A DNA stretch of 61,280 nucleotides from Oxalobacteraceae bacterium (lineage in GTDB: Bacteria; Pseudomonadota; Gammaproteobacteria; Burkholderiales; Burkholderiaceae_D). The DNA lies in the NCBI GenBank assembly GCA_023259175.1, contig JAHFQV010000009.1, positions 1-61,280 of the forward strand, read 5' to 3'. Positions 1 through 61,280 of this stretch are shown here, in pieces. Below the pieces are notes generated by a model, which was not told the DNA's origin, did not search any database, and worked only from the letters and a program-made list of their open reading frames with translations. A program made the translations under genes and the position numbers. Position 1 is the stretch's first letter; each line of letters opens with the position of its first letter.

Positions 1-119
1 CAACGGCTAACGCAAAAAAACATGCCAAAATTCGCTCTCTCTTGCTTATCCTCTGGTCGCAGCATGCTGCTTACCTATGTTGAGCGGTTTTTGGTTTTTT
101 TATTCATGCAATCGCCCTG
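1..119 (+). mobile_element. Partial MITE-like element (right arm)
   Basis: This is one arm of the repeat family whose complete copy lies at 30943-31162. Positions 1-119 match the reverse complement of about 30943-31076 almost base for base. It ends at 103-119 in the same 17-bp terminal sequence TTCATGCAATCGCCCTG. The main difference is a 16-bp deletion near position 55 between two CCTCTG direct repeats, as expected from slippage. The other arm and its target duplication are outside the window. The element ends 86 bp before the start of the ClpP-like gene. Confidence 0.8.
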
Positions 120-205
120 GTGGTGAAACTAGCAATACCCACCTTCATGCGCCGTTTAGTGCATCATCTTATTTTAAATTTTTATATTCTTGTGAGAGAC
201 CGACA

Positions 206-1036
206 ATGAAATGGGCGACTTTGATCCTAGTATATGCCTTGTTTTTCCCCATGCTGGCTAGGGCTGACGACGTCGCTAAATTTGATAAGCAGGGCGACGT
301 GCTCTTATTTTCTGGTGTGATTTCTAAAGAAATCCTTCCAGAAATGAGGGGCTTTTTGAAGTCTGGAGTGCATACGATAATCGTCAATTCGCTTGGCGGA
401 GACGCGGAAGCGGGTTTGCTGATCGGACAGGAAATTTCAAAAAGAAACATAAAAATCATTGTCGATAAATATTGCTTGTCGTCCTGTGCGAATTATTGGT
501 TTCTTTCCGCAAAAGAGAAGGTGATTTCTAGCGGGGCAGTGTTGGGCTTTCATGGAGGGTTCTATTCCAATATGCCCGATCTACCCGCTTATTTGCCAAG
601 AAGTCAGGGGAAGGCGGACGTTCAGAAATTGGTAGATGAGGACCAGCATCATTTTGAAAGCATAGAATTTAATCGCGAATTTTTTAAGTTGAGTTTTACG
701 CTTACAAAGCTTGATCGCCCTGCACAAACCTACATTGTTTGGAGCGGAAATTCATCGCAAAAATTCGAATCTGAAGTTGAGTTTCAAAAATACATGTCTG
801 GCCAAACCTCGGATCATAAAATCACCTCCATAGAAATGAATTCCGGTGGATTGTCTAGCGATAAATTTTATTTTCCCGAGAAAAAAACCTTGGAAAATTA
901 CGGCGCAAAAGGACTATTCGATTACGCGTATCCAGCGAGTGAGGCAGCGTTGCAAAAGTTAGCGGAAATCTTAGAGAAAGAAGTCGGCTTTAGGATTGAG
1001 CTGGTCGGTGATTTCAATCGAAAGGCGCATCATTAG
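206..1036 (+). CDS. Secreted ClpP/crotonase-fold serine protease-like protein
   Basis: This 276-residue protein has an N-terminal signal peptide ending near ARA-DD. The core resembles the ClpP/SDH fold: a glycine-rich strand-turn (VNSLGGDAEAG), then a putative nucleophile serine in CLSSC and a histidine in LGFHGG, in the order expected for a Ser-His catalytic pair. Similar bacterial proteins are annotated as periplasmic COG3904-like proteins of unknown substrate. The ATG at 206 is chosen because it gives a proper signal peptide after a purine-rich GAGAG. The in-frame ATG at 77 lies inside the repeat element and would add unrelated sequence. Substrate and activity are unknown. Confidence 0.7.
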   Translation: MKWATLILVYALFFPMLARADDVAKFDKQGDVLLFSGVISKEILPEMRGFLKSGVHTIIVNSLGGDAEAGLLIGQEISKRNIKIIVDKYCLSSCANYWFLSAKEKVISSGAVLGFHGGFYSNMPDLPAYLPRSQGKADVQKLVDEDQHHFESIEFNREFFKLSFTLTKLDRPAQTYIVWSGNSSQKFESEVEFQKYMSGQTSDHKITSIEMNSGGLSSDKFYFPEKKTLENYGAKGLFDYAYPASEAALQKLAEILEKEVGFRIELVGDFNRKAHH

Positions 1037-1252
1037 CCATTGTCATTTTCTTGCAATCCTTGGTCTCATTTATCAACTTGGTTCGTGCTCATCGTTACAT
1101 TGACATTCATATCACCCAATCCACTATCAATGCCTAAAAGTAAAAAAATCAAGAAAAAGTTTTTTATATAATGGTGTTATCTACTGATTTGGACTAGTAT
1201 TTTTGCTGCGAATAATTTTGTTCGCTCAAACTAGTTCAAAGGATGAAATACC

Positions 1253-2668
1253 GTGGCAAATTCCTTAAATATTCTCTTCGTCAATCAGACTGGCCTACCG
1301 GATAGTCAGGTCTTCATTACTTTTCAAGACCCTAGCCAAACCCTGAATGTAAGCTACAACGGGCAAACCCTAGGGCGGAATAAAGCTGGAGATATGATGA
1401 CGCAGTCGCTTAGTCTTGAGACCATCACCGCAGATGGTCTCCATGTTTACAATGCGCGAGGTCCAGTTGTTTTCGTCTCTTTTGAAGCGACCATGGCACA
1501 TGATGGCTTTAGCATGGATGCTGACCTTTCCGGAAACGCACAACCTAGTTTTATTGGCAGTGGTGGAGCTAATTATTTTAAGGCCTATCAACCCTTTGAA
1601 ATAAACTACGAAGGCAGTGAGACAAATGGGCAAGGCAATCTAACCAACATCAACTATTTTGGCGCGGCACTGAGCATACAAAGCTATCACGGCGGCGTCT
1701 CAGGTGAACTGCTACAAACCCGGGGCAATACGGATACACAATCAATGAGCAAGCGCCTTGGCTCCCTTGTGAATGGTCCAAATAGTGAGCTTGCAGCGAT
1801 AAGTAACCATGGAAAGATGTTGCGTTACATAGGCCCATCTTCCTTTGGTGCAGGAAGTAATCCCTATCCGAGCTTTGATGCCTACCTTGATTACCTATGC
1901 AGCAACAGCATCACAAGCCAAATAGAGAATAACAACGCCTTTAATACTATGGCAAGTCCTGCTGTGGGCAACCTCAATTACAATTACACGCTTAAATTTC
2001 TTGCCACAGTCAGCGCAGATAGAACTATCACGCTCGCTGGCGAAATTACCACCACCATCACACCCTTTGGCGGCTCTTCCAGCCCGGGAAAAACCTATAC
2101 GGGTGCGAGCATGACGATTTCGCCCACAATAGGAAGTCATACTTCAGCCGCGATCTTCAACAATACCATTTATGGACAAGCCGACCCTCTCGGTCCAGGA
2201 AAAGGTTCAACGGTGTTTAATTCGATATGGGCTGAACTCGCCAATGATATGGCCAATCTTGGACTCTGTTTGAACAAAGTTCCCGGCACGACTTATTCCA
2301 CTACACAAAGTCTCGCCATAGGCGAAATTACGACAGGACTATTAGGTGGTTTTGTGGGTAGTGATTTAGCGTATTTCGCAGGAGATCCTGCTTACCAAAG
2401 GTACGACAAAAGTGCGTACAAATCTATCCCCAGTGCCGCATGGTGGAACGCGAAGACGGTCCCTTCACCATCAGCGTTACAGCCTGCGCATCCCTACTAT
2501 AGTAGCTATTCAGAAGTGATCTTTGACGCTACATCAAACGAGGTCTATTCCATACCGTTTAGCGATCGTTTCGGTCAAGGCCCATTGATGCAAACACAGC
2601 TTTATAATGGCAAGGTAGTCGATACTTGGGTTGTGACAATTGGTCGTCCACTATTTAATTTGAGCTGA
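1253..2668 (+). CDS. GH64-like beta-1,3-glucanase-type protein
   Basis: This 471-residue protein starts at GTG after AAAGGATGA. The N-terminal strand pattern (ILFVNQTGLPDSQVFITF, later DGLHVYNARGPVVFVSFE) and the C-terminal YSIPFSDRFGQGP segment recall glycoside hydrolase family 64 / thaumatin-like beta-1,3-glucanase proteins. It is rich in Ser, Gly, Asn and Thr, like an extracellular protein, but it shows no signal peptide or lipobox. It would need another export route or be released on lysis. The family call rests on pattern recognition only, and no catalytic residue was assigned. It stands alone, with 216 bp upstream and about 200 bp downstream. Confidence 0.45.
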   Translation: MANSLNILFVNQTGLPDSQVFITFQDPSQTLNVSYNGQTLGRNKAGDMMTQSLSLETITADGLHVYNARGPVVFVSFEATMAHDGFSMDADLSGNAQPSFIGSGGANYFKAYQPFEINYEGSETNGQGNLTNINYFGAALSIQSYHGGVSGELLQTRGNTDTQSMSKRLGSLVNGPNSELAAISNHGKMLRYIGPSSFGAGSNPYPSFDAYLDYLCSNSITSQIENNNAFNTMASPAVGNLNYNYTLKFLATVSADRTITLAGEITTTITPFGGSSSPGKTYTGASMTISPTIGSHTSAAIFNNTIYGQADPLGPGKGSTVFNSIWAELANDMANLGLCLNKVPGTTYSTTQSLAIGEITTGLLGGFVGSDLAYFAGDPAYQRYDKSAYKSIPSAAWWNAKTVPSPSALQPAHPYYSSYSEVIFDATSNEVYSIPFSDRFGQGPLMQTQLYNGKVVDTWVVTIGRPLFNLS

Positions 2669-2871
2669 GCTAAGACGATTAGACAAGGATTTACGACGAG
2701 GGGAAAGCAATTACGCCAGTGCATGTCTTGCGTACTTATGGACTCCCGTCTTTTTGCGAGTTATTTTTTTGCCGATCCGCATGTAGTCGATCGACCTTGT
2801 GAAATTTCGGGAACTAATCTTTGTGGAAGTCTCTCCAAGTTGCCTGTTTGTTTTTACTATGGGTATGTGTG

Positions 2872-3888
2872 ATGATCGATTTGAGAAGTGATACCGTCAC
2901 GCGCCCGAGTGTGGCGATGCGTGCAGCGATGTTGGATGCGCCCTTGGGTGATGATGTGTATGGCGATGATCCTAGCGTGAATCGTGTGACGCAAAAAGTG
3001 GCTGAGTGGGTCGGACATGAGGCGGCTTTGCTGGTGCCTAGCGGTACTCAGAGTAATTTGATTGCGCTCTTGACGCATTGTGGCCGTGGCGATGAATATA
3101 TCGTCGGGCAAAACTACCATACCTACTATTACGAATCCGGTGGGGCGGCGAGTTTGGGTGGGATAGTGCCTCAGCCAATCGCGGTCGAAGAGGCTGGACA
3201 TTTGGACCCTGCAAAAATAGTTCAGGCAATCAAACCCCATGACATGCATTTTGCGCGTTCGCGTTTATTGAGCTTGGAAAATACCCATTTGGGTAAAGTG
3301 ATTGCGCCCGCTTATTTTGATCAAGTGATTCCTTTGGCGCGTGAGCATGGCCTTGCGGTGCATTTAGATGGAGCACGTATTTTTAATGCGGCGGTTGCCT
3401 TGGGTATCGATGTTGCGCGTTTGACGCGGGATGCGGATACGGTATCGATTTGTTTTTCTAAAGGTTTGGGTGCGCCGATAGGCAGTATGTTGTGTGGCTC
3501 CCGTGATTTTATTGAGCAGGCGAAGCGGTGGCGAAAAATGGTGGGTGGCGGTATGCGGCAAGCGGGGGTGTTGGCCGCTGCGATGGAATATGCGCTTGAT
3601 CATCATGTTGAACGCTTGGCGCAGGATCATGAAAATGCAAAGCGTCTGGAAAATGCTTTGCGTGAAATCGAAGAATTGAAAGTGGCGCCAGCGCAAACGA
3701 ATATGGTGTACGTAGAATTGAGCTCACTTGCTTTGGGTTTGTCGGCGGCGAGCTATTTGAAGAGCAAAGGCTTTTTGCTGACGGGTGGTCAGCGCATACG
3801 TTTGGTCATGCATTTGGATGTGGCGAGTGCCGATTTGGATTCCTTGGTTTTGCATTTGAAGGCTTTTTTCAGGGCGCAGCGGCGCTAA
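2872..3888 (+). CDS. ltaE: Low-specificity L-threonine aldolase
   Basis: This 338-residue PLP enzyme cleaves L-threonine or allo-threonine to glycine and acetaldehyde. The N-terminus MIDLRSDTVTRP is the family hallmark. The PLP lysine is in CFSKGLGAPIGS, and HLDGARIFNAA supplies the cofactor-binding aspartate. An in-frame TTG at 2821 would extend the protein by 17 residues with no family counterpart, so the ATG at 2872 is preferred although no good ribosome-binding site precedes it. It is followed by a LysE-type exporter gene. Confidence 0.9.
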   Translation: MIDLRSDTVTRPSVAMRAAMLDAPLGDDVYGDDPSVNRVTQKVAEWVGHEAALLVPSGTQSNLIALLTHCGRGDEYIVGQNYHTYYYESGGAASLGGIVPQPIAVEEAGHLDPAKIVQAIKPHDMHFARSRLLSLENTHLGKVIAPAYFDQVIPLAREHGLAVHLDGARIFNAAVALGIDVARLTRDADTVSICFSKGLGAPIGSMLCGSRDFIEQAKRWRKMVGGGMRQAGVLAAAMEYALDHHVERLAQDHENAKRLENALREIEELKVAPAQTNMVYVELSSLALGLSAASYLKSKGFLLTGGQRIRLVMHLDVASADLDSLVLHLKAFFRAQRR

Positions 3889-3943
3889 GCATTTGTCCGA
3901 TGGGCGAAAGCGCCTATATCCCTCAATGCCTGATCTTGGTTTA

Positions 3944-3969
3944 AAGTACAATGCAGGCTGCCTGTACTT
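3944..3969. promoter_or_regulatory. 7-bp inverted repeat before the LysE-type gene
   Basis: AAGTACA at 3944-3950 and TGTACTT at 3963-3969 are perfect inverted repeats with a 12-base spacer, starting about 50 bp before the exporter ATG. It could be an operator or an mRNA hairpin. No regulator is identified. Confidence 0.35.
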
Positions 3970-3995
3970 CACTCTCCTTGGAATTTTTTCATCAC

Positions 3996-4640
3996 ATGAA
4001 TTTCACTACTTGGTTTTCATTTTTCTGCGCGGCATGTTTGATCGCTGTTTCGCCTGGTTCAGGTGCTATTTTATCGATGTCTCATGGCTTGGCCTATGGG
4101 GTAAAACGCGCGAGTTTGACTATTTTTGGCTTGCAGCTGGGCTTGTTGATGGTTTTGTTGATCGCCGGGGCGGGGGTGGGTTCTTTGTTGTTGGCTTCCG
4201 AGACTGCTTTTTCTGTCGTCAAAATTTTAGGGGCCGCTTATTTAATCTATTTGGGTGTGCAACAGTTTTTTCAAAAATCACCCTCGCTAACGGACTCAGC
4301 CACCGTGCAGACACAGATGCCCAGTGTGCGCAAACAAGTGTTGACCGGATTTTTGACCAATGCCAGTAATCCCAAGGGGATAGTATTTATGGTGGCGGTA
4401 CTGCCCAATTTCATTGACAGTCATGCGGCCATCGGCACCCAGCTTTTTATTTTGGCCATCACCATGATCGCGATTGATACTAGCGTGATGCATATCTATG
4501 CCTTGTTGGCTGCGTCTTTGCAAGAAGCCCTGCGTAAGCCGCGTGCGCAGCGGATTCAAAATCGCTTATTTGCCTGTATTTTGATGGCTTTAGGTGCCAG
4601 TCTTTTTTTCGTTAAGCGTGATGCAGCTTTAAGCAACTAG
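3996..4640 (+). CDS. LysE/RhtB-family amino acid exporter
   Basis: This is a 214-residue inner-membrane protein with about six hydrophobic segments. The N-terminal segment carries SPGSGAILSMSHGLAYG, the conserved LysE/RhtB signature region, and a second block reads GAAYLIYLG. The internal TGFLTNASNPKG segment is also typical. Members export lysine, homoserine, threonine or other amino acids; the substrate cannot be read from sequence. The ATG at 3996 gives the usual family length. An upstream ATG at 3951 would overlap the inverted repeat. The neighbouring threonine aldolase suggests, but does not prove, a link to threonine or related amino acids. Confidence 0.85.
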   Translation: MNFTTWFSFFCAACLIAVSPGSGAILSMSHGLAYGVKRASLTIFGLQLGLLMVLLIAGAGVGSLLLASETAFSVVKILGAAYLIYLGVQQFFQKSPSLTDSATVQTQMPSVRKQVLTGFLTNASNPKGIVFMVAVLPNFIDSHAAIGTQLFILAITMIAIDTSVMHIYALLAASLQEALRKPRAQRIQNRLFACILMALGASLFFVKRDAALSN

Positions 4641-4806
4641 CGCTAATTTGAGCCAACTGTAGCCAAGCAAAAATCCGCACACTTTCGCAACAGTTCGTAT
4701 TTTTTTTTACTTGAAGATGTTAACCTTGGGCATGTTCTAACTAGGAACTAGCCAAATTAGCATTTAGCTTATCCCGTGAATACGGTTCAATGGAAATGAT
4801 ATTTGC

Positions 4807-7035
4807 ATGCGTTTTGATACTCGGACGATAGACCCAAGTTATGAAGAGACGGCGCATCGCCGTTTGATCTGGGGTATCGCTTTTTCAATATTGGCGCATG
4901 CGATTTTGTTGTCGATTCAATTGGGATTGCCGGGGATTGATTTTCCGGAGCTTGATTTGCCTTGGAAACAGAAGCGCATGCCACCGCTACCATTGTCGGT
5001 GCAGATTGTGAATGTCGCCCCCGCACCGATTAAAGTGCCGCCAACGCCAAGCGTAACGCAGGCCGAATTATTTCCTTTGCCGGAACCGATATTGCCGACC
5101 CCGATTGCGGCAGGCGGACGTTTAGCTTTGACTTTGCCTCAACCCGTCCCTCAAGTAAGCAAACACGAGCAGCCTCATCCAGTCATTAAATCTCAGCCGA
5201 AAAATTCAAAGCTGAAGCCCCGTGTTTCTGCGCCGCCGGTGGTTAAAGCCGTGCCGCCGCCGCCGAGTGCGCCGACGCGCCTGATTACGCAAGAAAAAAT
5301 GTTGGACGATGATTTTCTTGTGGCGCAGTCGAAATCAGAAGAATTGGAACATAAAGCGCAAGATAAGAGGGAAAATAAACATAGTGAAACCTTAGTCCCG
5401 CCCGATGCAATCATTGATCCAGAAGCCGAACCGCAATTGATAGAGGAACAGAAGCGGGCTGAATTGGCAGCGAAAAAAATTCAAGAGGAAGTGATCGCCC
5501 AAAAGCGGGAGGAGGAAAAGGCCAAACAAGCCGCTGAGCAAAAGCGTCTAGAGGAACAGTTACAAATCGAAAAAGCAAATGAAAGTTTGCGACTCCAAAA
5601 ACTGGCGCTAGCGGCTCAAGAACAGCAAAAAAAGCAAGCCGAGCTACAGGCTTCTGAAATGGCACGTCACCTCGCAGAAAAAGCGGAGCTCGACAAACAG
5701 TTGGCGGTGAAAAAGACCGCGGAAGAGCGCGCGCGTCGCGAAGCGATTGATGAAGCATTGCGTGAAGCGAAACGCCAAGAATTATTGAGTCAGGAAACCT
5801 TAAAGCAAGACGAGTTACGCCGTCAGGCCGAGCAGCAGCGCTTGCGTCAACTGGCATTAGAGCAAGAAAAGCAAAAACAACAGGCTGCGGCACTGGTACA
5901 GCAGCAAGAAAGACTATTGGCTGAACAAATTGAAAAACAAAAATTACGTGATTTGGAAGAGAAAAAACGTATAGAAGAAGTGGCGGCTAAAACACTCCTA
6001 GAACAGAAACTAGCGGAACAAAAGCGTGCCGAGCAAAAAATAGCCGAGCAAAAAATAGCCGAGCAAAAAATAGCCGAGCAAAAAATAGCCGAGCAAAAAA
6101 TAGCCGAGCAAAAAATAGCCGAGCAAAAAATAGCTGAGCAAAAAATAGCTGAGCAAAAAATAGCCGAGCAAAAAATAGCTGAGCAAAAATTAGCTGAGCA
6201 AAAATTAGCTGAGCAAAAAATGGCTGAGCAAAAAATAGCTGAGCAAAAATTAGCTGAGCAACGTAGGCAAGAACAAGCGCTAGCCGAACAGAAATTGCGC
6301 GAGCAAAAAGCTTTGGAGCAAAGGCAATTAGAGCAAAAACTGGCCGAAAGGCGCGAGGCGGAACAAAAATTAGAGCAGCAAAGATTGGCCGAAATAGCTA
6401 GGCGAGAAGCGGAGCGTGGCAATGAACGTAGCCTAGATCAAAGCAATAGTAATGGCAATCAGGCGGCGAGTAAGAACAATAGCGCGGACAATAACGCAGG
6501 TAATCCTAACGCCCGCAATGGAACAACTGGCGCGGGCGTCAATACGGGTGCAGTGCCAGCAAACGTCGCATCTGGCGGTGATTTAGCAAACCGCTTGCGC
6601 GAGCAAGTGCGTAAGGGCGATTTGTTCAAACCGGGCGCACCCTTAAGTCGTAGTTCTAGCAATGATAATCGTGCGCGTCGACGTAGTTTTATGGGGCTGT
6701 ATGAAAAAGAAGTACCGCTACGGATGTATGTCGATGGGGTGCGACAAAAATTAGAACGCAATGGCAATCTAATCTATGAAAAACGTTCCTTGAGTAACGT
6801 CGAACACAATGTGTTAATCAACATGTTTATCCGAAGCGACGGCAGTATTGAAGAACTGATCATCGTCAAATCCAGTGGCTCGCAAGCGATGGATGAAAAG
6901 GCGCGCAATATCATCGTTGCCAATGCACCGTATGCGGTTTTTCCACCGGCCTTAGCGCTCAAATACGATGTCATCGAAGTGCAGCGCATTTGGAATTTTG
7001 GTGATCGTTTGCGGATTTTGGAAGAGCTTCCTTGA
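4807..7035 (+). CDS. TonB/TolA-like energy transducer with long repetitive linker
   Basis: This 742-residue protein has one N-terminal membrane anchor (about residues 19-39). A proline-rich stretch follows to about residue 150, then a very long Glu/Gln/Lys/Ala-rich coiled segment to about 540 and an Asn/Gly-rich hinge. The C-terminal globular domain (about 630-742) has the TonB/TolA pattern (GSIEELIIVKSSGSQAMDEKA). It is probably anchored in the inner membrane and spans the periplasm. Much of the coiled segment is a DNA minisatellite of 15-bp units. The gene is not beside exbB/exbD, tolQ/tolR or tolB, so TonB and TolA roles cannot be separated. It is followed 21 bp later by a DTW-domain gene. 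Confidence 0.75.
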   Translation: MRFDTRTIDPSYEETAHRRLIWGIAFSILAHAILLSIQLGLPGIDFPELDLPWKQKRMPPLPLSVQIVNVAPAPIKVPPTPSVTQAELFPLPEPILPTPIAAGGRLALTLPQPVPQVSKHEQPHPVIKSQPKNSKLKPRVSAPPVVKAVPPPPSAPTRLITQEKMLDDDFLVAQSKSEELEHKAQDKRENKHSETLVPPDAIIDPEAEPQLIEEQKRAELAAKKIQEEVIAQKREEEKAKQAAEQKRLEEQLQIEKANESLRLQKLALAAQEQQKKQAELQASEMARHLAEKAELDKQLAVKKTAEERARREAIDEALREAKRQELLSQETLKQDELRRQAEQQRLRQLALEQEKQKQQAAALVQQQERLLAEQIEKQKLRDLEEKKRIEEVAAKTLLEQKLAEQKRAEQKIAEQKIAEQKIAEQKIAEQKIAEQKIAEQKIAEQKIAEQKIAEQKIAEQKLAEQKLAEQKMAEQKIAEQKLAEQRRQEQALAEQKLREQKALEQRQLEQKLAERREAEQKLEQQRLAEIARREAERGNERSLDQSNSNGNQAASKNNSADNNAGNPNARNGTTGAGVNTGAVPANVASGGDLANRLREQVRKGDLFKPGAPLSRSSSNDNRARRRSFMGLYEKEVPLRMYVDGVRQKLERNGNLIYEKRSLSNVEHNVLINMFIRSDGSIEELIIVKSSGSQAMDEKARNIIVANAPYAVFPPALALKYDVIEVQRIWNFGDRLRILEELP
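6028..6252 (+). repeat. Fifteen tandem 15-bp units encoding AEQK(I/L/M)
   Basis: There are fifteen consecutive 15-bp units on the pattern GCYGAGCAAAAAWTA, including one ATG-ending variant, in frame with the TonB/TolA-like gene (residues about 408-482). The first seven units start with GCC and the later ones mostly with GCT, which points to recent block duplications. Copy-number changes would keep the frame and alter only linker length. Confidence 0.95.
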
Positions 7036-7056
7036 ATATTTCAGCGTATCGAAACG

Positions 7057-7791
7057 ATGACCCTTGATTTGCCACAGAATTGTTTACAACCTCGAAAGCG
7101 TGCACATTGCGAACGATGTCAGCGGGCTTTACGCGCTTGTATCTGTGCTTGCGCGAAGACGGTTGAATCGCCTATCGAAGTATTGATTTTGCAGCATAGC
7201 GCTGAAAAAGGGCACATCAAAAATACCGCAGGTTTATTACATTTGTGTTTGCCCAATAGTCGTCTTTGGCTTGCTGAGCAATTTCCTGAGGAATTATTGC
7301 AAATAGAGTTGGCGCATGACGGAAAACAAACGCTACTTTTATACCCTGATGATAGTGTAACCGCAAACGCAGAACCGCATTTTTTCGAAATGCCAGCTCG
7401 GCTTCCAGTAAATCGGCTGCGACTGCTTATGATTGATGCGACCTGGCGCAAGAGCCGGCAAATGCTCAACGCTCATCCCTGCCTGCAGACCTTACCGCGT
7501 TACGCACTCACCCATGTTCCCGAGTCAAAATATGTGATACGCAAAGCGCGTCAGGCGCATCAACTTTCTACTTTAGAAGCGGCATGTTATGCAATGATGG
7601 CGCTCGATACTTCCGATAAGAATTACACTCCACTGCTCGATGCACTGGAAGCGTTTAATCACCTACAGTGTCAGTTCGGCGTGCATCGTTTACAAAGAGA
7701 GCCTCGGTTTAAGATGTATAGGGACGCGCGGATTTATTCGACTAAAATTCTGAGCGAAATTTCCAGCAAGTTTTCTGTGGCGCTTCCCTAG
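7057..7791 (+). CDS. tapT: DTW-domain tRNA-uridine aminocarboxypropyltransferase
   Basis: This 244-residue DTW-domain protein has the signature as DATWRKSR near residue 130. The N-terminal cysteines (HCERCQRALRACICACA) fit a small zinc-binding module. The family transfers the 3-amino-3-carboxypropyl group of SAM to uridine in tRNA (acp3U47 in E. coli, TapT/YfiP). The conserved HVPESKYVIRKA segment is also present. It may be cotranscribed with the TonB/TolA-like gene 21 bp upstream. Its stop codon lies in a CTAG shared with the convergent IclR-family gene. Family assignment is firm; the exact tRNA target is inferred. Confidence 0.8.
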   Translation: MTLDLPQNCLQPRKRAHCERCQRALRACICACAKTVESPIEVLILQHSAEKGHIKNTAGLLHLCLPNSRLWLAEQFPEELLQIELAHDGKQTLLLYPDDSVTANAEPHFFEMPARLPVNRLRLLMIDATWRKSRQMLNAHPCLQTLPRYALTHVPESKYVIRKARQAHQLSTLEAACYAMMALDTSDKNYTPLLDALEAFNHLQCQFGVHRLQREPRFKMYRDARIYSTKILSEISSKFSVALP

Positions 7792-8573
7792 CGTAAGGTT
7801 TTAGGAACATAGCCCAACGCCTTGGAAATCTCTTGCGCGGTATTGACCAAATCCCCCAGCCAAGCCTCTTGCAATCGGTCTGCCGGTGCAGAAATAGACA
7901 AACCCGCGACCATTTTTCCGGTGTCGTCATGAATCCCTGCTGCCATACAACGCACACCTAATTCCAGTTCTTCGTTGTCGCGCGCGTAGCCATGAGTACG
8001 TACAGCAGCTAATTCTCGCTCTAATTTCGCAACATCGGTAATTGAATTTTTATTGTGTCCAGCAAGGCCAGTCCGTGTGATGTAAGAGCGGAGTGCTTTC
8101 GGTTCATCGATGGATAAAAATAATTTACCCGTCGATGTCAAATGCAAGGGCGCTCGACCACCAATCGCGCGCACGACCTGCATCCCAGATCGCTCTGAAA
8201 ATGCCCGGTCAATATACACAATCTCATCGCCTTGACGCACCGATAAATTGATCGTTTGGTTGGTGATGCGGTGTAGATTACGCATCAATTCCAAAGCGGC
8301 TTCGCGTACATCCAAGCGACTCTTCACAATATTACCCAACTCCAGCAAACGCATCCCTAAACGGTAAGTGCCAGTATCGGCGCGATCGACAAAACGCGTT
8401 AATACCAGATCATTCAAAATCCGGTGTGCGGTTGACGGGTGCAAGCCAGTGACCCGAGCCAACTCTTTCAAACTCACAGGATCGTGATAACGCGAAAGCG
8501 CATTAAGCAAGGAATCCAAGCGTTCAATGACTTGAATCGTGGTTTTTTCGGGAGGTGTCGCAGTATTTTTCAT
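7788..8573 (-). CDS. IclR-family transcriptional regulator
   Basis: This 261-residue regulator has an N-terminal winged helix-turn-helix (about residues 20-75, with LKELARVTGLHPSTAHRIL as recognition region) and a C-terminal IclR effector-binding domain ending in GLSISAPADR. The family controls small-molecule catabolism genes, often as tetramers. No adjacent catabolic operon is obvious: the divergent neighbour is a YciO/TsaC-like gene and the convergent neighbour a tRNA-modification gene. The target and ligand are therefore unknown. Confidence 0.9.
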   Translation of the reverse strand: MKNTATPPEKTTIQVIERLDSLLNALSRYHDPVSLKELARVTGLHPSTAHRILNDLVLTRFVDRADTGTYRLGMRLLELGNIVKSRLDVREAALELMRNLHRITNQTINLSVRQGDEIVYIDRAFSERSGMQVVRAIGGRAPLHLTSTGKLFLSIDEPKALRSYITRTGLAGHNKNSITDVAKLERELAAVRTHGYARDNEELELGVRCMAAGIHDDTGKMVAGLSISAPADRLQEAWLGDLVNTAQEISKALGYVPKTLR

Positions 8574-8861
8574 GGCATTTATGGTGCATTGCGGTAAGTA
8601 CCTTTATACCACATTGTGAAAAAAAGAGTGGAGGGAAAGTTCATAATGAATTTTTGAATAATGACTTTCTATCTGTGCGCTGATGGCAAAGGGTGGTGGG
8701 ATTATCTGATTTCCGACGATTCGCACTAGATTGGCGATGTTGTTAGGTTAAATTTGATATGATTTGATCTTTCTCAGTCTACAGTGACACCCTATTCAAA
8801 TGCATTTGACGATGTTTCCCCCTTTTTCTCGACTATTGTTGACATCCCTCACGGTGAATTG

Positions 8862-9485
8862 ATGAGTCAGTTTTTTCATATTCACCCAGAAAATCCGCAG
8901 AGTCGTTTGATTAAACAAGCGGCGCAAATTATCGATCAAGGTGGGATTGTCGCTTTGCCGACCGATTCTTGTTATGCCTTGGTCTGTCATCTTGATGATA
9001 AAGACGCGGTGACACGTTTGCGCCGGATACGGGGCGTTGATGAAAAACATCATCTCACGCTTTTGTGTCGTGATTTGTCGGAAATTGCGCTCTATGCTAA
9101 GGTCGATAATCGTCAATTTCGTTTGCTCAAAACAGCGACCCCGGGACCCTTCACTTTTATTCTTGAAGCGACTAAAGAAGTGCCGCGTCGCTTAAGTCAT
9201 CCCTCTCGTAAAACCATAGGCTTGCGCGTGCCAGAAAATCGTATCGCGCACGCTTTATTGGAGGACTTAGGACAGGCTTTATTGGGTACCACCTTGATAT
9301 TGCCAGACGAAGTAGATGCCTTAAGTGACCCTGAAATAATTCGGGCTCGCTTGGAAAAACAAATTGATCTCGTGATTGATGGTGGCGCTTGTAGTCTTGT
9401 GCCTACCACCGTCATTGATATGACCGCTGCGGTGCCAGAATTATTAAGGCAGGGGCGCGGTGATGCGCGCTTGTTTGGTTTGTAG
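8862..9485 (+). CDS. YciO/TsaC/Sua5-family protein (threonylcarbamoyl-AMP synthase-like)
   Basis: This 207-residue YrdC-domain protein matches the length of E. coli YciO. GGIVALPTDSCYALVCHLDD and the R-rich IRGVDEKHHLTLLC segment correspond to the nucleotide/threonine pocket of the family. TsaC members make threonylcarbamoyl-AMP for t6A in tRNA; YciO members are related, and their role is less clear. The ATG at 8862 follows GGTGA and gives the family length. A GTG at 8784 would add 26 unrelated residues. The next gene is trpS, 43 bp downstream, so the two may be cotranscribed. Confidence 0.8.
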   Translation: MSQFFHIHPENPQSRLIKQAAQIIDQGGIVALPTDSCYALVCHLDDKDAVTRLRRIRGVDEKHHLTLLCRDLSEIALYAKVDNRQFRLLKTATPGPFTFILEATKEVPRRLSHPSRKTIGLRVPENRIAHALLEDLGQALLGTTLILPDEVDALSDPEIIRARLEKQIDLVIDGGACSLVPTTVIDMTAAVPELLRQGRGDARLFGL

Positions 9486-9528
9486 AGCTTGTTCGCTTTA
9501 CGAAAATTAAAATTTAGAGAAAGAGTTT

Positions 9529-10734
9529 ATGTATCCTGATCGCGTTGTTTCCGGTATGCGTCCTACAGGTGCGCTGCACTTGGGGCATTATCATGGGGCA
9601 CTTAAAAACTGGGTTAAGCTGCAGGCGGAGCTGCCTTGTTTGTTTTTTGTCGCCGATTGGCATGCATTGACAACGCACTATGATGATCCAAGTATTATTG
9701 AGGCGAGTACTTGGGATATGTTGGTCGATTGGTTGGCGGCGGGGGTTGATCCTTCGCAAGCAACCATTTTTATTCAATCACGCGTACCTGAGCATGCGGA
9801 GCTGCATTTGTTATTGTCGATGGCAACGCCTTTGGGTTGGCTAGAACGGGTTCCGACTTATAAAGACCAACAGGAAAAGTTGACGGATAAAGATTTGGCG
9901 ACCTATGGCTTTTTGGGTTACCCACTGTTGCAGGCGGCGGATGTTTTGATTTATCGGGCCAATTTGGTGCCGGTAGGCGATGATCAAGTGCCGCACGTGG
10001 AAATGATGCGGGAAGTGGCGCGACGTTTTAATCATTTGTACGGTAAGGAAAAAGGATTTGAGTTGAAAGCCCAAGATGCGGTGAAGAAGCTGGGCAGTAA
10101 GCGCGCAAAACTGTATCAAGAGTTGCGCACACAATTTCAAGAAAAGGGCGATGCTGATGCGCTCGAACAAGCCAAGGCGATGCTCGATGATGCGCAAAAT
10201 TTGAGCATGATCGATAGGGAGCGCTTATTTGGTTATCTGGAAGGTAGCCGTAAATTGATCTTAGTCGAGCCGCAAGCTAAACTCACTGACGCGTCGCGCT
10301 TGCCTGGTTTAGATGGACAGAAAATGTCCAAGAGTTACGGCAATGCGATTGCACTGCGCGAAGACAAAGAGAGTGTGACGAAGAAGTTGCGTACCATGCC
10401 CACCGACCCTGCGCGGATACGTCGCACTGATGTGGGGGATCCCGAGCGCTGTCCGGTTTGGAAATTGCACCAAGTTTATTCTTCTGTGGAAGTGAGGGAC
10501 TGGGTTGTGCAGGGCTGTAAGAGTGCAGGTATCGGCTGTATCGAATGCAAGCAGCCGGTCATTGATATGATCTTGCAAGAGCAAGAACCGATGCGGGAGC
10601 GAGCGCAAATTTATTTGGATGACCCTAGTTTGTTGCGGGCGATCGTGGCCGATGGCTGTGACAAGGCACGCAAGCTCGCCCACGAGACCATGCGTGACGT
10701 GCGCGAAGCGATGGGCTTGGCTTACGGCGACTAA
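9529..10734 (+). CDS. trpS: Tryptophan--tRNA ligase
   Basis: This class I aminoacyl-tRNA synthetase charges tRNA-Trp. It has the HIGH-type motif HLGH at residues 17-20 and KMSKS at about 265-269. The early GMRPTGALHLGHYHG region binds ATP. At 401 residues it is longer than the roughly 330-residue canonical enzyme; an extra charged segment lies at about 170-235, as seen in the longer TrpS forms of Burkholderiales. The start has the upstream GAGAAAGAG purine tract. Confidence 0.95.
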   Translation: MYPDRVVSGMRPTGALHLGHYHGALKNWVKLQAELPCLFFVADWHALTTHYDDPSIIEASTWDMLVDWLAAGVDPSQATIFIQSRVPEHAELHLLLSMATPLGWLERVPTYKDQQEKLTDKDLATYGFLGYPLLQAADVLIYRANLVPVGDDQVPHVEMMREVARRFNHLYGKEKGFELKAQDAVKKLGSKRAKLYQELRTQFQEKGDADALEQAKAMLDDAQNLSMIDRERLFGYLEGSRKLILVEPQAKLTDASRLPGLDGQKMSKSYGNAIALREDKESVTKKLRTMPTDPARIRRTDVGDPERCPVWKLHQVYSSVEVRDWVVQGCKSAGIGCIECKQPVIDMILQEQEPMRERAQIYLDDPSLLRAIVADGCDKARKLAHETMRDVREAMGLAYGD

Positions 10735-10994
10735 GCGCCGCGCTTCCCTAGAGCTGTCCAAGCTGGTGAGGTCTCTTGAACTGATACCCTTCGCATAGCT
10801 TGTCGCTACTAGCTTGTCCTTGCTGTTGGCGGCGCGGATTTTTGTTATATTCAGCGGCTTGATCGGGTCGCAAAGCAAACGATCTGAGACAAAAAACAGG
10901 GCGAGTAGAATCGAGTATTCAATCAGATTCACTCGCATCCCGCCTTGGCTTGGGCTACAATTGGGGTTTTACTTTTTCTTGCGCTAACATGACG

Positions 10995-11870
10995 ATGATA
11001 CAGGGTAGTTTGGTCGCGATTGTGACCCCCATGCACGCTGACGGTAGTCTCGATATTCCTTGTCTGCAAAAGCTGATTGATTGGCATATCGCTGAAGGGA
11101 CCGACGGCATTGTGATCGTTGGCACGACGGGTGAATCTCCGACGGTTAATGTCGAAGAGCATTGCGAGTTGATACGTATTGCGGTCGAACATACGCGAAA
11201 ACGCGTGCCCGTCATCGCCGGTTCTGGCGGGAATTCTACGGCTGAGGCTATTACCCTGACCAAATTTGCCAAGGAAGCCGGTGCGGATGCTTCTTTGCAA
11301 GTCGTTCCCTACTATAATCGCCCGACCCAAGAAGGTATGTATCAGCATTTCAAAAAGATTGCTGAATCGGTGGATATTCCCGTTATTTTGTACAATGTTC
11401 CGGGGCGCTCGGTTGCAGATATGTCCAATGAGACAGTGCTGCGTTTGGCAAGAGTTCCTGGCATTATCGGTATCAAAGAAGCCAGCGGAAATATTCCGCG
11501 TGATCTAGAGTTGTTGCGGGCAGTGCCGGAGAATTTTGCGGTGTATTCAGGTGACGATGCAACTGCCATGGTCTTAATGCTATGCGGTGGCAAAGGAAAT
11601 ATATCGGTAACCGCCAATGTGGCACCGCGGGCCATGCACGAATTGTGTGTTGCAGCCATGAAGGGCGAAGTGGCGAAAGCAGTGGAAATCAATAATCGTC
11701 TTTTGTCCGTGCACGCTAAGCTTTTTATTGAACCTAATCCTGTACCCGTCAAATGGGCTTTGTCTGAAATGGGCATGATACCGAGTGGACTTCGTTTGCC
11801 ATTGGTTAGCCTTTCTAGCGGATATCATGATATTGTTCGTTCCGCTCTTGTTGAGGCCGGACTGTTGTAG
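10995..11870 (+). CDS. dapA: 4-hydroxy-tetrahydrodipicolinate synthase
   Basis: This cytoplasmic TIM-barrel aldolase condenses pyruvate with aspartate semialdehyde in lysine and meso-diaminopimelate synthesis. The Schiff-base lysine (IGIKEASGN) falls at residue 161 from this start, the same number as in E. coli DapA. The LYNVPGR segment carries the catalytic tyrosine, and GTTGESPT is the substrate loop. An ATG two codons upstream at 10989 is equally possible; the in-frame extension to 10950 is not family-like. bamC follows, as in E. coli. Confidence 0.95.
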
Positions 11871-11988
11871 GACCTCTTCGATACGAAGCGGTGTGTTCAA
11901 AGTGAAATAGTAAGCAAAGCTGGATACGAAAAGTAGCGTAGCTGGGCTCAGACAAAAATTAATTGTTCTCAATCGTAGGGATTTTCAA

Positions 11989-13155
11989 ATGGCAAAAAGC
12001 GTTGTTGCTAATAAAAAAATGGTTCGTGCTTTAGCTCTGGCTGGCGTAATCGGACTAACAGGTTGCTCTTACGTTGGAAACGTAGTTGAAACGAATCGTA
12101 TTGATTACAGAAGCGCAGCCAAAGCGAAAACGACTTCTCTGGAAGTGCCGCCCGATTTGACGCAAATTCGTCGCGATAGTCGTTTCTCCATTCCAGATGC
12201 AGATCAAGGCAGTGCCACAGCATTGACTTACGGCCAAAGAATTAATGGCGCTGGAAATACTTCTGCCACTGGCAGTGTTGCGGTGAGCCAGTTGAAAGAT
12301 ATGCGTATCTTGCGTGATGGAAGTCAACGTTATCTCTCTTTGAAAATGAATCCGGAAGCGCTCTGGCCTGTGCTTAGAGAGTTTTGGCAAGACGCTGGTT
12401 TCTTGATTAATGTCGAAAACGAAGCGACGGGCGTAATGGAAACGGATTGGGCTGAAAATCGCGCCAAAATTCCTCAAGACATGATACGTGCGACTATCGG
12501 TAAAGTGTTTGATTCGCTTTATTCCACAGGCGAGCGGGATAAATTCCGGACTCGTATCGAACGCGCTGCCGATGGTTCTATCGAAGTGTTTATCAGTCAT
12601 CGTGGTGCGCAGGAAGTTGTCACTGGTAGCCAACGCGATAATACGACATGGACTTCACGCGCAAATGATACTGGCCTTGAAGCCGAATTTTTATCTCGTT
12701 TGATGATGCGTTTAGGTTCCGATGAGGTCAAGGCGCGTGCCACCGTCGCTGGGGTAACGGCTGAGACTGCGCCACGTTCTAAATTGTTGATTGCAAATGA
12801 TTTGCCTTATCTCGAAACGGACGAAGGATTTGATCGCTCATGGCGTCGGGTTGGTTTGGCCTTAGATCGTATTGGTTTTACGATTGAAGATCGTGATCGT
12901 TCCAAGGGACTGTATTTCGTGCGTTACATCGATCAAGATATTGATGCGAAAACGAAAGGTGCTAGTGAAGGATTCTTCGCGAAACTGTTCTCTTGGGGTT
13001 CGGGCGAGGCGGCAAAAGACGGCCAGAAATATCGTATTTTGATTCGTGAAAATGGAGAGGTGAGTCACGTTACCGTTCACGGCGAAGATGGTAAAGTCGC
13101 AGGAACACCAGTGGCGAACAAGATACTTAAAGTCTTGAACGAGCAGCTCAAGTAA
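11989..13155 (+). CDS. bamC: Outer membrane assembly lipoprotein BamC (NlpB)
   Basis: This 388-residue lipoprotein has a signal peptide ending in a clear lipobox, LTGC, so cysteine about 26 would be lipidated. It belongs to the BAM complex that inserts beta-barrel proteins into the outer membrane. Two helix-grip domains follow a Thr/Pro/Asp-rich stretch that, in E. coli, contacts BamD (here LEVPPDLTQI). The start at 11989 follows GTAGGGA at good distance. Its position 118 bp after dapA reproduces the conserved dapA-bamC order. A strong terminator follows. Confidence 0.9.
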   Translation: MAKSVVANKKMVRALALAGVIGLTGCSYVGNVVETNRIDYRSAAKAKTTSLEVPPDLTQIRRDSRFSIPDADQGSATALTYGQRINGAGNTSATGSVAVSQLKDMRILRDGSQRYLSLKMNPEALWPVLREFWQDAGFLINVENEATGVMETDWAENRAKIPQDMIRATIGKVFDSLYSTGERDKFRTRIERAADGSIEVFISHRGAQEVVTGSQRDNTTWTSRANDTGLEAEFLSRLMMRLGSDEVKARATVAGVTAETAPRSKLLIANDLPYLETDEGFDRSWRRVGLALDRIGFTIEDRDRSKGLYFVRYIDQDIDAKTKGASEGFFAKLFSWGSGEAAKDGQKYRILIRENGEVSHVTVHGEDGKVAGTPVANKILKVLNEQLK

Positions 13156-13188
13156 ATGGGTAAATAGTCAAACTGGACTTGGCATAAA

Positions 13189-13212
13189 AAAACGGATCGT
13201 ATGATCCGTTTT
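13189..13212 (+). terminator. Rho-independent terminator after bamC
   Basis: ACGGATC and GATCCGT form a stem around a short loop, followed by eight T residues. Upstream A residues pair with the T run, so it may also work in reverse. Confidence 0.85.
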
Positions 13213-13253
13213 TTTTGTGCCTAAATTAAGCGAAACTTTAGGCGATTTCCCAT

Positions 13254-13287
13254 AAAAAAAGGCCGGTCAAAAGACCGACCTTTTTCT
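13254..13287 (-). terminator. Rho-independent terminator of the small lipoprotein gene
   Basis: Read on the minus strand, GGTCGGTC, a TTTT loop and GACCGGCC form an 8-bp stem with one U-G pair, followed by a seven-T run. It lies 12 bp after the lipoprotein stop codon. Confidence 0.85.
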
Positions 13288-13298
13288 AAAGTAAAAAA

Positions 13299-13532
13299 TT
13301 ACTTAGATGCAGATGCAGATGCTGCTGCAGGTGCTGGAGCTGCTTCAGCTGCTGGAGCAGAAGCTGGTGCTGCTGCAGGTGTTGCATCAGCTGCTGGAGC
13401 TACTGGAGCTGCTGCAGGTGCTGGTGCTGCTTCAACTGCTGGTGTAGATGCAGATGCTGGAGCTTCTGGCGCTTTGTTGCAAGCAACCAAAGCAACTGCC
13501 AACAAGGAAACGAGCAAAAGTGATTTTTTCAT
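13299..13532 (-). CDS. Small Ala/Pro-rich lipoprotein
   Basis: This 77-residue protein has a clean lipoprotein signal (MKKSLLLVSLLAVALVAC) with cysteine 18 as lipidation site. The mature part is almost wholly Ala, Pro, Ser, Glu and Thr (runs such as APAPAAAPVAPAAD) and ends in SASASK. It has no recognisable domain and is probably disordered, perhaps a spacer between outer membrane and peptidoglycan. Codon choice is GCT/GCA rich and repetitive. Its own terminator and an 18-bp palindrome upstream suggest an independently regulated monocistronic gene. Function unknown. Confidence 0.8.
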   Translation of the reverse strand: MKKSLLLVSLLAVALVACNKAPEAPASASTPAVEAAPAPAAAPVAPAADATPAAAPASAPAAEAAPAPAAASASASK

Positions 13533-13857
13533 GTTTTTACTTTCAATAAATGGTTCTAAAAAAACTACAATATTGCGATGAATAATTACCGGTAATTATC
13601 GCTCAATAGGTTAAGCCGTGGGCAGAAAATCTAAAAGACCTTGCAAATCCTACGTCACTTTCCTAACCGCGAATTATAATGATTTTTCTGTCAATCGAAT
13701 ATAGCTCTTTGCGTTTTTTTCCAAAAAAATGAACTAAAACCGCTTCTGAAGCCTCAATTTAGGGAAAAGTCGTTGTTTGTGAGTCAAAACGAGTCGGAAT
13801 GACGTGAAACGATGAGCGATTTCTTTCATCTTTTCATACGAACCTCACTGATGCTGC
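13533..13857. other. Intergenic region with 18-bp perfect palindrome
   Basis: These 325 bases contain no convincing gene. The upstream region of the small lipoprotein (minus strand) carries the palindrome listed separately. A TATAAT at 13675-13680 has no convincing -35 partner in either direction. The rest shows nothing clear. Confidence 0.5.
13582..13599. promoter_or_regulatory. 18-bp perfect palindrome (candidate operator)
   Basis: ATAATTACCGGTAATTAT is a perfect palindrome centred 59 bp before the lipoprotein start codon. Its size and symmetry suit a dimeric repressor of the TetR or MarR kind. No such regulator gene is adjacent. Confidence 0.55.
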
Positions 13858-15015
13858 TTATTTTTTTGCGGTGCTCGATTTTTTCATAAGTTCTAACCAG
13901 CCATCTTCATACCAAATGCAAAAAGCCTCTAAAACATCATCTGAGGCCTCGCTGAGCTCCTGTGCATTTAAGCTACGTTGATTGGCGAGCAAGCCTAAGC
14001 TCGTTTTATCGCGTTTGCCAACGGTAAAGGACTCGCCATTAATGAAAACATGTTTTCCTTGGTAAAGCATTTGTGTTTTTAAGGAAAGTCGCACCCCATT
14101 GCTGAGTGCTTTTTCGATGAATTGTTCCGGTACTAAGGCGCGCTTGGGCGCTTCGAAAAAAACACTGGCCTTGGGTTCGGTCAGGTATTCCCCAATAAAA
14201 ATTTCGATGTCTTCTCGACTAAATGTGATTTTTTCGAGTTCGTCGGCGATGGTGTCCATCATCTGGGCGCTGATTTCCGCTGGGTGCTTCGATGCTTTTA
14301 AATCGGGGTCCGCATAGCGTCCAGGCAATTCGATAGAATCCGCCATAAACTGCATTAAGCTTTCTCCCATCTCTTGATAGGAGGGGGAGCGAAAGCCTAT
14401 CGAGTAGGTCATGCATTCGCCCAAGGCCACGCCGTCGTGGGCGTAATGCGGCGGCAAGTACAACATGTCTCCCGGTTCGAGAATGAATTCCTGTTCGCAT
14501 TGAAAATTGCTGAGGATTTTAAGTGGCATGCCTTCGATTAAAGAAAGATCCGTTTGGGCGCTGATTTGCCAACGACGTTGACCATGCGCCTGCAATAAAA
14601 ATACGTCGTAAGAGTCAAAATGGGGGCCAACGCCACCGCCTTCACGCGCATAACTGATCATCAAATCGTCTAATCTCGCGTCGGGTGCGAACCGGAATTC
14701 CCTTAGCAAAGCATCCGCAGCGGGGTCATGTAAATTCACGCCTTGTACTAACATCGTCCAATCTTTTTTTTCTTTTTGCGGTAGGGTCTTGAGCGGCCCA
14801 TTTTTCATTTCCCAATGTTGTTTGAAATAGGTAATCAAGCGTGACTCAACATCGTCGCGTGAGGCCAAAGCAAATAAGGCTTCGATCGACAGTAGGGGCT
14901 TGAAGTTGGGAATGGCTTGGCGTATCAGTAGCGGCTTTTTTTGCCAGTATTCGGCAAAAAATTGCTCAGCACTGAGTCCCGCGAGTAGCGTGAGGGCTTG
15001 GTTGTTTTTTTTCAT
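13858..15015 (-). CDS. roxA: JmjC/cupin ribosomal protein arginine hydroxylase (RoxA/YcfD-type)
   Basis: This is a 385-residue Fe(II)/2-oxoglutarate dioxygenase. The metal triad is visible as HFDSYD and a distal histidine in LPPHYAHDG within the JmjC barrel, and a C-terminal winged-helix-like dimer region follows. E. coli YcfD hydroxylates an arginine of ribosomal protein L16. The N-terminal YWQKKPLLIRQAIPNF is characteristic of this group. It is transcribed alone, divergent from slyD. The L16 target is inferred from the family. Confidence 0.85.
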   Translation of the reverse strand: MKKNNQALTLLAGLSAEQFFAEYWQKKPLLIRQAIPNFKPLLSIEALFALASRDDVESRLITYFKQHWEMKNGPLKTLPQKEKKDWTMLVQGVNLHDPAADALLREFRFAPDARLDDLMISYAREGGGVGPHFDSYDVFLLQAHGQRRWQISAQTDLSLIEGMPLKILSNFQCEQEFILEPGDMLYLPPHYAHDGVALGECMTYSIGFRSPSYQEMGESLMQFMADSIELPGRYADPDLKASKHPAEISAQMMDTIADELEKITFSREDIEIFIGEYLTEPKASVFFEAPKRALVPEQFIEKALSNGVRLSLKTQMLYQGKHVFINGESFTVGKRDKTSLGLLANQRSLNAQELSEASDDVLEAFCIWYEDGWLELMKKSSTAKK

Positions 15016-15073
15016 GGAATTTTAAGTGTGAATTGGTCTGTGGGATAAATTATAGCGCGACGCTCGAGGAAGG

Positions 15074-15079
15074 TATAAT
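15074..15079 (+). promoter_or_regulatory. Probable -10 box of slyD
   Basis: A perfect TATAAT lies 44 bp before the slyD start codon. The -35 region (TATAGC at 17 bp) is weak. Confidence 0.4.
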
Positions 15080-15122
15080 GTCGCATCGAGATCAAGAGAG
15101 TTGAAATTTTTAAGGAAATAGT

Positions 15123-15668
15123 ATGAAGATTGCTAAAAATACCGTAGTTACGGTGGCCTACAAATTATCGGATGCTCAAGATAATTTAATTGAAGATGGG
15201 CAGGAGCCGATGGTGTATCTGCATGGCGGTTATGAAAACACCTTACCTAAAATCGAAGAAGCACTCGAGGGAAAAGAGACCGGTTTTCAGGACGTGATTC
15301 AAGTTGAACCGGAAGATGCTTTTGGTGAATACGATGCGGAATTGGTCAAAATGGAAGACCGTGATCGTTTGCCAGCGCCAATTGAAGTCGGAATGCAGTT
15401 TGAAGGCACGCCTGAGGACAATGAGGACGGCGACTCTATCATTTTCACCGTCACGGAAGTGGTCGAAGATAAGGTTGTTTTAGATGGTAATCATCCTTTG
15501 GCCGGCATTGCTTTGCGTTTTACGCTACACGTGCTCAATGTGAGAGACGCGACTGCCGAAGAAATCGCCCATGGTCACGTACACGGCGAACACGGCCATG
15601 ATCACGATGGCGATGATGATGGTGATGAAGACGAAGACGGTGAGTTTCGTACCGTGCATTTGCACTAA
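15123..15668 (+). CDS. slyD: FKBP-type peptidyl-prolyl isomerase SlyD
   Basis: This 181-residue cytoplasmic chaperone/prolyl isomerase has an N-terminal half FKBP domain, the inserted-in-flap chaperone domain, and VVLDGNHPLAGIALRF, which is diagnostic of SlyD. The C-terminus is rich in His and Asp (HGHVHGEHGHDHDG and more), consistent with nickel or other metal binding. Homologues assist folding and nickel delivery to hydrogenase or urease. The start follows AAGGAAATAGT. Confidence 0.9.
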   Translation: MKIAKNTVVTVAYKLSDAQDNLIEDGQEPMVYLHGGYENTLPKIEEALEGKETGFQDVIQVEPEDAFGEYDAELVKMEDRDRLPAPIEVGMQFEGTPEDNEDGDSIIFTVTEVVEDKVVLDGNHPLAGIALRFTLHVLNVRDATAEEIAHGHVHGEHGHDHDGDDDGDEDEDGEFRTVHLH

Positions 15669-15804
15669 ATCGCATATCGAAAAAAAGCGCGACCATCACC
15701 TTGGCTGCGCGGCAGCTAGGATTCTCAGTTGATTTTTTTGCGATCAACATCGAAGCCTAATCGTTGTGGTAAAAAACTTTCTCGCATTTTTCTTGAGAGT
15801 AGAG

Positions 15805-16215
15805 ATGATTATGACCAGTCAAGATTCAGAATCCAATACCAGTGAATTTAAAAGCAAAGGCGGTATCAAACGTATTTGGAAAGCGATAGCTTACTCGCTA
15901 GAAGGCCTACAAACCGCATTCCGATTTGAACACGCTTTTCGGCAGGAATTGGTGATGGTTGTGATTGGTTTTGTTGTTGTGCTGGTCTTGCCTTTGTCGA
16001 TTTTTGAGCGTCTGTTAATGACTGCGGTTTTAGTGCAAGTGCTGGTGGTGGAATTAATCAATTCCGCAATTGAGGCCGTGGTTGATCGTGTTTCATTGGA
16101 GCGTCATCCTTTGTCAAAAAATGCAAAAGATTTCGGTAGCGCTGCGGTTTTATTGACCGTGTTGATTGCAATTGTCACCTGGGCTGTCATTCTGTGGAAT
16201 CGATTTTATTATTGA
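15805..16215 (+). CDS. dgkA: Diacylglycerol kinase
   Basis: This 136-residue inner-membrane enzyme recycles diacylglycerol to phosphatidic acid. It has an amphipathic N-terminal helix (AIAYSLEGLQTAFRFEHAFRQE) and three membrane segments. The ELINSAIEAVVDRV motif holds the catalytic glutamates. It is slightly longer than E. coli DgkA (122 residues) owing to a polar N-terminal extension. The start could also be the ATG at 15811. The preceding in-frame GTG at 15766 is less likely. Confidence 0.9.
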   Translation: MIMTSQDSESNTSEFKSKGGIKRIWKAIAYSLEGLQTAFRFEHAFRQELVMVVIGFVVVLVLPLSIFERLLMTAVLVQVLVVELINSAIEAVVDRVSLERHPLSKNAKDFGSAAVLLTVLIAIVTWAVILWNRFYY

Positions 16216-16276
16216 GATGTGCACCGATAGTGCGGCAACACGTTATTCGGGAGAGGGAAATTTTTGAGAGGCGCGT

Positions 16277-17296
16277 ATGTTGTGTAAGAATGGCTTGAAA
16301 CGAATCGGTGTTTTGTGTTTTTTGATGCTCGGTTTATTTGGACTCAATAGTTTTGCGAACGCTCATCGCGATGAGGGGCAGTACCAGATTGTCGAGGCGC
16401 GTTATGGTACCTTGGAGCGTAATGTCGATGTCACTGAACAATTAAAGGATTTGGCGAAACGCGACATTCGGTTTCGGATGGGTAACGAGAGTTTTGGTAT
16501 TGATCCACACCCAAATCACGTAAAATTTTTACGTATTTTTGCGCGTGATGGGCGTGGTGGGACGCGCAGTTTTGAGTATGCCGAGGGTAGTATCGTTGAC
16601 GGTTCCTTGTTTAAAGCTTGGGGCTCAGACGAGTGGGAGCATCGTGGACATCATGAAGGCGCTTGGGATGGGCGGGAGCATGCCGATCGTGGCGATAGGA
16701 ATGAGCGTGACGCGGGTGAGTATCAGATCGTGCAAGCAAGATACGGAACCTCACAGCGTAATGCTGATGTGACTGAACGTTTAAAACAATTGGCGCGTGC
16801 CGATCGTGTTTTTCAGATGAATAATGATAGCTTCGGTATCGATCCACACCCAAATCATGTGAAAACCCTGCGTATTTTTGCACGTGACTCTGAAGGTCAA
16901 ATGCGCACCTTTGAGTACGCAGAGGGCGAGCTCTTGGACGGTGCATTGTTTAAATCTTGGCAGACCGGAGATTGGGCCACCAATGAACCTTATCGCGGTG
17001 GATGGGGGGTGTTGCGCAAGATGTTTCGCGCCGAGGAAGTGGCACAACAACAGAGCGTGAATTCTCTCGAAATTATTAGCGCGGAATACGGTGCTGCTGG
17101 GGTCAAAGTTGACGTTCTTCCTTATCTGCAAATGCGAGTGCGTGCGGGCAGTTTGAGTATGCACGTTGATAATGCAAGCTTGGGAAATTTTGATCCCGTT
17201 CCAGGCCGCGTAAAGGTGCTAAGAATTCGTTATTTGTTGAACGGCGGCTCTGTGCAACAGTTGAGGATTAAGGAAAACGATTGGTTGCATTTGTAG
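16277..17296 (+). CDS. Secreted protein with three DUF3395-like repeats
   Basis: This 339-residue protein has a signal peptide ending near FANA-HRDEG. Three copies of one domain of about 75 residues follow (about residues 35-115, 150-225 and 260-339). Each carries I..A.YG, then DV...L, a hydrophobic strand, a (I/F)DP.P(N/G).VK.LRI motif and an E/G-rich end. This pattern resembles DUF3395, best known from the C-terminus of eukaryotic DNAJC11. Here it occurs in an exported protein without a J-domain. The first two copies are the most alike, and they are joined by a His/Asp/Arg-rich linker. Role unknown. Confidence 0.65.
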   Translation: MLCKNGLKRIGVLCFLMLGLFGLNSFANAHRDEGQYQIVEARYGTLERNVDVTEQLKDLAKRDIRFRMGNESFGIDPHPNHVKFLRIFARDGRGGTRSFEYAEGSIVDGSLFKAWGSDEWEHRGHHEGAWDGREHADRGDRNERDAGEYQIVQARYGTSQRNADVTERLKQLARADRVFQMNNDSFGIDPHPNHVKTLRIFARDSEGQMRTFEYAEGELLDGALFKSWQTGDWATNEPYRGGWGVLRKMFRAEEVAQQQSVNSLEIISAEYGAAGVKVDVLPYLQMRVRAGSLSMHVDNASLGNFDPVPGRVKVLRIRYLLNGGSVQQLRIKENDWLHL

Positions 17297-17327
17297 TCGC
17301 CTTAGCCTTCTTTGTTTTTCCTCGATA

Positions 17328-17384
17328 AAAACACTGAGATCAATTTCTTTGCTTATTCTTGATCGGTAATTAACTCAGTGTTTT
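17328..17384. terminator. Bidirectional hairpin between convergent genes
   Basis: AAAACACTGAG at 17328-17338 pairs with CTCAGTGTTTT at 17374-17384, and the inner GATCAA pairs with TTGATC. A and T tracts flank the stem, so it can end transcription from both sides. The right arm includes the last codons of the aminotransferase-fold gene. Confidence 0.7.
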
Positions 17385-18695
17385 CAATGCCTCTTCCAAA
17401 CAATTTAAAAATTCTTTCGCGTTGGCTAGAGAGAAAACCAGAGGCGGTTTGATTTTTAAGACATTGTCGTAGGGCCCATCGCTAGAGAGTAAAATTCGAT
17501 GGGCTTTCAGATATTCGATGACGCACTTGCATTCTTGCGTGGCAGGCGTGCGTAGGGTCTGATCTTTGACGAGTTCCACGCCGATAAATAAACCCATGCC
17601 GCGCACATCGCCGATGAGTGGGTGTTGCGTTTTTAAATTCATCAAAGCTTCAAGTAAAAAAGCGCCCACTTCGGCGGCGTTTTTTTGTAGTTGTTCCTGC
17701 TCGATTACGTCTAAAACTGCCAATCCCATTGCACAGGAAACGGGATTGCCAGCAAAGGTGTTGAAGTATTCCATGCCGGTGATGAAAGCTTGTGCAATTT
17801 CCGGGCGGGTGACCACCGCGCCCATGGGATGTCCGTTGCAGATAGGCTTACCCAGAGTGACGATGTCGGGGATCACATTTTGTGATTCGAATGCCCAAAA
17901 ATGTTGACCAGAGCGCCCAAAACCAACTTGAACTTCATCTGCAATACAAACTGCTCCCGCTGCTCTGGCGTGGGCGTAGGCGGCCGCTAAATAGCCTTGC
18001 GGAAGAACGACTTGACCGCCGCAACCTAAGATAGATTCACAATAAAATGCGGCGGGTTTTGCACCACGATCATGGATCGCTTGAATGCAGCGATGCAAGT
18101 CGTTTGCGTATTGTAGAGCCGCTTTGCTATCGCCGCGGCGAAATTGGCCACGATAGTCGTCAGGTATTTCGGCGACTTGAATTTGCGCTGGGCGACCGCG
18201 CCCACCTTTACCATCGAATTTGTAGGGACTCAGTTCTATCATGGTCGGCGAGTTGCCATGATAGGCATGATCGACAACGATAATGTCATTGTTTTGCGTG
18301 TAGGTTTTGGCGATACGTAGCGCGAGATCATTCGCTTCGGTCCCGGAATTGGTCAGAAAGACGACCGAGAGTTCTTTCGGAAAAGTGACGGCGAGACGCT
18401 GCGCATATTCCACGATATTGTCGTGCAAATAGCGGGTGTTGGTATTGAGCTCGGCCATTTGTGCTTGCCCTGCAGCGACAACGGTAGGGTGGCAGTGGCC
18501 GACGTGGCAGACGTTATTAACCATGTCGAGATAGGCATTGCCTTGTTCATCGTATAGATAGGCACCACGACCACGCACCATTTTGATGGGCTCTTGGTAG
18601 GACATACTGAGCGTCGGGTTCAGGTGTTGACGACGTAGCTGGATAATTTCTTCGGCACTACGTTGCGGTATGGGTTTGGCGATGGTGTTGTACAT
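17370..18695 (-). CDS. Class III PLP phospho-lyase (hydroxylysine/ethanolamine phosphate type)
   Basis: This 441-residue class III aminotransferase-fold protein resembles ETNPPL and PHYKPL, which eliminate phosphate and ammonia from phosphoethanolamine or 5-phosphohydroxylysine instead of transaminating. The PLP lysine is in TLGKPICNGHP, the Asp of the cofactor site is in CIADEVQVGFGR, and NSGTEANDLALR binds phosphate. The upstream neighbour is a hydroxylysine-kinase-like gene 37 bp away on the same strand, which supports a kinase then phospho-lyase pathway. The ATG at 18695 is preferred; an upstream start near 18797 would overlap the kinase gene. Exact substrate not determinable. Confidence 0.75.
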   Translation of the reverse strand: MYNTIAKPIPQRSAEEIIQLRRQHLNPTLSMSYQEPIKMVRGRGAYLYDEQGNAYLDMVNNVCHVGHCHPTVVAAGQAQMAELNTNTRYLHDNIVEYAQRLAVTFPKELSVVFLTNSGTEANDLALRIAKTYTQNNDIIVVDHAYHGNSPTMIELSPYKFDGKGGRGRPAQIQVAEIPDDYRGQFRRGDSKAALQYANDLHRCIQAIHDRGAKPAAFYCESILGCGGQVVLPQGYLAAAYAHARAAGAVCIADEVQVGFGRSGQHFWAFESQNVIPDIVTLGKPICNGHPMGAVVTRPEIAQAFITGMEYFNTFAGNPVSCAMGLAVLDVIEQEQLQKNAAEVGAFLLEALMNLKTQHPLIGDVRGMGLFIGVELVKDQTLRTPATQECKCVIEYLKAHRILLSSDGPYDNVLKIKPPLVFSLANAKEFLNCLEEALKTLS

Positions 18696-18732
18696 GGTGG
18701 ACGAGATTTGAAGTTTGGATGACGGGATTTGA

Positions 18733-19776
18733 TTAGTTAGCTGCGATCTTGCAAGCATTGAATAATCGACCTTGTAGTTGCGCGTAGTCGATCGCATCTA
18801 ATTGCAAAATCAAGCGCCGAACACCTGTTTGTGAGATCAGTATATATTCGTTTTCTGGATTTTTGCGCCAAGCACGATTGGCCATCAGGATACTTTGACT
18901 AAGGCGTGTGGTGATGAGATGGTAGAGCGCATGTATTTCCTCCGCTGTCAGCGGGTAAGTCTGATGGTAGCCACTTAAAATAGTCATCATCGCCGTTTGT
19001 ACTGCTTCGACTTCGGTAATCGTTTGTAAGGCATAGGTGATGGCAATCGCCAGATCGACCACGCGTAGATGGTGGCACATGTCGCCGAAGTCGATGATGG
19101 CATTGACCTCGGAGTGCGCTTTGTTATTGGAATGCGCGACGATGACGTTGAAATCATTGGCATCATTGTGGATCACACTCATCGGTAGCTGTTGTTTCCA
19201 ATGCGTCTCGTGTTCGGCGAAAAACGCGATATGACGGCTGACAACATCGCGTAAATGAAGCTCGTCGATATGAGGAATTTCTTCGCGCAGCGCGAGCACA
19301 TTGCTGATGTTCCAATCGACGTAGCGATACATGTTGGCGTGGCTGAAATCGGCTAGGCCACGATTGAGTTTTGCAATTGCCACGCCCAGACTTGTTTGTA
19401 ATGCGCTTTGATTGATTTGGTTATCGCTTGCGACTTTGGCATAGACATCGCCTTCGACAAAACGCATCAAACGTAGATGACACACTTGCTTGCTTTGTGT
19501 GGTGTAAGGAATGATGTGATCTTGCTCGGCTGTGAGTATTACTTTGGGTAAGGCTAAATCGGGGCAGGTTTTTTCCAAATGGAGTAGCGCAGCGTTTTCA
19601 ATATCGAGATCGGCATAAGACCAATTGGGGTTGGCGATTTTGAATACGTAATCGCCGCTAGGATGATGGACTTTGAAATTGCGGTCAGCATAGGAAGGCA
19701 AGGGGCTCACCTCGCCGCTGAGTTGCCAATATTCTTGCAGTAGTTCGAGAACTTGATTTGTCGTGATGTTGAGCAT
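18733..19776 (-). CDS. APH-family kinase, hydroxylysine-kinase-like
   Basis: This 347-residue aminoglycoside-phosphotransferase-fold kinase resembles hydroxylysine kinase (HYKK/AGPHD1). YADRNFKVHHPSGDYVFKIAN is the ATP-side lysine region. The Brenner-type catalytic motif reads VIHNDANDFNVIV, and the metal-binding motif is IDFGDMCHHLRVVDLA. It is the first gene of a two-gene operon with the phospho-lyase. Taken together they fit catabolism of 5-hydroxylysine or a related phosphorylatable amine. The pair is also compatible with ethanolamine-type chemistry. Confidence 0.75.
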   Translation of the reverse strand: MLNITTNQVLELLQEYWQLSGEVSPLPSYADRNFKVHHPSGDYVFKIANPNWSYADLDIENAALLHLEKTCPDLALPKVILTAEQDHIIPYTTQSKQVCHLRLMRFVEGDVYAKVASDNQINQSALQTSLGVAIAKLNRGLADFSHANMYRYVDWNISNVLALREEIPHIDELHLRDVVSRHIAFFAEHETHWKQQLPMSVIHNDANDFNVIVAHSNNKAHSEVNAIIDFGDMCHHLRVVDLAIAITYALQTITEVEAVQTAMMTILSGYHQTYPLTAEEIHALYHLITTRLSQSILMANRAWRKNPENEYILISQTGVRRLILQLDAIDYAQLQGRLFNACKIAAN

Positions 19777-19888
19777 AGCGAGAGTAATGGGTTTTCTTGG
19801 TGTCGATTTGAAAAATCTTCAATTTAAGGAATATGCTATTCTCGCTTAATTCGGCTTTACAAATGTGGGTTTTCTAAAGGGGTTCTTT

Positions 19889-20284
19889 ATGCATGGTTCT
19901 TGTCTATGTGGTGAAGTACAGTTTCGTTTTGAACGCTTTGATGGTGGGATTGCTCACTGTCATTGCAGTATGTGCCGCAAATTCACAGGCGCGGCGTTTG
20001 CGACTTTTGGTGCGGTCAATTGCGATGAAATCATTTGGGAAAAAGCCCAGTCTGCGATTACGATTTTCGATTCATCGGAACAGGCGCAACGGGGATTTTG
20101 TAAACACTGTGGTTCGAGTTTATTTTATCGCTTAAAACTACCCAATGCGCCCTATGAAATTGCATTGGGTTTGTTGGATGAGGAGCCAAGTGCCGCCGTA
20201 ACGGCGAACATTTTTTGCCAAAATCGCCCGCAATGGCCGCGTAGTTTAGAGACATTGCCAGCCTATGAGCAGGGGCGGGTGTAA
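19889..20284 (+). CDS. GFA-family (glutathione-dependent formaldehyde-activating-like) protein
   Basis: This 131-residue zinc protein has the GFA pattern: MHGSCLCGEVQF at the N-terminus, then HCHCSMCRKFTGAAFATF and FCKHCGSSLFYR, which supply the cysteine ligands. The family founder is S-(hydroxymethyl)glutathione synthase, but most members have unknown substrates. The start at 19889 follows AAAGGGGTT. It is followed 23 bp later by a MAPEG gene, and both may concern glutathione or lipid-electrophile chemistry. Confidence 0.85.
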   Translation: MHGSCLCGEVQFRFERFDGGIAHCHCSMCRKFTGAAFATFGAVNCDEIIWEKAQSAITIFDSSEQAQRGFCKHCGSSLFYRLKLPNAPYEIALGLLDEEPSAAVTANIFCQNRPQWPRSLETLPAYEQGRV

Positions 20285-20307
20285 AATTTTTAGAGGGAGA
20301 CTAGCTC

Positions 20308-20694
20308 ATGACATCCGTATTTTTCATTGGCTTACTGGTATTGATGCAAATCCCATTAACTATTTTTGTTGGCTATTATCGAGCGAAAACGGGGATACGG
20401 TTTTTTGATGGCGGCGACCAAGTTCTATTGCGTCGTATGCGTGCTCATGGAAATTTTACCGAGACTGTGCCAATTAGCTTATTGGCGATGGCTGCGGCTG
20501 AGTTTTCTCATATGCCGCATTGGATTTTGTTGGCGGGGGGTGTTTGTCTGGTGCTTGGGCGACTCATGCATGCAGTGACTTTGATCACCATCGCTTGGGG
20601 GATGACACGTGCCTTGGGCATGGTCTTGACCATGATACCGATGGTTGTTTTTGGCCTATGGGCTTTGAGTCATAGTTTAGTTTGGATTTTTTAG
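20308..20694 (+). CDS. MAPEG-family membrane protein
   Basis: This 128-residue protein has four hydrophobic segments. The MAPEG signature is seen as QVLLRRMRAHGNFTETVPISLL in the loop and second helix, followed by GRLMHAV. MAPEG members are glutathione-dependent or eicosanoid-related membrane enzymes in eukaryotes; bacterial ones are poorly characterised. It is probably cotranscribed with the GFA gene. Its stop codon overlaps the stop of the convergent nucleotidase by four bases. Confidence 0.8.
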   Translation: MTSVFFIGLLVLMQIPLTIFVGYYRAKTGIRFFDGGDQVLLRRMRAHGNFTETVPISLLAMAAAEFSHMPHWILLAGGVCLVLGRLMHAVTLITIAWGMTRALGMVLTMIPMVVFGLWALSHSLVWIF

Positions 20695-21596
20695 CGCTCC
20701 TGTTTATACGGAACGCGCCCAGTAGGAACGACGTTGGAAGCACTGGCGCAGTGTCCGTGCTGATCGTCGAAAAACATATGTGGTTTGAAAGCAGCGAGAA
20801 CGGCCGATTTGTTGACGCCACCCATAAAAAAAGTTTCGTCTATCGCGATATCCCAGGCACGCAATGTGCGAATGACGCGTTCGTGCGCAGGGGATGAGCG
20901 CGCCGTCACTAATGCAGTGCGTAAAGGAAGCGCCCGACCATCCGGTGCTTTGAAATTATTTTGGATATAGGATAAAGCGATAAGTAAGCGCGCAAATGGG
21001 CCTTGCGGTAAAGGTTTTTTTGCGTTTTCTCTTTCATGTTGTTCAAAGGCTTCGATACCCCCCGATTGATAAATGCGTTCGGCTTCGTCAGAAAAAATGA
21101 CGGCATCGCCGTCGAATGCAATTCGGATTTGATCGAGATCGACTGCTGCATCCGGTAAACGATATAGTAAGGCCGAGGCGACACCTGAGTTGATCGCCGC
21201 TTGCACATCGTCTTCGTGTAAGGATAAAAATAAACTGACATTGAAGGCTTGCAAGTAGGGCGACAAGGATGCGCCTCCAGCCAATGCGGCGCGACTAATG
21301 TCTAAGCCGTAATGCTCAATTGAATTGAATATGCGTAGCGAAGTTTCCGAGGAATTGCGCGACATGATCACGACTTCGACCAGACGTTGTCCAGGCGTGA
21401 GCTGATTGAGTTTAAGCAGTGCTTTGACTAAAGAAAAACCTGCACCCGGTTTAAGTACTTCATTTTCATGTTTGAGTTGGTGCTGACGATATTTTTCTAA
21501 ACCTTGTTCCTGAAAAATAGCTTCTTCCATTTCGAGATCAAACAGCGCGCGCGAGGAGATGCCGATGACGAGAAGTTTATCAAGCGAGTAGGGCAT
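20691..21596 (-). CDS. Cytosolic 5'-nucleotidase-family protein
   Basis: This 301-residue protein resembles the NT5C1-type 5'-nucleotidase family, HAD superfamily. RIAFDGDAVIFSDEAERIY carries the Asp motif, TARSSPAHERVIRTLR a phosphate-contact motif, and FFDDQ the last acidic motif. It would release phosphate from nucleoside monophosphates such as AMP or IMP. The ATG at 21596 gives MPYSLDKLLVIGISSRALF, matching the family start. It lies 62 bp from the end of nnrS but is transcribed after it, possibly in the same operon. Confidence 0.8.
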   Translation of the reverse strand: MPYSLDKLLVIGISSRALFDLEMEEAIFQEQGLEKYRQHQLKHENEVLKPGAGFSLVKALLKLNQLTPGQRLVEVVIMSRNSSETSLRIFNSIEHYGLDISRAALAGGASLSPYLQAFNVSLFLSLHEDDVQAAINSGVASALLYRLPDAAVDLDQIRIAFDGDAVIFSDEAERIYQSGGIEAFEQHERENAKKPLPQGPFARLLIALSYIQNNFKAPDGRALPLRTALVTARSSPAHERVIRTLRAWDIAIDETFFMGGVNKSAVLAAFKPHMFFDDQHGHCASASNVVPTGRVPYKQER

Positions 21597-21658
21597 GGAA
21601 AATCCTGATGTTTGCAAGGCCAAGATTTTCCATTGTAAAGCTTTTGTGGGTGCTTGGG

Positions 21659-22804
21659 CTAGGCTGGCGCAGTGACAAGGTCACGATTCCAATAAATGGG
21701 TAACATGAGTGCGACCCAAGTGATCAATAAAACCAGCCACAGGGTCGCCGACAATTGCATTAAATCCGGCATGGCAAGGACGCTTGCGATGACGCGCAAA
21801 AGAGCGGCACCGTGCAGTCCTAGATAAAGTGCCCAGAGTAAATTCGAAGCATGTAGCGGGCGATTACTGTGCCCAAAGCTCACCCGACTGACAAAGCCAA
21901 CCAGCATCGTTCCCATAAAGCCCAAGGCTAAAGCGTGGGTGCTGGCTGAACCTAAATTGAGACCCAAGGCGTTCGCAGCCTGCAAAGCAAAAACGATACT
22001 AAGCCATGCAAAAGAAAGATGAAGCATCGCGAGCAAGCGATTACCGAGACTGCGGTGAAGCCCCCAGCGCCACGATGTCCACGCAAAGCTGCAGGCCAGC
22101 ACTGTTGCGAGGATGCCTTCCAAATCCGCAAAGTGAAAGAGTTGGCTGAACATGATGGCGACATTCATCGCTATCCAAAAAAAGAGCAGTGGATAGGGGC
22201 GCCAAACCGTGTACGATGGAATGACATTGCCGCTAAAAAAAGGCAACATGCGATGACAAACGGTGAGAAATATCGGTAGCAAGAACAGGGAAAAACTCAA
22301 ATGCCGTGCGATTTCCCATGCTCTCGTCCAGCCGCAGGCCCAGAGTAAAGCAAAGAGTAAGCTCAATATCCCGCCAGTCATGGCGCATAAAATCGCCAAG
22401 GCATGTTTGCGATCATTTGCACGACTTAAGCGTATCAGACTCGCCCAGCGCACGCTCACAATACACCAGGCGCTTAACATTAAAATGAAACCCGAAATTC
22501 GTAGCGGATAGAAACTTGGTCGAGAGCCAAATAGAACCAAGAGTAATCCAAAAAAATAGGTGCATCCATTCATTAGAAAATAGCGATCCGATGCCTTCAC
22601 CGCGAGCCAGCGTGGCCCTGCGGTAAAGGTAAAACCGAGTATGAATAAAGGGAATACCCCTAGCGGCATAAGTAGGGCATGCAAATGAACCGGCAATTCA
22701 GTACCGTTCTGTAGGGCTAGCCACCACCAAGTAAAGAGCAAGGCGACGGTGATTGCACCGAGAAAAAAATATAGGCGGTGCGGGGCAAGTTGCAGATGTT
22801 TCAT
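21659..22804 (-). CDS. nnrS: NnrS-family heme/copper membrane protein
   Basis: This 381-residue protein has about twelve transmembrane segments and the NnrS arrangement of conserved histidines, for example LPVHLHALLMPLGVFPLFILGF, CHRMLPFF and ASTHALALGFMG. NnrS proteins are linked to nitric oxide tolerance in denitrifying and NO-exposed bacteria. It starts 3 bp after the ubiT stop codon, so it is cotranscribed with ubiU-ubiV-ubiT. An FNR-type promoter upstream of ubiU would therefore control it. Confidence 0.9.
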   Translation of the reverse strand: MKHLQLAPHRLYFFLGAITVALLFTWWWLALQNGTELPVHLHALLMPLGVFPLFILGFTFTAGPRWLAVKASDRYFLMNGCTYFFGLLLVLFGSRPSFYPLRISGFILMLSAWCIVSVRWASLIRLSRANDRKHALAILCAMTGGILSLLFALLWACGWTRAWEIARHLSFSLFLLPIFLTVCHRMLPFFSGNVIPSYTVWRPYPLLFFWIAMNVAIMFSQLFHFADLEGILATVLACSFAWTSWRWGLHRSLGNRLLAMLHLSFAWLSIVFALQAANALGLNLGSASTHALALGFMGTMLVGFVSRVSFGHSNRPLHASNLLWALYLGLHGAALLRVIASVLAMPDLMQLSATLWLVLLITWVALMLPIYWNRDLVTAPA

Positions 22805-22807
22805 AGT

Positions 22808-23290
22808 CTAGTGGGTAGCCTGAGTTTGAGTTTGAGGTTGGTGTTGGTGTTGGTGGGCATGTTGTGATAAACCGAGTTTTTGCAAAATAGCACCGAGGTC
22901 GGGACGTGGGGTCGCGTCTAGCCAATATTTAACGGCGGTACCCAAAGCCGTGTCGCCTTCAATGCCTAATTTCCTTTGGAAAAACAAGGTGTCTGCGTCG
23001 TCTAAACCTGCGGCCAGGCGTAGGTAATCAATCGCATTGGCGTAAAAAGTCACGTCGGCTGGCGTAGATGATGCATGCACAAAACGCCTATTACGACAGC
23101 TAAAAAGTGGGTTCAATCCAAAATCCTTTACCTTGATTTGAAAAACTTTCCCTTCAAATTCTTCCGACGGTGTGAGGTATTTCAAATGCTGAGCTAAGTT
23201 CAAGAGGATGAGCAAAGGCGCGCTTGCGACTGGAGTCGGTAAGCGGGTGCCTAGTTGGCTAATGAAGGGCGGAATTTGGAAATGATGCAT
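22808..23290 (-). CDS. ubiT: Ubiquinone anaerobic biosynthesis accessory factor UbiT
   Basis: This 160-residue SCP2-domain protein (YhbT in E. coli) is thought to bind polyprenyl quinone intermediates. The lipid-binding core contains FEGKVFQIKVKDFGL and ADVTFYANAIDYLRLA. The FFQRKLGIEGDTALG segment is typical of UbiT. The C-terminus is an unusual His/Gln/Thr low-complexity tail (HAHQHQHQPQTQTQATH), encoded by tandem 6-bp units. It is the third gene of the operon. Confidence 0.9.
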   Translation of the reverse strand: MHHFQIPPFISQLGTRLPTPVASAPLLILLNLAQHLKYLTPSEEFEGKVFQIKVKDFGLNPLFSCRNRRFVHASSTPADVTFYANAIDYLRLAAGLDDADTLFFQRKLGIEGDTALGTAVKYWLDATPRPDLGAILQKLGLSQHAHQHQHQPQTQTQATH

Positions 23291-23320
23291 AAGCGCTGCG
23301 TTGGTTTGGATATTGAGTAT

Positions 23321-24259
23321 TCATAAATTGGTAGTGACTCGCCGCTTCGAACTGGCAGAAATTAATTGACGCCCAGGCTTTCCCTGCCAGTAGCCGTCAC
23401 TGGCCTGTGCATCGGGCGGTAAATATTGTGGGTCGATCATGGCGACTTGATTGTTGCGTCTCGCTTCATCGAAACAAGCAAGGATAGTGGCCATGTTTTG
23501 CGATTGCACTTGCAGTCTTAAGACCTCGACGTGCATTGCATTTAAAGTCGGTAATTGTGCGGCTAAATTGAGGCAAGTTGCGCTTTGGGTTTGGATTCCA
23601 TTTAGATTCAAAAAGCGTTCGTTTTCCTGGGTTGAAAGTAGTAAGCCATCTGGGTAATCTAGGCATCGAAATTCACATTGATCTTTGTGCAGACGATGGT
23701 GGCGGGCGGTGAAGCAGCGCGCCGAAAACGCTAAAGCCATACGCCCCCAAACATGGACTTCCGTTTGCATATCCAGCGGTTTTTGGGCAAGAAGGGCTGT
23801 TAAGTCCTGCTGACTTAGTTCATTTGGAGCGGTGAAGCGGATCGCACCTAAGTCCCTTAGTCGGCTTAGGCTCGCGCTGTGATAAAGATTTAAATGCGGG
23901 CCGGCGACGAAGGGCATACGATGGGCGTGGAGTACACCTACCGCGCTATAATCATTCGCTTCAACCATTAAATTGTGCTGGCCTGCAGCGTCAATCAGGC
24001 GATGCAGTTTGCGTCTATCTTGTTCGCTTTCGATTAAGTGCATGCTGGATAAAACGACCTCCTTGCCCGCTTCTCGAGCGCAGTTTGCAATTGCAATCCA
24101 ATCCTCGAGTTTTGATTCATGACGGCGTTCGCAAATCACTTCACCCAGATAGAGAATATCCACAGGCCATTCGAGTGCGTCGGCATAGAATTGGAGTGTG
24201 TCGCGTCTGGGCCAGTAGTAGCTCAAGGGAGCAAGTGAGAGTAGTGGGGTATTGGGCAT
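23321..24259 (-). CDS. ubiV: Ubiquinone anaerobic biosynthesis protein UbiV
   Basis: This 312-residue U32-peptidase-like Fe-S protein (YhbV) partners with UbiU in O2-independent hydroxylation of the quinone ring. Cysteines for a 4Fe-4S cluster are visible: one in VICERR, one in SARCFTARHH and two in DQCEFRCLDYP. The ATG at 24259 lies 4 bp after the ubiU stop codon; a TTG at 24283 would overlap ubiU and is less likely. Confidence 0.9.
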   Translation of the reverse strand: MPNTPLLSLAPLSYYWPRRDTLQFYADALEWPVDILYLGEVICERRHESKLEDWIAIANCAREAGKEVVLSSMHLIESEQDRRKLHRLIDAAGQHNLMVEANDYSAVGVLHAHRMPFVAGPHLNLYHSASLSRLRDLGAIRFTAPNELSQQDLTALLAQKPLDMQTEVHVWGRMALAFSARCFTARHHRLHKDQCEFRCLDYPDGLLLSTQENERFLNLNGIQTQSATCLNLAAQLPTLNAMHVEVLRLQVQSQNMATILACFDEARRNNQVAMIDPQYLPPDAQASDGYWQGKPGRQLISASSKRRVTTNL

Positions 24260-24263
24260 AGCC

Positions 24264-25268
24264 TTATTTCCACGGGCGCTCAAACGCCCCTTGTGTTACC
24301 TGCGTGCCTTCGGCATGACGCGCAAGTGTGCTGAGCCATTGTGGGCGCGCGCTGTAGCGTTCTGGGTCTTTGTAGGCGGTGTCTAAGGCCTGCCGGAAGG
24401 TGCTGACAACTTGTCCCACATAATTAGGGCTGCGCTGCCTTCCTTCGATTTTGATCGCAGCGACACCCATTTTGATCAGATCCGGCAACAACGCAATTGC
24501 ATTGAGACTAGTCGGTTCTTCTAATACGTAGTCGATTTCATTTTGCAGCTTAAATCGGCCCTTGCACAAGGTCGGATACGCTGCCGCCTCGTGCGGCTGA
24601 TAATGATCGATTAGAGCATCGTTTAAACGCGCCGTCATTACGCCATTCGCTTCCTTCCATTGAATCGCGTGGGCCGGTGAGCAAACCCCTCGGTTATTCG
24701 GCGAGTCTCCCGTGACATAGCTTGATAAAAAGCAGCGCCCCTCTGCCATCACGCATAAACTTCCAAAACCAAATACCTCGATTTCAACCGTGGTTTGAGC
24801 AATGATCTTGGCGATTTCTGCGAGCGTTAATACGCGGGGTAGGACGGCACGTCGAATGCCAAATTGTTCGCGCATCAGCTCGATGGCATCAACGCTGGTG
24901 GCCGAGGCTTGCACCGACAAATGTAAATGCAGTGAAGGGTAGCGCTCCCGAGCATAGGCAAGTAGGCCGAAGTCCGCCAAAATGAGCGCATCAGCGTCCA
25001 GCCTAACGGCTTGATCAATCGCATGAAACCACTCGGCCTTGTTACGCTCTTGCGCATAAGTGTTAATCGCAAATAAAACCTCCCGCCCATGCGCATGTGC
25101 GTAGGCGATACCGGTTTCTAGTGCAGCTTCATCGAAATTGAGGCCTTTAAAATTGCGTGCATTGCTGGCGTTTTTGAGGCCCAAATAGACGGCATCAGCC
25201 CCTGCATCAATGGCAGACTTGAGCGCAACAAGATTGCCCGCAGGCGCGACTATGGCGATGTTTTTCAT
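24264..25268 (-). CDS. ubiU: Ubiquinone anaerobic biosynthesis protein UbiU
   Basis: This 334-residue U32-peptidase-like Fe-S protein (YhbU) is the first gene of the operon. APAGNLVALKSAIDAGADAVYLGLK is the UbiU N-terminus. The cluster cysteines fall in GSLCVMAEGRC, GVCSPAH and TLCKGR. With UbiV it is thought to carry out the hydroxylations that replace the oxygen-dependent monooxygenases in anoxia. An FNR-type site and a -10 box lie directly upstream. Confidence 0.93.
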   Translation of the reverse strand: MKNIAIVAPAGNLVALKSAIDAGADAVYLGLKNASNARNFKGLNFDEAALETGIAYAHAHGREVLFAINTYAQERNKAEWFHAIDQAVRLDADALILADFGLLAYARERYPSLHLHLSVQASATSVDAIELMREQFGIRRAVLPRVLTLAEIAKIIAQTTVEIEVFGFGSLCVMAEGRCFLSSYVTGDSPNNRGVCSPAHAIQWKEANGVMTARLNDALIDHYQPHEAAAYPTLCKGRFKLQNEIDYVLEEPTSLNAIALLPDLIKMGVAAIKIEGRQRSPNYVGQVVSTFRQALDTAYKDPERYSARPQWLSTLARHAEGTQVTQGAFERPWK

Positions 25269-25275
25269 GCCTGCT

Positions 25276-25317
25276 ATCGTAAAACTTGTAGCGGCCTAGG
25301 TCATTGTCCGATATCAA
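25276..25317 (-). promoter_or_regulatory. Candidate FNR/Dnr-type promoter of ubiU
   Basis: On the minus strand, TTGATATCGGACAA (25304-25317) matches eight of ten fixed bases of the FNR consensus TTGATnnnnATCAA. A -10-like TACGAT lies at 25276-25281, exactly 32 bp centre to centre. This is the spacing for a class II site at -41.5. It predicts transcription from about 25269, one base before the ATG, and so an almost leaderless message. Confidence 0.55.
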
Positions 25318-25435
25318 TGTTCGTCTTCGAATCTCCCCTTGCAGTACAATAAAGTCTGGTCAAAATTTTCAATTGGCGAGCTTGCGCTTCCCTAAGGTGT
25401 AAACAAAGTAAATTCATGTGCGAAATGGTGGGTAT

Positions 25436-25945
25436 ATGCAAGAGTATTTAATTCGATCTATACGTGGTGATGATAATGTCGTGGTCGCAAAAATCATCCG
25501 TGAAGTACTCACTGAAATGGAGGTGCCGAAAGTCGCCTCGGCATTTGAAGATGCCTCTTTAGATGCCATGTTTGAGTATTATCAGGCCAATCGAAGCGGG
25601 TATTATGTGCTCGAACTCGCTGGTAAGATTGTTGCTGCGGGTGGTTTCGCGCCTTTGGCGGGCGCCGTCGAGTCGATATGCGAGCTGCAGAAAGTATACT
25701 TCCGACCCGAAGTACGCGGTTTGGGCTTGGGCGAAAAAATGGTCAGGCATTGTTTGCAAGCAGCGCAGCAACAAGGCTATTTGGAATGCTATCTTGAGAC
25801 CATGCCGAACATGATAGCGGCACAGGCTTTGTATCAAAAATTGGGTTTTAAAAGTATCGATAAAAGCATGGGATGTACCGGACATACTTCATGCTCGGTT
25901 CGGATGTTACTGCGTTTTTCTGAGCGCGAAATTTCTGAGATCTAG
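25436..25945 (+). CDS. GNAT-family N-acetyltransferase
   Basis: This 169-residue GNAT enzyme has the acetyl-CoA pyrophosphate loop as VRGLGLGEKMVRHCLQ (motif A) and the motif B tail as MIAAQALYQKLGFKSI. The substrate is unknown. The ATG at 25436 follows GGTGGGT. Its stop codon shares a CTAG with the convergent histidine kinase gene. The location between anaerobic quinone genes and a two-component pair gives no functional clue. Confidence 0.85.
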   Translation: MQEYLIRSIRGDDNVVVAKIIREVLTEMEVPKVASAFEDASLDAMFEYYQANRSGYYVLELAGKIVAAGGFAPLAGAVESICELQKVYFRPEVRGLGLGEKMVRHCLQAAQQQGYLECYLETMPNMIAAQALYQKLGFKSIDKSMGCTGHTSCSVRMLLRFSEREISEI

Positions 25946-26562
25946 GGGAGAAACAAGCTAAATTGCGCGCCCGTATGATTGCTGAGCACGATCCGTCCAG
26001 ATCGGCCTTGGTGGATATGTTGTTCAACGACGCGGCGCGCCAAACGCAAGCCTAAACCGGTACCCTCTGCACTAATCGGTGCGAGATGATCAGCTTCTTC
26101 AAGGGTCGCCTGAGGATAACCTTCACCATCATCTTGAATCCGAATTTCGAGTTGATGATCCTGTTCGATGACGTTGAGATTGACTGTGCTTGCTGCATAG
26201 CGTAAGGCGTTTTGCAACGCATTATTGAGTATCATCTGTATCAATACTTTGTCGTAAAACCAGACTGCGGGTGCGAGTTCGAGCGTCGTTTTGATTTGGA
26301 TTTGTGGTCTTTGCGCGCAGTTTTTTTTCAGCACGCGCAATAGATCAGAGATCATTTCTTCGGGTGACTCTGGTTCAATATTTACCGCCAGAATTTTCTC
26401 TTCGGATCGGTAATAGCACAGCAAGCGGGTGAGTGCTTCCGAAGCATTTAAGCTGATACACAAACTGTGACCGTCGCCACGTTGCTCGGCATCGCTGGCC
26501 AATTGCGCCAACTGATTTTTGACATCGTGTATGGTCAATGCTGCGAGATCGGAAAAGCTCAT
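25942..26562 (-). CDS. Soluble sensor histidine kinase, no input domain
   Basis: This 206-residue kinase core has no membrane segment and no sensor region. The phosphoacceptor is probably His12 in IHDVKNQLAQL. The ATPase domain shows an N box (MILNNALQNALRYA), a G1 box (IQDDGEGYP) and a G2 box (GTGLGLRLARRVVEQH). It overlaps the preceding TPR response regulator by four bases, so the two are translationally coupled. It may receive its input through a partner protein or through the TPR repeats. Confidence 0.85.
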   Translation of the reverse strand: MSFSDLAALTIHDVKNQLAQLASDAEQRGDGHSLCISLNASEALTRLLCYYRSEEKILAVNIEPESPEEMISDLLRVLKKNCAQRPQIQIKTTLELAPAVWFYDKVLIQMILNNALQNALRYAASTVNLNVIEQDHQLEIRIQDDGEGYPQATLEEADHLAPISAEGTGLGLRLARRVVEQHIHQGRSGRIVLSNHTGAQFSLFLP

Positions 26563-28184
26563 GGGCTGGTATGGGTTTTGTATTTCGCTTGAATTTTATG
26601 TTGGAAAGCTTCGATTTCGACCAATTTGGGGTGTTGTCTATTTTTCTTTTGAACGATTTGGTAAAACTGTTTAGCTTGTATCGCTTTGGCTTGATCAAAG
26701 CCGTTGATGAAAATATCGACTAAGAGTGACAGTGCAGCGTTCGATACCACCTGCATATTATTGGGCAGCCGTAAGGCCGCCGAATTGAGCATTTTCGAGG
26801 CTTCGGCGTAGCGTCCGTTTTTGGCAATCGCGATCGCCTCATTATTCAATTGAATTACCTCTTTTACCGCATCTTCGTAGAGGGTCTGTGCGGCTTCTTC
26901 GCCGCCGGTTTCTTTGAGTAATTGGGCGACTGTATTTTGAATGGAATTGGAATCTGGATTGTTTTGGATGACGGTCTTAAGTATGGCCTTGGCTTCTTCG
27001 GATTTTCCGTGGGCGAGGCAGGCCTTGGCAATACTCAAATTAATATGTTCGGGTAGAACCAAGTCATTATTACTTAATGCAAGCGCGAGTGCGTCACTGG
27101 CTAATTTGTGATTGCCAGCTTTTTTTTGTGCGATCGCTTCGACCGATGCGATGAGTTGAACATCACCGGAATCTCTAAAATGGTCTTTGGCTTCTTTAAT
27201 CGTATCAACTGCGCGTTTGATTTCGCCCAATTCAGTTAAGGCATTGCAAAGTTTGGCGTAATCCATTGAATCGCGGAGAGGAGAATTTTTAGTCTTGCGC
27301 AGTACAGTGGAGAGTGCTTTGTCGACTCGGACGAGATCACCCGCATCTTCCGCCAAATTCGCAATAGAACGTTGTCGGGTGAGGCTACTCGGGGCAACTA
27401 GACAAGCCTTATCTAAAATCGCAAGCGCCTCTTCGGTATTGCCAGCGTCGGTGTGTATGCGGCCTAATAGATCGTAAGCAGCTAAAAATTTCGGATTCCC
27501 TTCGATGATGCTAGTTAGCAGTGTGCTCGCTTGGGGAGCATGGCCTTGTAGCGTGAGCGCACGCGCCAAACCTAATCTAACCCAAGGCATATCGCGAATC
27601 GCTAAGGTCCTTTGATAAAATTCCACCGCTAGATCAATTTGCTCCGACATGATGAGCGCATTGCCCTTAATCCTAAGCGCATCAACGACATACTTGTCCT
27701 TGCTAGCGATGATTTCGTCGCAGGCTACAATAATTTCTAGCCATGTGCCTTCGTCTTGCAACCTGTCGATAGTGCTGAGTCTTTTTTTTCGCTCTAAGAG
27801 TCGTTCTAATCGTATTTTGAGCGTTTCGCCTGTAAATGGTTTGAGTAAATAATCGTCGGGTAAACATTCGGCTGCAGTAATAACATGGTCGTAACCAGTT
27901 TCACCCGTGACCATAATAAAAAGCGTGGCACGACTAATTGAGTTGGTCGTTCTGAGGAATTCTAAGAATTGTTGACCGTCGGTGGAGCCACCGAGATGAT
28001 AGTCACACAAAATGATGTCGTAACGCTTGTGCCGAATGTTTTCTAAGCCTTCACGCACACTGGCAGCTAGACTCACATTTGTAATGGACAGCGTATGCAA
28101 TTGATTGCGCAAATTGGTTCGCATTTCGGGCATGTCGTCAATGACCAATGCAATTTTGTCCGAGAACGAATTTTGTGTCGCCAT
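26559..28184 (-). CDS. Response regulator with TPR output domain
   Basis: This 541-residue protein starts with a CheY-like receiver (residues 10-130: acidic pair VIDDMPE, phosphoacceptor Asp61 in CDYHLGG, Thr93, Lys115 in LLKPF). About ten tetratricopeptide-type helical pairs follow to near the C-terminus. There is no DNA-binding domain or enzymatic output, so signalling is probably through protein contact. It is the first gene of a two-gene operon with a soluble kinase. Partners are unknown. Confidence 0.85.
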   Translation of the reverse strand: MATQNSFSDKIALVIDDMPEMRTNLRNQLHTLSITNVSLAASVREGLENIRHKRYDIILCDYHLGGSTDGQQFLEFLRTTNSISRATLFIMVTGETGYDHVITAAECLPDDYLLKPFTGETLKIRLERLLERKKRLSTIDRLQDEGTWLEIIVACDEIIASKDKYVVDALRIKGNALIMSEQIDLAVEFYQRTLAIRDMPWVRLGLARALTLQGHAPQASTLLTSIIEGNPKFLAAYDLLGRIHTDAGNTEEALAILDKACLVAPSSLTRQRSIANLAEDAGDLVRVDKALSTVLRKTKNSPLRDSMDYAKLCNALTELGEIKRAVDTIKEAKDHFRDSGDVQLIASVEAIAQKKAGNHKLASDALALALSNNDLVLPEHINLSIAKACLAHGKSEEAKAILKTVIQNNPDSNSIQNTVAQLLKETGGEEAAQTLYEDAVKEVIQLNNEAIAIAKNGRYAEASKMLNSAALRLPNNMQVVSNAALSLLVDIFINGFDQAKAIQAKQFYQIVQKKNRQHPKLVEIEAFQHKIQAKYKTHTSP

Positions 28185-28363
28185 AGTTTTTCCATGCCTA
28201 CGAAAGTCAGGAGTAAAGCCTATGCAAACCGTGTGGAGTATTCTCGCAAAAGCGCGATATCTCGATTAAGGATACATGAAAATCACCGGTTGCGAGAAGA
28301 ATGTTGGTTTTTGGCAATAGCGATATGCAGGTGATGGCGACTCACGATGAAGGATCCAAAAAC

Positions 28364-28391
28364 AAAAAAGCCCTCCGAAGAGAGCTTTTTT
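28364..28391 (-). terminator. Rho-independent terminator of tRNA-Leu
   Basis: On the minus strand, GCTCTC, a TTCG tetraloop and GAGGGC form a 6-bp stem with one U-G pair, followed by a T run. It lies 31 bp after the tRNA 3' end. Confidence 0.85.
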
Positions 28392-28422
28392 ATCGATTAA
28401 ATGCAAGTCTTGCAAATTCTTT

Positions 28423-28507
28423 TGGTGCCGAGAGCCGGAATCGAACCGGCACGCCTTGCGGCGCTGGATTTTGAGTCCAGTGCGTCTACCAGTTCCGCCA
28501 TCTCGGC
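28423..28507 (-). tRNA. tRNA-Leu (anticodon CAA)
   Basis: The 85-base sequence, CCA encoded, folds as a class II tRNA. The acceptor stem is GCCGAGA/TCTCGGC with discriminator A. The anticodon stem CTGGA/TCCAG holds the loop CTCAAAA (anticodon CAA, reading UUG), followed by a long variable arm and the T arm GCCGG-TTCGATT-CCGGC. A consensus-like promoter and a terminator flank it, so it is a single-gene unit. Confidence 0.97.
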
Positions 28508-28521
28508 AACGCATGGGAAGA

Positions 28522-28550
28522 ATTATGCCAGCTAGGGCGCATTATTGCAA
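28522..28550 (-). promoter_or_regulatory. Promoter of tRNA-Leu
   Basis: On the minus strand TTGCAA (-35) and CATAAT (-10) are separated by exactly 17 bp, with the tRNA starting 14 bp after the -10 box. Confidence 0.75.
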
Positions 28551-28598
28551 GCAGATATTCAATTTAGCTGCTATATTTTAAGGTTAGGTTTGCGATTT

Positions 28599-30353
28599 TT
28601 ACTTCAATGGCGCTTGCGCTCGTTTTCGATAGAGTGTGAAAAATTCATCTTGATCGGCGGCGCGTTGTCCTTCCCAAATGACTTCCCATTCCCCTGGAAA
28701 ATGCGCTTCCTGATGCGTTTTATTTGCAGGTTTTATTGTGTGCTTGGTCTGTGTTCGGCGATTTTTTTGGGTGAGTAGCAGTTCGCAATTTTGCTCATTG
28801 AATCCTGCGAAATGAACGTCAGCAAAATAGGCAAACGACGCTCTTTGTGCTGCGCCTACCGTACTGTCGATGCAGCGATAGGGTTGCTCGATTTTGCTCG
28901 ACATGTCTTTGGCGACTTCGGCGTAACTGACGCGATGATTGATCAGCGGCAGCCAAAGTGACATCAGCAAAAACCAGCATAGAATGACGCCACCAGTTGA
29001 CAGTACCACGGCCCGCCACAGGACTGAGGGTTGGCGCGAAATGCGCCAATAAACGATGCGGAACCAGATGATCGTGACCGCCAGCGCCAGGATAAAGCTG
29101 AGGAGATTAAAGCTGGGTAAAAAACCAGGCGCCCAACTTAAAACTTTGTGACTGGTGCGAATTGGCCAGCCAGTTTGTGAGGCAAGCCAAGCAAACCAAA
29201 ATAGTCCAGCCGCTCCCGTCATAATCATGACTGCAAACCAGTCCACTGCATTAATGGCACTGCGTTTCATCGTCGGCAATCCAAATGCAGCGAGAATGGC
29301 CAAGGGGGGGAGAAGTGGCAGCAAATTACTTTCTTCGTGGCTGGGATTGGCGAGTAGTAGTATGAAAAAACAGAGCACCATTCCGGCTGGTAGTGAGATA
29401 TGTAGGGTGCGTTCTTGTTTGCGCCAAGCATAAATGGCCCAGGCGGCAAAGGGCCAGGCGGGCCAGCTAAACCAGATGCCATAGCGTAGAAAATAAATGA
29501 GATTGTCTACGCTAGGGATTGCAAATTGTTGCAGATTCCATTCTTTCCAAGCTTCTAGTGGTGAGCTGGAAAATGGATGCAGGGTTTGCACCAAGCCTAT
29601 CCAAATTGCGACTACGGCTAAGGCGGCCGGAAGGCTAATTAAACTGAGGACGGCAGCGAATTTTTGTTTGCGATACGCCGACAGTAAAATAAGGGTCACG
29701 ATCATTGCCGCGGGCACTGGCCAGCCACGAGTGAGGGTGAGTAGACCTAAAGTCAAACCCAAACCAAGCGCCCATTTCTTTTGTGAGGATTCGAAAAAAC
29801 GCAAACTGAGGTAGAGCGTGGTTGAAATTAAAGCTAGGAATAGTGGCGCTGTACTGGTGGTGTGACTGGGTAGGAGTAAGCCAAAGCAGCCCAGAAAAAT
29901 CAATAGGGCACCATCGGCTAAAGTGCGACCAAAATCGGTGGGTTCGGGTTGTCCGCCGAATGCGAGTTTGAGTGGTTGCGCTTCGGTGCGCCTTCCAAGT
30001 AAAAAAGTGCTATGCCAAACTGCGAGTGCGCTAATGGCAAACGCTAAACCGCTTGAAATACGTGCGGCGAAAGGGTCGCCCACCCATCCGCCAAAAAATT
30101 TAATGAAAACCGCGCCAAACCAGAATGCCAATGGGCCTTCTTCTGGCATCGGTAGACCCACAATATGCGGCCACAACCAATCTTCCAGCGTGCCATGCGC
30201 CATCGTCCACATGATGCCAAAACTGGCACCGTCACTTCCTTTCCAGGGATCGCGGGCAATGAGGCCAGGGAGGATGTAGAGCAAACAGAGGGCAATGATG
30301 CTCCAGCGCGGCAAGGCGATGGTGGCAGCAGCGGGTAAGCGGACTGGCTTCAT
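28599..30353 (-). CDS. ArnT/PMT-family membrane glycosyltransferase
   Basis: This 584-residue inner-membrane protein has about twelve hydrophobic segments and a polar C-terminal periplasmic part. The first periplasmic loop has RDPWKGSDG with the family's catalytic aspartate, followed by GPLAFWFGA. The family (GT83, ArnT-like) moves sugars from polyprenyl phosphate to lipid A or other acceptors. No lipid A or arabinose genes are near, so the sugar and acceptor are unknown. It begins 123 bp after rpmE2, beyond a terminator. Confidence 0.8.
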   Translation of the reverse strand: MKPVRLPAAATIALPRWSIIALCLLYILPGLIARDPWKGSDGASFGIMWTMAHGTLEDWLWPHIVGLPMPEEGPLAFWFGAVFIKFFGGWVGDPFAARISSGLAFAISALAVWHSTFLLGRRTEAQPLKLAFGGQPEPTDFGRTLADGALLIFLGCFGLLLPSHTTSTAPLFLALISTTLYLSLRFFESSQKKWALGLGLTLGLLTLTRGWPVPAAMIVTLILLSAYRKQKFAAVLSLISLPAALAVVAIWIGLVQTLHPFSSSPLEAWKEWNLQQFAIPSVDNLIYFLRYGIWFSWPAWPFAAWAIYAWRKQERTLHISLPAGMVLCFFILLLANPSHEESNLLPLLPPLAILAAFGLPTMKRSAINAVDWFAVMIMTGAAGLFWFAWLASQTGWPIRTSHKVLSWAPGFLPSFNLLSFILALAVTIIWFRIVYWRISRQPSVLWRAVVLSTGGVILCWFLLMSLWLPLINHRVSYAEVAKDMSSKIEQPYRCIDSTVGAAQRASFAYFADVHFAGFNEQNCELLLTQKNRRTQTKHTIKPANKTHQEAHFPGEWEVIWEGQRAADQDEFFTLYRKRAQAPLK

Positions 30354-30385
30354 AGAATTTTATGCAGACGAAAGCATGATGATAC

Positions 30386-30413
30386 AAAAAAGGCAGCCAA
30401 AGCTGCCTTTATT
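30386..30413 (-). terminator. Terminator of rpmE2
   Basis: GGCAGC, a TTTG loop and GCTGCC form a perfect 6-bp stem followed by six T residues on the minus strand, 64 bp past the rpmE2 stop codon. Confidence 0.85.
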
Positions 30414-30476
30414 TTTACCGCTAACAAGGATTTGTTGCAAATCGCTTGAATTTTCTTGCTTATTTTCTCGCTTAAT

Positions 30477-30746
30477 TTATTGCGCAGAAACGGCTGTTTT
30501 AGAACCAACAGTGCCGAATTTCTTACGGAATTTATCAACGCGACCTGCGGTGTCAACGATTTTATGTTTACCGGTGTAGAAAGGATGGGATTCAGCAGAA
30601 ACCTCGATCTTAACTAGTGGGTAGGATGCGCCTTCGAATTCAATCGTGTCGCGAGTATTGATCGTTGAACGGGTGATGAATTTGAAATCGTTGGAAACGT
30701 CGTGGAAAACGACTTCGCGATAATTTGGGTGGATACCGTCTTTCAT
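30477..30746 (-). CDS. rpmE2: 50S ribosomal protein L31 type B
   Basis: This 89-residue L31 starts [12 protein letters not shown]. The zinc cysteines of type A L31 are absent (only charged or neutral residues at these places), so it is the zinc-independent type B form. Type B is often made when zinc is scarce under Zur control; no clear Zur box was identified here. The ATG at 30746 follows AGAGGC. The upstream in-frame extension to 30773 has no family counterpart. Confidence 0.93.
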
Positions 30747-30932
30747 GCTTGCCTCTAAAATGTGGGTAGCCAATACGCACTTCGTCGATCGCCTTGCTTC
30801 TTGATCCGATTGTGTATCACTTGCCTAGGTGGATAAGGTCTTGGTTGGTCATCAGGATATTGTTTTTTTATCGTGATATCACAGCCAAGCCCTTGATTAT
30901 ACAATAAAATGAAATTTTTGCGTAAATCCACT

Positions 30933-30942
30933 GGAATATTAT
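30933..30942. repeat. Left target-site duplication (10 bp)
   Basis: GGAATATTAT directly precedes the left terminal inverted repeat of the element at 30943 and is repeated exactly at 31163-31172. Confidence 0.9.
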
Positions 30943-31162
30943 CAGGGCGATTGCATGAATAAAAAAACCAAAAACCGCTCAACATAGGTAAGCGGCATGC
31001 TGCGACCAGAGGCACAGAGGCGCAGAGGATAAGCAAGAGAGAGCGAATTTTGGCATGTTTTTTTGCGTTAGCCGTTGTAACTTTATGAAGTTCTCATGAA
31101 CTTCTCTGTGTCTCTGTGTTGAGTGGTTTTATGTTTTGATACGGCTTCATGCAATCGCCCTG
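30943..31162. mobile_element. Complete 220-bp MITE-like element
   Basis: The element begins with CAGGGCGATTGCATGAA (30943-30959) and ends with its exact reverse complement TTCATGCAATCGCCCTG (31146-31162). It is flanked by a perfect 10-bp direct repeat. The two arms are related beyond the termini (AAAACCGCTCAACATAG in the left arm, AAAACCACTCAACACAG in the right), so the RNA could fold back. It contains CCTCTGTG-type repeats and a GAAGTTC/GAACTTC hairpin. No transposase is encoded. It fills most of the gap between divergent rpmE2 and the TRIC gene. Confidence 0.9.
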
Positions 31163-31172
31163 GGAATATTAT
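31163..31172. repeat. Right target-site duplication (10 bp)
   Basis: GGAATATTAT repeats 30933-30942 exactly. Its last two bases are the first two bases of the TRIC gene start codon at 31171, and its GGA lies at ribosome-binding distance from that codon. Confidence 0.9.
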
Positions 31173-31800
31173 GTCCACCGTTTTACATTCTGGAATGAGT
31201 AATGCCCTTCATGCGGTCGAAGTGATCGGGGTCGTTGTTTTCGCGATTTCTGGTTTTGTCGAAGCACGTCAGAAGAAAATGGACCTAGTGGGTGTTTTTA
31301 CGGTGGCTTTTATTACCGCCTTTGGTGGTGGTACTTTGCGCGATATTTTATTGGATAGGCGACCTTTGTTTTGGGTCGAACATCAAGAGTATCCCATATT
31401 AATTTTTGCCTTGGTTATTTGTGCCACACCATTTTTTCGTCATTTACGTGCTGCAGTGGCTGATAAGGCGATCATCTATGCCGATGCGCTAGGTTTGGGT
31501 TTGTTTAGTGTGAATGGTGCTTCGCTCGCGGTTGAGGCACACATGCCCGCTTTTGTTTGCATCATGATGGGGGTGATTACGGGGATTTTTGGGGGTGTTT
31601 TGCGCGACATGATTTGTAATGAGATACCCCTTGTTTTTCGACGAGGGCATTTGTATGCGACATGTGCATTTTTGGGATGCAGCGTATTTTTAATCGCGAA
31701 CTTTTTACATGCGGGACAGTCTGTGGCGATACTGAGCGGTATTTTGACGACCTTGGTATTACGTGTTTTGGCAGTGCGATTTAATATGAGTTTACCTTAG
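31171..31800 (+). CDS. TRIC-type (YadS/YicG-like) cation channel family protein
   Basis: This 209-residue membrane protein has seven hydrophobic segments and two copies of the UPF0126/TRIC motif: FGGGTLRDILLDRRPLFW and FGGVLRDMICNEIPLVF. Bacterial TRIC proteins form trimeric cation-permeable pores; some members have been linked to transport of small substrates. The start at 31171 (MSTVLHSG) lies at the very end of the MITE. Longer in-frame starts would lie within the element and are artefacts. Transcription must now begin in or before the element. Confidence 0.88.
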   Translation: MSTVLHSGMSNALHAVEVIGVVVFAISGFVEARQKKMDLVGVFTVAFITAFGGGTLRDILLDRRPLFWVEHQEYPILIFALVICATPFFRHLRAAVADKAIIYADALGLGLFSVNGASLAVEAHMPAFVCIMMGVITGIFGGVLRDMICNEIPLVFRRGHLYATCAFLGCSVFLIANFLHAGQSVAILSGILTTLVLRVLAVRFNMSLP

Positions 31801-31839
31801 GGAAGGTGACTTCGTTGAAATATTTCTTCTTCTAGCTTC

Positions 31840-31872
31840 GCCTTCGACGATCGTATAAAAACCGTCGAAGGT
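31840..31872. terminator. Hairpin between convergent TRIC and rho genes
   Basis: CCTTCGACG (31841-31849) and CGTCGAAGG (31863-31871) are perfect inverted repeats, extendable by a G-U pair. No strong T run follows, so termination efficiency is uncertain. Confidence 0.5.
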
Positions 31873-31887
31873 GAGTGTGGTTAAATT

Positions 31888-33150
31888 CTAACCACCGCGA
31901 CGCATCATTTCAAAGAACTCGGCGTTGTTCTTGGTCGCTTTCATTTTGTCGAGGATGAATTCCATCGCTTCGATCTCGTCCATGCTATAGAGAAGTTTGC
32001 GTAAAATCCAAATTTTTTGCAGTTGATCGGGTTTGATCAAAAGCTCTTCGCGACGTGTGCCGGATTTATTTAAGTTGATGGCTGGGTAGGTGCGTTTTTC
32101 TGCTAGGCGGCGCTCTAAATGCACCTCCATATTGCCCGTGCCTTTAAATTCCTCGTAAATCACGTCATCCATGCGGCTGCCAGTTTCGATCAAGGCTGTC
32201 GCGATAATCGTTAAGGAGCCGCCTTCTTCGACGTTACGTGCAGCACCAAAGAAGCGCTTAGGGCGCTGTAAGGCATTGGCATCGACACCACCGGTTAATA
32301 CTTTGCCAGAGGCTGGAATGACGGTGTTGTAGGCACGCGCCAAGCGGGTGATGGAGTCGAGCAAAATCACCACGTCTTTTTTCATTTCGACTAAGCGTTT
32401 GGCTTTTTCCAGCACCATTTCAGCGACTTGTACGTGACGTGTTGCCGGTTCGTCGAAAGTCGATGCGACCACTTCGCCGCGTACTGAGCGCTGCATTTCG
32501 GTGACTTCCTCTGGGCGTTCGTCGATCAACAAAACGATCATGGTGACGTCGGGGTGATTGGTGGTAATCGCATGTGCAATGTGTTGCAGCATGACTGATT
32601 TGCCCGACTTGGGTGACGCGACCAATAAACCACGTTGACCTTTACCAATCGGTGCGATCAAATCAATGATGCGGCCGGTGGTGTTTTCTTCACCGCGCAT
32701 ATCGCGCTCAAGGTGCAAGATTTTGGTTGGGTGTAGGGGCGTTAAATTTTCAAACAGAATACGGTGTTTCGACATTTCTGGCGCTTCGCCATTGACTTTG
32801 TCAACTTTGACTAGCGCGAAATATCGTTCGCCATCTTTCGGCGTACGAACCTCACCTTCGATGGAGTCGCCCGTATGCAGATTGAAACGGCGAATTTGCG
32901 ACGGGGAAATGTAAATGTCATCGGTGGAAGCCATGTAGCTGGCATCGGGCGAGCGCAAAAAGCCAAAACCATCAGGTAAGACTTCGAGGGCGCCATCGCC
33001 AAAAATTTGTTCGCCGCTTTTAGCGCGCTTTTTTAGAATCGCGAACATCAGTTCTTGCTTGCGCATGCGCGCCGCATTGTCGATGTCGAGTCCTATGGCC
33101 ATTTCTAACAGTGCTGAGACGTGTAAGGCCTTTAATTCAGATAAGTGCAT
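31888..33150 (-). CDS. rho: Transcription termination factor Rho
   Basis: This 420-residue hexameric RNA helicase starts [12 protein letters not shown]. The cold-shock-like RNA-binding domain ([12 protein letters not shown]) leads to the ATPase core with Walker [16 protein letters not shown], Walker [18 protein letters not shown] and the Q/R loops. Length is the bacterial standard. It follows trxA on the same strand with a 220-bp gap that contains a strong hairpin. The trxA-rho order is conserved in proteobacteria. Confidence 0.97.
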
Positions 33151-33318
33151 GTTGAGTGTCCCGAGATGGGAATTAAGGTGGGGGAGTGAACAGAAGTGAA
33201 CGACTAAGGATTTGAAAAAATCAAAACGGATTGTAAACGATTTGTTTCTTGTTTGCTACCAAATATTTTCTGAGGCGTATTCTTAATAATACTATGCTTG
33301 AGTTTCACGGCTGGTTTT

Positions 33319-33358
33319 AACTTGTGATGCTGACCGATGGGGTAGGGCATCACAAGTT
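33319..33358 (-). promoter_or_regulatory. 12-bp perfect hairpin in the trxA-rho spacer
   Basis: AACTTGTGATGC and GCATCACAAGTT pair perfectly around a 16-base loop, 12 bases after the trxA stop. No U tract follows in the sense direction. It may be a 3'-end or attenuation element of rho. Confidence 0.55.
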
Positions 33359-33370
33359 TTGTACTGGGAC

Positions 33371-33697
33371 TTAGATGTTGCTGTCGATAAAAGAGGTTAA
33401 TTGGCCTTTGGCCAAAGCACCGACTTTTTGTGCGGCTGGCACACCATTTTTAAATAAAATCAAAGTTGGAATGCCGCGAATGCCAAATTTGCCTGGAACG
33501 GCTGTATTGGCATCAACGTCCATTTTAGCAACGATGATTTGACCTTTGTATTCGTCTGCAACGTCGGTCAAAATCGGCGCGATCGCCTTACAAGGGCCGC
33601 ACCACTCTGCCCAAAAATCGACCAACACGGGTTTGTCAGAATTTAAAACATCTTCTTGGAAAGAAGCATCGCTTACATGAATAATATTGTCGCTCAT
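33371..33697 (-). CDS. trxA: Thioredoxin
   Basis: This 108-residue cytoplasmic disulfide reductase has the active site WCGPC (cysteines 33 and 36), the buried Asp in LVDFWAEWC and the cis-proline loop [11 protein letters not shown]. It is reduced by thioredoxin reductase. It stands before rho, and a divergent 254-bp region separates it from addB. Confidence 0.97.
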
Positions 33698-33951
33698 AAA
33701 AGACTCGTCGTTTGAGGAAAATTTAAAAGGGAACCCTGTGTTGAGGATTTTGGGTTGTTTGTCGCAATTTCAAGCGGGGATTGTCGCCAATCATACCTTA
33801 TTTTGAAAAAGGCTGCGTATTTTTGATTGTTCCTGATTTGCCACGGCTTCACCAGTGGCAATTGGGCTTTGGCGCGTCGTACAATGGCGCACTCATCGCG
33901 AACGCAATATTATCGTCGACATCACTTTTCTTGGCCACGATCTATTTTACT

Positions 33952-36783
33952 ATGCCCCTACAAATTCAAGTCCTTGCGGCATCAAAGAACTTTTGGCACG
34001 ATGCTGCCAAGGCGATTTTGGCGCAGGTGCGGGGCGGCCTGCTGACCACAGAAAACGCGCTTGATCTTTCCGCGCTTCGGGTGGTCGTCCCGACTTTCGT
34101 GCATAGTCAAAGTTTGATGTTGGCGTTGCAAGTGCAATTAGGACGGGATTTTATTCCGCCTCAGATTCATACACTCTTCGCTTGGCGGCAAATGCAAATG
34201 CCAAGCGCGACTTCGATTTCGCCACAGAGCGAACGTTTGATGCGTTTGTATGGCGAATTGCGGCAGCATGCTTGGTTGAAAAAGTTATTTGGTGTTAAAC
34301 GTAATACCGAATTACTGCCTTTGGCGCAAAGCTTGTTGAGTTTATTTGACGAACTCAGTCAGGCATGGCTACCGCAAGCTTTGCAATCGCCTTTAAGCCT
34401 TGAGTCCGACTGGCTTCGCGCTTTGTCGCAATTATCTTTGCCGGTTCAAAAAATTCTTGCAGATGAAACCCAGTTGGTCTGGACGTTGTGGCAAGCGCAA
34501 CTTGATCGCCATGACCCAAGCGTGCGTGAATTTGAGCAAATGATGTCGCTCGCAGAGCAGGCCGATGCGGGCTTGGTTTGGATAAGTCCTGCACCTGTGA
34601 GTGTACTGGAGCGGGCATTTTTAGAGGCTTATCAAGTTCGTCGTCCTGTTTTACTTTTGCAATTAGATTGGCGTGTCGCGAGTTTGCCGAGCTTGCTTGT
34701 CGACGCATGGCCAACGCTAGGTGTGAATGAGGCGGTCAATGATCTCGGCTTCGCATTCGGCGCAATTGCAGATATTGCAGACATTGCAGACATTGCTGGC
34801 AATCCTGATCGCCAGCAGCGCCCATTTTCGACATCCCAATTGCGCTTATTTTCCGCTCATTCTTTAGAAGACGAAGCGCAGCACGCGGCGCAAACCATCA
34901 CCGATTGGTTATTGGCGGGTAAGCAGAAGATCGCGGTCATTGCGCAAGATCGGCTAGTGGCACGGCGCTTGCGGGCGCTGTTAGAACGTTCCTCTGTGCA
35001 TGTGGCAGACGAAACAGGTTGGAAATTATCGACGACGCGCGCCGCTGCCGCCTTGTCTGCGTGGTTTGAAGTATGTGCTTCGCGTGGCGACACCATGGCG
35101 CTGCTGGATTTTTTGAAATCGCCCTTTTTGCGCTGGCCAAAATCGAAAGACCTAGCGGACGGCGAAAGCGTGAAAGCCGATGCCGTCATGGCGATAGAAT
35201 TTGCGCTGCGTGAAGCAAACGTGACCGGTGCTTGGGAGTCAGTCATTGCGGTATTTGATAGCGCGCCTGCACTGAAAGATTACTTGTGTAGTATCGAGAC
35301 CTGTGCGCGGCATTATCTTGGCAATGGACGCGCAGTGCGGCGTAGTTTGCGCGAATGGACTGCTTTGAGTTTGCAGGTTTTAAGCCAGCTAAATATGTTC
35401 GAGGCGCTCAATGATGATCATGCAGGCGAACAGGTTCTGCGATTACTCCAAACGCTCAATACGGAATGTGCTGCGCTTGAATCGGAATTTAGTTTTTCTG
35501 AATGGCGAGCATTGATGTATTTGCAGATGGAGCAAACGCCCTTTGTCGTCGATCATCCTGATACCCGTGTCGTCATGTTGCCCTTAAATGGAGCACGCCT
35601 GCGTATTTTTGATGCGGTCTTGATGCTGGGTGCAGACGCGCAGCATTTGCCGTCAAGAGCGCAAGAGACCCTTTTCTTTAGTAATGCACTCAAACGCGAA
35701 TGTGGTTTGCAAACCCGTGAAATGAGACAGCAACAACAATTGCGTGATTTTGCCGAAATGCTCTTGTCCAACGACGAGTTGGTCTTGTCGTGGCAGGCGG
35801 AATTAAATGGCGAACTCAATGCGCCGAGTCCGTGGATAGCGCAAATTGAATTGAGCTTGTTACGCGAGGGACGAGAGCCGCTCGCGCAAAGCGCACTTCA
35901 TTTGAGCGAGTGCCAGCTAACAAGGCAAGTGCAAGTAGCCGCGGCACCGAGTGCGCCTAGCCTGTTACCCAGTACACTTTCAGCCAGCGCATGGTCTAGC
36001 TTAGTGGCTTGTCCCTATCAATTTTTTGCGGGGCGTATGTTGCATTTGTCTGCGCTCGACGATTTGTCCGATCAACCTGCTAAACGCGATTATGGTGATT
36101 GGCTGCATGCGATACTCAAAATTTACCACGAGCGACTGCGCAGTGAAACTACGCCCATGAACGAAGAGCGAACGGCCTTGCTGAATGCCGTGTCCGACGA
36201 TTTTTTTCGACCGATATTGCAACAAAGCCCGGCGGCACTTGGCTACAGTGTGCGCTGGAAAAAAGTGATACCTGCCTACGTCAAGTGGGCGAACCAAAGA
36301 GACCATGCAGCGTGGCGTTTTGAAGAGGGTGAAGTTTGGGCTGAACGGGATTTGCACTGGAAGGAGGGCAGTATTCGCTTGCGTGGACGCATCGATAGAA
36401 TCGACCATCGTGAATCAGCTACCCCTATTTCAGATGAGAACCAAGGCCAAGCGCGGGGCTATGCAGTGCTCGATTACAAAACAAAACGTGTGAGCGAGCT
36501 ACGTCAACGTCTGCGCGATTTTGAAGACCCGCAATTACCGTTTTACGGCCTGTTAGCGCAGGATCGTTCAGATCATGCTGCGTATGTTGCACTCGAACTG
36601 GAAAGCAAACAAATTGCGGAGGTACCGGCACCGCACTATGGGCAATGGAAACTGGCCTTGGAGCAGTCGATGTGCGAACAACTTGGCGCGATTGCAAAGG
36701 GCGCGAGTTTGCCAGCCCATGGTATCGAAAACGTTTGTCAATACTGTGATATGCGTGGACTTTGTCGTAAGGGGGCTTGGTGA
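33952..36783 (+). CDS. addB: AddB-type nuclease subunit of AddAB
   Basis: This 943-residue PD-(D/E)XK nuclease-family protein has its nuclease domain at the C-terminus: GRIDRIDHRES then VLDYKTKR (Asp841, Lys843) and DPQLPFYGLL. Four cysteines suited to a 4Fe-4S staple are present, Cys687 (ACPYQFF) and Cys929, Cys932 and Cys938. The N-terminal helicase-like part lacks a recognisable Walker A, as in other proteobacterial AddB. A TTG start at 33781 would add 57 unlike residues. It overlaps addA by one base (TGATG). A (IAD)-type repeat of 9-bp units occurs at 34765-34791. Confidence 0.85.
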   Translation: MPLQIQVLAASKNFWHDAAKAILAQVRGGLLTTENALDLSALRVVVPTFVHSQSLMLALQVQLGRDFIPPQIHTLFAWRQMQMPSATSISPQSERLMRLYGELRQHAWLKKLFGVKRNTELLPLAQSLLSLFDELSQAWLPQALQSPLSLESDWLRALSQLSLPVQKILADETQLVWTLWQAQLDRHDPSVREFEQMMSLAEQADAGLVWISPAPVSVLERAFLEAYQVRRPVLLLQLDWRVASLPSLLVDAWPTLGVNEAVNDLGFAFGAIADIADIADIAGNPDRQQRPFSTSQLRLFSAHSLEDEAQHAAQTITDWLLAGKQKIAVIAQDRLVARRLRALLERSSVHVADETGWKLSTTRAAAALSAWFEVCASRGDTMALLDFLKSPFLRWPKSKDLADGESVKADAVMAIEFALREANVTGAWESVIAVFDSAPALKDYLCSIETCARHYLGNGRAVRRSLREWTALSLQVLSQLNMFEALNDDHAGEQVLRLLQTLNTECAALESEFSFSEWRALMYLQMEQTPFVVDHPDTRVVMLPLNGARLRIFDAVLMLGADAQHLPSRAQETLFFSNALKRECGLQTREMRQQQQLRDFAEMLLSNDELVLSWQAELNGELNAPSPWIAQIELSLLREGREPLAQSALHLSECQLTRQVQVAAAPSAPSLLPSTLSASAWSSLVACPYQFFAGRMLHLSALDDLSDQPAKRDYGDWLHAILKIYHERLRSETTPMNEERTALLNAVSDDFFRPILQQSPAALGYSVRWKKVIPAYVKWANQRDHAAWRFEEGEVWAERDLHWKEGSIRLRGRIDRIDHRESATPISDENQGQARGYAVLDYKTKRVSELRQRLRDFEDPQLPFYGLLAQDRSDHAAYVALELESKQIAEVPAPHYGQWKLALEQSMCEQLGAIAKGASLPAHGIENVCQYCDMRGLCRKGAW

Positions 36784-39700
36784 TGAAGCCGGAACAAGAA
36801 TCTTACGAAGCGAATGAGTCTTACGAACTAAATGGGGTCGCGGTTGATGCGATGCGGTTTACGCATGCCGCATGCGACCCACGCCATTCCGTCGTGGTTG
36901 AGGCCTGCGCAGGGAGTGGTAAGACGTGGTTATTGGTGGCGCGTATGCTGCGATTATTACTCGAAGGTGCGCAGCCGTCCGAGTTGTTGGCCATTACGTT
37001 TACCCGTAAAGCGGCGCAGGAAATGCGTCATCGCTTGATGGATTTATTACGTGATTTAGCCTTAAAGGATGAAGGTGAAGTCGCCAAGCTTTTACTTGAA
37101 CGCGGCATCGCGCAAAATCAATTAGCCAGCGTGATTCCGCAGGCGCGACTACTCTATACCCAGTTGCTTGGCAGCGCTCAGGGTTTGGCGATGGATACTT
37201 TTCATAGTTGGTTTGGCCGCCTTTTGCAATTAGCTCCGCTGGCGTCTGGCGTGCCGCAGGGTTTTAGTTTGAGCGAATCTACCGGCGCATTGCAACGTGA
37301 AGCGTTCATGCAGATGATGCGCCAAATTAAAGAGCCGAATTTGTCCGATTTGAAGGAGGCTTTAGTTTATCTCTACGAAGAATTGGGCGACTACAATACC
37401 CATCAATTACTCAATGCATTCTTGGATAAGCGGGCGGAATGGTGGGTTCTTACCCATGCTGACAATAAGGACGGAAGTACGCTCGCAAAAGACTTGATGC
37501 AGGCCGATCTATTTACTTCTTCTACGCCCCTACGCTCGCTTGAAAATTTGATCGGTGATGATATTGAAAAAGATGCGCGACTAGGTTTGTGGCAGGATGA
37601 AGAACTGCTGGCGCGGATTGCAGCCATTGCGCTCTGTCTTGGCAAAGGGTCGGCCATCAATCAAAAGCGTGCACTGGGCTTAGAAACCGCCCTGACGAAA
37701 GGTCGGGTAAGCCAAGACTTGGCATCATTTCAAAGCTTGAGCATTGAGTTTTACAGTGCCGACGGCGTGTATAAAAAGAATATGAAAACCAAAGCCTTGA
37801 CTGCGGCGATTGATGCTTGGTTAGGCTCCAATAATATCGCAGCCTTCGACGATGAATGCTTAGCCATCGCGCAGCGTTTGCAGACCTTAGAACAGCGCGC
37901 TCAGGATGCACAGGTATTGCGTATTAACCGCGCCTTATTTAGCGTTGGCGAACACTACGTCAACTGCTATCAGGCCCTAAAGGCGGAACAGCGCGTATTT
38001 GATTTTACTGATCTTGAATGGCATGCCTTTCGCTTACTTGATCAGGAAGAATTCGCCGCCTATCTTCATGCCCGATTGGACGCGCGTTACAAGCATATTT
38101 TACTAGACGAATTTCAAGACACCAACCCTTTGCAGTGGCATATTGTCAGTGCGTGGTTGCAGGCTTACGGCGCGGATTTAGAACGACCCAGCGTGTTTGT
38201 CGTGGGGGATCCTAAGCAAAGTATTTATCGATTTCGACGTGCCGAGCCAAGAGTGTTTAGTGCGGCACGCGATTTTTTGGCAGCGCAAGGCGCACAAATG
38301 CTGCGCACCAATCAGACGCGTAGAAACGCACCGAAAATTGTTGAGGAACTAAACCAAAGTATGCTCGGCAATCCCCTGTTCACAGCGCAAACAACGGCTG
38401 CGACCAGTGATGGCTTTGTTGTGCGCTTAACTTTGATTCAAAAACAAAATGAAGCGCTGAACGAAGCTGAAGTTAATGGTCGTGACGGTGATGGTGCTGA
38501 CGCTGGTGGTGACGCGGGTGGTGACGCGGGTGGTGAACAAAGCAATCGTTCGCCCCTCCAATTACGCAATGCCTTGACGACACCCGCGGTGGAAACTGAT
38601 GATGCACAGCGTTATCACGAAGGCGTGCAATTGGCGCAAAGCCTGCTTCAATTGCGTGCCCGTTATCAGGGAGGATCAAACCCAATAGCATGGTCCGATG
38701 TTATGTTGTTAGTGCGTCGCCGCACCCATTTGAGTGCCTATGAAAAGGCTTTTCGCGAAGCGGGGATACCGTTTTCTTCGAGTCGCCGTGGTGGTTTGCT
38801 CACGACCTTGGAGATCGAAGATTTTATCGCGCTGCTGACATTTTTGGTGACACCGAGCGATAACCGCGCACTCGCCCATATTTTAAAATCGCCGATTTTT
38901 TCGGCGACGGATGAGGACCTGATTTATTTGGCGCATTGTGTTAAGGAAGATCCGCAATCATGGTGGCGATGTTTGTCTGCGGGCGACGAACAGAAGCGTT
39001 TCTCGGGCAATGTGGTCTTGGCGCGCGCCGCGACTTTATTGAAAAGATGGATGTTGTTAGCGCAGGATTTGCCGGTACATGACCTGCTTGATCGGATTGT
39101 CTTCGAGGGACAATTGCAAGCCGCTTACGCGAAAAATAGCTTGGCAAGTCAACGCGATCAAGTCTTGGCGAATATTGAAGCCTTTATGCACCTAGCACTG
39201 CAATTAGATGGCGGTCGCTACCCCAGTTTGCCAAAATTTATAGCGGCTTTGCGTGAATATGAACGCGGTAATGAAAACGAATCGCCGGATGAATCGAGCT
39301 TGAGTTTCGCCCTTGATGCGGTGCGAATACTGACGATTCATAGCGCTAAGGGTTTAGAAGCCCGAGTGGTCGCACTACTCGATTGCAATCATAGCGAAGC
39401 GGCAGAAGACCATCTTGGTGTGCTCTGCGCGTGGCCATTGTCGGAGGACGAAGAAGCGCATTTTTCAGTTTTCTGGAAAAAAGATCAGCGCGGTTATGCT
39501 CGTCGCGCACTCTTTGAAAAATCAGCAGAACAGGCCCAACAAGAAAATTGGAATTTGTTGTACGTCGCAGCAACCCGCGCGCGTGAAATTTTATTGATTA
39601 GCGGTGTCGTTAGCGCTACAAAATCGAATGAAGGCGTGCGCGAAGGCAGTTGGTACCAGCGGTTTTCGCATTTGCCGGCAGCACCTTTGCTGGCGTTCGT

Positions 39701-40280
39701 GGACAAAACACAGGGAAGGGATCAGAGTGAGGCGGGGCAATTTAGTTTCAAATCACTTGCTTCGGTCGATTTGGCAATGCCAAATTTAATCATGACAAAT
39801 CAAAACCAGCAGGAGCAGCACAGCCACAGCCAAAGCGCAGAACAAATCGAAGGAATTGCGCTCCACACTTTGATGGAGCGCCTGTGTCAGGGAGGCTGGC
39901 CGATTCATGTGCCTGCGCCCGAAAAAATCGTGACATGGCTGCCCTGCAGCTTAGCAGTTGCAAGTAATGTACACGAGCAAGCAAAAAAGATTTTGGATAA
40001 TCCACAGTTACAGCGCTTCTTTGACGCAAGCCAATATCGTTTCGCGCGTAACGAAATGCATGTGATGGTCGACGGTGCGGTACAACGCTTGGACCGCTTG
40101 GTTGCTTTCGACGATGGCTTATGGATTTTAGATTACAAGCGGCAATGCCTTGACACTGAAAAGCAGGATTACCTCAGTCAATTGGAAAGCTATCGTGCCG
40201 CGATCGCCCCAATTTACCCAGAGCAAACCATCAATGCGGGGCTTATTTTGTCCGACGGTCGTTGGCTTGCTTTGTTGTAG
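36783..40280 (+). CDS. addA: AddA-type UvrD helicase-nuclease
   Basis: This 1165-residue SF1 helicase-nuclease processes double-strand breaks for homologous recombination with AddB. Walker A is ACAGSGKTW (residues 41-49), motif II ILLDEFQDTN (near 442), motif III VFVVGDPKQSIYRFRRAEP and motif VI LLYVAATRAREILLISG. The C-terminal nuclease has LDRLVAFDDGLWILDYKR (near 1105-1120). A Gly/Asp-rich low-complexity linker at about residues 565-590 is encoded by tandem 12-bp units and interrupts the helicase. The start at 36783 gives MKPEQES; GTG 36780 or TTG 36777 are alternatives. Confidence 0.9.
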   Translation: MKPEQESYEANESYELNGVAVDAMRFTHAACDPRHSVVVEACAGSGKTWLLVARMLRLLLEGAQPSELLAITFTRKAAQEMRHRLMDLLRDLALKDEGEVAKLLLERGIAQNQLASVIPQARLLYTQLLGSAQGLAMDTFHSWFGRLLQLAPLASGVPQGFSLSESTGALQREAFMQMMRQIKEPNLSDLKEALVYLYEELGDYNTHQLLNAFLDKRAEWWVLTHADNKDGSTLAKDLMQADLFTSSTPLRSLENLIGDDIEKDARLGLWQDEELLARIAAIALCLGKGSAINQKRALGLETALTKGRVSQDLASFQSLSIEFYSADGVYKKNMKTKALTAAIDAWLGSNNIAAFDDECLAIAQRLQTLEQRAQDAQVLRINRALFSVGEHYVNCYQALKAEQRVFDFTDLEWHAFRLLDQEEFAAYLHARLDARYKHILLDEFQDTNPLQWHIVSAWLQAYGADLERPSVFVVGDPKQSIYRFRRAEPRVFSAARDFLAAQGAQMLRTNQTRRNAPKIVEELNQSMLGNPLFTAQTTAATSDGFVVRLTLIQKQNEALNEAEVNGRDGDGADAGGDAGGDAGGEQSNRSPLQLRNALTTPAVETDDAQRYHEGVQLAQSLLQLRARYQGGSNPIAWSDVMLLVRRRTHLSAYEKAFREAGIPFSSSRRGGLLTTLEIEDFIALLTFLVTPSDNRALAHILKSPIFSATDEDLIYLAHCVKEDPQSWWRCLSAGDEQKRFSGNVVLARAATLLKRWMLLAQDLPVHDLLDRIVFEGQLQAAYAKNSLASQRDQVLANIEAFMHLALQLDGGRYPSLPKFIAALREYERGNENESPDESSLSFALDAVRILTIHSAKGLEARVVALLDCNHSEAAEDHLGVLCAWPLSEDEEAHFSVFWKKDQRGYARRALFEKSAEQAQQENWNLLYVAATRAREILLISGVVSATKSNEGVREGSWYQRFSHLPAAPLLAFVDKTQGRDQSEAGQFSFKSLASVDLAMPNLIMTNQNQQEQHSHSQSAEQIEGIALHTLMERLCQGGWPIHVPAPEKIVTWLPCSLAVASNVHEQAKKILDNPQLQRFFDASQYRFARNEMHVMVDGAVQRLDRLVAFDDGLWILDYKRQCLDTEKQDYLSQLESYRAAIAPIYPEQTINAGLILSDGRWLALL

Positions 40281-40401
40281 GATTTCGTGAGGAGCTGATT
40301 TCTTTTCGTTAGGATGACTGATAAATACATTTCTCCGAAATTTGCCCTTATAATTGTTCCGCTCTTTAGCCTTCCCCCTGGAATAAACCACAATCGCCAA
40401 G

Positions 40402-40623
40402 ATGATTTCTGAATTTGAACTGCTCGCTGACAAGGTCAGTCGCCTCGCTGAATTGACGCACACATTGCGCTTGGAAAATGCTGCGCTGCGCCGTGCCGCG
40501 GTGGAACATGCTTCTGATAATAAAGACTTACGTGAACGCCTGCAATTGGCCGCGACGCGCGTCGAGGGACTGTTGGCGCAATTGCCGTCAGCGCCGCAAG
40601 ACGTAGAAAAGGACGCAGCATGA
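40402..40623 (+). CDS. ZapB-like small coiled-coil protein
   Basis: This 73-residue protein is a single amphipathic coiled coil (ISEFELLADKVSRLAELTHT and on to LRERLQLAATRVEGLL) with a short polar tail. The size, coiled-coil form and position directly before zapA match the ZapB-like/TIGR02449 proteins found with zapA in many betaproteobacteria. It overlaps zapA by four bases. A role in stabilising the division ring is inferred from the neighbour. Confidence 0.8.
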   Translation: MISEFELLADKVSRLAELTHTLRLENAALRRAAVEHASDNKDLRERLQLAATRVEGLLAQLPSAPQDVEKDAA

Positions 40624-40946
40624 GCGCCAGTAAATCGATGCAAGTGGATGTCAATATCATGGGACAGTCTTACAAACTCGCCTGTAAAGAGGGTGAAGAC
40701 CGAGCCTTGATGGAGGCGGCTTCCTATCTGAACGATAAAATGTGTGCAATTCGTGACCAGTCTAAAACTAAGGGAACAGATCGTATTGCTGTGATGGCGG
40801 CTTTGAGTTTTGCTGCAGAATTACTGGCAACCAAAACTCATGATGGTCCATTGTCTGGCCTGAGCTTGGGTGAAGTCAGACATAAAATGCAAACCATGAC
40901 AGATGTGATTGATCAAGCACTCACGCCGCAAGAGAAGCTATTTTAA
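40620..40946 (+). CDS. zapA: Cell division protein ZapA
   Basis: This 108-residue cytoplasmic protein promotes FtsZ filament bundling. The N-terminal VDVNIMGQSYKLACKEGEDRALMEAA pattern and the C-terminal dimerisation helix are typical. It is translated together with the small coiled-coil gene upstream. The 6S RNA gene follows, a conserved order in proteobacteria. Confidence 0.92.
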   Translation: MSASKSMQVDVNIMGQSYKLACKEGEDRALMEAASYLNDKMCAIRDQSKTKGTDRIAVMAALSFAAELLATKTHDGPLSGLSLGEVRHKMQTMTDVIDQALTPQEKLF

Positions 40947-41024
40947 AATCCTGCCCCATTGGTTTATACAATCAAATTTTTTAAAATAATCAATGAGAAA
41001 AAAGCGCGCTTCGGTTAAACTACA

Positions 41025-41201
41025 GTCTCCCTACCATGTTCGCCAGTGTCATATATTCCTTGAACCATTTATGTGCATAGGCTGTGGAAATTGTTCAATG
41101 GTGTGAGCGTCGCTTATGTCCGATGAACCCGATTTGAACTGACCATGACCAACTTGAACCGCCAGGTTCAGGATGCCGGCACAGCGGCATTGGTGGGGGA
41201 C
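41025..41201 (+). ncRNA. ssrS: 6S RNA
   Basis: This region is the regulatory RNA that binds sigma-70 RNA polymerase. The 5' end GTCTCCCTACCATGTTCGCC pairs imperfectly with the 3' end CATTGGTGGGGGAC to make the closing stem. The 3' half has the CTTGAACC...GGTTCA hairpin and ACAGCGGCAT, which match known 6S RNA. It lies directly after zapA and is followed by a terminator. Ends are estimated to within about five bases. Confidence 0.88.
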
Positions 41202-41213
41202 TTAATTCACAAG

Positions 41214-41251
41214 AAAAAGCATCTATCAATTATTTTGGTAGGTGCTTTTTT
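41214..41251 (+). terminator. Terminator of 6S RNA
   Basis: AAAAAGCATCTATC pairs with GGTAGGTGCTTTTT (with G-U pairs) around a short AT-rich loop and is followed by T residues, 12 bases past the 6S 3' end. Confidence 0.85.
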
Positions 41252-41262
41252 GTTGGGATTTG

Positions 41263-41286
41263 GCTTATGATTCAGCTTATGATTCA
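41263..41286 (+). repeat. Tandem 12-bp duplication
   Basis: GCTTATGATTCA occurs twice in direct tandem between the 6S terminator and the lipoprotein gene, and a partial third copy (GCTT) follows. Confidence 0.9.
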
Positions 41287-41323
41287 GCTTTAGTTTCGGC
41301 TTATCAAATTAGAAGGGTTTGCG

Positions 41324-42109
41324 ATGGCAGTCCGTTTTTTATGTTTGATATTCGCTTTGATCTTGGCCGGGTGTTCTAGTTCCGTGCCGATAGAGTCCGG
41401 TGCCAATGTTAGTTCAAAGGCTGTTGCTGGGACATCCAAAAAGCAAAATTTGGCTTACGAACATAGCTTGGATTTGACGATAGAACAGGATAAATTGGCC
41501 GTACTCGTTAGCCAAGTTCAGGACAACTGCAAAGCGGCGCCTGAGAACGCTTGTACACTGCTCGAATCACGTATTACATCGTCTAGTGGAACCACCGCGC
41601 ACCTGAAGTTGCGCGCGACCTCAGTCGAAATTAAAAAGCTAATTGCGCTATTGACGGGAAAAGCTAAAGTCACCAATCAGTCGACTTTAGCCGAAGATTT
41701 GACAGCTCCCATGTTTGATATCGAGAAAAAAGTAGCGATGCTAAGCGCGTATCGCCTACAACTCGAAGCCCTCAGCAAGCGTGCCAACAATGATCTCGAT
41801 CAATTAATCCGATTGAGTCGCGAACTAGCACAGGTGGACACAGATTTAGAAGAACTCAAAGGAAGAAATGCGCGTTATGTGCAGCGTATTGAAACAGAAC
41901 TATTGTCCATTTCTCTTAGTAGTCAGGACGCGATCTCGACGTGGCGGCCGGTTTCGCACGCGATGAGCGATTTTGGTGCGCACCTCGCGGAAGGACTCGC
42001 ATTTACTATCAGTTCTATCGCCTATCTTTTGCCATTTTTAGTGTTCATCATGGTTTTTATTTTTGGCGTAAGAAAAATAATTCGACGATTCCGACGCGCG
42101 AAAATTTAA
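41324..42109 (+). CDS. DUF4349-type lipoprotein with C-terminal membrane anchor
   Basis: This 261-residue protein has a signal peptide with lipobox LAGC. The middle part has a beta/alpha core with a long coiled coil (IEKKVAMLSAYRLQLEALSK... LSRELAQVDTDLEELKGR) as in DUF4349 proteins. Near the C-terminus is a hydrophobic segment (AYLLPFLVFIMVFIFGV) followed by a basic tail. It is predicted to be lipid-anchored at one end and membrane-spanning at the other. Function of the family is unknown. It sits after 6S RNA with no operon partner. Confidence 0.75.
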   Translation: MAVRFLCLIFALILAGCSSSVPIESGANVSSKAVAGTSKKQNLAYEHSLDLTIEQDKLAVLVSQVQDNCKAAPENACTLLESRITSSSGTTAHLKLRATSVEIKKLIALLTGKAKVTNQSTLAEDLTAPMFDIEKKVAMLSAYRLQLEALSKRANNDLDQLIRLSRELAQVDTDLEELKGRNARYVQRIETELLSISLSSQDAISTWRPVSHAMSDFGAHLAEGLAFTISSIAYLLPFLVFIMVFIFGVRKIIRRFRRAKI

Positions 42110-42218
42110 GCTGATTGTGTCTGGCGAATCGTAAAATGGGCCAGCGTCAGCAGCAGAATTTTTTTTCCATTACACTTGGGCTTTCACGCTTGCCTAGCGG
42201 TATTTACGAAAGCCCCTT

Positions 42219-43433
42219 ATGCGAACAGCTACCACTCCTGATTTAAAATCGGTCTTAATTGCGACTGGTTTCGTATTGACCTTAGCGATGGGCGTGCGGC
42301 ATGGTTTGGGGTTTTGGTTGCAGCCTATTTCGCAAACCCACCATTGGACAAGGGAGACTTTTTCCTTGGCGATTGCGATGCAAAATTTAATGTGGGGCGT
42401 TTTTGGTCCGTTTGCTGGGATGGCGGCGGATCGTTTAGGCACCGCTAAAGTGATACTGGTTGGCGCTATTTTATATGCCTTGGGTTTAGTCTCGATGGCG
42501 CTGATTGATCAGCCGACGACTTTCATCGCGGTCACTGGTATCTTGGTCGGCGGCGCTTTGGCTTGTACCACCTTCGGCGCGGTGACCGGAATTATTGGGC
42601 GTACCGCCCCCTTGGAAAAGCGTTCTTGGGCTTTCGGATTGTCGTCAGCCGCGAGTTCTTTTGGGCAGTTTGTGATGATGCCTGTTGACCAGCAATTGAT
42701 ACAACAAGCAGGTTGGCAAAATGCGTTTTATATTTTGGCGGTCGTGCTTTTGTTGGTAATGCTGCCGATGGCTTGGAAATTGCGTGAACCTGTTCTTGAG
42801 CGCCCCACCGGTCCGCAACAAAGTATGATGGAAGCGATACGCGAAGCGTTTTCGCATCGCCCTTTCTGGCTGCTATTGGCGGGCTACTTTGTCTGTGGAT
42901 TTCAATTGATTTTTATTGGAATTAATTTGCCGGCCTACTTGAAAGACAAAGGTGTGAACGATCCACAAGTGGCGGTGCTTGCTTTGGCACTGATAGGATT
43001 GTTTAATATTTTTGGCTCTTATGGCGCGGGTAAATTAGGCGGCATTTTTCCGAAGCGCTATCTGCTTTCTGGTGTTTATTTTCTTCGTAGCGTGGTGATA
43101 GGCGTGTTTTTGTTGGCCCCGATTTCTATTTTAAGCATCGCCATTTTCTCGGCCGCGATGGGCGTTTTGTGGCTTTCCACCGTGCCACTGACCAATGGCG
43201 TGATCGCGGGTATTTTCGGCGTGCGATATTTATCTATGCTTTCGGGTTTCGTCTTTTTTTCTCATCAACTCGGTAGCTTTTTGGGCGCTTGCTTAGGCGG
43301 TTATTTTTATACGAAGAACGCAAACTACGATGCAGTCTGGGTGATCGTCATCGGCTTGGGGCTCTTTGCAACGCTGATTAATTTGCCGATCAATGAGAGT
43401 GCAATTGAGCGTGAGACCGTTGTTTTAGTCTGA
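42219..43433 (+). CDS. MFS transporter, monocarboxylate-type
   Basis: This 404-residue protein has twelve predicted transmembrane segments. The loop 2-3 motif reads GMAADRLGTAKVILVGA, a variant of the MFS GxxxDrxGrR signature. The fold and the early GFWLQPISQ segment resemble monocarboxylate/oxalate-formate-type carriers. The substrate is not determinable. A short 45-residue ORF follows 9 bp downstream. Confidence 0.85.
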   Translation: MRTATTPDLKSVLIATGFVLTLAMGVRHGLGFWLQPISQTHHWTRETFSLAIAMQNLMWGVFGPFAGMAADRLGTAKVILVGAILYALGLVSMALIDQPTTFIAVTGILVGGALACTTFGAVTGIIGRTAPLEKRSWAFGLSSAASSFGQFVMMPVDQQLIQQAGWQNAFYILAVVLLLVMLPMAWKLREPVLERPTGPQQSMMEAIREAFSHRPFWLLLAGYFVCGFQLIFIGINLPAYLKDKGVNDPQVAVLALALIGLFNIFGSYGAGKLGGIFPKRYLLSGVYFLRSVVIGVFLLAPISILSIAIFSAAMGVLWLSTVPLTNGVIAGIFGVRYLSMLSGFVFFSHQLGSFLGACLGGYFYTKNANYDAVWVIVIGLGLFATLINLPINESAIERETVVLV

Positions 43434-43442
43434 GAATTTGGT

Positions 43443-43580
43443 ATGAAAAAACGAACTCATCTCGCGGCTTTTTTGTATTTCGTCTTGGTGGTGGCGATTT
43501 TAAGTTCGTTTTTTCTAGCTTACTTTCAGCCCGGCTTTATGCTTGATTTGGCTAATCGTTTCATACTCTGTATTGGCTAA
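43443..43580 (+). CDS. Possible 45-residue membrane miniprotein
   Basis: This short ORF (ATG to TAA) starts MKKRTHLAAFLYF and has one strong hydrophobic segment (LYFVLVVAILSSFFLAYF). It lies 9 bp after the MFS stop codon on the same strand, and its basic N-terminus and hydrophobic helix fit a membrane miniprotein. The ribosome-binding site is weak. Its residues resemble no family I can name; it may be the start of a longer protein that decayed. Confidence 0.4.
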   Translation: MKKRTHLAAFLYFVLVVAILSSFFLAYFQPGFMLDLANRFILCIG

Positions 43581-43591
43581 CTTTGTATGGG

Positions 43592-45037
43592 CTAACGTAG
43601 CGCGATGGTTTGATGTTTCCAAATCGGGTCTTGCCACTTGTAGAAAAGGCTGAGTGAACTGGGTTTGTCGGCGGAGGCTTCTATCTGTAAGCTGTCCATA
43701 TTCAAGATATCAAAACTGCGCTTGTAACGTCCCGCTATTTTCGCTTCGCGTGCCACTAAAATTTTGTTGGTGGCAGGTACCCATCCCGCAAATTCGATAT
43801 ACCCCAAGTCAGGATCGACATTGGCGGGCGGTACAATATCGACTACCCAATTTTGCTCTGAGCGATGAAATAGCCACAGTTCACGCCAGGAATCGAGGGC
43901 TTGTACGGCCAAGGTGAGCGCACTGCCATCGCGGTTACTCCGTGCCGAGGGTAGCCAAACCACGCCGTAGGTGCAACGCTTAATCAGCGGATTTTTGATG
44001 TCGTGTTTTGAGTCAATTAAATGCACGCAGGTTTCTCCCGGCTCGCCCGATGTTGTGATGATTTGCAGTGCTGCCTTGTTGGTGTTGTTGACTTCTGCAG
44101 CCCAGCGCGATGTGCCGACACGAATTGCTGCTTGGGTGTAGCTGATTTGATCTTCGTCACTGAGCTCCTCTTTTTCAACTGCGGCTAAGGCATCAATTGC
44201 TTGTTGTGCTGCGACTGTATACGCTTCATTTTTTCTGGCACGTTGATAGGCGAGGCTAGACCAAACCGTTGCTTTGCGTAGCCGAATACGGTTTTTAAAT
44301 TGAGGTGTGAGCTGACGGGTATCGACTCGGTCGAGCACCTCCATGCGCCATTGGTCAATCGCTGCGCGCGCGGTCGGACGGGTATCGGGATCGATACATT
44401 CGGAACGTGTGAGCGCCAATGCAGCACGGGCTTGTTGTTCTGGGCTTGCATTCATTGCCAAGACCCGTCGAAAGCTCTCGCCATCGTAGCAAAGCTGGAT
44501 ACGACCATCATGTTCGAAGCTGGTAAATTGGATGCCCACATATTTCGCGATGTCTAAGTGGGCAGACAGGTTGAGTTCACTGGTTTTAAGTGGCTTATTG
44601 CTGTTGACTGAGTTGCTGTTGGCTGAGGCGCGATTGGCGAGCCGTTCGGCCATCGTTCCCATGGCATCGAAGGCTTCTGCAGTGATGTCGCGTGCTGGCG
44701 CCGCTTTGAGATAGGCGGCGATATAGCTCATGCCCAAAGCTTCCTCACCAGGCGTGTCGCGTAAAAAGCGGATCACGGCCAGGGTATTGGGCGCATCGTT
44801 TTCATCTAGGCGCACGAGTCGAATTTGGCTGGCACGAACGTAACCTGCTCGTTCGCGCCTGTGGTCATACACTTGTAAGTAGTCGAGCTTTTCGCCGCGT
44901 ATCTCTAATTGATCTCCTTGCCATAAAACGGCTTGGGTCAAGGCGCTGTCTTTAGGGGCGGCGCGGAGTGCGGCCTGATCTTGCGCCACAATCGCGATTA
45001 CGCTTGTGGCTAGGCTGGAAGCGAGGAGGCTTAGCAT
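43592..45037 (-). CDS. Secreted SH3-domain-like protein
   Basis: This 481-residue protein has a signal peptide and then a short SH3-like module (about residues 30-78, with LRAAPKDSALTQAVLWQGDQLEIRG and GYVRASQIRLV), a layout used for cell-wall or protein binding. The rest is alpha-helical with no domain I recognise. It begins 2 bp from the end of the SPFH gene, so the two are cotranscribed. A C-terminal beta-rich part (about 370-481) contains LALTVQALDSWRELWLF. Function unknown. Confidence 0.65.
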   Translation of the reverse strand: MLSLLASSLATSVIAIVAQDQAALRAAPKDSALTQAVLWQGDQLEIRGEKLDYLQVYDHRRERAGYVRASQIRLVRLDENDAPNTLAVIRFLRDTPGEEALGMSYIAAYLKAAPARDITAEAFDAMGTMAERLANRASANSNSVNSNKPLKTSELNLSAHLDIAKYVGIQFTSFEHDGRIQLCYDGESFRRVLAMNASPEQQARAALALTRSECIDPDTRPTARAAIDQWRMEVLDRVDTRQLTPQFKNRIRLRKATVWSSLAYQRARKNEAYTVAAQQAIDALAAVEKEELSDEDQISYTQAAIRVGTSRWAAEVNNTNKAALQIITTSGEPGETCVHLIDSKHDIKNPLIKRCTYGVVWLPSARSNRDGSALTLAVQALDSWRELWLFHRSEQNWVVDIVPPANVDPDLGYIEFAGWVPATNKILVAREAKIAGRYKRSFDILNMDSLQIEASADKPSSLSLFYKWQDPIWKHQTIALR

Positions 45038-45039
45038 GA

Positions 45040-46401
45040 TTATTTGTCCTCAGCTTCTTGCTTGATTTCGTCGCTATTGGCATCGTTTTGTACTGACTTA
45101 TTTTTTTGCGTTGCGCGCGCGCTGCCAAGGAGTGCCGACCCTATGAATCCACCATCGGATGGGGGTGGTGCGATGATGACGGAAATTTTGTCTGACAATT
45201 TATCGGCCATGGTTTTTTGTATCAACAGCGGATGTTTGCTCAGAAGCGCGCCATCACGTTCTAACTGAGCGCTCGATACTTTGCCCACTAATTCTTGGCG
45301 ATAGGCCTCAGCATCGGCTAATTTTCTACGTGAATCAGCTTCGCCCGCAGCTTCGATGATGCGCGCCTGTGCACTACCTTCTGAGGTTTTAATGCGCGAC
45401 ATTTTTTCGGCCTCCGCCTCGTATTGGCGTTGCTCGATTTGTTTTTGCTTGAATGGTAAAACATGTTTCATTGCTTCTTCTTGTGCTCTGGCGGCGATGA
45501 TTTGTTCGTTGGCTGCGGCTTCTGCAGCCTTTTCTCTACGAATATTTTCTGCGTCCGATTCAAGCGCGGTTTGTTTGACCTGCTTTTCTTTGAGCTCTAA
45601 GGTAAAACGCATTTTTTCTGATTCTAATTCTTCTGCCAAGAGACGCTCCATCCCACGTTTATAGTCTTGTGGTAAATCGATTTTTCCTATCATGACGGCT
45701 CTGAGTAAAATGCCGTCCGCTGCGAGCTTGGGTTTTAATTCAGCTTCGATGAGTTGCACGATTTCGCCGCGCTTACTGGAAAATATTTCTTTCACCGTGT
45801 AACGTGTGAACGCTTTATAAATAACGCCTTGAACTAAAGGATCAACGATGTCTTTATTAATGTTTTCTGGCATTGATTTAGACATACTTGTGAGTCGGCT
45901 AGGATCAATCGCGTAGCGTATCGTCATATCGACACCGAGCGACAATCCCTCAATCGATTGGAAAGGTGCATCACCGTCGGTGTGGCTACTATTTTGTGGA
46001 CGGTATAGCTGATCTTGTAGTGAATAGCGTTGCATTTCAAAAAGACCTGGGATGACGAGTGCGGTGCCTTCGCGAAATAGGCTGACCGAGCCTGTGAATT
46101 GGTTGACCCTCACGCCGATTTCGCCACGCGAAATTTTTTGTAGTGGTGGATGCTGGTAGAGGCCATAGGCTAATGCGCCCGTTGCGCCGACGATGAGTAA
46201 GCGATGGATAGACTCGCGGGTGATAATTGGCTTGCGAGGTTTAATCTTAAATTCGGTGGGGTATTCGTTTTCGTAGTCGTGCGCATCGTCTTTGTCAGAA
46301 GCCATGGAATTGTGCGATTCCGTTTCTGCCTTGTCTTTTCCAAATCTAGAAAAGAGGCTGGCGCGTATCGATTGAACCAGTGATTTGAGCGAATTTTTCA
46401 T
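45040..46401 (-). CDS. SPFH/band-7 (prohibitin-like) membrane protein
   Basis: This 453-residue protein has one membrane segment near residues 68-85, then the SPFH domain (GVRVNQFTGSVSLFREGTALVIPGLFEM) and a long coiled coil rich in Glu/Lys/Ala (ELESEKMRFTLELKEKQV). Such proteins form large rings in the membrane and guard proteases or other complexes. The cytoplasmic N-terminus is unusually long and acidic. The ATG at 46401 follows AGGAGTAGT. It is cotranscribed with the SH3-like gene and divergent from a two-component pair. Confidence 0.85.
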   Translation of the reverse strand: MKNSLKSLVQSIRASLFSRFGKDKAETESHNSMASDKDDAHDYENEYPTEFKIKPRKPIITRESIHRLLIVGATGALAYGLYQHPPLQKISRGEIGVRVNQFTGSVSLFREGTALVIPGLFEMQRYSLQDQLYRPQNSSHTDGDAPFQSIEGLSLGVDMTIRYAIDPSRLTSMSKSMPENINKDIVDPLVQGVIYKAFTRYTVKEIFSSKRGEIVQLIEAELKPKLAADGILLRAVMIGKIDLPQDYKRGMERLLAEELESEKMRFTLELKEKQVKQTALESDAENIRREKAAEAAANEQIIAARAQEEAMKHVLPFKQKQIEQRQYEAEAEKMSRIKTSEGSAQARIIEAAGEADSRRKLADAEAYRQELVGKVSSAQLERDGALLSKHPLLIQKTMADKLSDKISVIIAPPPSDGGFIGSALLGSARATQKNKSVQNDANSDEIKQEAEDK

Positions 46402-46769
46402 TACTACTCCTAAACTTGTTTGTGGACGTAAGTGGATGTAAGTTGCTGTTCGTGAGGGGAAATGCGATGTGCTTTTCCTTGAGCAAATCTTGCGCCTTCG
46501 TGGGTGGAGCAAACAATGCCGCCCACAGCCGAAAAACATCACAAACTAGGAAGGAATACGCGCTCGTGTGAAGAAAAACTCACAGCTTTTGACTGACTTT
46601 TTCCACGAAAACGTGGATACTGCGTTTTTAAGTGAGGCTACTCATCAGTATCAACGACGAGGATGGAATCGCTTTTCGAGTCAATTTTGTTTCGGACAAA
46701 GCGATTGGATGATCCTGAATTGTGGGGCTCATGTTTGAGTAACGGTGAAGTGCAAGTAGAGAGTGTTCA
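46402..46769. other. Divergent regulatory region with inverted repeat
   Basis: This region separates the SPFH operon from the response regulator gene. AATCGCTTT (46667-46675) and AAAGCGATT (46698-46706) form a 9-bp inverted repeat with a 22-base spacer, 64 bp before the regulator ATG. It is a candidate site for the adjacent regulator. No gene is visible here. Confidence 0.5.
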
Positions 46770-47525
46770 ATGAGTGTGTCAAATTCTTTTAGTGTGGCGA
46801 TTATCGAAGACGATGCGCCGACCAGCAATCAATTTAAGGCTTGGATTAAAGCTGCACGACCCGAGGTCGAAATTTCGCAATATTTCAATCGCGATGATGC
46901 CGAAGCCGCGATCCTGAAGTTTTCCTTTGATCTCGTAGTTCTGGATATAGAATTAGGTCGCGAGCGGCATGCTGGGGTGGCGATTATTAATGCGATTAAT
47001 AAGCAGCACGGTACCCCCGTGCTAGTCGTGTCGGCGATGCCCGCGACCATTTATCGCAGCATTATGAAAGCCTTGGATGCTTGGGATTATTTGCAAAAAG
47101 CGACGTTTGAAGAATCTGATTTTATCGAAACTTTTTTGGATATGCTGCGCTCCGTGAAAGAGAAACGCGCCCACCTTGCCTCGGAAAAAGTAGCGACGAG
47201 CCAGGCTAAGGGCGGCGAAAAAAATGACTTCACAGATCATTTAAGTATTGATCCCTTGCGTCAACGTACAGCGATGTGGCGTGGCCAAAGGATAAATTTG
47301 CCTTTGACTGCGCAAAGAATTTTAGCCGTGATGTTCGAAAAACGTGGTGAAGTGGTGTCCTATGATGATTTATATGAAGTGGTCAAAAGTGGGCGCAATC
47401 GCGACAATATTCGCAAACATGTGAGCACCATACGCGATGCGTTTCGTGAGATCGATCCTGATTTCGAGGGCATAGAAAATGTGCCTATGCGTGGCTTTCG
47501 ATGGCTTAGTCAGACACGTTCATGA
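46770..47525 (+). CDS. OmpR-like response regulator
   Basis: This 251-residue regulator has a receiver domain (acidic pair IIEDDAP, probable phosphoacceptor Asp59 in VVLDIELGR, Lys in YLQKATF). It is followed by a C-terminal winged-helix DNA-binding domain (LPLTAQRILAVMFEKRGEVVSYDDLYEVV and NVPMRGFRWL). It overlaps its histidine kinase gene by four bases (ATGA). It is divergent from the SPFH/SH3 operon, a plausible target. Confidence 0.88.
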   Translation: MSVSNSFSVAIIEDDAPTSNQFKAWIKAARPEVEISQYFNRDDAEAAILKFSFDLVVLDIELGRERHAGVAIINAINKQHGTPVLVVSAMPATIYRSIMKALDAWDYLQKATFEESDFIETFLDMLRSVKEKRAHLASEKVATSQAKGGEKNDFTDHLSIDPLRQRTAMWRGQRINLPLTAQRILAVMFEKRGEVVSYDDLYEVVKSGRNRDNIRKHVSTIRDAFREIDPDFEGIENVPMRGFRWLSQTRS

Positions 47526-49576
47526 AAAAAATTTTACTCGCCACCTACCGTCTGCGGATTCTTTTTCGTGGCGTTTTTTTATTGCTGGCGTTGGCAACGG
47601 TGGCTTTGGCTATTTCGGTCTTACAGCAAGAAAAACAGCTCAGTTACAAAAATTACCAAGCGAATTTCCAAAAGACCAGAAGCCAAATTTCCGCCAATTT
47701 ATTACACCCGGCGGGGCAGCTCGCCCTCTTAAACCCACCCGTTGAACAGGAGTCGGCGAGCCTGCATCCCTTGCTGCTTCCTTTTTCTGCGCTGGATTTT
47801 GATGATCAAAGCAAAGTGCAGCAGGCGATCGCACTCTCGGGCTGTTTGGTTCAGTTTGGTAATGAGGGATCCTTATGCGTAGGTATCGGCAACAACCCTT
47901 GGGCGGGCGGATTTATTTATGTTGCCGGTAGCTTTAATAGTCACCGTCTAGTGTCACATCCGCGCGGGCAAATTGTGCGTGATGAAGCGCATAGAATTAA
48001 AGTGAGTGTGACTTTGCGCGGTCAACATTATCAATGGTTGGCACCTTTCGAAGAAGAGAGTGCTCAACAAAGTAGTGGTGGAATGCGGGGGCGTTGGACT
48101 GGTTTTTGGGAAGCAGATGTGGCGAAGCCAAACGCAAAACCTGTGCGAGACTTTCGGGGTTGGGCTTGGCAAAAACCGGCTTGTAATGAAGTTGAAAATG
48201 ATGGTGACGAAGCCCAATGTATGCGAAACACTTTTTTCTCCTTAAGACTGCCCATTGCTGTTTTACAGGAAGCTTTGTTTGAGAAAAAGCGCCCAGTTTG
48301 GCCGCCGCAAGATTTAGAGCAAATTCAAGTGGAGCTTGCGGTTTATGCACCGCAAAGTGAAATTCCTATTTTAGATAGTAAATCGGTGCCGACGGTGACA
48401 CCGTTTTCACTCAAAGATTTACAGAATATGCTGCTGCCAGGTGAGACACTACGTATCCATAAAAGCGGTGAAAAAAATGATGTATTGCGTCTGCGAGGTG
48501 TCGACGAAAAGGAAAATCAATCATGGCTAGGCTTAACCCAATTGATACGCCGATTGCCCGTTGATGAAGTTGAAAATTCTTTAGAGAGCTTAGATCATAT
48601 TAATACCGCGCTCGATACTTACGAGCTCGAATTGCATGGCGATGGACGCAGTATTAATAAGAGTTTGAGCGTGGTAGCGACTCGGCTTTCTTGGTTCGTC
48701 GGGGCGATGTTGTTGGCTTTGCTGCTGGCTTGGCTCCTGATAGAAGTGAGTATTATTCGACGCATCACGCTGCTAACCAAACGCGCTGCAGCACTTTCTA
48801 AGTCAATGAAAGGTTCGGGTGAACTCGATCAACTCAATGTCAGCGACTTGCGCAGTGCCGATGAACTGGGCGTGTTGGCGGGGGCATTGCAGGATTTGTT
48901 AAGGCGCGTTAAAGAAGATGTTGAACGCGAAAAAATTCGAGCCGAACAAGAGAAGCAAATGTGGCACGCGGTCGGTCATGAGATTATGTCGCCCCTACAA
49001 TCTTTGATGGTACTTCATCAAAATCAAGAGGATCAGAGTCACCGCTATATTAGCCGCATGCAGCAAGCGATCAAAGTTTTGTACGGCAGTGCTACGCCAA
49101 GTGAAGCGTTTCAATCGACGGTGCTAAACATCGCGCAATTAGACATCGATTTGTTTTTGCGTAATGTCGCTGCCAATGCGGCGTGTGTTGGCATTGAAGA
49201 CTTGGAATACCTCCCTTCTAAGCATCCAGTTTGGGTACGTGCGGATGAATATTCTTTGGAGGATGTCGTTACGCACGTACTGAAAAATGCACAGCGCTAT
49301 CGCCCCGAAGGCAGTTTGATTCGAATCAGCTTGGACTTTGTTGAGACGAACGTGACTATTCGCATCGAAAATAGCGGGCCGCGGATACCCGAGGATATGC
49401 TAGAAAAAATATTTGAATACGGCGTTTCTGATCAGTTGGAATCAGGCGCAAATGGAAATCGTGGGCAGGGGCTCTTTGTCGCGAAAACGTATATGGCGAA
49501 AATGAGTGGAACAATTACGGCGCACAATCTCGAACAGGGTGTATGTTTTGTGTTGAGCTTGCAAGGCGTTTCTTGA
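47522..49576 (+). CDS. Sensor histidine kinase with large periplasmic domain
   Basis: This 684-residue kinase has two membrane segments (about 14-34 and 389-412) that bound a periplasmic domain of about 350 residues with no family I recognise. A HAMP-like linker and a dimerisation helix with His486 in GHEIMSPLQSL follow. The ATPase domain has an N box (VVTHVLKNAQRY), NSGPRIPEDMLEKIFEYGVSD and GNRGQGLFVAK. The large sensor domain points to a complex ligand or protein partner, possibly the neighbouring membrane complex. Confidence 0.88.
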   Translation: MKKILLATYRLRILFRGVFLLLALATVALAISVLQQEKQLSYKNYQANFQKTRSQISANLLHPAGQLALLNPPVEQESASLHPLLLPFSALDFDDQSKVQQAIALSGCLVQFGNEGSLCVGIGNNPWAGGFIYVAGSFNSHRLVSHPRGQIVRDEAHRIKVSVTLRGQHYQWLAPFEEESAQQSSGGMRGRWTGFWEADVAKPNAKPVRDFRGWAWQKPACNEVENDGDEAQCMRNTFFSLRLPIAVLQEALFEKKRPVWPPQDLEQIQVELAVYAPQSEIPILDSKSVPTVTPFSLKDLQNMLLPGETLRIHKSGEKNDVLRLRGVDEKENQSWLGLTQLIRRLPVDEVENSLESLDHINTALDTYELELHGDGRSINKSLSVVATRLSWFVGAMLLALLLAWLLIEVSIIRRITLLTKRAAALSKSMKGSGELDQLNVSDLRSADELGVLAGALQDLLRRVKEDVEREKIRAEQEKQMWHAVGHEIMSPLQSLMVLHQNQEDQSHRYISRMQQAIKVLYGSATPSEAFQSTVLNIAQLDIDLFLRNVAANAACVGIEDLEYLPSKHPVWVRADEYSLEDVVTHVLKNAQRYRPEGSLIRISLDFVETNVTIRIENSGPRIPEDMLEKIFEYGVSDQLESGANGNRGQGLFVAKTYMAKMSGTITAHNLEQGVCFVLSLQGVS

Positions 49577-49584
49577 GGAAGTTA

Positions 49585-50100
49585 TTAGAGATTCAAAGAG
49601 CTTAGATTAACGGCATCACCGTCGTCTGACACAATGCTCTTTTCAAATTTAAATCCCAGTTTGACGAGTAGTTTTTCTGAGGAAGCGTTGTTCGGTGAGG
49701 TGATTGCCAGAAGTCTTTTGAGTTGCAAACGATGACGTGCATCGGCAATGACGGCTAGACAAGCTTCTTGCGCATAGCCCTGTCCAACAAAAGCTGGAAG
49801 CAGTGCATAACCGAGGTCGATGCCAGGCAAACTCTCGCGTCGCACTAAACCACATAGCCCAATTGCGATCTGGTCGTCGATGCGTTCGATCAGATACAGG
49901 CTAAATCCATTTTGTTGATGTACCTCGATGTGCGTTTGCACGATGGCGTGACGGGCTTGCTCTTCAGTACGTAGGCCTTTGTCCCGAATATTGTTAATAA
50001 AGCTGGGGTCATTGACTAAGCTTAGATAGAAATTAGCATCAGTTTCGACTAAAGTTCGCAGACGCAAACGTGGGGTTTTGGCAATCTCTTGATGATTCAT
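49585..50100 (-). CDS. GNAT-family acetyltransferase (RimJ/RimL-like)
   Basis: This 171-residue enzyme has the RimJ/RimL arrangement: TPRLRLRTLVETDANFYLSLVNDP at the N-terminus, the acetyl-CoA loop in PAFVGQGYAQEACLAV and SPNNASSEKLLVKLGFKFE. Members acetylate N-terminal amines of ribosomal proteins or small amines. Substrate is unknown. It converges with the histidine kinase gene. Confidence 0.85.
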   Translation of the reverse strand: MNHQEIAKTPRLRLRTLVETDANFYLSLVNDPSFINNIRDKGLRTEEQARHAIVQTHIEVHQQNGFSLYLIERIDDQIAIGLCGLVRRESLPGIDLGYALLPAFVGQGYAQEACLAVIADARHRLQLKRLLAITSPNNASSEKLLVKLGFKFEKSIVSDDGDAVNLSSLNL

Positions 50101-50253
50101 GAGTGTGGCATGCGCCTTTTTGATGGATAATCCTGCACATTGAGGGATGCAGTACCTAGTTTGTTCGAATTCTATATTGCGTAAGTCCTACTATATTAAA
50201 GTATTTTTTTCAATCAATGCGTCATCGATGCATATTTCGGGTTTAGGGATAGG

Positions 50254-51240
50254 ATGAAATTAGCGACCATAAAAGATGGTACACGCGACGGACAACTTGC
50301 CGTGGTTGCGCGTGATTTGAAAACAGCACAGTTGGCCGACGGGGTTGCCCCTAGCCTGCAAGCGGCGCTCGATGATTGGAATTTTATCGCGCCTCAATTG
50401 GAAGAGATTTACGAGCGCTTAAATTCTGGACGCGGCATCAACGCGTTTGAGTTTGATACCGCACGATGCATGGCACCGCTCCCACGCGCCTTTCAATGGG
50501 CTGATGGTTCAGCTTATGTTAATCATGTCGAATTGGTGCGTAAAGCGCGCGGGGCGCAATTGCCCGAGAGTTTTTGGCATGATCCTTTGATGTATCAGGG
50601 GGGGAGCGACGACTTAATGGGGCCGACCGACGATATTGTTTTAATTTCTGATGCTTGGGGAATTGATTTTGAAAGCGAAGTAGCGGTGATTACGGGCGAC
50701 CTTCCTATGGGCGTAACACCGGATCGAGCTGGTGATGGAATTCGACTTTTTATGTTGGTCAATGATGTCTCTTTGCGCGAACTCATTCCTGCTGAATTAG
50801 CCAAGGGGATCGGTTTTTTTCAATCCAAACCGGCGACCAGTTTTTCCCCTGTTGCGGTAACACCGGATGAGTTGGGTGAGGCTTGGCATGACGGCAAAGT
50901 CCATTTGCCTTTGCGCTCGACCTGGAATGGTGTTTTGGTTGGACAGCCGAATGCGGGTGTGGATATGGTTTTTTCTTTTCCGCAGTTGCTAACCCATCTG
51001 TGTAAAACACGTAATGCCCGCGCTGGTAGCATTTTAGGCTCCGGTACCGTGTCAAACAAAGACCCGAAAAAAGGCTTTAGCTGTATTGCTGAGAAACGCG
51101 CCCTGGAAATGATTGCCGAAGGCGAAGCAAAAACGTCGTATATGAAATTTGGCGATAAAATCAGAATAGAAATGTTCGATAAAAATGGGAAATCGATTTT
51201 TGGTGCGATTGATCAAAGCGTGGTCGAATATCACCGCTAA
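50254..51240 (+). CDS. Fumarylacetoacetate hydrolase-family protein
   Basis: This 328-residue metal-dependent FAH-family enzyme has the central block DIVLISDAWGIDFESEVAVITGD with the acidic metal ligand. NDVSLRELIP and GSILGSGTVSNKDPKKGFSCIAEKR are also typical. The family cleaves beta-diketones in aromatic amino acid or phenolic catabolism. No other catabolic gene is adjacent; the next gene is a CysB-like regulator 35 bp downstream. Substrate is uncertain. Confidence 0.85.
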   Translation: MKLATIKDGTRDGQLAVVARDLKTAQLADGVAPSLQAALDDWNFIAPQLEEIYERLNSGRGINAFEFDTARCMAPLPRAFQWADGSAYVNHVELVRKARGAQLPESFWHDPLMYQGGSDDLMGPTDDIVLISDAWGIDFESEVAVITGDLPMGVTPDRAGDGIRLFMLVNDVSLRELIPAELAKGIGFFQSKPATSFSPVAVTPDELGEAWHDGKVHLPLRSTWNGVLVGQPNAGVDMVFSFPQLLTHLCKTRNARAGSILGSGTVSNKDPKKGFSCIAEKRALEMIAEGEAKTSYMKFGDKIRIEMFDKNGKSIFGAIDQSVVEYHR

Positions 51241-51275
51241 GCTAATTTGTCGGTAGACGAAACAGGGATGACACT

Positions 51276-52217
51276 ATGAATTTGCATCAATTACGTTTTG
51301 TACGTGAAGCCGTTCGACAAAATTTTAATCTCACCGAGGCGGCTAAGGCTTTGTTTACTTCCCAGCCAGGTGTGTCGAAAGCGATTATTGAATTGGAAGA
51401 AGAATTAGGGATTGATATTTTCGCGCGTCACGGAAAAAGAATCCGCGGTTTGACTGAACCGGGACGAGCAGTGTTGAAATCGGTCGAAATGATTATGCAG
51501 GAAATTGATGGCTTAAAACGCATTGGTAAAGAATTCGCGGCCCAGGATAGCGGTAGCTTTACGATTGCAACAACGCATACCCAAGCGCGATATGCTTTGC
51601 CGAAAATAGTGCAAAGCTTCATGCAGAAATATCCCAAAGTGCGGCTTTCTTTATTGCAGGGTAGTCCTAAGCAAATTGCTGAGATGGTCATGCGTGATCA
51701 AGCCGATCTGGCCATCGCCACCGAAGCGATTACCAATGTCGATGGTCTGGTGTCTATGCCTTGCTATCAGTGGGAGCATGTGGTCATCGCAACGCCTGAG
51801 CATCCACTCTTGAAATTGAAATCGGTTACGTTGGAAGATATCGCGCATTATCCTTTGATTACCTACGATGCCGCGTTTGCTGGGCGCTCTAAAATTGATC
51901 ATGCGTTCGAAGTCCGTCATTTAAAACCCGATGTTTTGCTTGAAGCGATTGATGCGGATGTGATTAAGACTTATGTTGAATTGGGTATGGGCGTGGGCAT
52001 TATTGCGGGGATGGCCTTCGATGCCGAGCGTGATACGAATTTGCGGGCGATTTCGGCGGGACATTTGTTTGGTTTAAATGTGTCGCGCGTTGCGGTTCGT
52101 CAAGGCGCGTATTTACGCAGTTATATGTACAGTTTTATTGAGCTCCTGTCGCCTTCCATGAATCGAAAAATGATAGACCAAGTGATGCAGGGTGGACGGG
52201 ATCAATACGAACTATAA
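51276..52217 (+). CDS. CysB/Cbl-like LysR-family regulator
   Basis: This 313-residue LysR regulator starts MNLHQLRFVREAVRQNFNLT, the CysB/Cbl signature, with the helix-turn-helix at residues about 17-40 (SQPGVSKAI). The effector domain has FTIATTHTQARYALP, the region that in CysB binds N-acetylserine, sulfate or thiosulfate. It probably controls sulfur assimilation genes elsewhere. It may be cotranscribed with the FAH gene. Confidence 0.88.
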   Translation: MNLHQLRFVREAVRQNFNLTEAAKALFTSQPGVSKAIIELEEELGIDIFARHGKRIRGLTEPGRAVLKSVEMIMQEIDGLKRIGKEFAAQDSGSFTIATTHTQARYALPKIVQSFMQKYPKVRLSLLQGSPKQIAEMVMRDQADLAIATEAITNVDGLVSMPCYQWEHVVIATPEHPLLKLKSVTLEDIAHYPLITYDAAFAGRSKIDHAFEVRHLKPDVLLEAIDADVIKTYVELGMGVGIIAGMAFDAERDTNLRAISAGHLFGLNVSRVAVRQGAYLRSYMYSFIELLSPSMNRKMIDQVMQGGRDQYEL

Positions 52218-52275
52218 AGAAATCTGACGGCGAGAACCGTTTGAATGGGTGAATGAACGAACGTATGAAAGAAAG

Positions 52276-52932
52276 ATGATGCTTGAAAAAACGATGGCCG
52301 ATTATTACGCGCAAAGAGCCGCGAATTATGATGAGATTTATCAGAGGCCTGAACGCCAATCAGATATAAATGAAATTAAGCGACAGCTCCAAAACTTCGT
52401 TGCTGATAAAGATGTGTTGGAGTTGGCTTGCGGGACCGGTTTTTGGACTAAGACTATCGTGGGCTGCGCTCAGTCTGTGCTTGCCAGTGATGTGAATCAA
52501 GTGATGTTGGACATAACAGCACAGCGCTGTCAGGGTGAGGCAATTTTGAGTACTGCTTTGCTAGATGTGTTTAATTTGAAGCTGCCCTCGGATAGGCGTT
52601 TTTCGACTTGCTTCGCGGGTTTTCTATGGTCCCATATTAAACGTGAACAATCAGCGAACTTAATTGAAAGTCTCAGACGAGAGTTGGGCGCTGGGTGTAG
52701 CTTGATTTTGATTGACAATAATTTCGTCGAAGGTAGTAGCAGCCCTACCGCGCGTACCGATCACGAAGGCAATACCTATCAATTGCGTGAGCAAGTGGAT
52801 GGGTCGCGGGTTGAGATTGTTAAGAATTTTCCGACGGATAGTTTTTTACGAAAAAAATTCTCGCCATTTACGCGCGACATTCGGATTTCAAGAACCGAAT
52901 ATTATTGGATGATGACTTGTGTTTTGAAATAA
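52276..52932 (+). CDS. SAM-dependent methyltransferase
   Basis: This 218-residue class I methyltransferase has the SAM-binding motif I as VLELACGTGFWTK and motif II acidic residue in VLASDVNQVMLD. The C-terminal part is short and lacks a recognised substrate domain. The ATG at 52276 follows GAAAGAAAG; GTG 52249 is an alternative. The substrate is unknown. It is followed 5 bp later by a ferredoxin gene. Confidence 0.75.
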   Translation: MMLEKTMADYYAQRAANYDEIYQRPERQSDINEIKRQLQNFVADKDVLELACGTGFWTKTIVGCAQSVLASDVNQVMLDITAQRCQGEAILSTALLDVFNLKLPSDRRFSTCFAGFLWSHIKREQSANLIESLRRELGAGCSLILIDNNFVEGSSSPTARTDHEGNTYQLREQVDGSRVEIVKNFPTDSFLRKKFSPFTRDIRISRTEYYWMMTCVLK

Positions 52933-52937
52933 GTGCG

Positions 52938-53261
52938 ATGGAGCCGACCCAGAAACTTAGCCATACCGTCAAATTATTGCGACAAGCTTTGCAGTTCGAG
53001 GCCGCGCCTGAACTTACGATATTGCAAGCGGCACAAAATGCCGGCATTACGATGTTAAGTTCGTGCAGAAACGGCAGCTGTAGAACTTGTTTATGTCGAT
53101 TGCAAAAAGGAGAGGTGGTCTATTCTATTGAATGGCCAGGTCTGAGTTTTGACGAAAAACAAGCGTCTTATATTTTGCCCTGTGTCGCGATGCCACGCTC
53201 GGATTTGGAAATTGAAAGCGATCAGTTTTTGGTGGTCGCTTCGAACTCAACAGCGCCTTAG
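52938..53261 (+). CDS. 2Fe-2S ferredoxin-like protein
   Basis: This 107-residue protein has the plant-type 2Fe-2S binding loop SSCRNGSCRTCLC (C-x4-C-x2-C) and the fourth ligand in LPCVAMP. It is a small electron carrier of the kind that supports oxygenases or other redox enzymes. The ATG at 52938 is 5 bp after the methyltransferase stop, so the pair is coupled. Partner unknown. Confidence 0.8.
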   Translation: MEPTQKLSHTVKLLRQALQFEAAPELTILQAAQNAGITMLSSCRNGSCRTCLCRLQKGEVVYSIEWPGLSFDEKQASYILPCVAMPRSDLEIESDQFLVVASNSTAP

Positions 53262-53342
53262 CCTTAAATGCCAAAAAAATGAGCAGTTTTGCACAATTTG
53301 GAGACATTTTTTGCAAGAATCTCCAAGGAATTTATATAAATT

Positions 53343-53371
53343 TTACTTTCTCGAGAATTTGTGCGTATAAT
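53343..53371 (+). promoter_or_regulatory. Promoter of cspA with long 5' leader
   Basis: A perfect TATAAT at 53366-53371 has a weak -35 (TTACTT) 17 bp upstream. Transcription would start near 53378, giving a leader of about 105 nt, as expected for a cold-shock gene with a structured leader. Confidence 0.6.
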
Positions 53372-53483
53372 CGCCGTTATCGTTGAGATTCTAGGTGGTA
53401 GTGCAGTATCAGTCTGTCATTTCATGCTTGGTTGAAACGATTTATCGGGCAAATGCCCAACTTAACTGAAATAGGAAATTGTA

Positions 53484-53687
53484 ATGGCAACAGGTATTGT
53501 AAAATGGTTTAATGACTCTAAAGGTTTTGGTTTCATTACTCCTGATGAAGGCGGTGAAGATTTGTTCGCGCACTTCTCTGCGATCGTATCGCAAGGCTTT
53601 AAATCTTTGAAAGAAAATCAACGCGTTTCTTTCGACGTTACTACAGGCCCAAAGGGCAAACAAGCATCTAACATTCAAGCGATCTAA
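53484..53687 (+). CDS. cspA: Cold shock protein (CspA family)
   Basis: This 67-residue single-stranded nucleic-acid-binding OB-fold protein has both RNA-binding motifs: KGFGFI (RNP1) and DLFAHF (RNP2-like). It acts as an RNA chaperone. The start follows GAAATAGGAAATTGTA. A long leader and a strong terminator make it a single-gene unit. Confidence 0.97.
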
Positions 53688-53723
53688 TTTCTGATCATTT
53701 GTTTGGCTTGTTAAAGTCAAAAG

Positions 53724-53750
53724 AAACCCAGCTTAGGCTGGGTTTTTTTT
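53724..53750 (+). terminator. Terminator of cspA
   Basis: AACCCAGC, a TTAG loop and GCTGGGTT form an 8-bp stem followed by a run of eight T residues, 37 bp past the stop codon. Confidence 0.93.
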
Positions 53751-53933
53751 CGCCTCTAGGTTTGTATGTTCAGGTTGCAAGGTCGGTTTGCAAGTTCATT
53801 AAGCCACACTCTTTTTGTCTCACATTTGTTCTTGTCCGGCAATATTTCTATCGATTACGGCAGAACCGTTTTATACTAAGCGGAGATTTTCCACGGTAAA
53901 ACACGGTAACGCACTGTTTTTGGAGGATGCCTC

Positions 53934-55667
53934 ATGAGGAATTTGACGATACGGTTTAGATTGATTTCGACCATGTTGTTTATGGCAGTCATGCTAGTCG
54001 CGGGCGGTTTTATGGGGGCTCTTGGCGTGCAGCGCGGAAATGCTGTCACCAAAGACATCTTTGAAAATCAGCTTCCTTCAGTCGATGCGCTGGCCCAAAT
54101 GCGCATTGAGATTTTGCATGCGCGCATCGCACTCGACTCTTTGGTCGCCCACGCGACTGGTGCCGATGCCAGCGATACTCAGAAACGGCTCGATACTGCG
54201 CTTGAGCATGCCGACCTACATTGGAAGCGATATAGTGCTTTGCCTATGGACGCTGAGGAAAAATTGGTGGCCAGTGAGCTTAAACAGAGGCTCGATCAAT
54301 TGTTGACGCAAGGATTTCGCCCTGCACTTGCAGCTCTGAAAGCCGGTGATGCGGCCGAAGCTGATCGTATCAATACCAGCTTAATTACATCGAATTACAC
54401 CCAATTTTCTGACCAGGTCGCTACGTTATCGCAATATCAGATGAAAAGTACCGAGTCGGAGCTACTTCAAAATCAGAACAATTTTAAGACCTTTGTCTGG
54501 ATTGATGTTGCAGGTGTTGCCGCGGCAGTGTTGATTGTATTTGTTTCCGCTTATTTTTTGGTGGGTGCGATTGCTAATCCCCTGCAGTTCGTCTTGGAGC
54601 AATTTGATGCGATTGGTGACGGCAATTTGTCGAAACAGATCCGCGCGAAATCCTATGATGAGATGGGACGATTGCTGCGAGGATTGGAAAATATGCGGCA
54701 AAATTTGGTGCAAACTGTGACGGTGGTGCGCGAAGGGAGTGTGTCCATCGCTCGATCTTCGGCAGAAATTGCTAGTGGTAATTTGGACTTATCTGCAAGA
54801 ACTGAGAGTCAGGCGGGAAGCCTAGAGGAAACAGCTTCTTCGATGGAGGAATTGACTTCAACGGTGCAACAAAATGTGGACAATGCGCGTCAGGCGAATA
54901 CCCTGGCGCTGACTGCATCGAGCGTTGCAAGCAAAGGTGGTCGAGTGGTGGGGGATGTCGTTGATACGATGAATTCCATCAAAGACAGCTCCAAAAAAAT
55001 TGTCGATATTATTGGCGTGATTGATGGCATTGCGTTTCAGACCAATATCTTGGCCTTAAATGCTGCAGTAGAAGCGGCGAGGGCGGGTGAGCAGGGGCGT
55101 GGCTTTGCTGTGGTTGCCTCAGAGGTCAGAAATTTGGCTCAGCGATCTGCTGGCGCAGCGAAAGAAATTAAAGAATTAATCAATGATTCTGTCGGAAAAA
55201 TCGAGACCGGTGCGCGATTGGTTGATGATGCGGGAAAAACGATGAATGAAATTGTCGTTTCCATTAAGGGCGTGGCCGATATTATGGCGGAAATCACCGC
55301 TGCGAGCGTGGAACAAAGTGATGGGATTGCGCAAGTTAATATTGCCATTACGCGGATGGATGAAGCAACCCAACAAAATGCAGCCTTGGTCGAAGAAGCT
55401 GCCGCGGCCGCTCAAAGTATGCAATCGCAGGCCAATAGCTTGAACCAGGCAATGAGTATTTTTAGAGTGAGTCCAGACGATAAGGGCCTACATGTAGAGT
55501 TTGAAAACGCAGAAAAAGAACCGCTAAAGCCGAAACCTGCAAAGCCGAAATCGGCTGAGCGTGCAGTCAAAGCCTTAACCCATGCTGCGCAAGCCAAGCC
55601 GGCCAAGCCAGCAAAGGCTGCTGCTAGGGAGCCTGCGGGTGAAGAGGCTGATTGGGCTGAATTTTGA
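53934..55667 (+). CDS. Methyl-accepting chemotaxis protein
   Basis: This 577-residue chemoreceptor has a membrane segment at about 9-31, a periplasmic four-helix-type domain, and a second membrane segment at about 187-210. A HAMP domain and the signalling hairpin [21 protein letters not shown] follow. The C-terminus has a long Ala/Pro/Lys linker and ends in DWAEF, which fits the CheR-tethering pentapeptide pattern. The ligand is unknown. The start follows GGAGGAT. No chemotaxis genes are adjacent. Confidence 0.95.
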
Positions 55668-55680
55668 ATCACTTCATGTA

Positions 55681-55713
55681 AAAACGCGCCGCGGTGTTTC
55701 GATCGGCGCTTTC
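55681..55713. terminator. Bidirectional terminator between MCP and LysR genes
   Basis: GCGCCG (55686-55691) and CGGCGC (55704-55709) form a GC-rich stem flanked by A and T runs, between convergent genes. Confidence 0.55.
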
Positions 55714-55718
55714 CTAGT

Positions 55719-56621
55719 CTATTTTTGCCAGTAGTGCGTGTTGCTGTAGGCGTTTCTGAGAAAGTCAACAAAAGCACGAATTCGCAAGGGGAGATGACGT
55801 CGCTGCGCAAAGATAGCGTAGATATCGTTACCCGGCGCGTTGTAATCGTCCAGTACCGTAACTAGTTTTCCGGATTCGATTTCACTGCCAACCTCCCACA
55901 TCGAACGCCAGGCCAGTCCTTTGCCAGCTAAAGCCCAGTCATGCAAAACAGCGCCATCGTTACACACCATATTACCTTCGATTTTCATCAAAATATTTTT
56001 GCCATTCTCGCGAAAAGTCCAGCCACGTTGACTGCCATCGCTGCTAAAAGTTAAGCAGTTATGGCTCGATAAATCGCTTAAGGTATGGGGGCGACCGTGA
56101 CGTTTGAGGTAGTCAGGCGAAGCTACAACCACGCGCTTGTTGTCCGCTAATTTTACGCCGATCAAGTTAGAGTCCGTCAGAGCGGCAATGCGAATGGCGA
56201 CATCAACGCCTTCACCGATCAGATCAACGACACGGTCATTGAGATTCAAAGTTAATTTCACTTCTTTGTGCTCAGCGAGGAACATGGGAATCAAAGGCGC
56301 TACATGCTGCCGCCCAAAACCCGCTGGCGCAGAAATTGTTAATTGCCCACTTGCTCTGGCGCTGCGTTCCGACACCGAGGTTTCGGCTTCCTCGAGTTCT
56401 GTCAAAATGCGCTGACAATCTTCTAAAAACGCCGCGCCCTCAATCGTCAGCGCGATTTTGCGCGTAGTGCGTTGTAAAAGCTTAACATCGAGCCTTTCCT
56501 CTAAAGCGTCGAGACGACGGCCTATCATTGCAGGCGCCACACCTTCGGCGCGGGCGGCTGCCGATAAACTACCTCGGGTGGCGACTTCGGCGAAGGTCGA
56601 TATTTGTTTAAATTGGTCCAT
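55719..56621 (-). CDS. LysR-family transcriptional regulator
   Basis: This 300-residue LysR regulator has an N-terminal winged helix (FKQISTFAEVATRGSLSAAA, with RRLDALEERLDVKLLQR) and an effector-binding domain (TISAPAGFGRQHVAPLIP). The target is unknown. A 9-bp tandem repeat and a possible 13-codon leader ORF lie upstream on the same strand. Confidence 0.9.
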   Translation of the reverse strand: MDQFKQISTFAEVATRGSLSAAARAEGVAPAMIGRRLDALEERLDVKLLQRTTRKIALTIEGAAFLEDCQRILTELEEAETSVSERSARASGQLTISAPAGFGRQHVAPLIPMFLAEHKEVKLTLNLNDRVVDLIGEGVDVAIRIAALTDSNLIGVKLADNKRVVVASPDYLKRHGRPHTLSDLSSHNCLTFSSDGSQRGWTFRENGKNILMKIEGNMVCNDGAVLHDWALAGKGLAWRSMWEVGSEIESGKLVTVLDDYNAPGNDIYAIFAQRRHLPLRIRAFVDFLRNAYSNTHYWQK

Positions 56622-56710
56622 TTGAGGCTCGTCTCGTTTTAAGTTTGTGGGTGAAAAACGCTATCTTTCAAATTGCTGTGTGCTAAGGTAAAGATCAGAA
56701 ATCGATACGA

Positions 56711-56770
56711 CTTATGTCACTTGTACTACCTGCGCTGCCTGTGCAACCTAAGCAACCTACGCGACATAAG
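56711..56770 (-). repeat. 9-bp degenerate tandem repeat within an inverted repeat
   Basis: Five 9-bp units on the pattern YARGTTGCN (minus strand) lie between CTTATGTC and GACATAAG, which are exact reverse complements of each other. This is upstream of the LysR gene. Confidence 0.6.
56726..56767 (-). CDS. Possible 13-residue Arg-rich leader peptide
   Basis: The ATG in the inverted repeat opens MSRRLLRLHRQRR and ends at TAG. Six of thirteen residues are Arg, four of them encoded by AGG. It lies about 100 bp before the LysR start. It may be a chance product of the 9-bp repeat. Confidence 0.2.
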   Translation of the reverse strand: MSRRLLRLHRQRR

Positions 56771-57017
56771 CACAAAGACGCTGGCGTTGTTGAGTTCGCC
56801 CTGTTGTTAAAGTGCTGCCTTCAATTTCTCTCATTGAGCCAGCACAATTTTGCCTGAGTCCTAATTGAGTTCAACATTGCTTAATTAAATCGACTTAATA
56901 ACTTGCTTTCCATAAAAATTTTTAACAAATATACTGGAATTCTTCTTCTAAATGCTTAGATTTGTGACTAAAACGAAAAAATAAAGTGATTAATCGCGAT
57001 ATTATGCCTACTCAGAT

Positions 57018-57063
57018 GTTGAATATACTGGCAAACGTATGTCGAATTGATTCTATATTCAAC
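57018..57063. promoter_or_regulatory. 10-bp inverted repeat before aceB
   Basis: GTTGAATATA (57018-57027) and TATATTCAAC (57054-57063) are perfect inverted repeats with a 26-base spacer. The left arm overlaps one copy of the AATATACTGG direct repeat. It is a candidate operator or DNA loop site for malate synthase control. Confidence 0.45.
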
Positions 57064-57151
57064 TGAATTTTTTCTAAAAACAAAAAAAATTCATGATTTA
57101 TGATTGCTTTCGACGATTTGCTCAGCGTAATTCACGGTCAGGCGAAAATAA

Positions 57152-57292
57152 ATGAATCTTCTTGAATTGAATGGTGATTTCTCTTTGAATCCACCTGCGA
57201 GTTTTACCTTGTTGCCGAAGTGTTTTGACGCAAAAGCGATCGGGCCTTGTTCCAATGAGATTGAAGATATGAGCGATTCTTTGGGGCGATAA
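57152..57292 (+). CDS. Possible 46-residue small protein
   Basis: This ORF (MNLLELNGDF to DSLGR) starts after AGGCGAAAATAA and ends 31 bp before the aceB start. It has no recognised domain. It could be a leader ORF; the sequence alone does not prove translation. Confidence 0.25.
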   Translation: MNLLELNGDFSLNPPASFTLLPKCFDAKAIGPCSNEIEDMSDSLGR

Positions 57293-57323
57293 GACAGTTT
57301 TTATTTTTTTGATGGAGTTGAAA

Positions 57324-58910
57324 ATGATCGATGTAAAACTACCGCCGGGCGTGGAAATTCTCGGGGAAATGAAGGCCGAATACAGTCACATATTGAGTTA
57401 CGAGGCTTTGTCTTTAGTCGCGAAATTGAGTCGTCATTTTGCGCCATCACGTCTTCAATTGTTAGAAAAGAGACGTGTGCGGGCAGCGCAACTTGATCAA
57501 GGTGAGAAGCTCGATTTTCTGCCTGAAACTGCGCATATTCGCTCCTCGCCTTGGACGATCGCCGCTTTGCCCAAAGCGCTTGAATGTCGCCGAGTAGAGA
57601 TTACGGGGCCAGTTGAACGAAAAATGATTATCAATGCGCTCAACTCGGGTGCGGATAGTTATATGAGTGATTTTGAAGATTCAAATACACCCAATTGGCG
57701 CAATCAAATTGAAGGTCAGATCAATCTCTACGATGCGGTGAGACGCACAATCAGTTTTGAACAAAAAACTAAACACTATCGTCTCAATGAACGAATTGCG
57801 ACCTTGTTGGTGCGTCCACGCGGTTGGCATTTAGATGAAAAACATGTGCTAGTGGATGGTCAGCGCATTTCAGGTGGGATTTTTGATTTTGCTCTATTCA
57901 TGTTTCATAACGCGAAGGAGCAAATTGCGCGTGGCGCGGGTCCGTATTTCTATTTGCCGAAGATGGAATCCCATTTGGAAGCGCGTTTGTGGAACGATAT
58001 TTTTGTCATGACCCAAACTGAACTAGGTTTACCGCAAGGGACAATACGTGCGACTGTTTTGATCGAAACGATCATGGCTGCTTTTGAGATGGATGAGATT
58101 CTTTATGAGCTGCGGGAACATAGTGCGGGTTTGAACGCAGGGCGTTGGGATTATATTTTTTCCTGTATTAAGAAGTTCAAGAACGATCAGGATTTTTGTT
58201 TGGCTGACCGTGCGAAAGTGACGATGACTGCGCCGTTCATGCGAGCTTACGCTCTCCTTTTGCTGCAAACTTGCCACAAGAGGCAGGCGCCAGCGATTGG
58301 TGGGATGGCCGCATTGATCCCAATAAAAAATGACGCAGCCAAAAATGAAATTGCGATGGCAGGGGTTAGAAGTGATAAAGCACGCGATGCAAGTGATGGT
58401 TACGACGGCGGCTGGGTTGCGCATCCAGGACTCGTTGATTTGGCGATGGCCGAATTTAAAAATGTCTTGGGTGAAGCACCAAATCAAATTCAAAAACAGC
58501 TGACTGAGTTTAGTGCCACACCTGAAGAATTATTGAATTTCAAACCAGAAGCGCCGATTACGGAAGCGGGCCTAAGGTATAACATTAACGTCGGAATTCA
58601 TTATCTTGGCGCATGGTTGGATGGTAATGGCTGTGTGCCTATCCATCATTTAATGGAAGATGCTGCGACAGCAGAAATTAGTCGTTCCCAAGTGTGGCAA
58701 TGGATACGCTCAAGCAAAGGTGTTCTGGAAGATGGGCGCAAAATTACTGCCGATTTAGTGCGTAGTCTGATCGCCGAAGAATTGGCGAAGGTTCAGGAGG
58801 TCGCTGGGCAAGGCGCGAGTTATTTGCGTGCTGCGACGATTTTTGAAGCAATGTCAACCAGCGTAGATTTCGTGGAATTTTTAACCTTGCCACTTTACGA
58901 GGAAATTTGA
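57324..58910 (+). CDS. aceB: Malate synthase A
   Basis: This 528-residue glyoxylate-bypass enzyme condenses glyoxylate and acetyl-CoA to malate. Diagnostic segments are SGADSYMSDFEDSNTPNW, LLVRPRGWHLDEKHV and GRWDYIFSCIKKF. The ATG at 57324 has GGAG at ideal distance; upstream starts at 57309 and 57312 lack it. Isocitrate lyase is not in the window. Upstream inverted repeats suggest its own regulation. Confidence 0.95.
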   Translation: MIDVKLPPGVEILGEMKAEYSHILSYEALSLVAKLSRHFAPSRLQLLEKRRVRAAQLDQGEKLDFLPETAHIRSSPWTIAALPKALECRRVEITGPVERKMIINALNSGADSYMSDFEDSNTPNWRNQIEGQINLYDAVRRTISFEQKTKHYRLNERIATLLVRPRGWHLDEKHVLVDGQRISGGIFDFALFMFHNAKEQIARGAGPYFYLPKMESHLEARLWNDIFVMTQTELGLPQGTIRATVLIETIMAAFEMDEILYELREHSAGLNAGRWDYIFSCIKKFKNDQDFCLADRAKVTMTAPFMRAYALLLLQTCHKRQAPAIGGMAALIPIKNDAAKNEIAMAGVRSDKARDASDGYDGGWVAHPGLVDLAMAEFKNVLGEAPNQIQKQLTEFSATPEELLNFKPEAPITEAGLRYNINVGIHYLGAWLDGNGCVPIHHLMEDAATAEISRSQVWQWIRSSKGVLEDGRKITADLVRSLIAEELAKVQEVAGQGASYLRAATIFEAMSTSVDFVEFLTLPLYEEI

Positions 58911-58964
58911 GTTGTAAATTTTTTGCCTGTTGATGTAGAAAAGCGCGAAGTCGGTAGGCTTCAA

Positions 58965-58983
58965 TCCCGATGCTTATCGGGAG
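58965..58983. terminator. Short hairpin between aceB and nadA
   Basis: TCCCGAT, a GCTT loop and ATCGGGA form a 7-bp stem. No T run follows, so it may be a weak terminator or leader structure. Confidence 0.35.
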
Positions 58984-59066
58984 CCTTCGCGCGAACCCTT
59001 CCAGTAACCCGTTCTCTCGCTGGTGATATAATCTTCGCGGTTTGGTCTCGATTTTTCATTAGGATA

Positions 59067-60209
59067 ATGAGTACTATGCAAGCGAATAAAGTGATTGAAT
59101 TTGAACGCCCCCAATTGGATACGGGCGGAAGTTGTTTGGCTTCCGCTTGGGCGCGTGTTCCAGATGTGCCTAGCATCGAAGAGAAAAAAATCCTCAAAGA
59201 AAAAATAAAACGTTTATTGAAGGAGCGCGAGGCTGTTTTGGTGGCGCATTACTACGTTGACGCTGAGCTGCAAGACTTGGCGGAAGAAACCGGTGGTTGT
59301 GTTTCCGATTCGCTAGAAATGGCTCGTTTTGGGCGTGATCATTCCGCGCAAACCTTGATCGTGGCAGGTGTTAAATTTATGGGCGAAACGGCGAAAATTT
59401 TGAGCCCCCATAAAACTATTTTAATGCCCGACCTAGATGCGACTTGTTCATTGGATTTGGGATGCGATCCCATGGAATTTGCAGCGTTTTGCGATGCTCA
59501 TCCAGACCGTACCGTCGTCGTATACGCCAATACTAGCGCAGCGGTTAAGGCGCGCGCCGATTGGATGGTGACTTCCAGTGTTGGTTTAGATATCGTCGCG
59601 CACTTGCACGCACAAGGAAAAAAAATCTTGTGGGCACCGGATAAGCATTTGGGTGGCTATATTCAAAAACAGACGGGTGCCGACATGCTGCTGTGGCAGG
59701 GCTCTTGTTTGGTGCATGATGAGTTTAAGGCTGTGGAGCTCGAATTTTTGATGCAAGCGCATCCACAAGCGAAAGTATTGGTTCACCCAGAATCGCCCGC
59801 TGCCGTGGTGGCATTAGCCCACGTCGTGGGTTCTACATCGCAACTCATTAATGCTAGCAAAAATTTGGAGGCCCAAGAATTTATCGTCGCAACCGATAAT
59901 GGGATACTACATAAAATGCAAATGGCAGCACCCTCGAAACGATTTATCGTGGCACCGACTGCGGGAAATAGCGCGACCTGTAAAAGCTGCGCGCATTGCC
60001 CTTGGATGGCGATGAATGGCTTGAGAAATTTATTGTCCGTCTTGGAAACGGGTGCGAACGCGATTGAGGTTGATACTGTGATCGGCGCGAAGGCCAAAGT
60101 CTCGATAGATCGCATGCTCGATTTTGCCGCTGCGCAGAAGAAAAATGTTCGCGCGAGCGGCGATTTGGCCCAAGATGCTGCGTTGTTTTCGGGAATAGGC
60201 CCTGCATAA
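59067..60209 (+). CDS. nadA: Quinolinate synthase
   Basis: This 380-residue 4Fe-4S enzyme condenses iminoaspartate with dihydroxyacetone phosphate to quinolinate in NAD synthesis. The cluster cysteines are seen in [23 protein letters not shown] and [11 protein letters not shown]. The ATG at 59067 follows AGGA; the in-frame extension to 58923 has no family counterpart. nadC follows 18 bp later; nadB is not adjacent. Confidence 0.95.
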
Positions 60210-60227
60210 AATTAAGGAAGCTGCCTG

Positions 60228-61118
60228 ATGAGTAATTTGAAGAATCCCTTTCAAGATTTCGATCAAGCCTTGCAAGAAGCGCTACAACGAAACGTGCAAA
60301 CTGCGATAGATGAAGATGTGGGATCAGGCGATTTGACCGGCGAATTGGTCAGTGCGAATCTGCGTGTACACGCACAAGTAGTCGTGCGCGAGCGGGCTAT
60401 CCTGTGTGGCGCGCCTTGGTTTGATGCAGTGATGCATGCCATTGATCCTAGTATTTTGGTCGATTGGCAATATGCCGAAGGCGAAAGCATGAGCGCTGAC
60501 AGTATCGTATGTAAGTTAGAAGGCCGGGCGCGCAGTCTCTTAACTGCAGAACGCGCCGCACTGAATTTTCTGCAGTTATTGTCGGCCGTCGCAAGCGCGA
60601 CCCATACCTATGTTGAATTAATTGCCGGGACCAAGGCGAAAATCTTAGACACCCGTAAAACGCTACCCGGAATGCGTTTGGCGCAAAAATATGCCGTGCG
60701 AGTTGGCGGCGGCACTAATCAAAGATTAGCATTGTATGATGGAATCCTAATCAAAGAGAACCATATCGCTTCTGCCGGTGGCATTGCCTCATCTCTGCAA
60801 TTGGCCAAGCAAGTAGTCGAAAAACACGCTAGAGCGGTAAGCGTGCAAATCGAAGTCGAGACACTGGCGGAATTGAGTCTAGCCCTCGATGCAGGTGCCT
60901 CCTCAATCTTGCTAGACAATTTTGATGTGATCAAAATGCGTGAGGCAGTTAGCCTTAATCAAAACCGAGCCCTATTGGAAGCATCAGGCGGAATTGGATT
61001 TAATACCGTTCGTGCGATTGCAGAAACGGGTGTTGATCGCATATCAATTGGCAGCCTTACTAAAGATATCAAGGCAGTTGACTATTCGCTCCGTGTGATG
61101 GGTGATTTGCTCCCTTGA
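60228..61118 (+). CDS. nadC: Nicotinate-nucleotide pyrophosphorylase (quinolinate phosphoribosyltransferase)
   Basis: This 296-residue enzyme converts quinolinate and PRPP to nicotinate mononucleotide. AIDEDVGSGDLTGELV, ILDTRKTLPGMRLAQKYAV and VGGGTNQRLALYDGILIKENH are family signatures, and the C-terminal GVDRISIGSLTK holds the phosphate site. It is in an operon with nadA. Confidence 0.95.
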   Translation: MSNLKNPFQDFDQALQEALQRNVQTAIDEDVGSGDLTGELVSANLRVHAQVVVRERAILCGAPWFDAVMHAIDPSILVDWQYAEGESMSADSIVCKLEGRARSLLTAERAALNFLQLLSAVASATHTYVELIAGTKAKILDTRKTLPGMRLAQKYAVRVGGGTNQRLALYDGILIKENHIASAGGIASSLQLAKQVVEKHARAVSVQIEVETLAELSLALDAGASSILLDNFDVIKMREAVSLNQNRALLEASGGIGFNTVRAIAETGVDRISIGSLTKDIKAVDYSLRVMGDLLP

Positions 61119-61165
61119 AGCCGACTTATTTTTGGGCTCTAAGTGAAAACTAAGTTGGAAGGGGG

Positions 61166-61194
61166 TTGACGATAAATGAGAAGTGCTGCATAAT
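61166..61194 (+). promoter_or_regulatory. Strong outward promoter at the window end
   Basis: TTGACG and CATAAT are separated by exactly 17 bp, facing out of the window. The downstream TTCTCTGCTGCTGACGAAC and the lack of any start codon suit a leader of a stable-RNA operon such as rRNA. The transcribed gene is not in the window. Confidence 0.7.
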
Positions 61195-61280
61195 CTCGTT
61201 TCTCTGCTGCTGACGAACAAAACGATTCGAAGCAAAACGAAAAAGCGAATAGCTGAAGTAGGATAGGCAGGAAGAATTAA

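Follow-up and report, generated by a model that had tools for sequence, protein, structure and literature searches.

Bacterial MITEs such as NEMIS, RUP and Nezha, among others, are described in the portion of PMC3733652 available to us as noncoding elements of 70-300 bp with TIRs of 15-30 bp and robust secondary structures. The 206-bp MITEAeca1 is named in PMC5756416, and no IS family was seen for it in the accessible part of that paper. A MITE with ISAs1 ends was not found in the literature searched, whose coverage is incomplete, and four literal strings from the core of the element described here did not occur in that literature. In this study, a 220-bp element with such ends was analysed in an Oxalobacteraceae bacterium. 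The window, that is, the whole stretch of DNA analysed (61,280 nucleotides), is contig C166 of a 4.03-Mb draft assembly of 233 contigs with 95.8% completeness. Its relevant features are as follows.

1..119, minus strand: second copy of the element, cut by the contig start; its end is an exact TIR at 103-119 (minus strand)
30477..30773, minus strand: 50S ribosomal protein L31 type B gene, divergent
30933..30942, no strand assigned: left target-site duplication GGAATATTAT, 10 bp
30943..30959, plus strand: left 17-bp TIR CAGGGCGATTGCATGAA, the same sequence as the ends of two elements with genes for ISAs1-family transposases, L103 and L086
30960..31145, no strand assigned: interior, an imperfect hairpin with CACAGAG arms resembling those of congeneric elements with other ends
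31146..31162, minus strand: right 17-bp TIR, the exact reverse complement of CAGGGCGATTGCATGAA
31163..31172, no strand assigned: right target-site duplication GGAATATTAT, overlapping by its final two bases with the start of the ATG at 31171-31173
31171..31800, plus strand: Glycine_transporter (PF03458) gene, a profile match (scanned from 31123) whose start codon was placed by eye from a congeneric alignment

The original prediction described a 220-bp unit at 30943-31162 whose 17-bp TIRs are perfect and which a 10-bp target duplication flanks on both sides; for 30933-31172 this proved exact. The unit was also said to encode no transposase; no ORF of at least 60 aa lies fully inside the 220 bp, and two listed ORFs cross its edges. 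A scan of the window for the TIR at up to 3 mismatches gave three matches, all exact, compared with a mean of 0.31 and a maximum of 2 in shuffled sequences. When folded, the element strand formed a long imperfect hairpin (-100.7 kcal/mol, z -10.1), and none of 200 shuffles was equally stable. An RNA-family reading was rejected, since an Rfam search of 30500-31600 gave no match up to E 1.

The element belongs to a dispersed, multicopy family in its own genome. BLAST gave 73 matches at E <= 0.001, with partial and reverse-arm matches counted apart, and the genome search for the TIR, as proposed earlier, gave 39 occurrences at up to 2 mismatches, while a backward control pattern gave 0. Four matches touch contig ends (C24, C87, C162 and C166), as repeats do in draft assemblies. 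The own loci that were fetched yielded 12 paired copies. Perfect 10-bp duplications flank six of these and are mutually different (GGAATATTAT, CTACGAATTA, GGTGGAAACG, GATTCGGGGC, CCTGTACGAC and GAATTTAGAG); the other six lack a perfect duplication. Across the 12 pairs, flank identity averaged 0.82 at length 10 and did not exceed 0.30 at any other length between 4 and 14. One own copy, of 480 bp (L018:1503-1982; G000:C227:35500-35979, where G000 is the own genome), holds a second, 253-bp MITE-like unit with 17-bp ends CCTAGAAACGGCAGTTG and a 5-bp repeat ATGAT (by eye); the CCTAGAAACGGCAGTTG ends were not found in the two own DDE_Tnp_1 loci checked. By eye, a palindromic module GGTAAGCRGCATGCTGC lies within the arms of several own copies (window:30987-31007 and L025:1449-1562), and in the 114-bp copy at L025 it replaces the CACAGAG part. 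Elsewhere in the own genome, a 3.4-kb contig (L068, G000:C215) carries a gene for a 568-aa IS1634-family transposase beside an ORF that looks recombinase-like by eye.

A search for the orthologous site in 43 genus genomes, the own included, gave matches in 41, and 29 congeneric loci were compared. Three of these (L210, L215 and L222) were dropped because the second flank was absent, leaving 26 loci with both flanks. The element was absent from all 26: between their flanks, no TIR was present at up to 4 mismatches. Ten of these loci are close to the length of an empty site, with spans of 197-232 against the 219 expected for the own site minus the element plus one duplication; in the remaining 16 the spacers are longer (267-849), so that the exact insertion site cannot be judged there. 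Empty sites in relatives, which the original prediction had proposed looking for, were thus recovered at about the expected length in 10 cases. To the left of the insertion is a conserved block, ATTATACAATAAAAT, and to the right the insertion directly precedes the presumed start codon of the PF03458 gene. The unit would have landed at this codon, with the duplication preserving the sequence just before it, and the insertion may affect expression of the gene. The description of the element as a transposed non-autonomous MITE is borne out by the many copies, the differing perfect duplications in 6 of 12 pairs and the absence at 26 of 26 orthologous loci: it is short, has no transposase gene, carries TIRs and a duplication, and is multicopy, dispersed and missing from related sites.

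The mobiliser was sought through the ends. A scan with the exact TIR, using one genome per species, gave at least 110 stretches in this sample, and 141 loci were scanned for paired ends. A full-length IS with the same ends, the third search proposed earlier, was found in other genomes. In Janthinobacterium CG3, three 1263-bp elements (L103, L107 and L121) are bounded by the identical 17 bp; perfect 10-bp duplications flank L103 and L121, and L107 shows 10 of 11 with a one-base offset. In a Burkholderiales MAG, an element of 1251 bp (L086) has the same ends without a duplication. The transposases of L103 and L086 belong to the ISAs1 family (NF033564; 414 and 396 bits, respectively, with a cut-off of 70), and their ORFs, those scanned among the four elements, also match PF13808 and PF01609. 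In a tblastn search, the L103 protein matched all seven of the longer elements tested, a set that includes L103 itself and covers part of the long TIR pairs found among the 141 loci; the Parasutterella (L112) and Sutterella (L175) MAGs in this set showed low identity to the L103 protein.

Within the genus, ISAs1 homologues were found in 5 of 43 genomes, and close ones in G039 (Oxalobacteraceae MAG Jr-11dec17-70) only. The copies in G039 are decayed, their main matches being 71-80% identical in pieces and either frame-split or interrupted by stops; in the two copies whose ends were measured, one end is exact and the opposite end has 2 mismatches. The exact TIR is likewise limited within the genus to the own genome and G039, and occurs with at most one mismatch in 7 of 43 genomes. 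No ISAs1 transposase was detected in the own draft (233 contigs, 95.8% complete) by a search that had no positive control of its own there, the same query matching 5 of 43 genus genomes. Because the own genome is a draft, the mobiliser may be lost or unassembled.

We consider it very probable (about 0.9) from the sequence comparisons that the element is a MITE which a DDE transposase of the ISAs1 family mobilises in trans. This enzyme would recognise the 17-bp ends and insert the unit, leaving the 10-bp duplication. The ends, the duplications, the absence from related loci and the family of the enzyme that accompanies these ends can be read from the sequences; transposition itself, and that the enzyme uses these ends, are inferred.

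The same ends also bound short elements elsewhere. Among the 141 loci scanned, 26 short pairs (115-373 bp) lie outside the own genome. Twelve have perfect 10-bp duplications (L062, L083, L097, L099, L106, L122, L128, L134, L145, L146, L154 and L159), four have one mismatch in 10 (L110, L133, L139 and L148), and ten have neither. The 12 perfect cases come from Accumulibacter, Rhizobacter, Herminiimonas, Azoarcus, Desulfobacter and other MAGs, and from one congener. By eye, their interiors vary from species to species and many are palindromic; 11 such interiors were folded.

Congeneric genomes share the arms of the element under other ends. The own arm CTCTGTGTTGAGNGGTTT is exact in 25 of 43 genus genomes, own included. 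In the class, an exact core 18-mer was found in one genome of 369, the own, versus 25 of the 43 genus genomes (again counting the own). A looser search of 294 family genomes reached one genome of another genus (G077), at the arm, and the 18-mer is present in four viral contigs, so that the restriction of the core to the genus is not strict. Viral-contig scans for two longer TIR patterns of the other classes gave 0. In seven genomes, the outward flanks of the arms sort by genome, by eye, into different ends: ISAs1 ends in the own genome, GTWACTRTTCAGC in G014, G016 and G024, GGCTATGTTCAGATTGAATG in G027, and, for G006, G008 and several of the own copies, no shared end. The GTWACTRTTCAGC class has an 8-bp duplication, perfect in 19 of 45 pairs (a count that includes two loci twice, with different left ends) and with a mean identity of 0.78 at length 8; at least one core arm is present in 16 of the 19 perfect pairs. 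In the GGCTATGTTCAGATTGAATG class, none of 13 pairs initially showed a perfect duplication at any length; with the end shifted out by one base, mean identity at 8 bp was 0.77, compared with 0.34 for mismatched pairs (n=13), and 2 of 13 duplications were perfect by eye. The mobilisers of these two classes were not found. IS66 was rejected as the mobiliser of the GTWACTRTTCAGC class: PF03050 occurs in only G014 and G016 of five genomes, and the 16 loci fetched have no such end at fewer than 3 mismatches. Both classes have 8-bp duplications and TTCAG in the end, so they may be related to each other, and the safe count of unrelated systems is therefore two. In G014 and G016, GTWACTRTTCAGC-type ends also enclose a CCCTTCTCCCG-type palindromic interior (L372, L391, L399 and L400).

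Interiors were aligned across classes. Eight pairs gave local alignments 12 to 44 standard deviations above dinucleotide shuffles, and three controls (another interior or a left IS part) gave -0.9 to 0.6 standard deviations. The G024 and G027 interiors align over 139 bp at 79%, and the own ISAs1 class shares with the other classes the arms only (36-62 bp at 84-94%). A second shared core, of the CCCTCTCCC type, under ISAs1 and 8-bp ends seemed likely by eye and was rejected, with no blastn match at E <= 1e-3. Naked cores, 31 of which were examined (possibly including L284, which has a remnant end by eye), had a mean longest flank repeat of 2.48 compared with 2.45 in the control; a transposon with its own duplication is thus unsupported for these naked hairpins. 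Naked cores of the own genome and G006 (L293 at G000:C30:27150-28200, L243 and L325) lie beside GTAGGGCGGGTGCAACCCGCG repeats, which look like the GTAG-tagged REPs in the available portion of PMC3733652.

The interior is not a remnant of the ISAs1 elements tested, and its arms are common to elements with other ends. Its lack of resemblance to these ISAs1 elements and the occurrence of its hairpin arms in MITEs of another system suggest that the ends were swapped while the hairpin persisted. At roughly even odds, the CACAGAG hairpin is a module, largely of one genus, carried by at least two unrelated transposition systems, perhaps three, and also present as naked copies, with IS ends exchanged around a retained hairpin that is the lasting unit. 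This modular reading is weakened because the ISAs1 class shares the arms alone (36-62 bp) with the other classes. Alternatively, a resident hairpin may have been captured by different IS ends, or the ends may decay around a hairpin kept by selection.

Other explanations of the element as a whole were weighed against transposition by an ISAs1-family enzyme. Some IS4-group elements would fit a 10-bp duplication, which speaks for the IS4-type transposase that the original prediction inferred from it. That inference fails, as the 17-bp ends of the element are identical to those of elements with ISAs1 transposases (L103 and L086). The two own DDE_Tnp_1 genes found do not suit it either: one is of the IS1634 family (327 bits, cut-off 100) and the other is IS1182-like (best match IS1182 at 177 bits, below the cut-off of 270), and no TIR within 3 mismatches was present in the fetched stretches around them. 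No IS4 element with CAGGGCGATTGCATGAA ends was seen among the longer elements tested, all seven of which match the L103 protein, and mobilisation by an IS4-type enzyme is thus highly improbable. MITEs usually arise by internal deletion, and derivation from an ISAs1 element in this way would account for the ends and the duplication length, which are the same as in ISAs1 elements. However, an interior shared with the parent IS was not found: similarity to three ISAs1 elements, the decayed G039 copy included, was no higher than to shuffles, so the element is not a simple deletion derivative of these three, and we regard this origin as doubtful.

A somewhat better case, although still an unlikely one, can be made for a hairpin with a host function that is kept in place, for example as a bidirectional terminator or an mRNA-end structure, with the transposon ends as a later or decaying addition. 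Hairpins without these TIRs exist in the own genome and in congeners, three congeneric locus pairs seem by eye to share flanks (L257/L328, L267/L271 and L276/L277), and the 31 naked cores have no duplication above control. In contrast, the copies bounded by TIRs moved, as their sharp 10-bp duplications and their absence at orthologous sites indicate. A terminator scan of 30700-31400 gave two sites compared with a shuffle mean of 0.7 (sd 1.0), and only one of them, on the minus strand, falls inside the element.

In sum, this study found an orphan bacterial MITE family that is linked to ISAs1 by its ends and duplication, by empty related sites and by the decayed copies of a congener. Should the modular reading be true, some dispersed bacterial hairpins are long-lived passengers that switch IS vehicle; this would explain the same repeat arms under different ends in sister species, and simple IS deletion would be the wrong default origin of MITEs for such families. 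Compared with known systems, the element is an ordinary new ISAs1-type MITE. The ISAs1-family IS (NF033564) represented by L103 of Janthinobacterium CG3 has the same 17-bp TIR and a perfect 10-bp duplication in two of the three copies of that strain; it differs in its 1263 bp, its 391-aa transposase and its interior, which is no more similar to that of the element than shuffles are. In size, TIRs, missing coding capacity and structure, the element resembles the bacterial MITEs in the accessible part of PMC3733652, but its ends are of ISAs1, and its arms are found again under other ends. REP elements inserted in long palindromes, described in that same part, are nested palindromic repeats, as here, whereas carriers with ends of different IS families are not described in it. 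The TIMEs, as far as the available text of PMC4133298 covers them, are likewise non-autonomous miniature elements with mosaic derivatives; their ends, however, are derived from Tn3, and their mosaics arise through mobilised plasmid DNA rather than through one hairpin under different ends.
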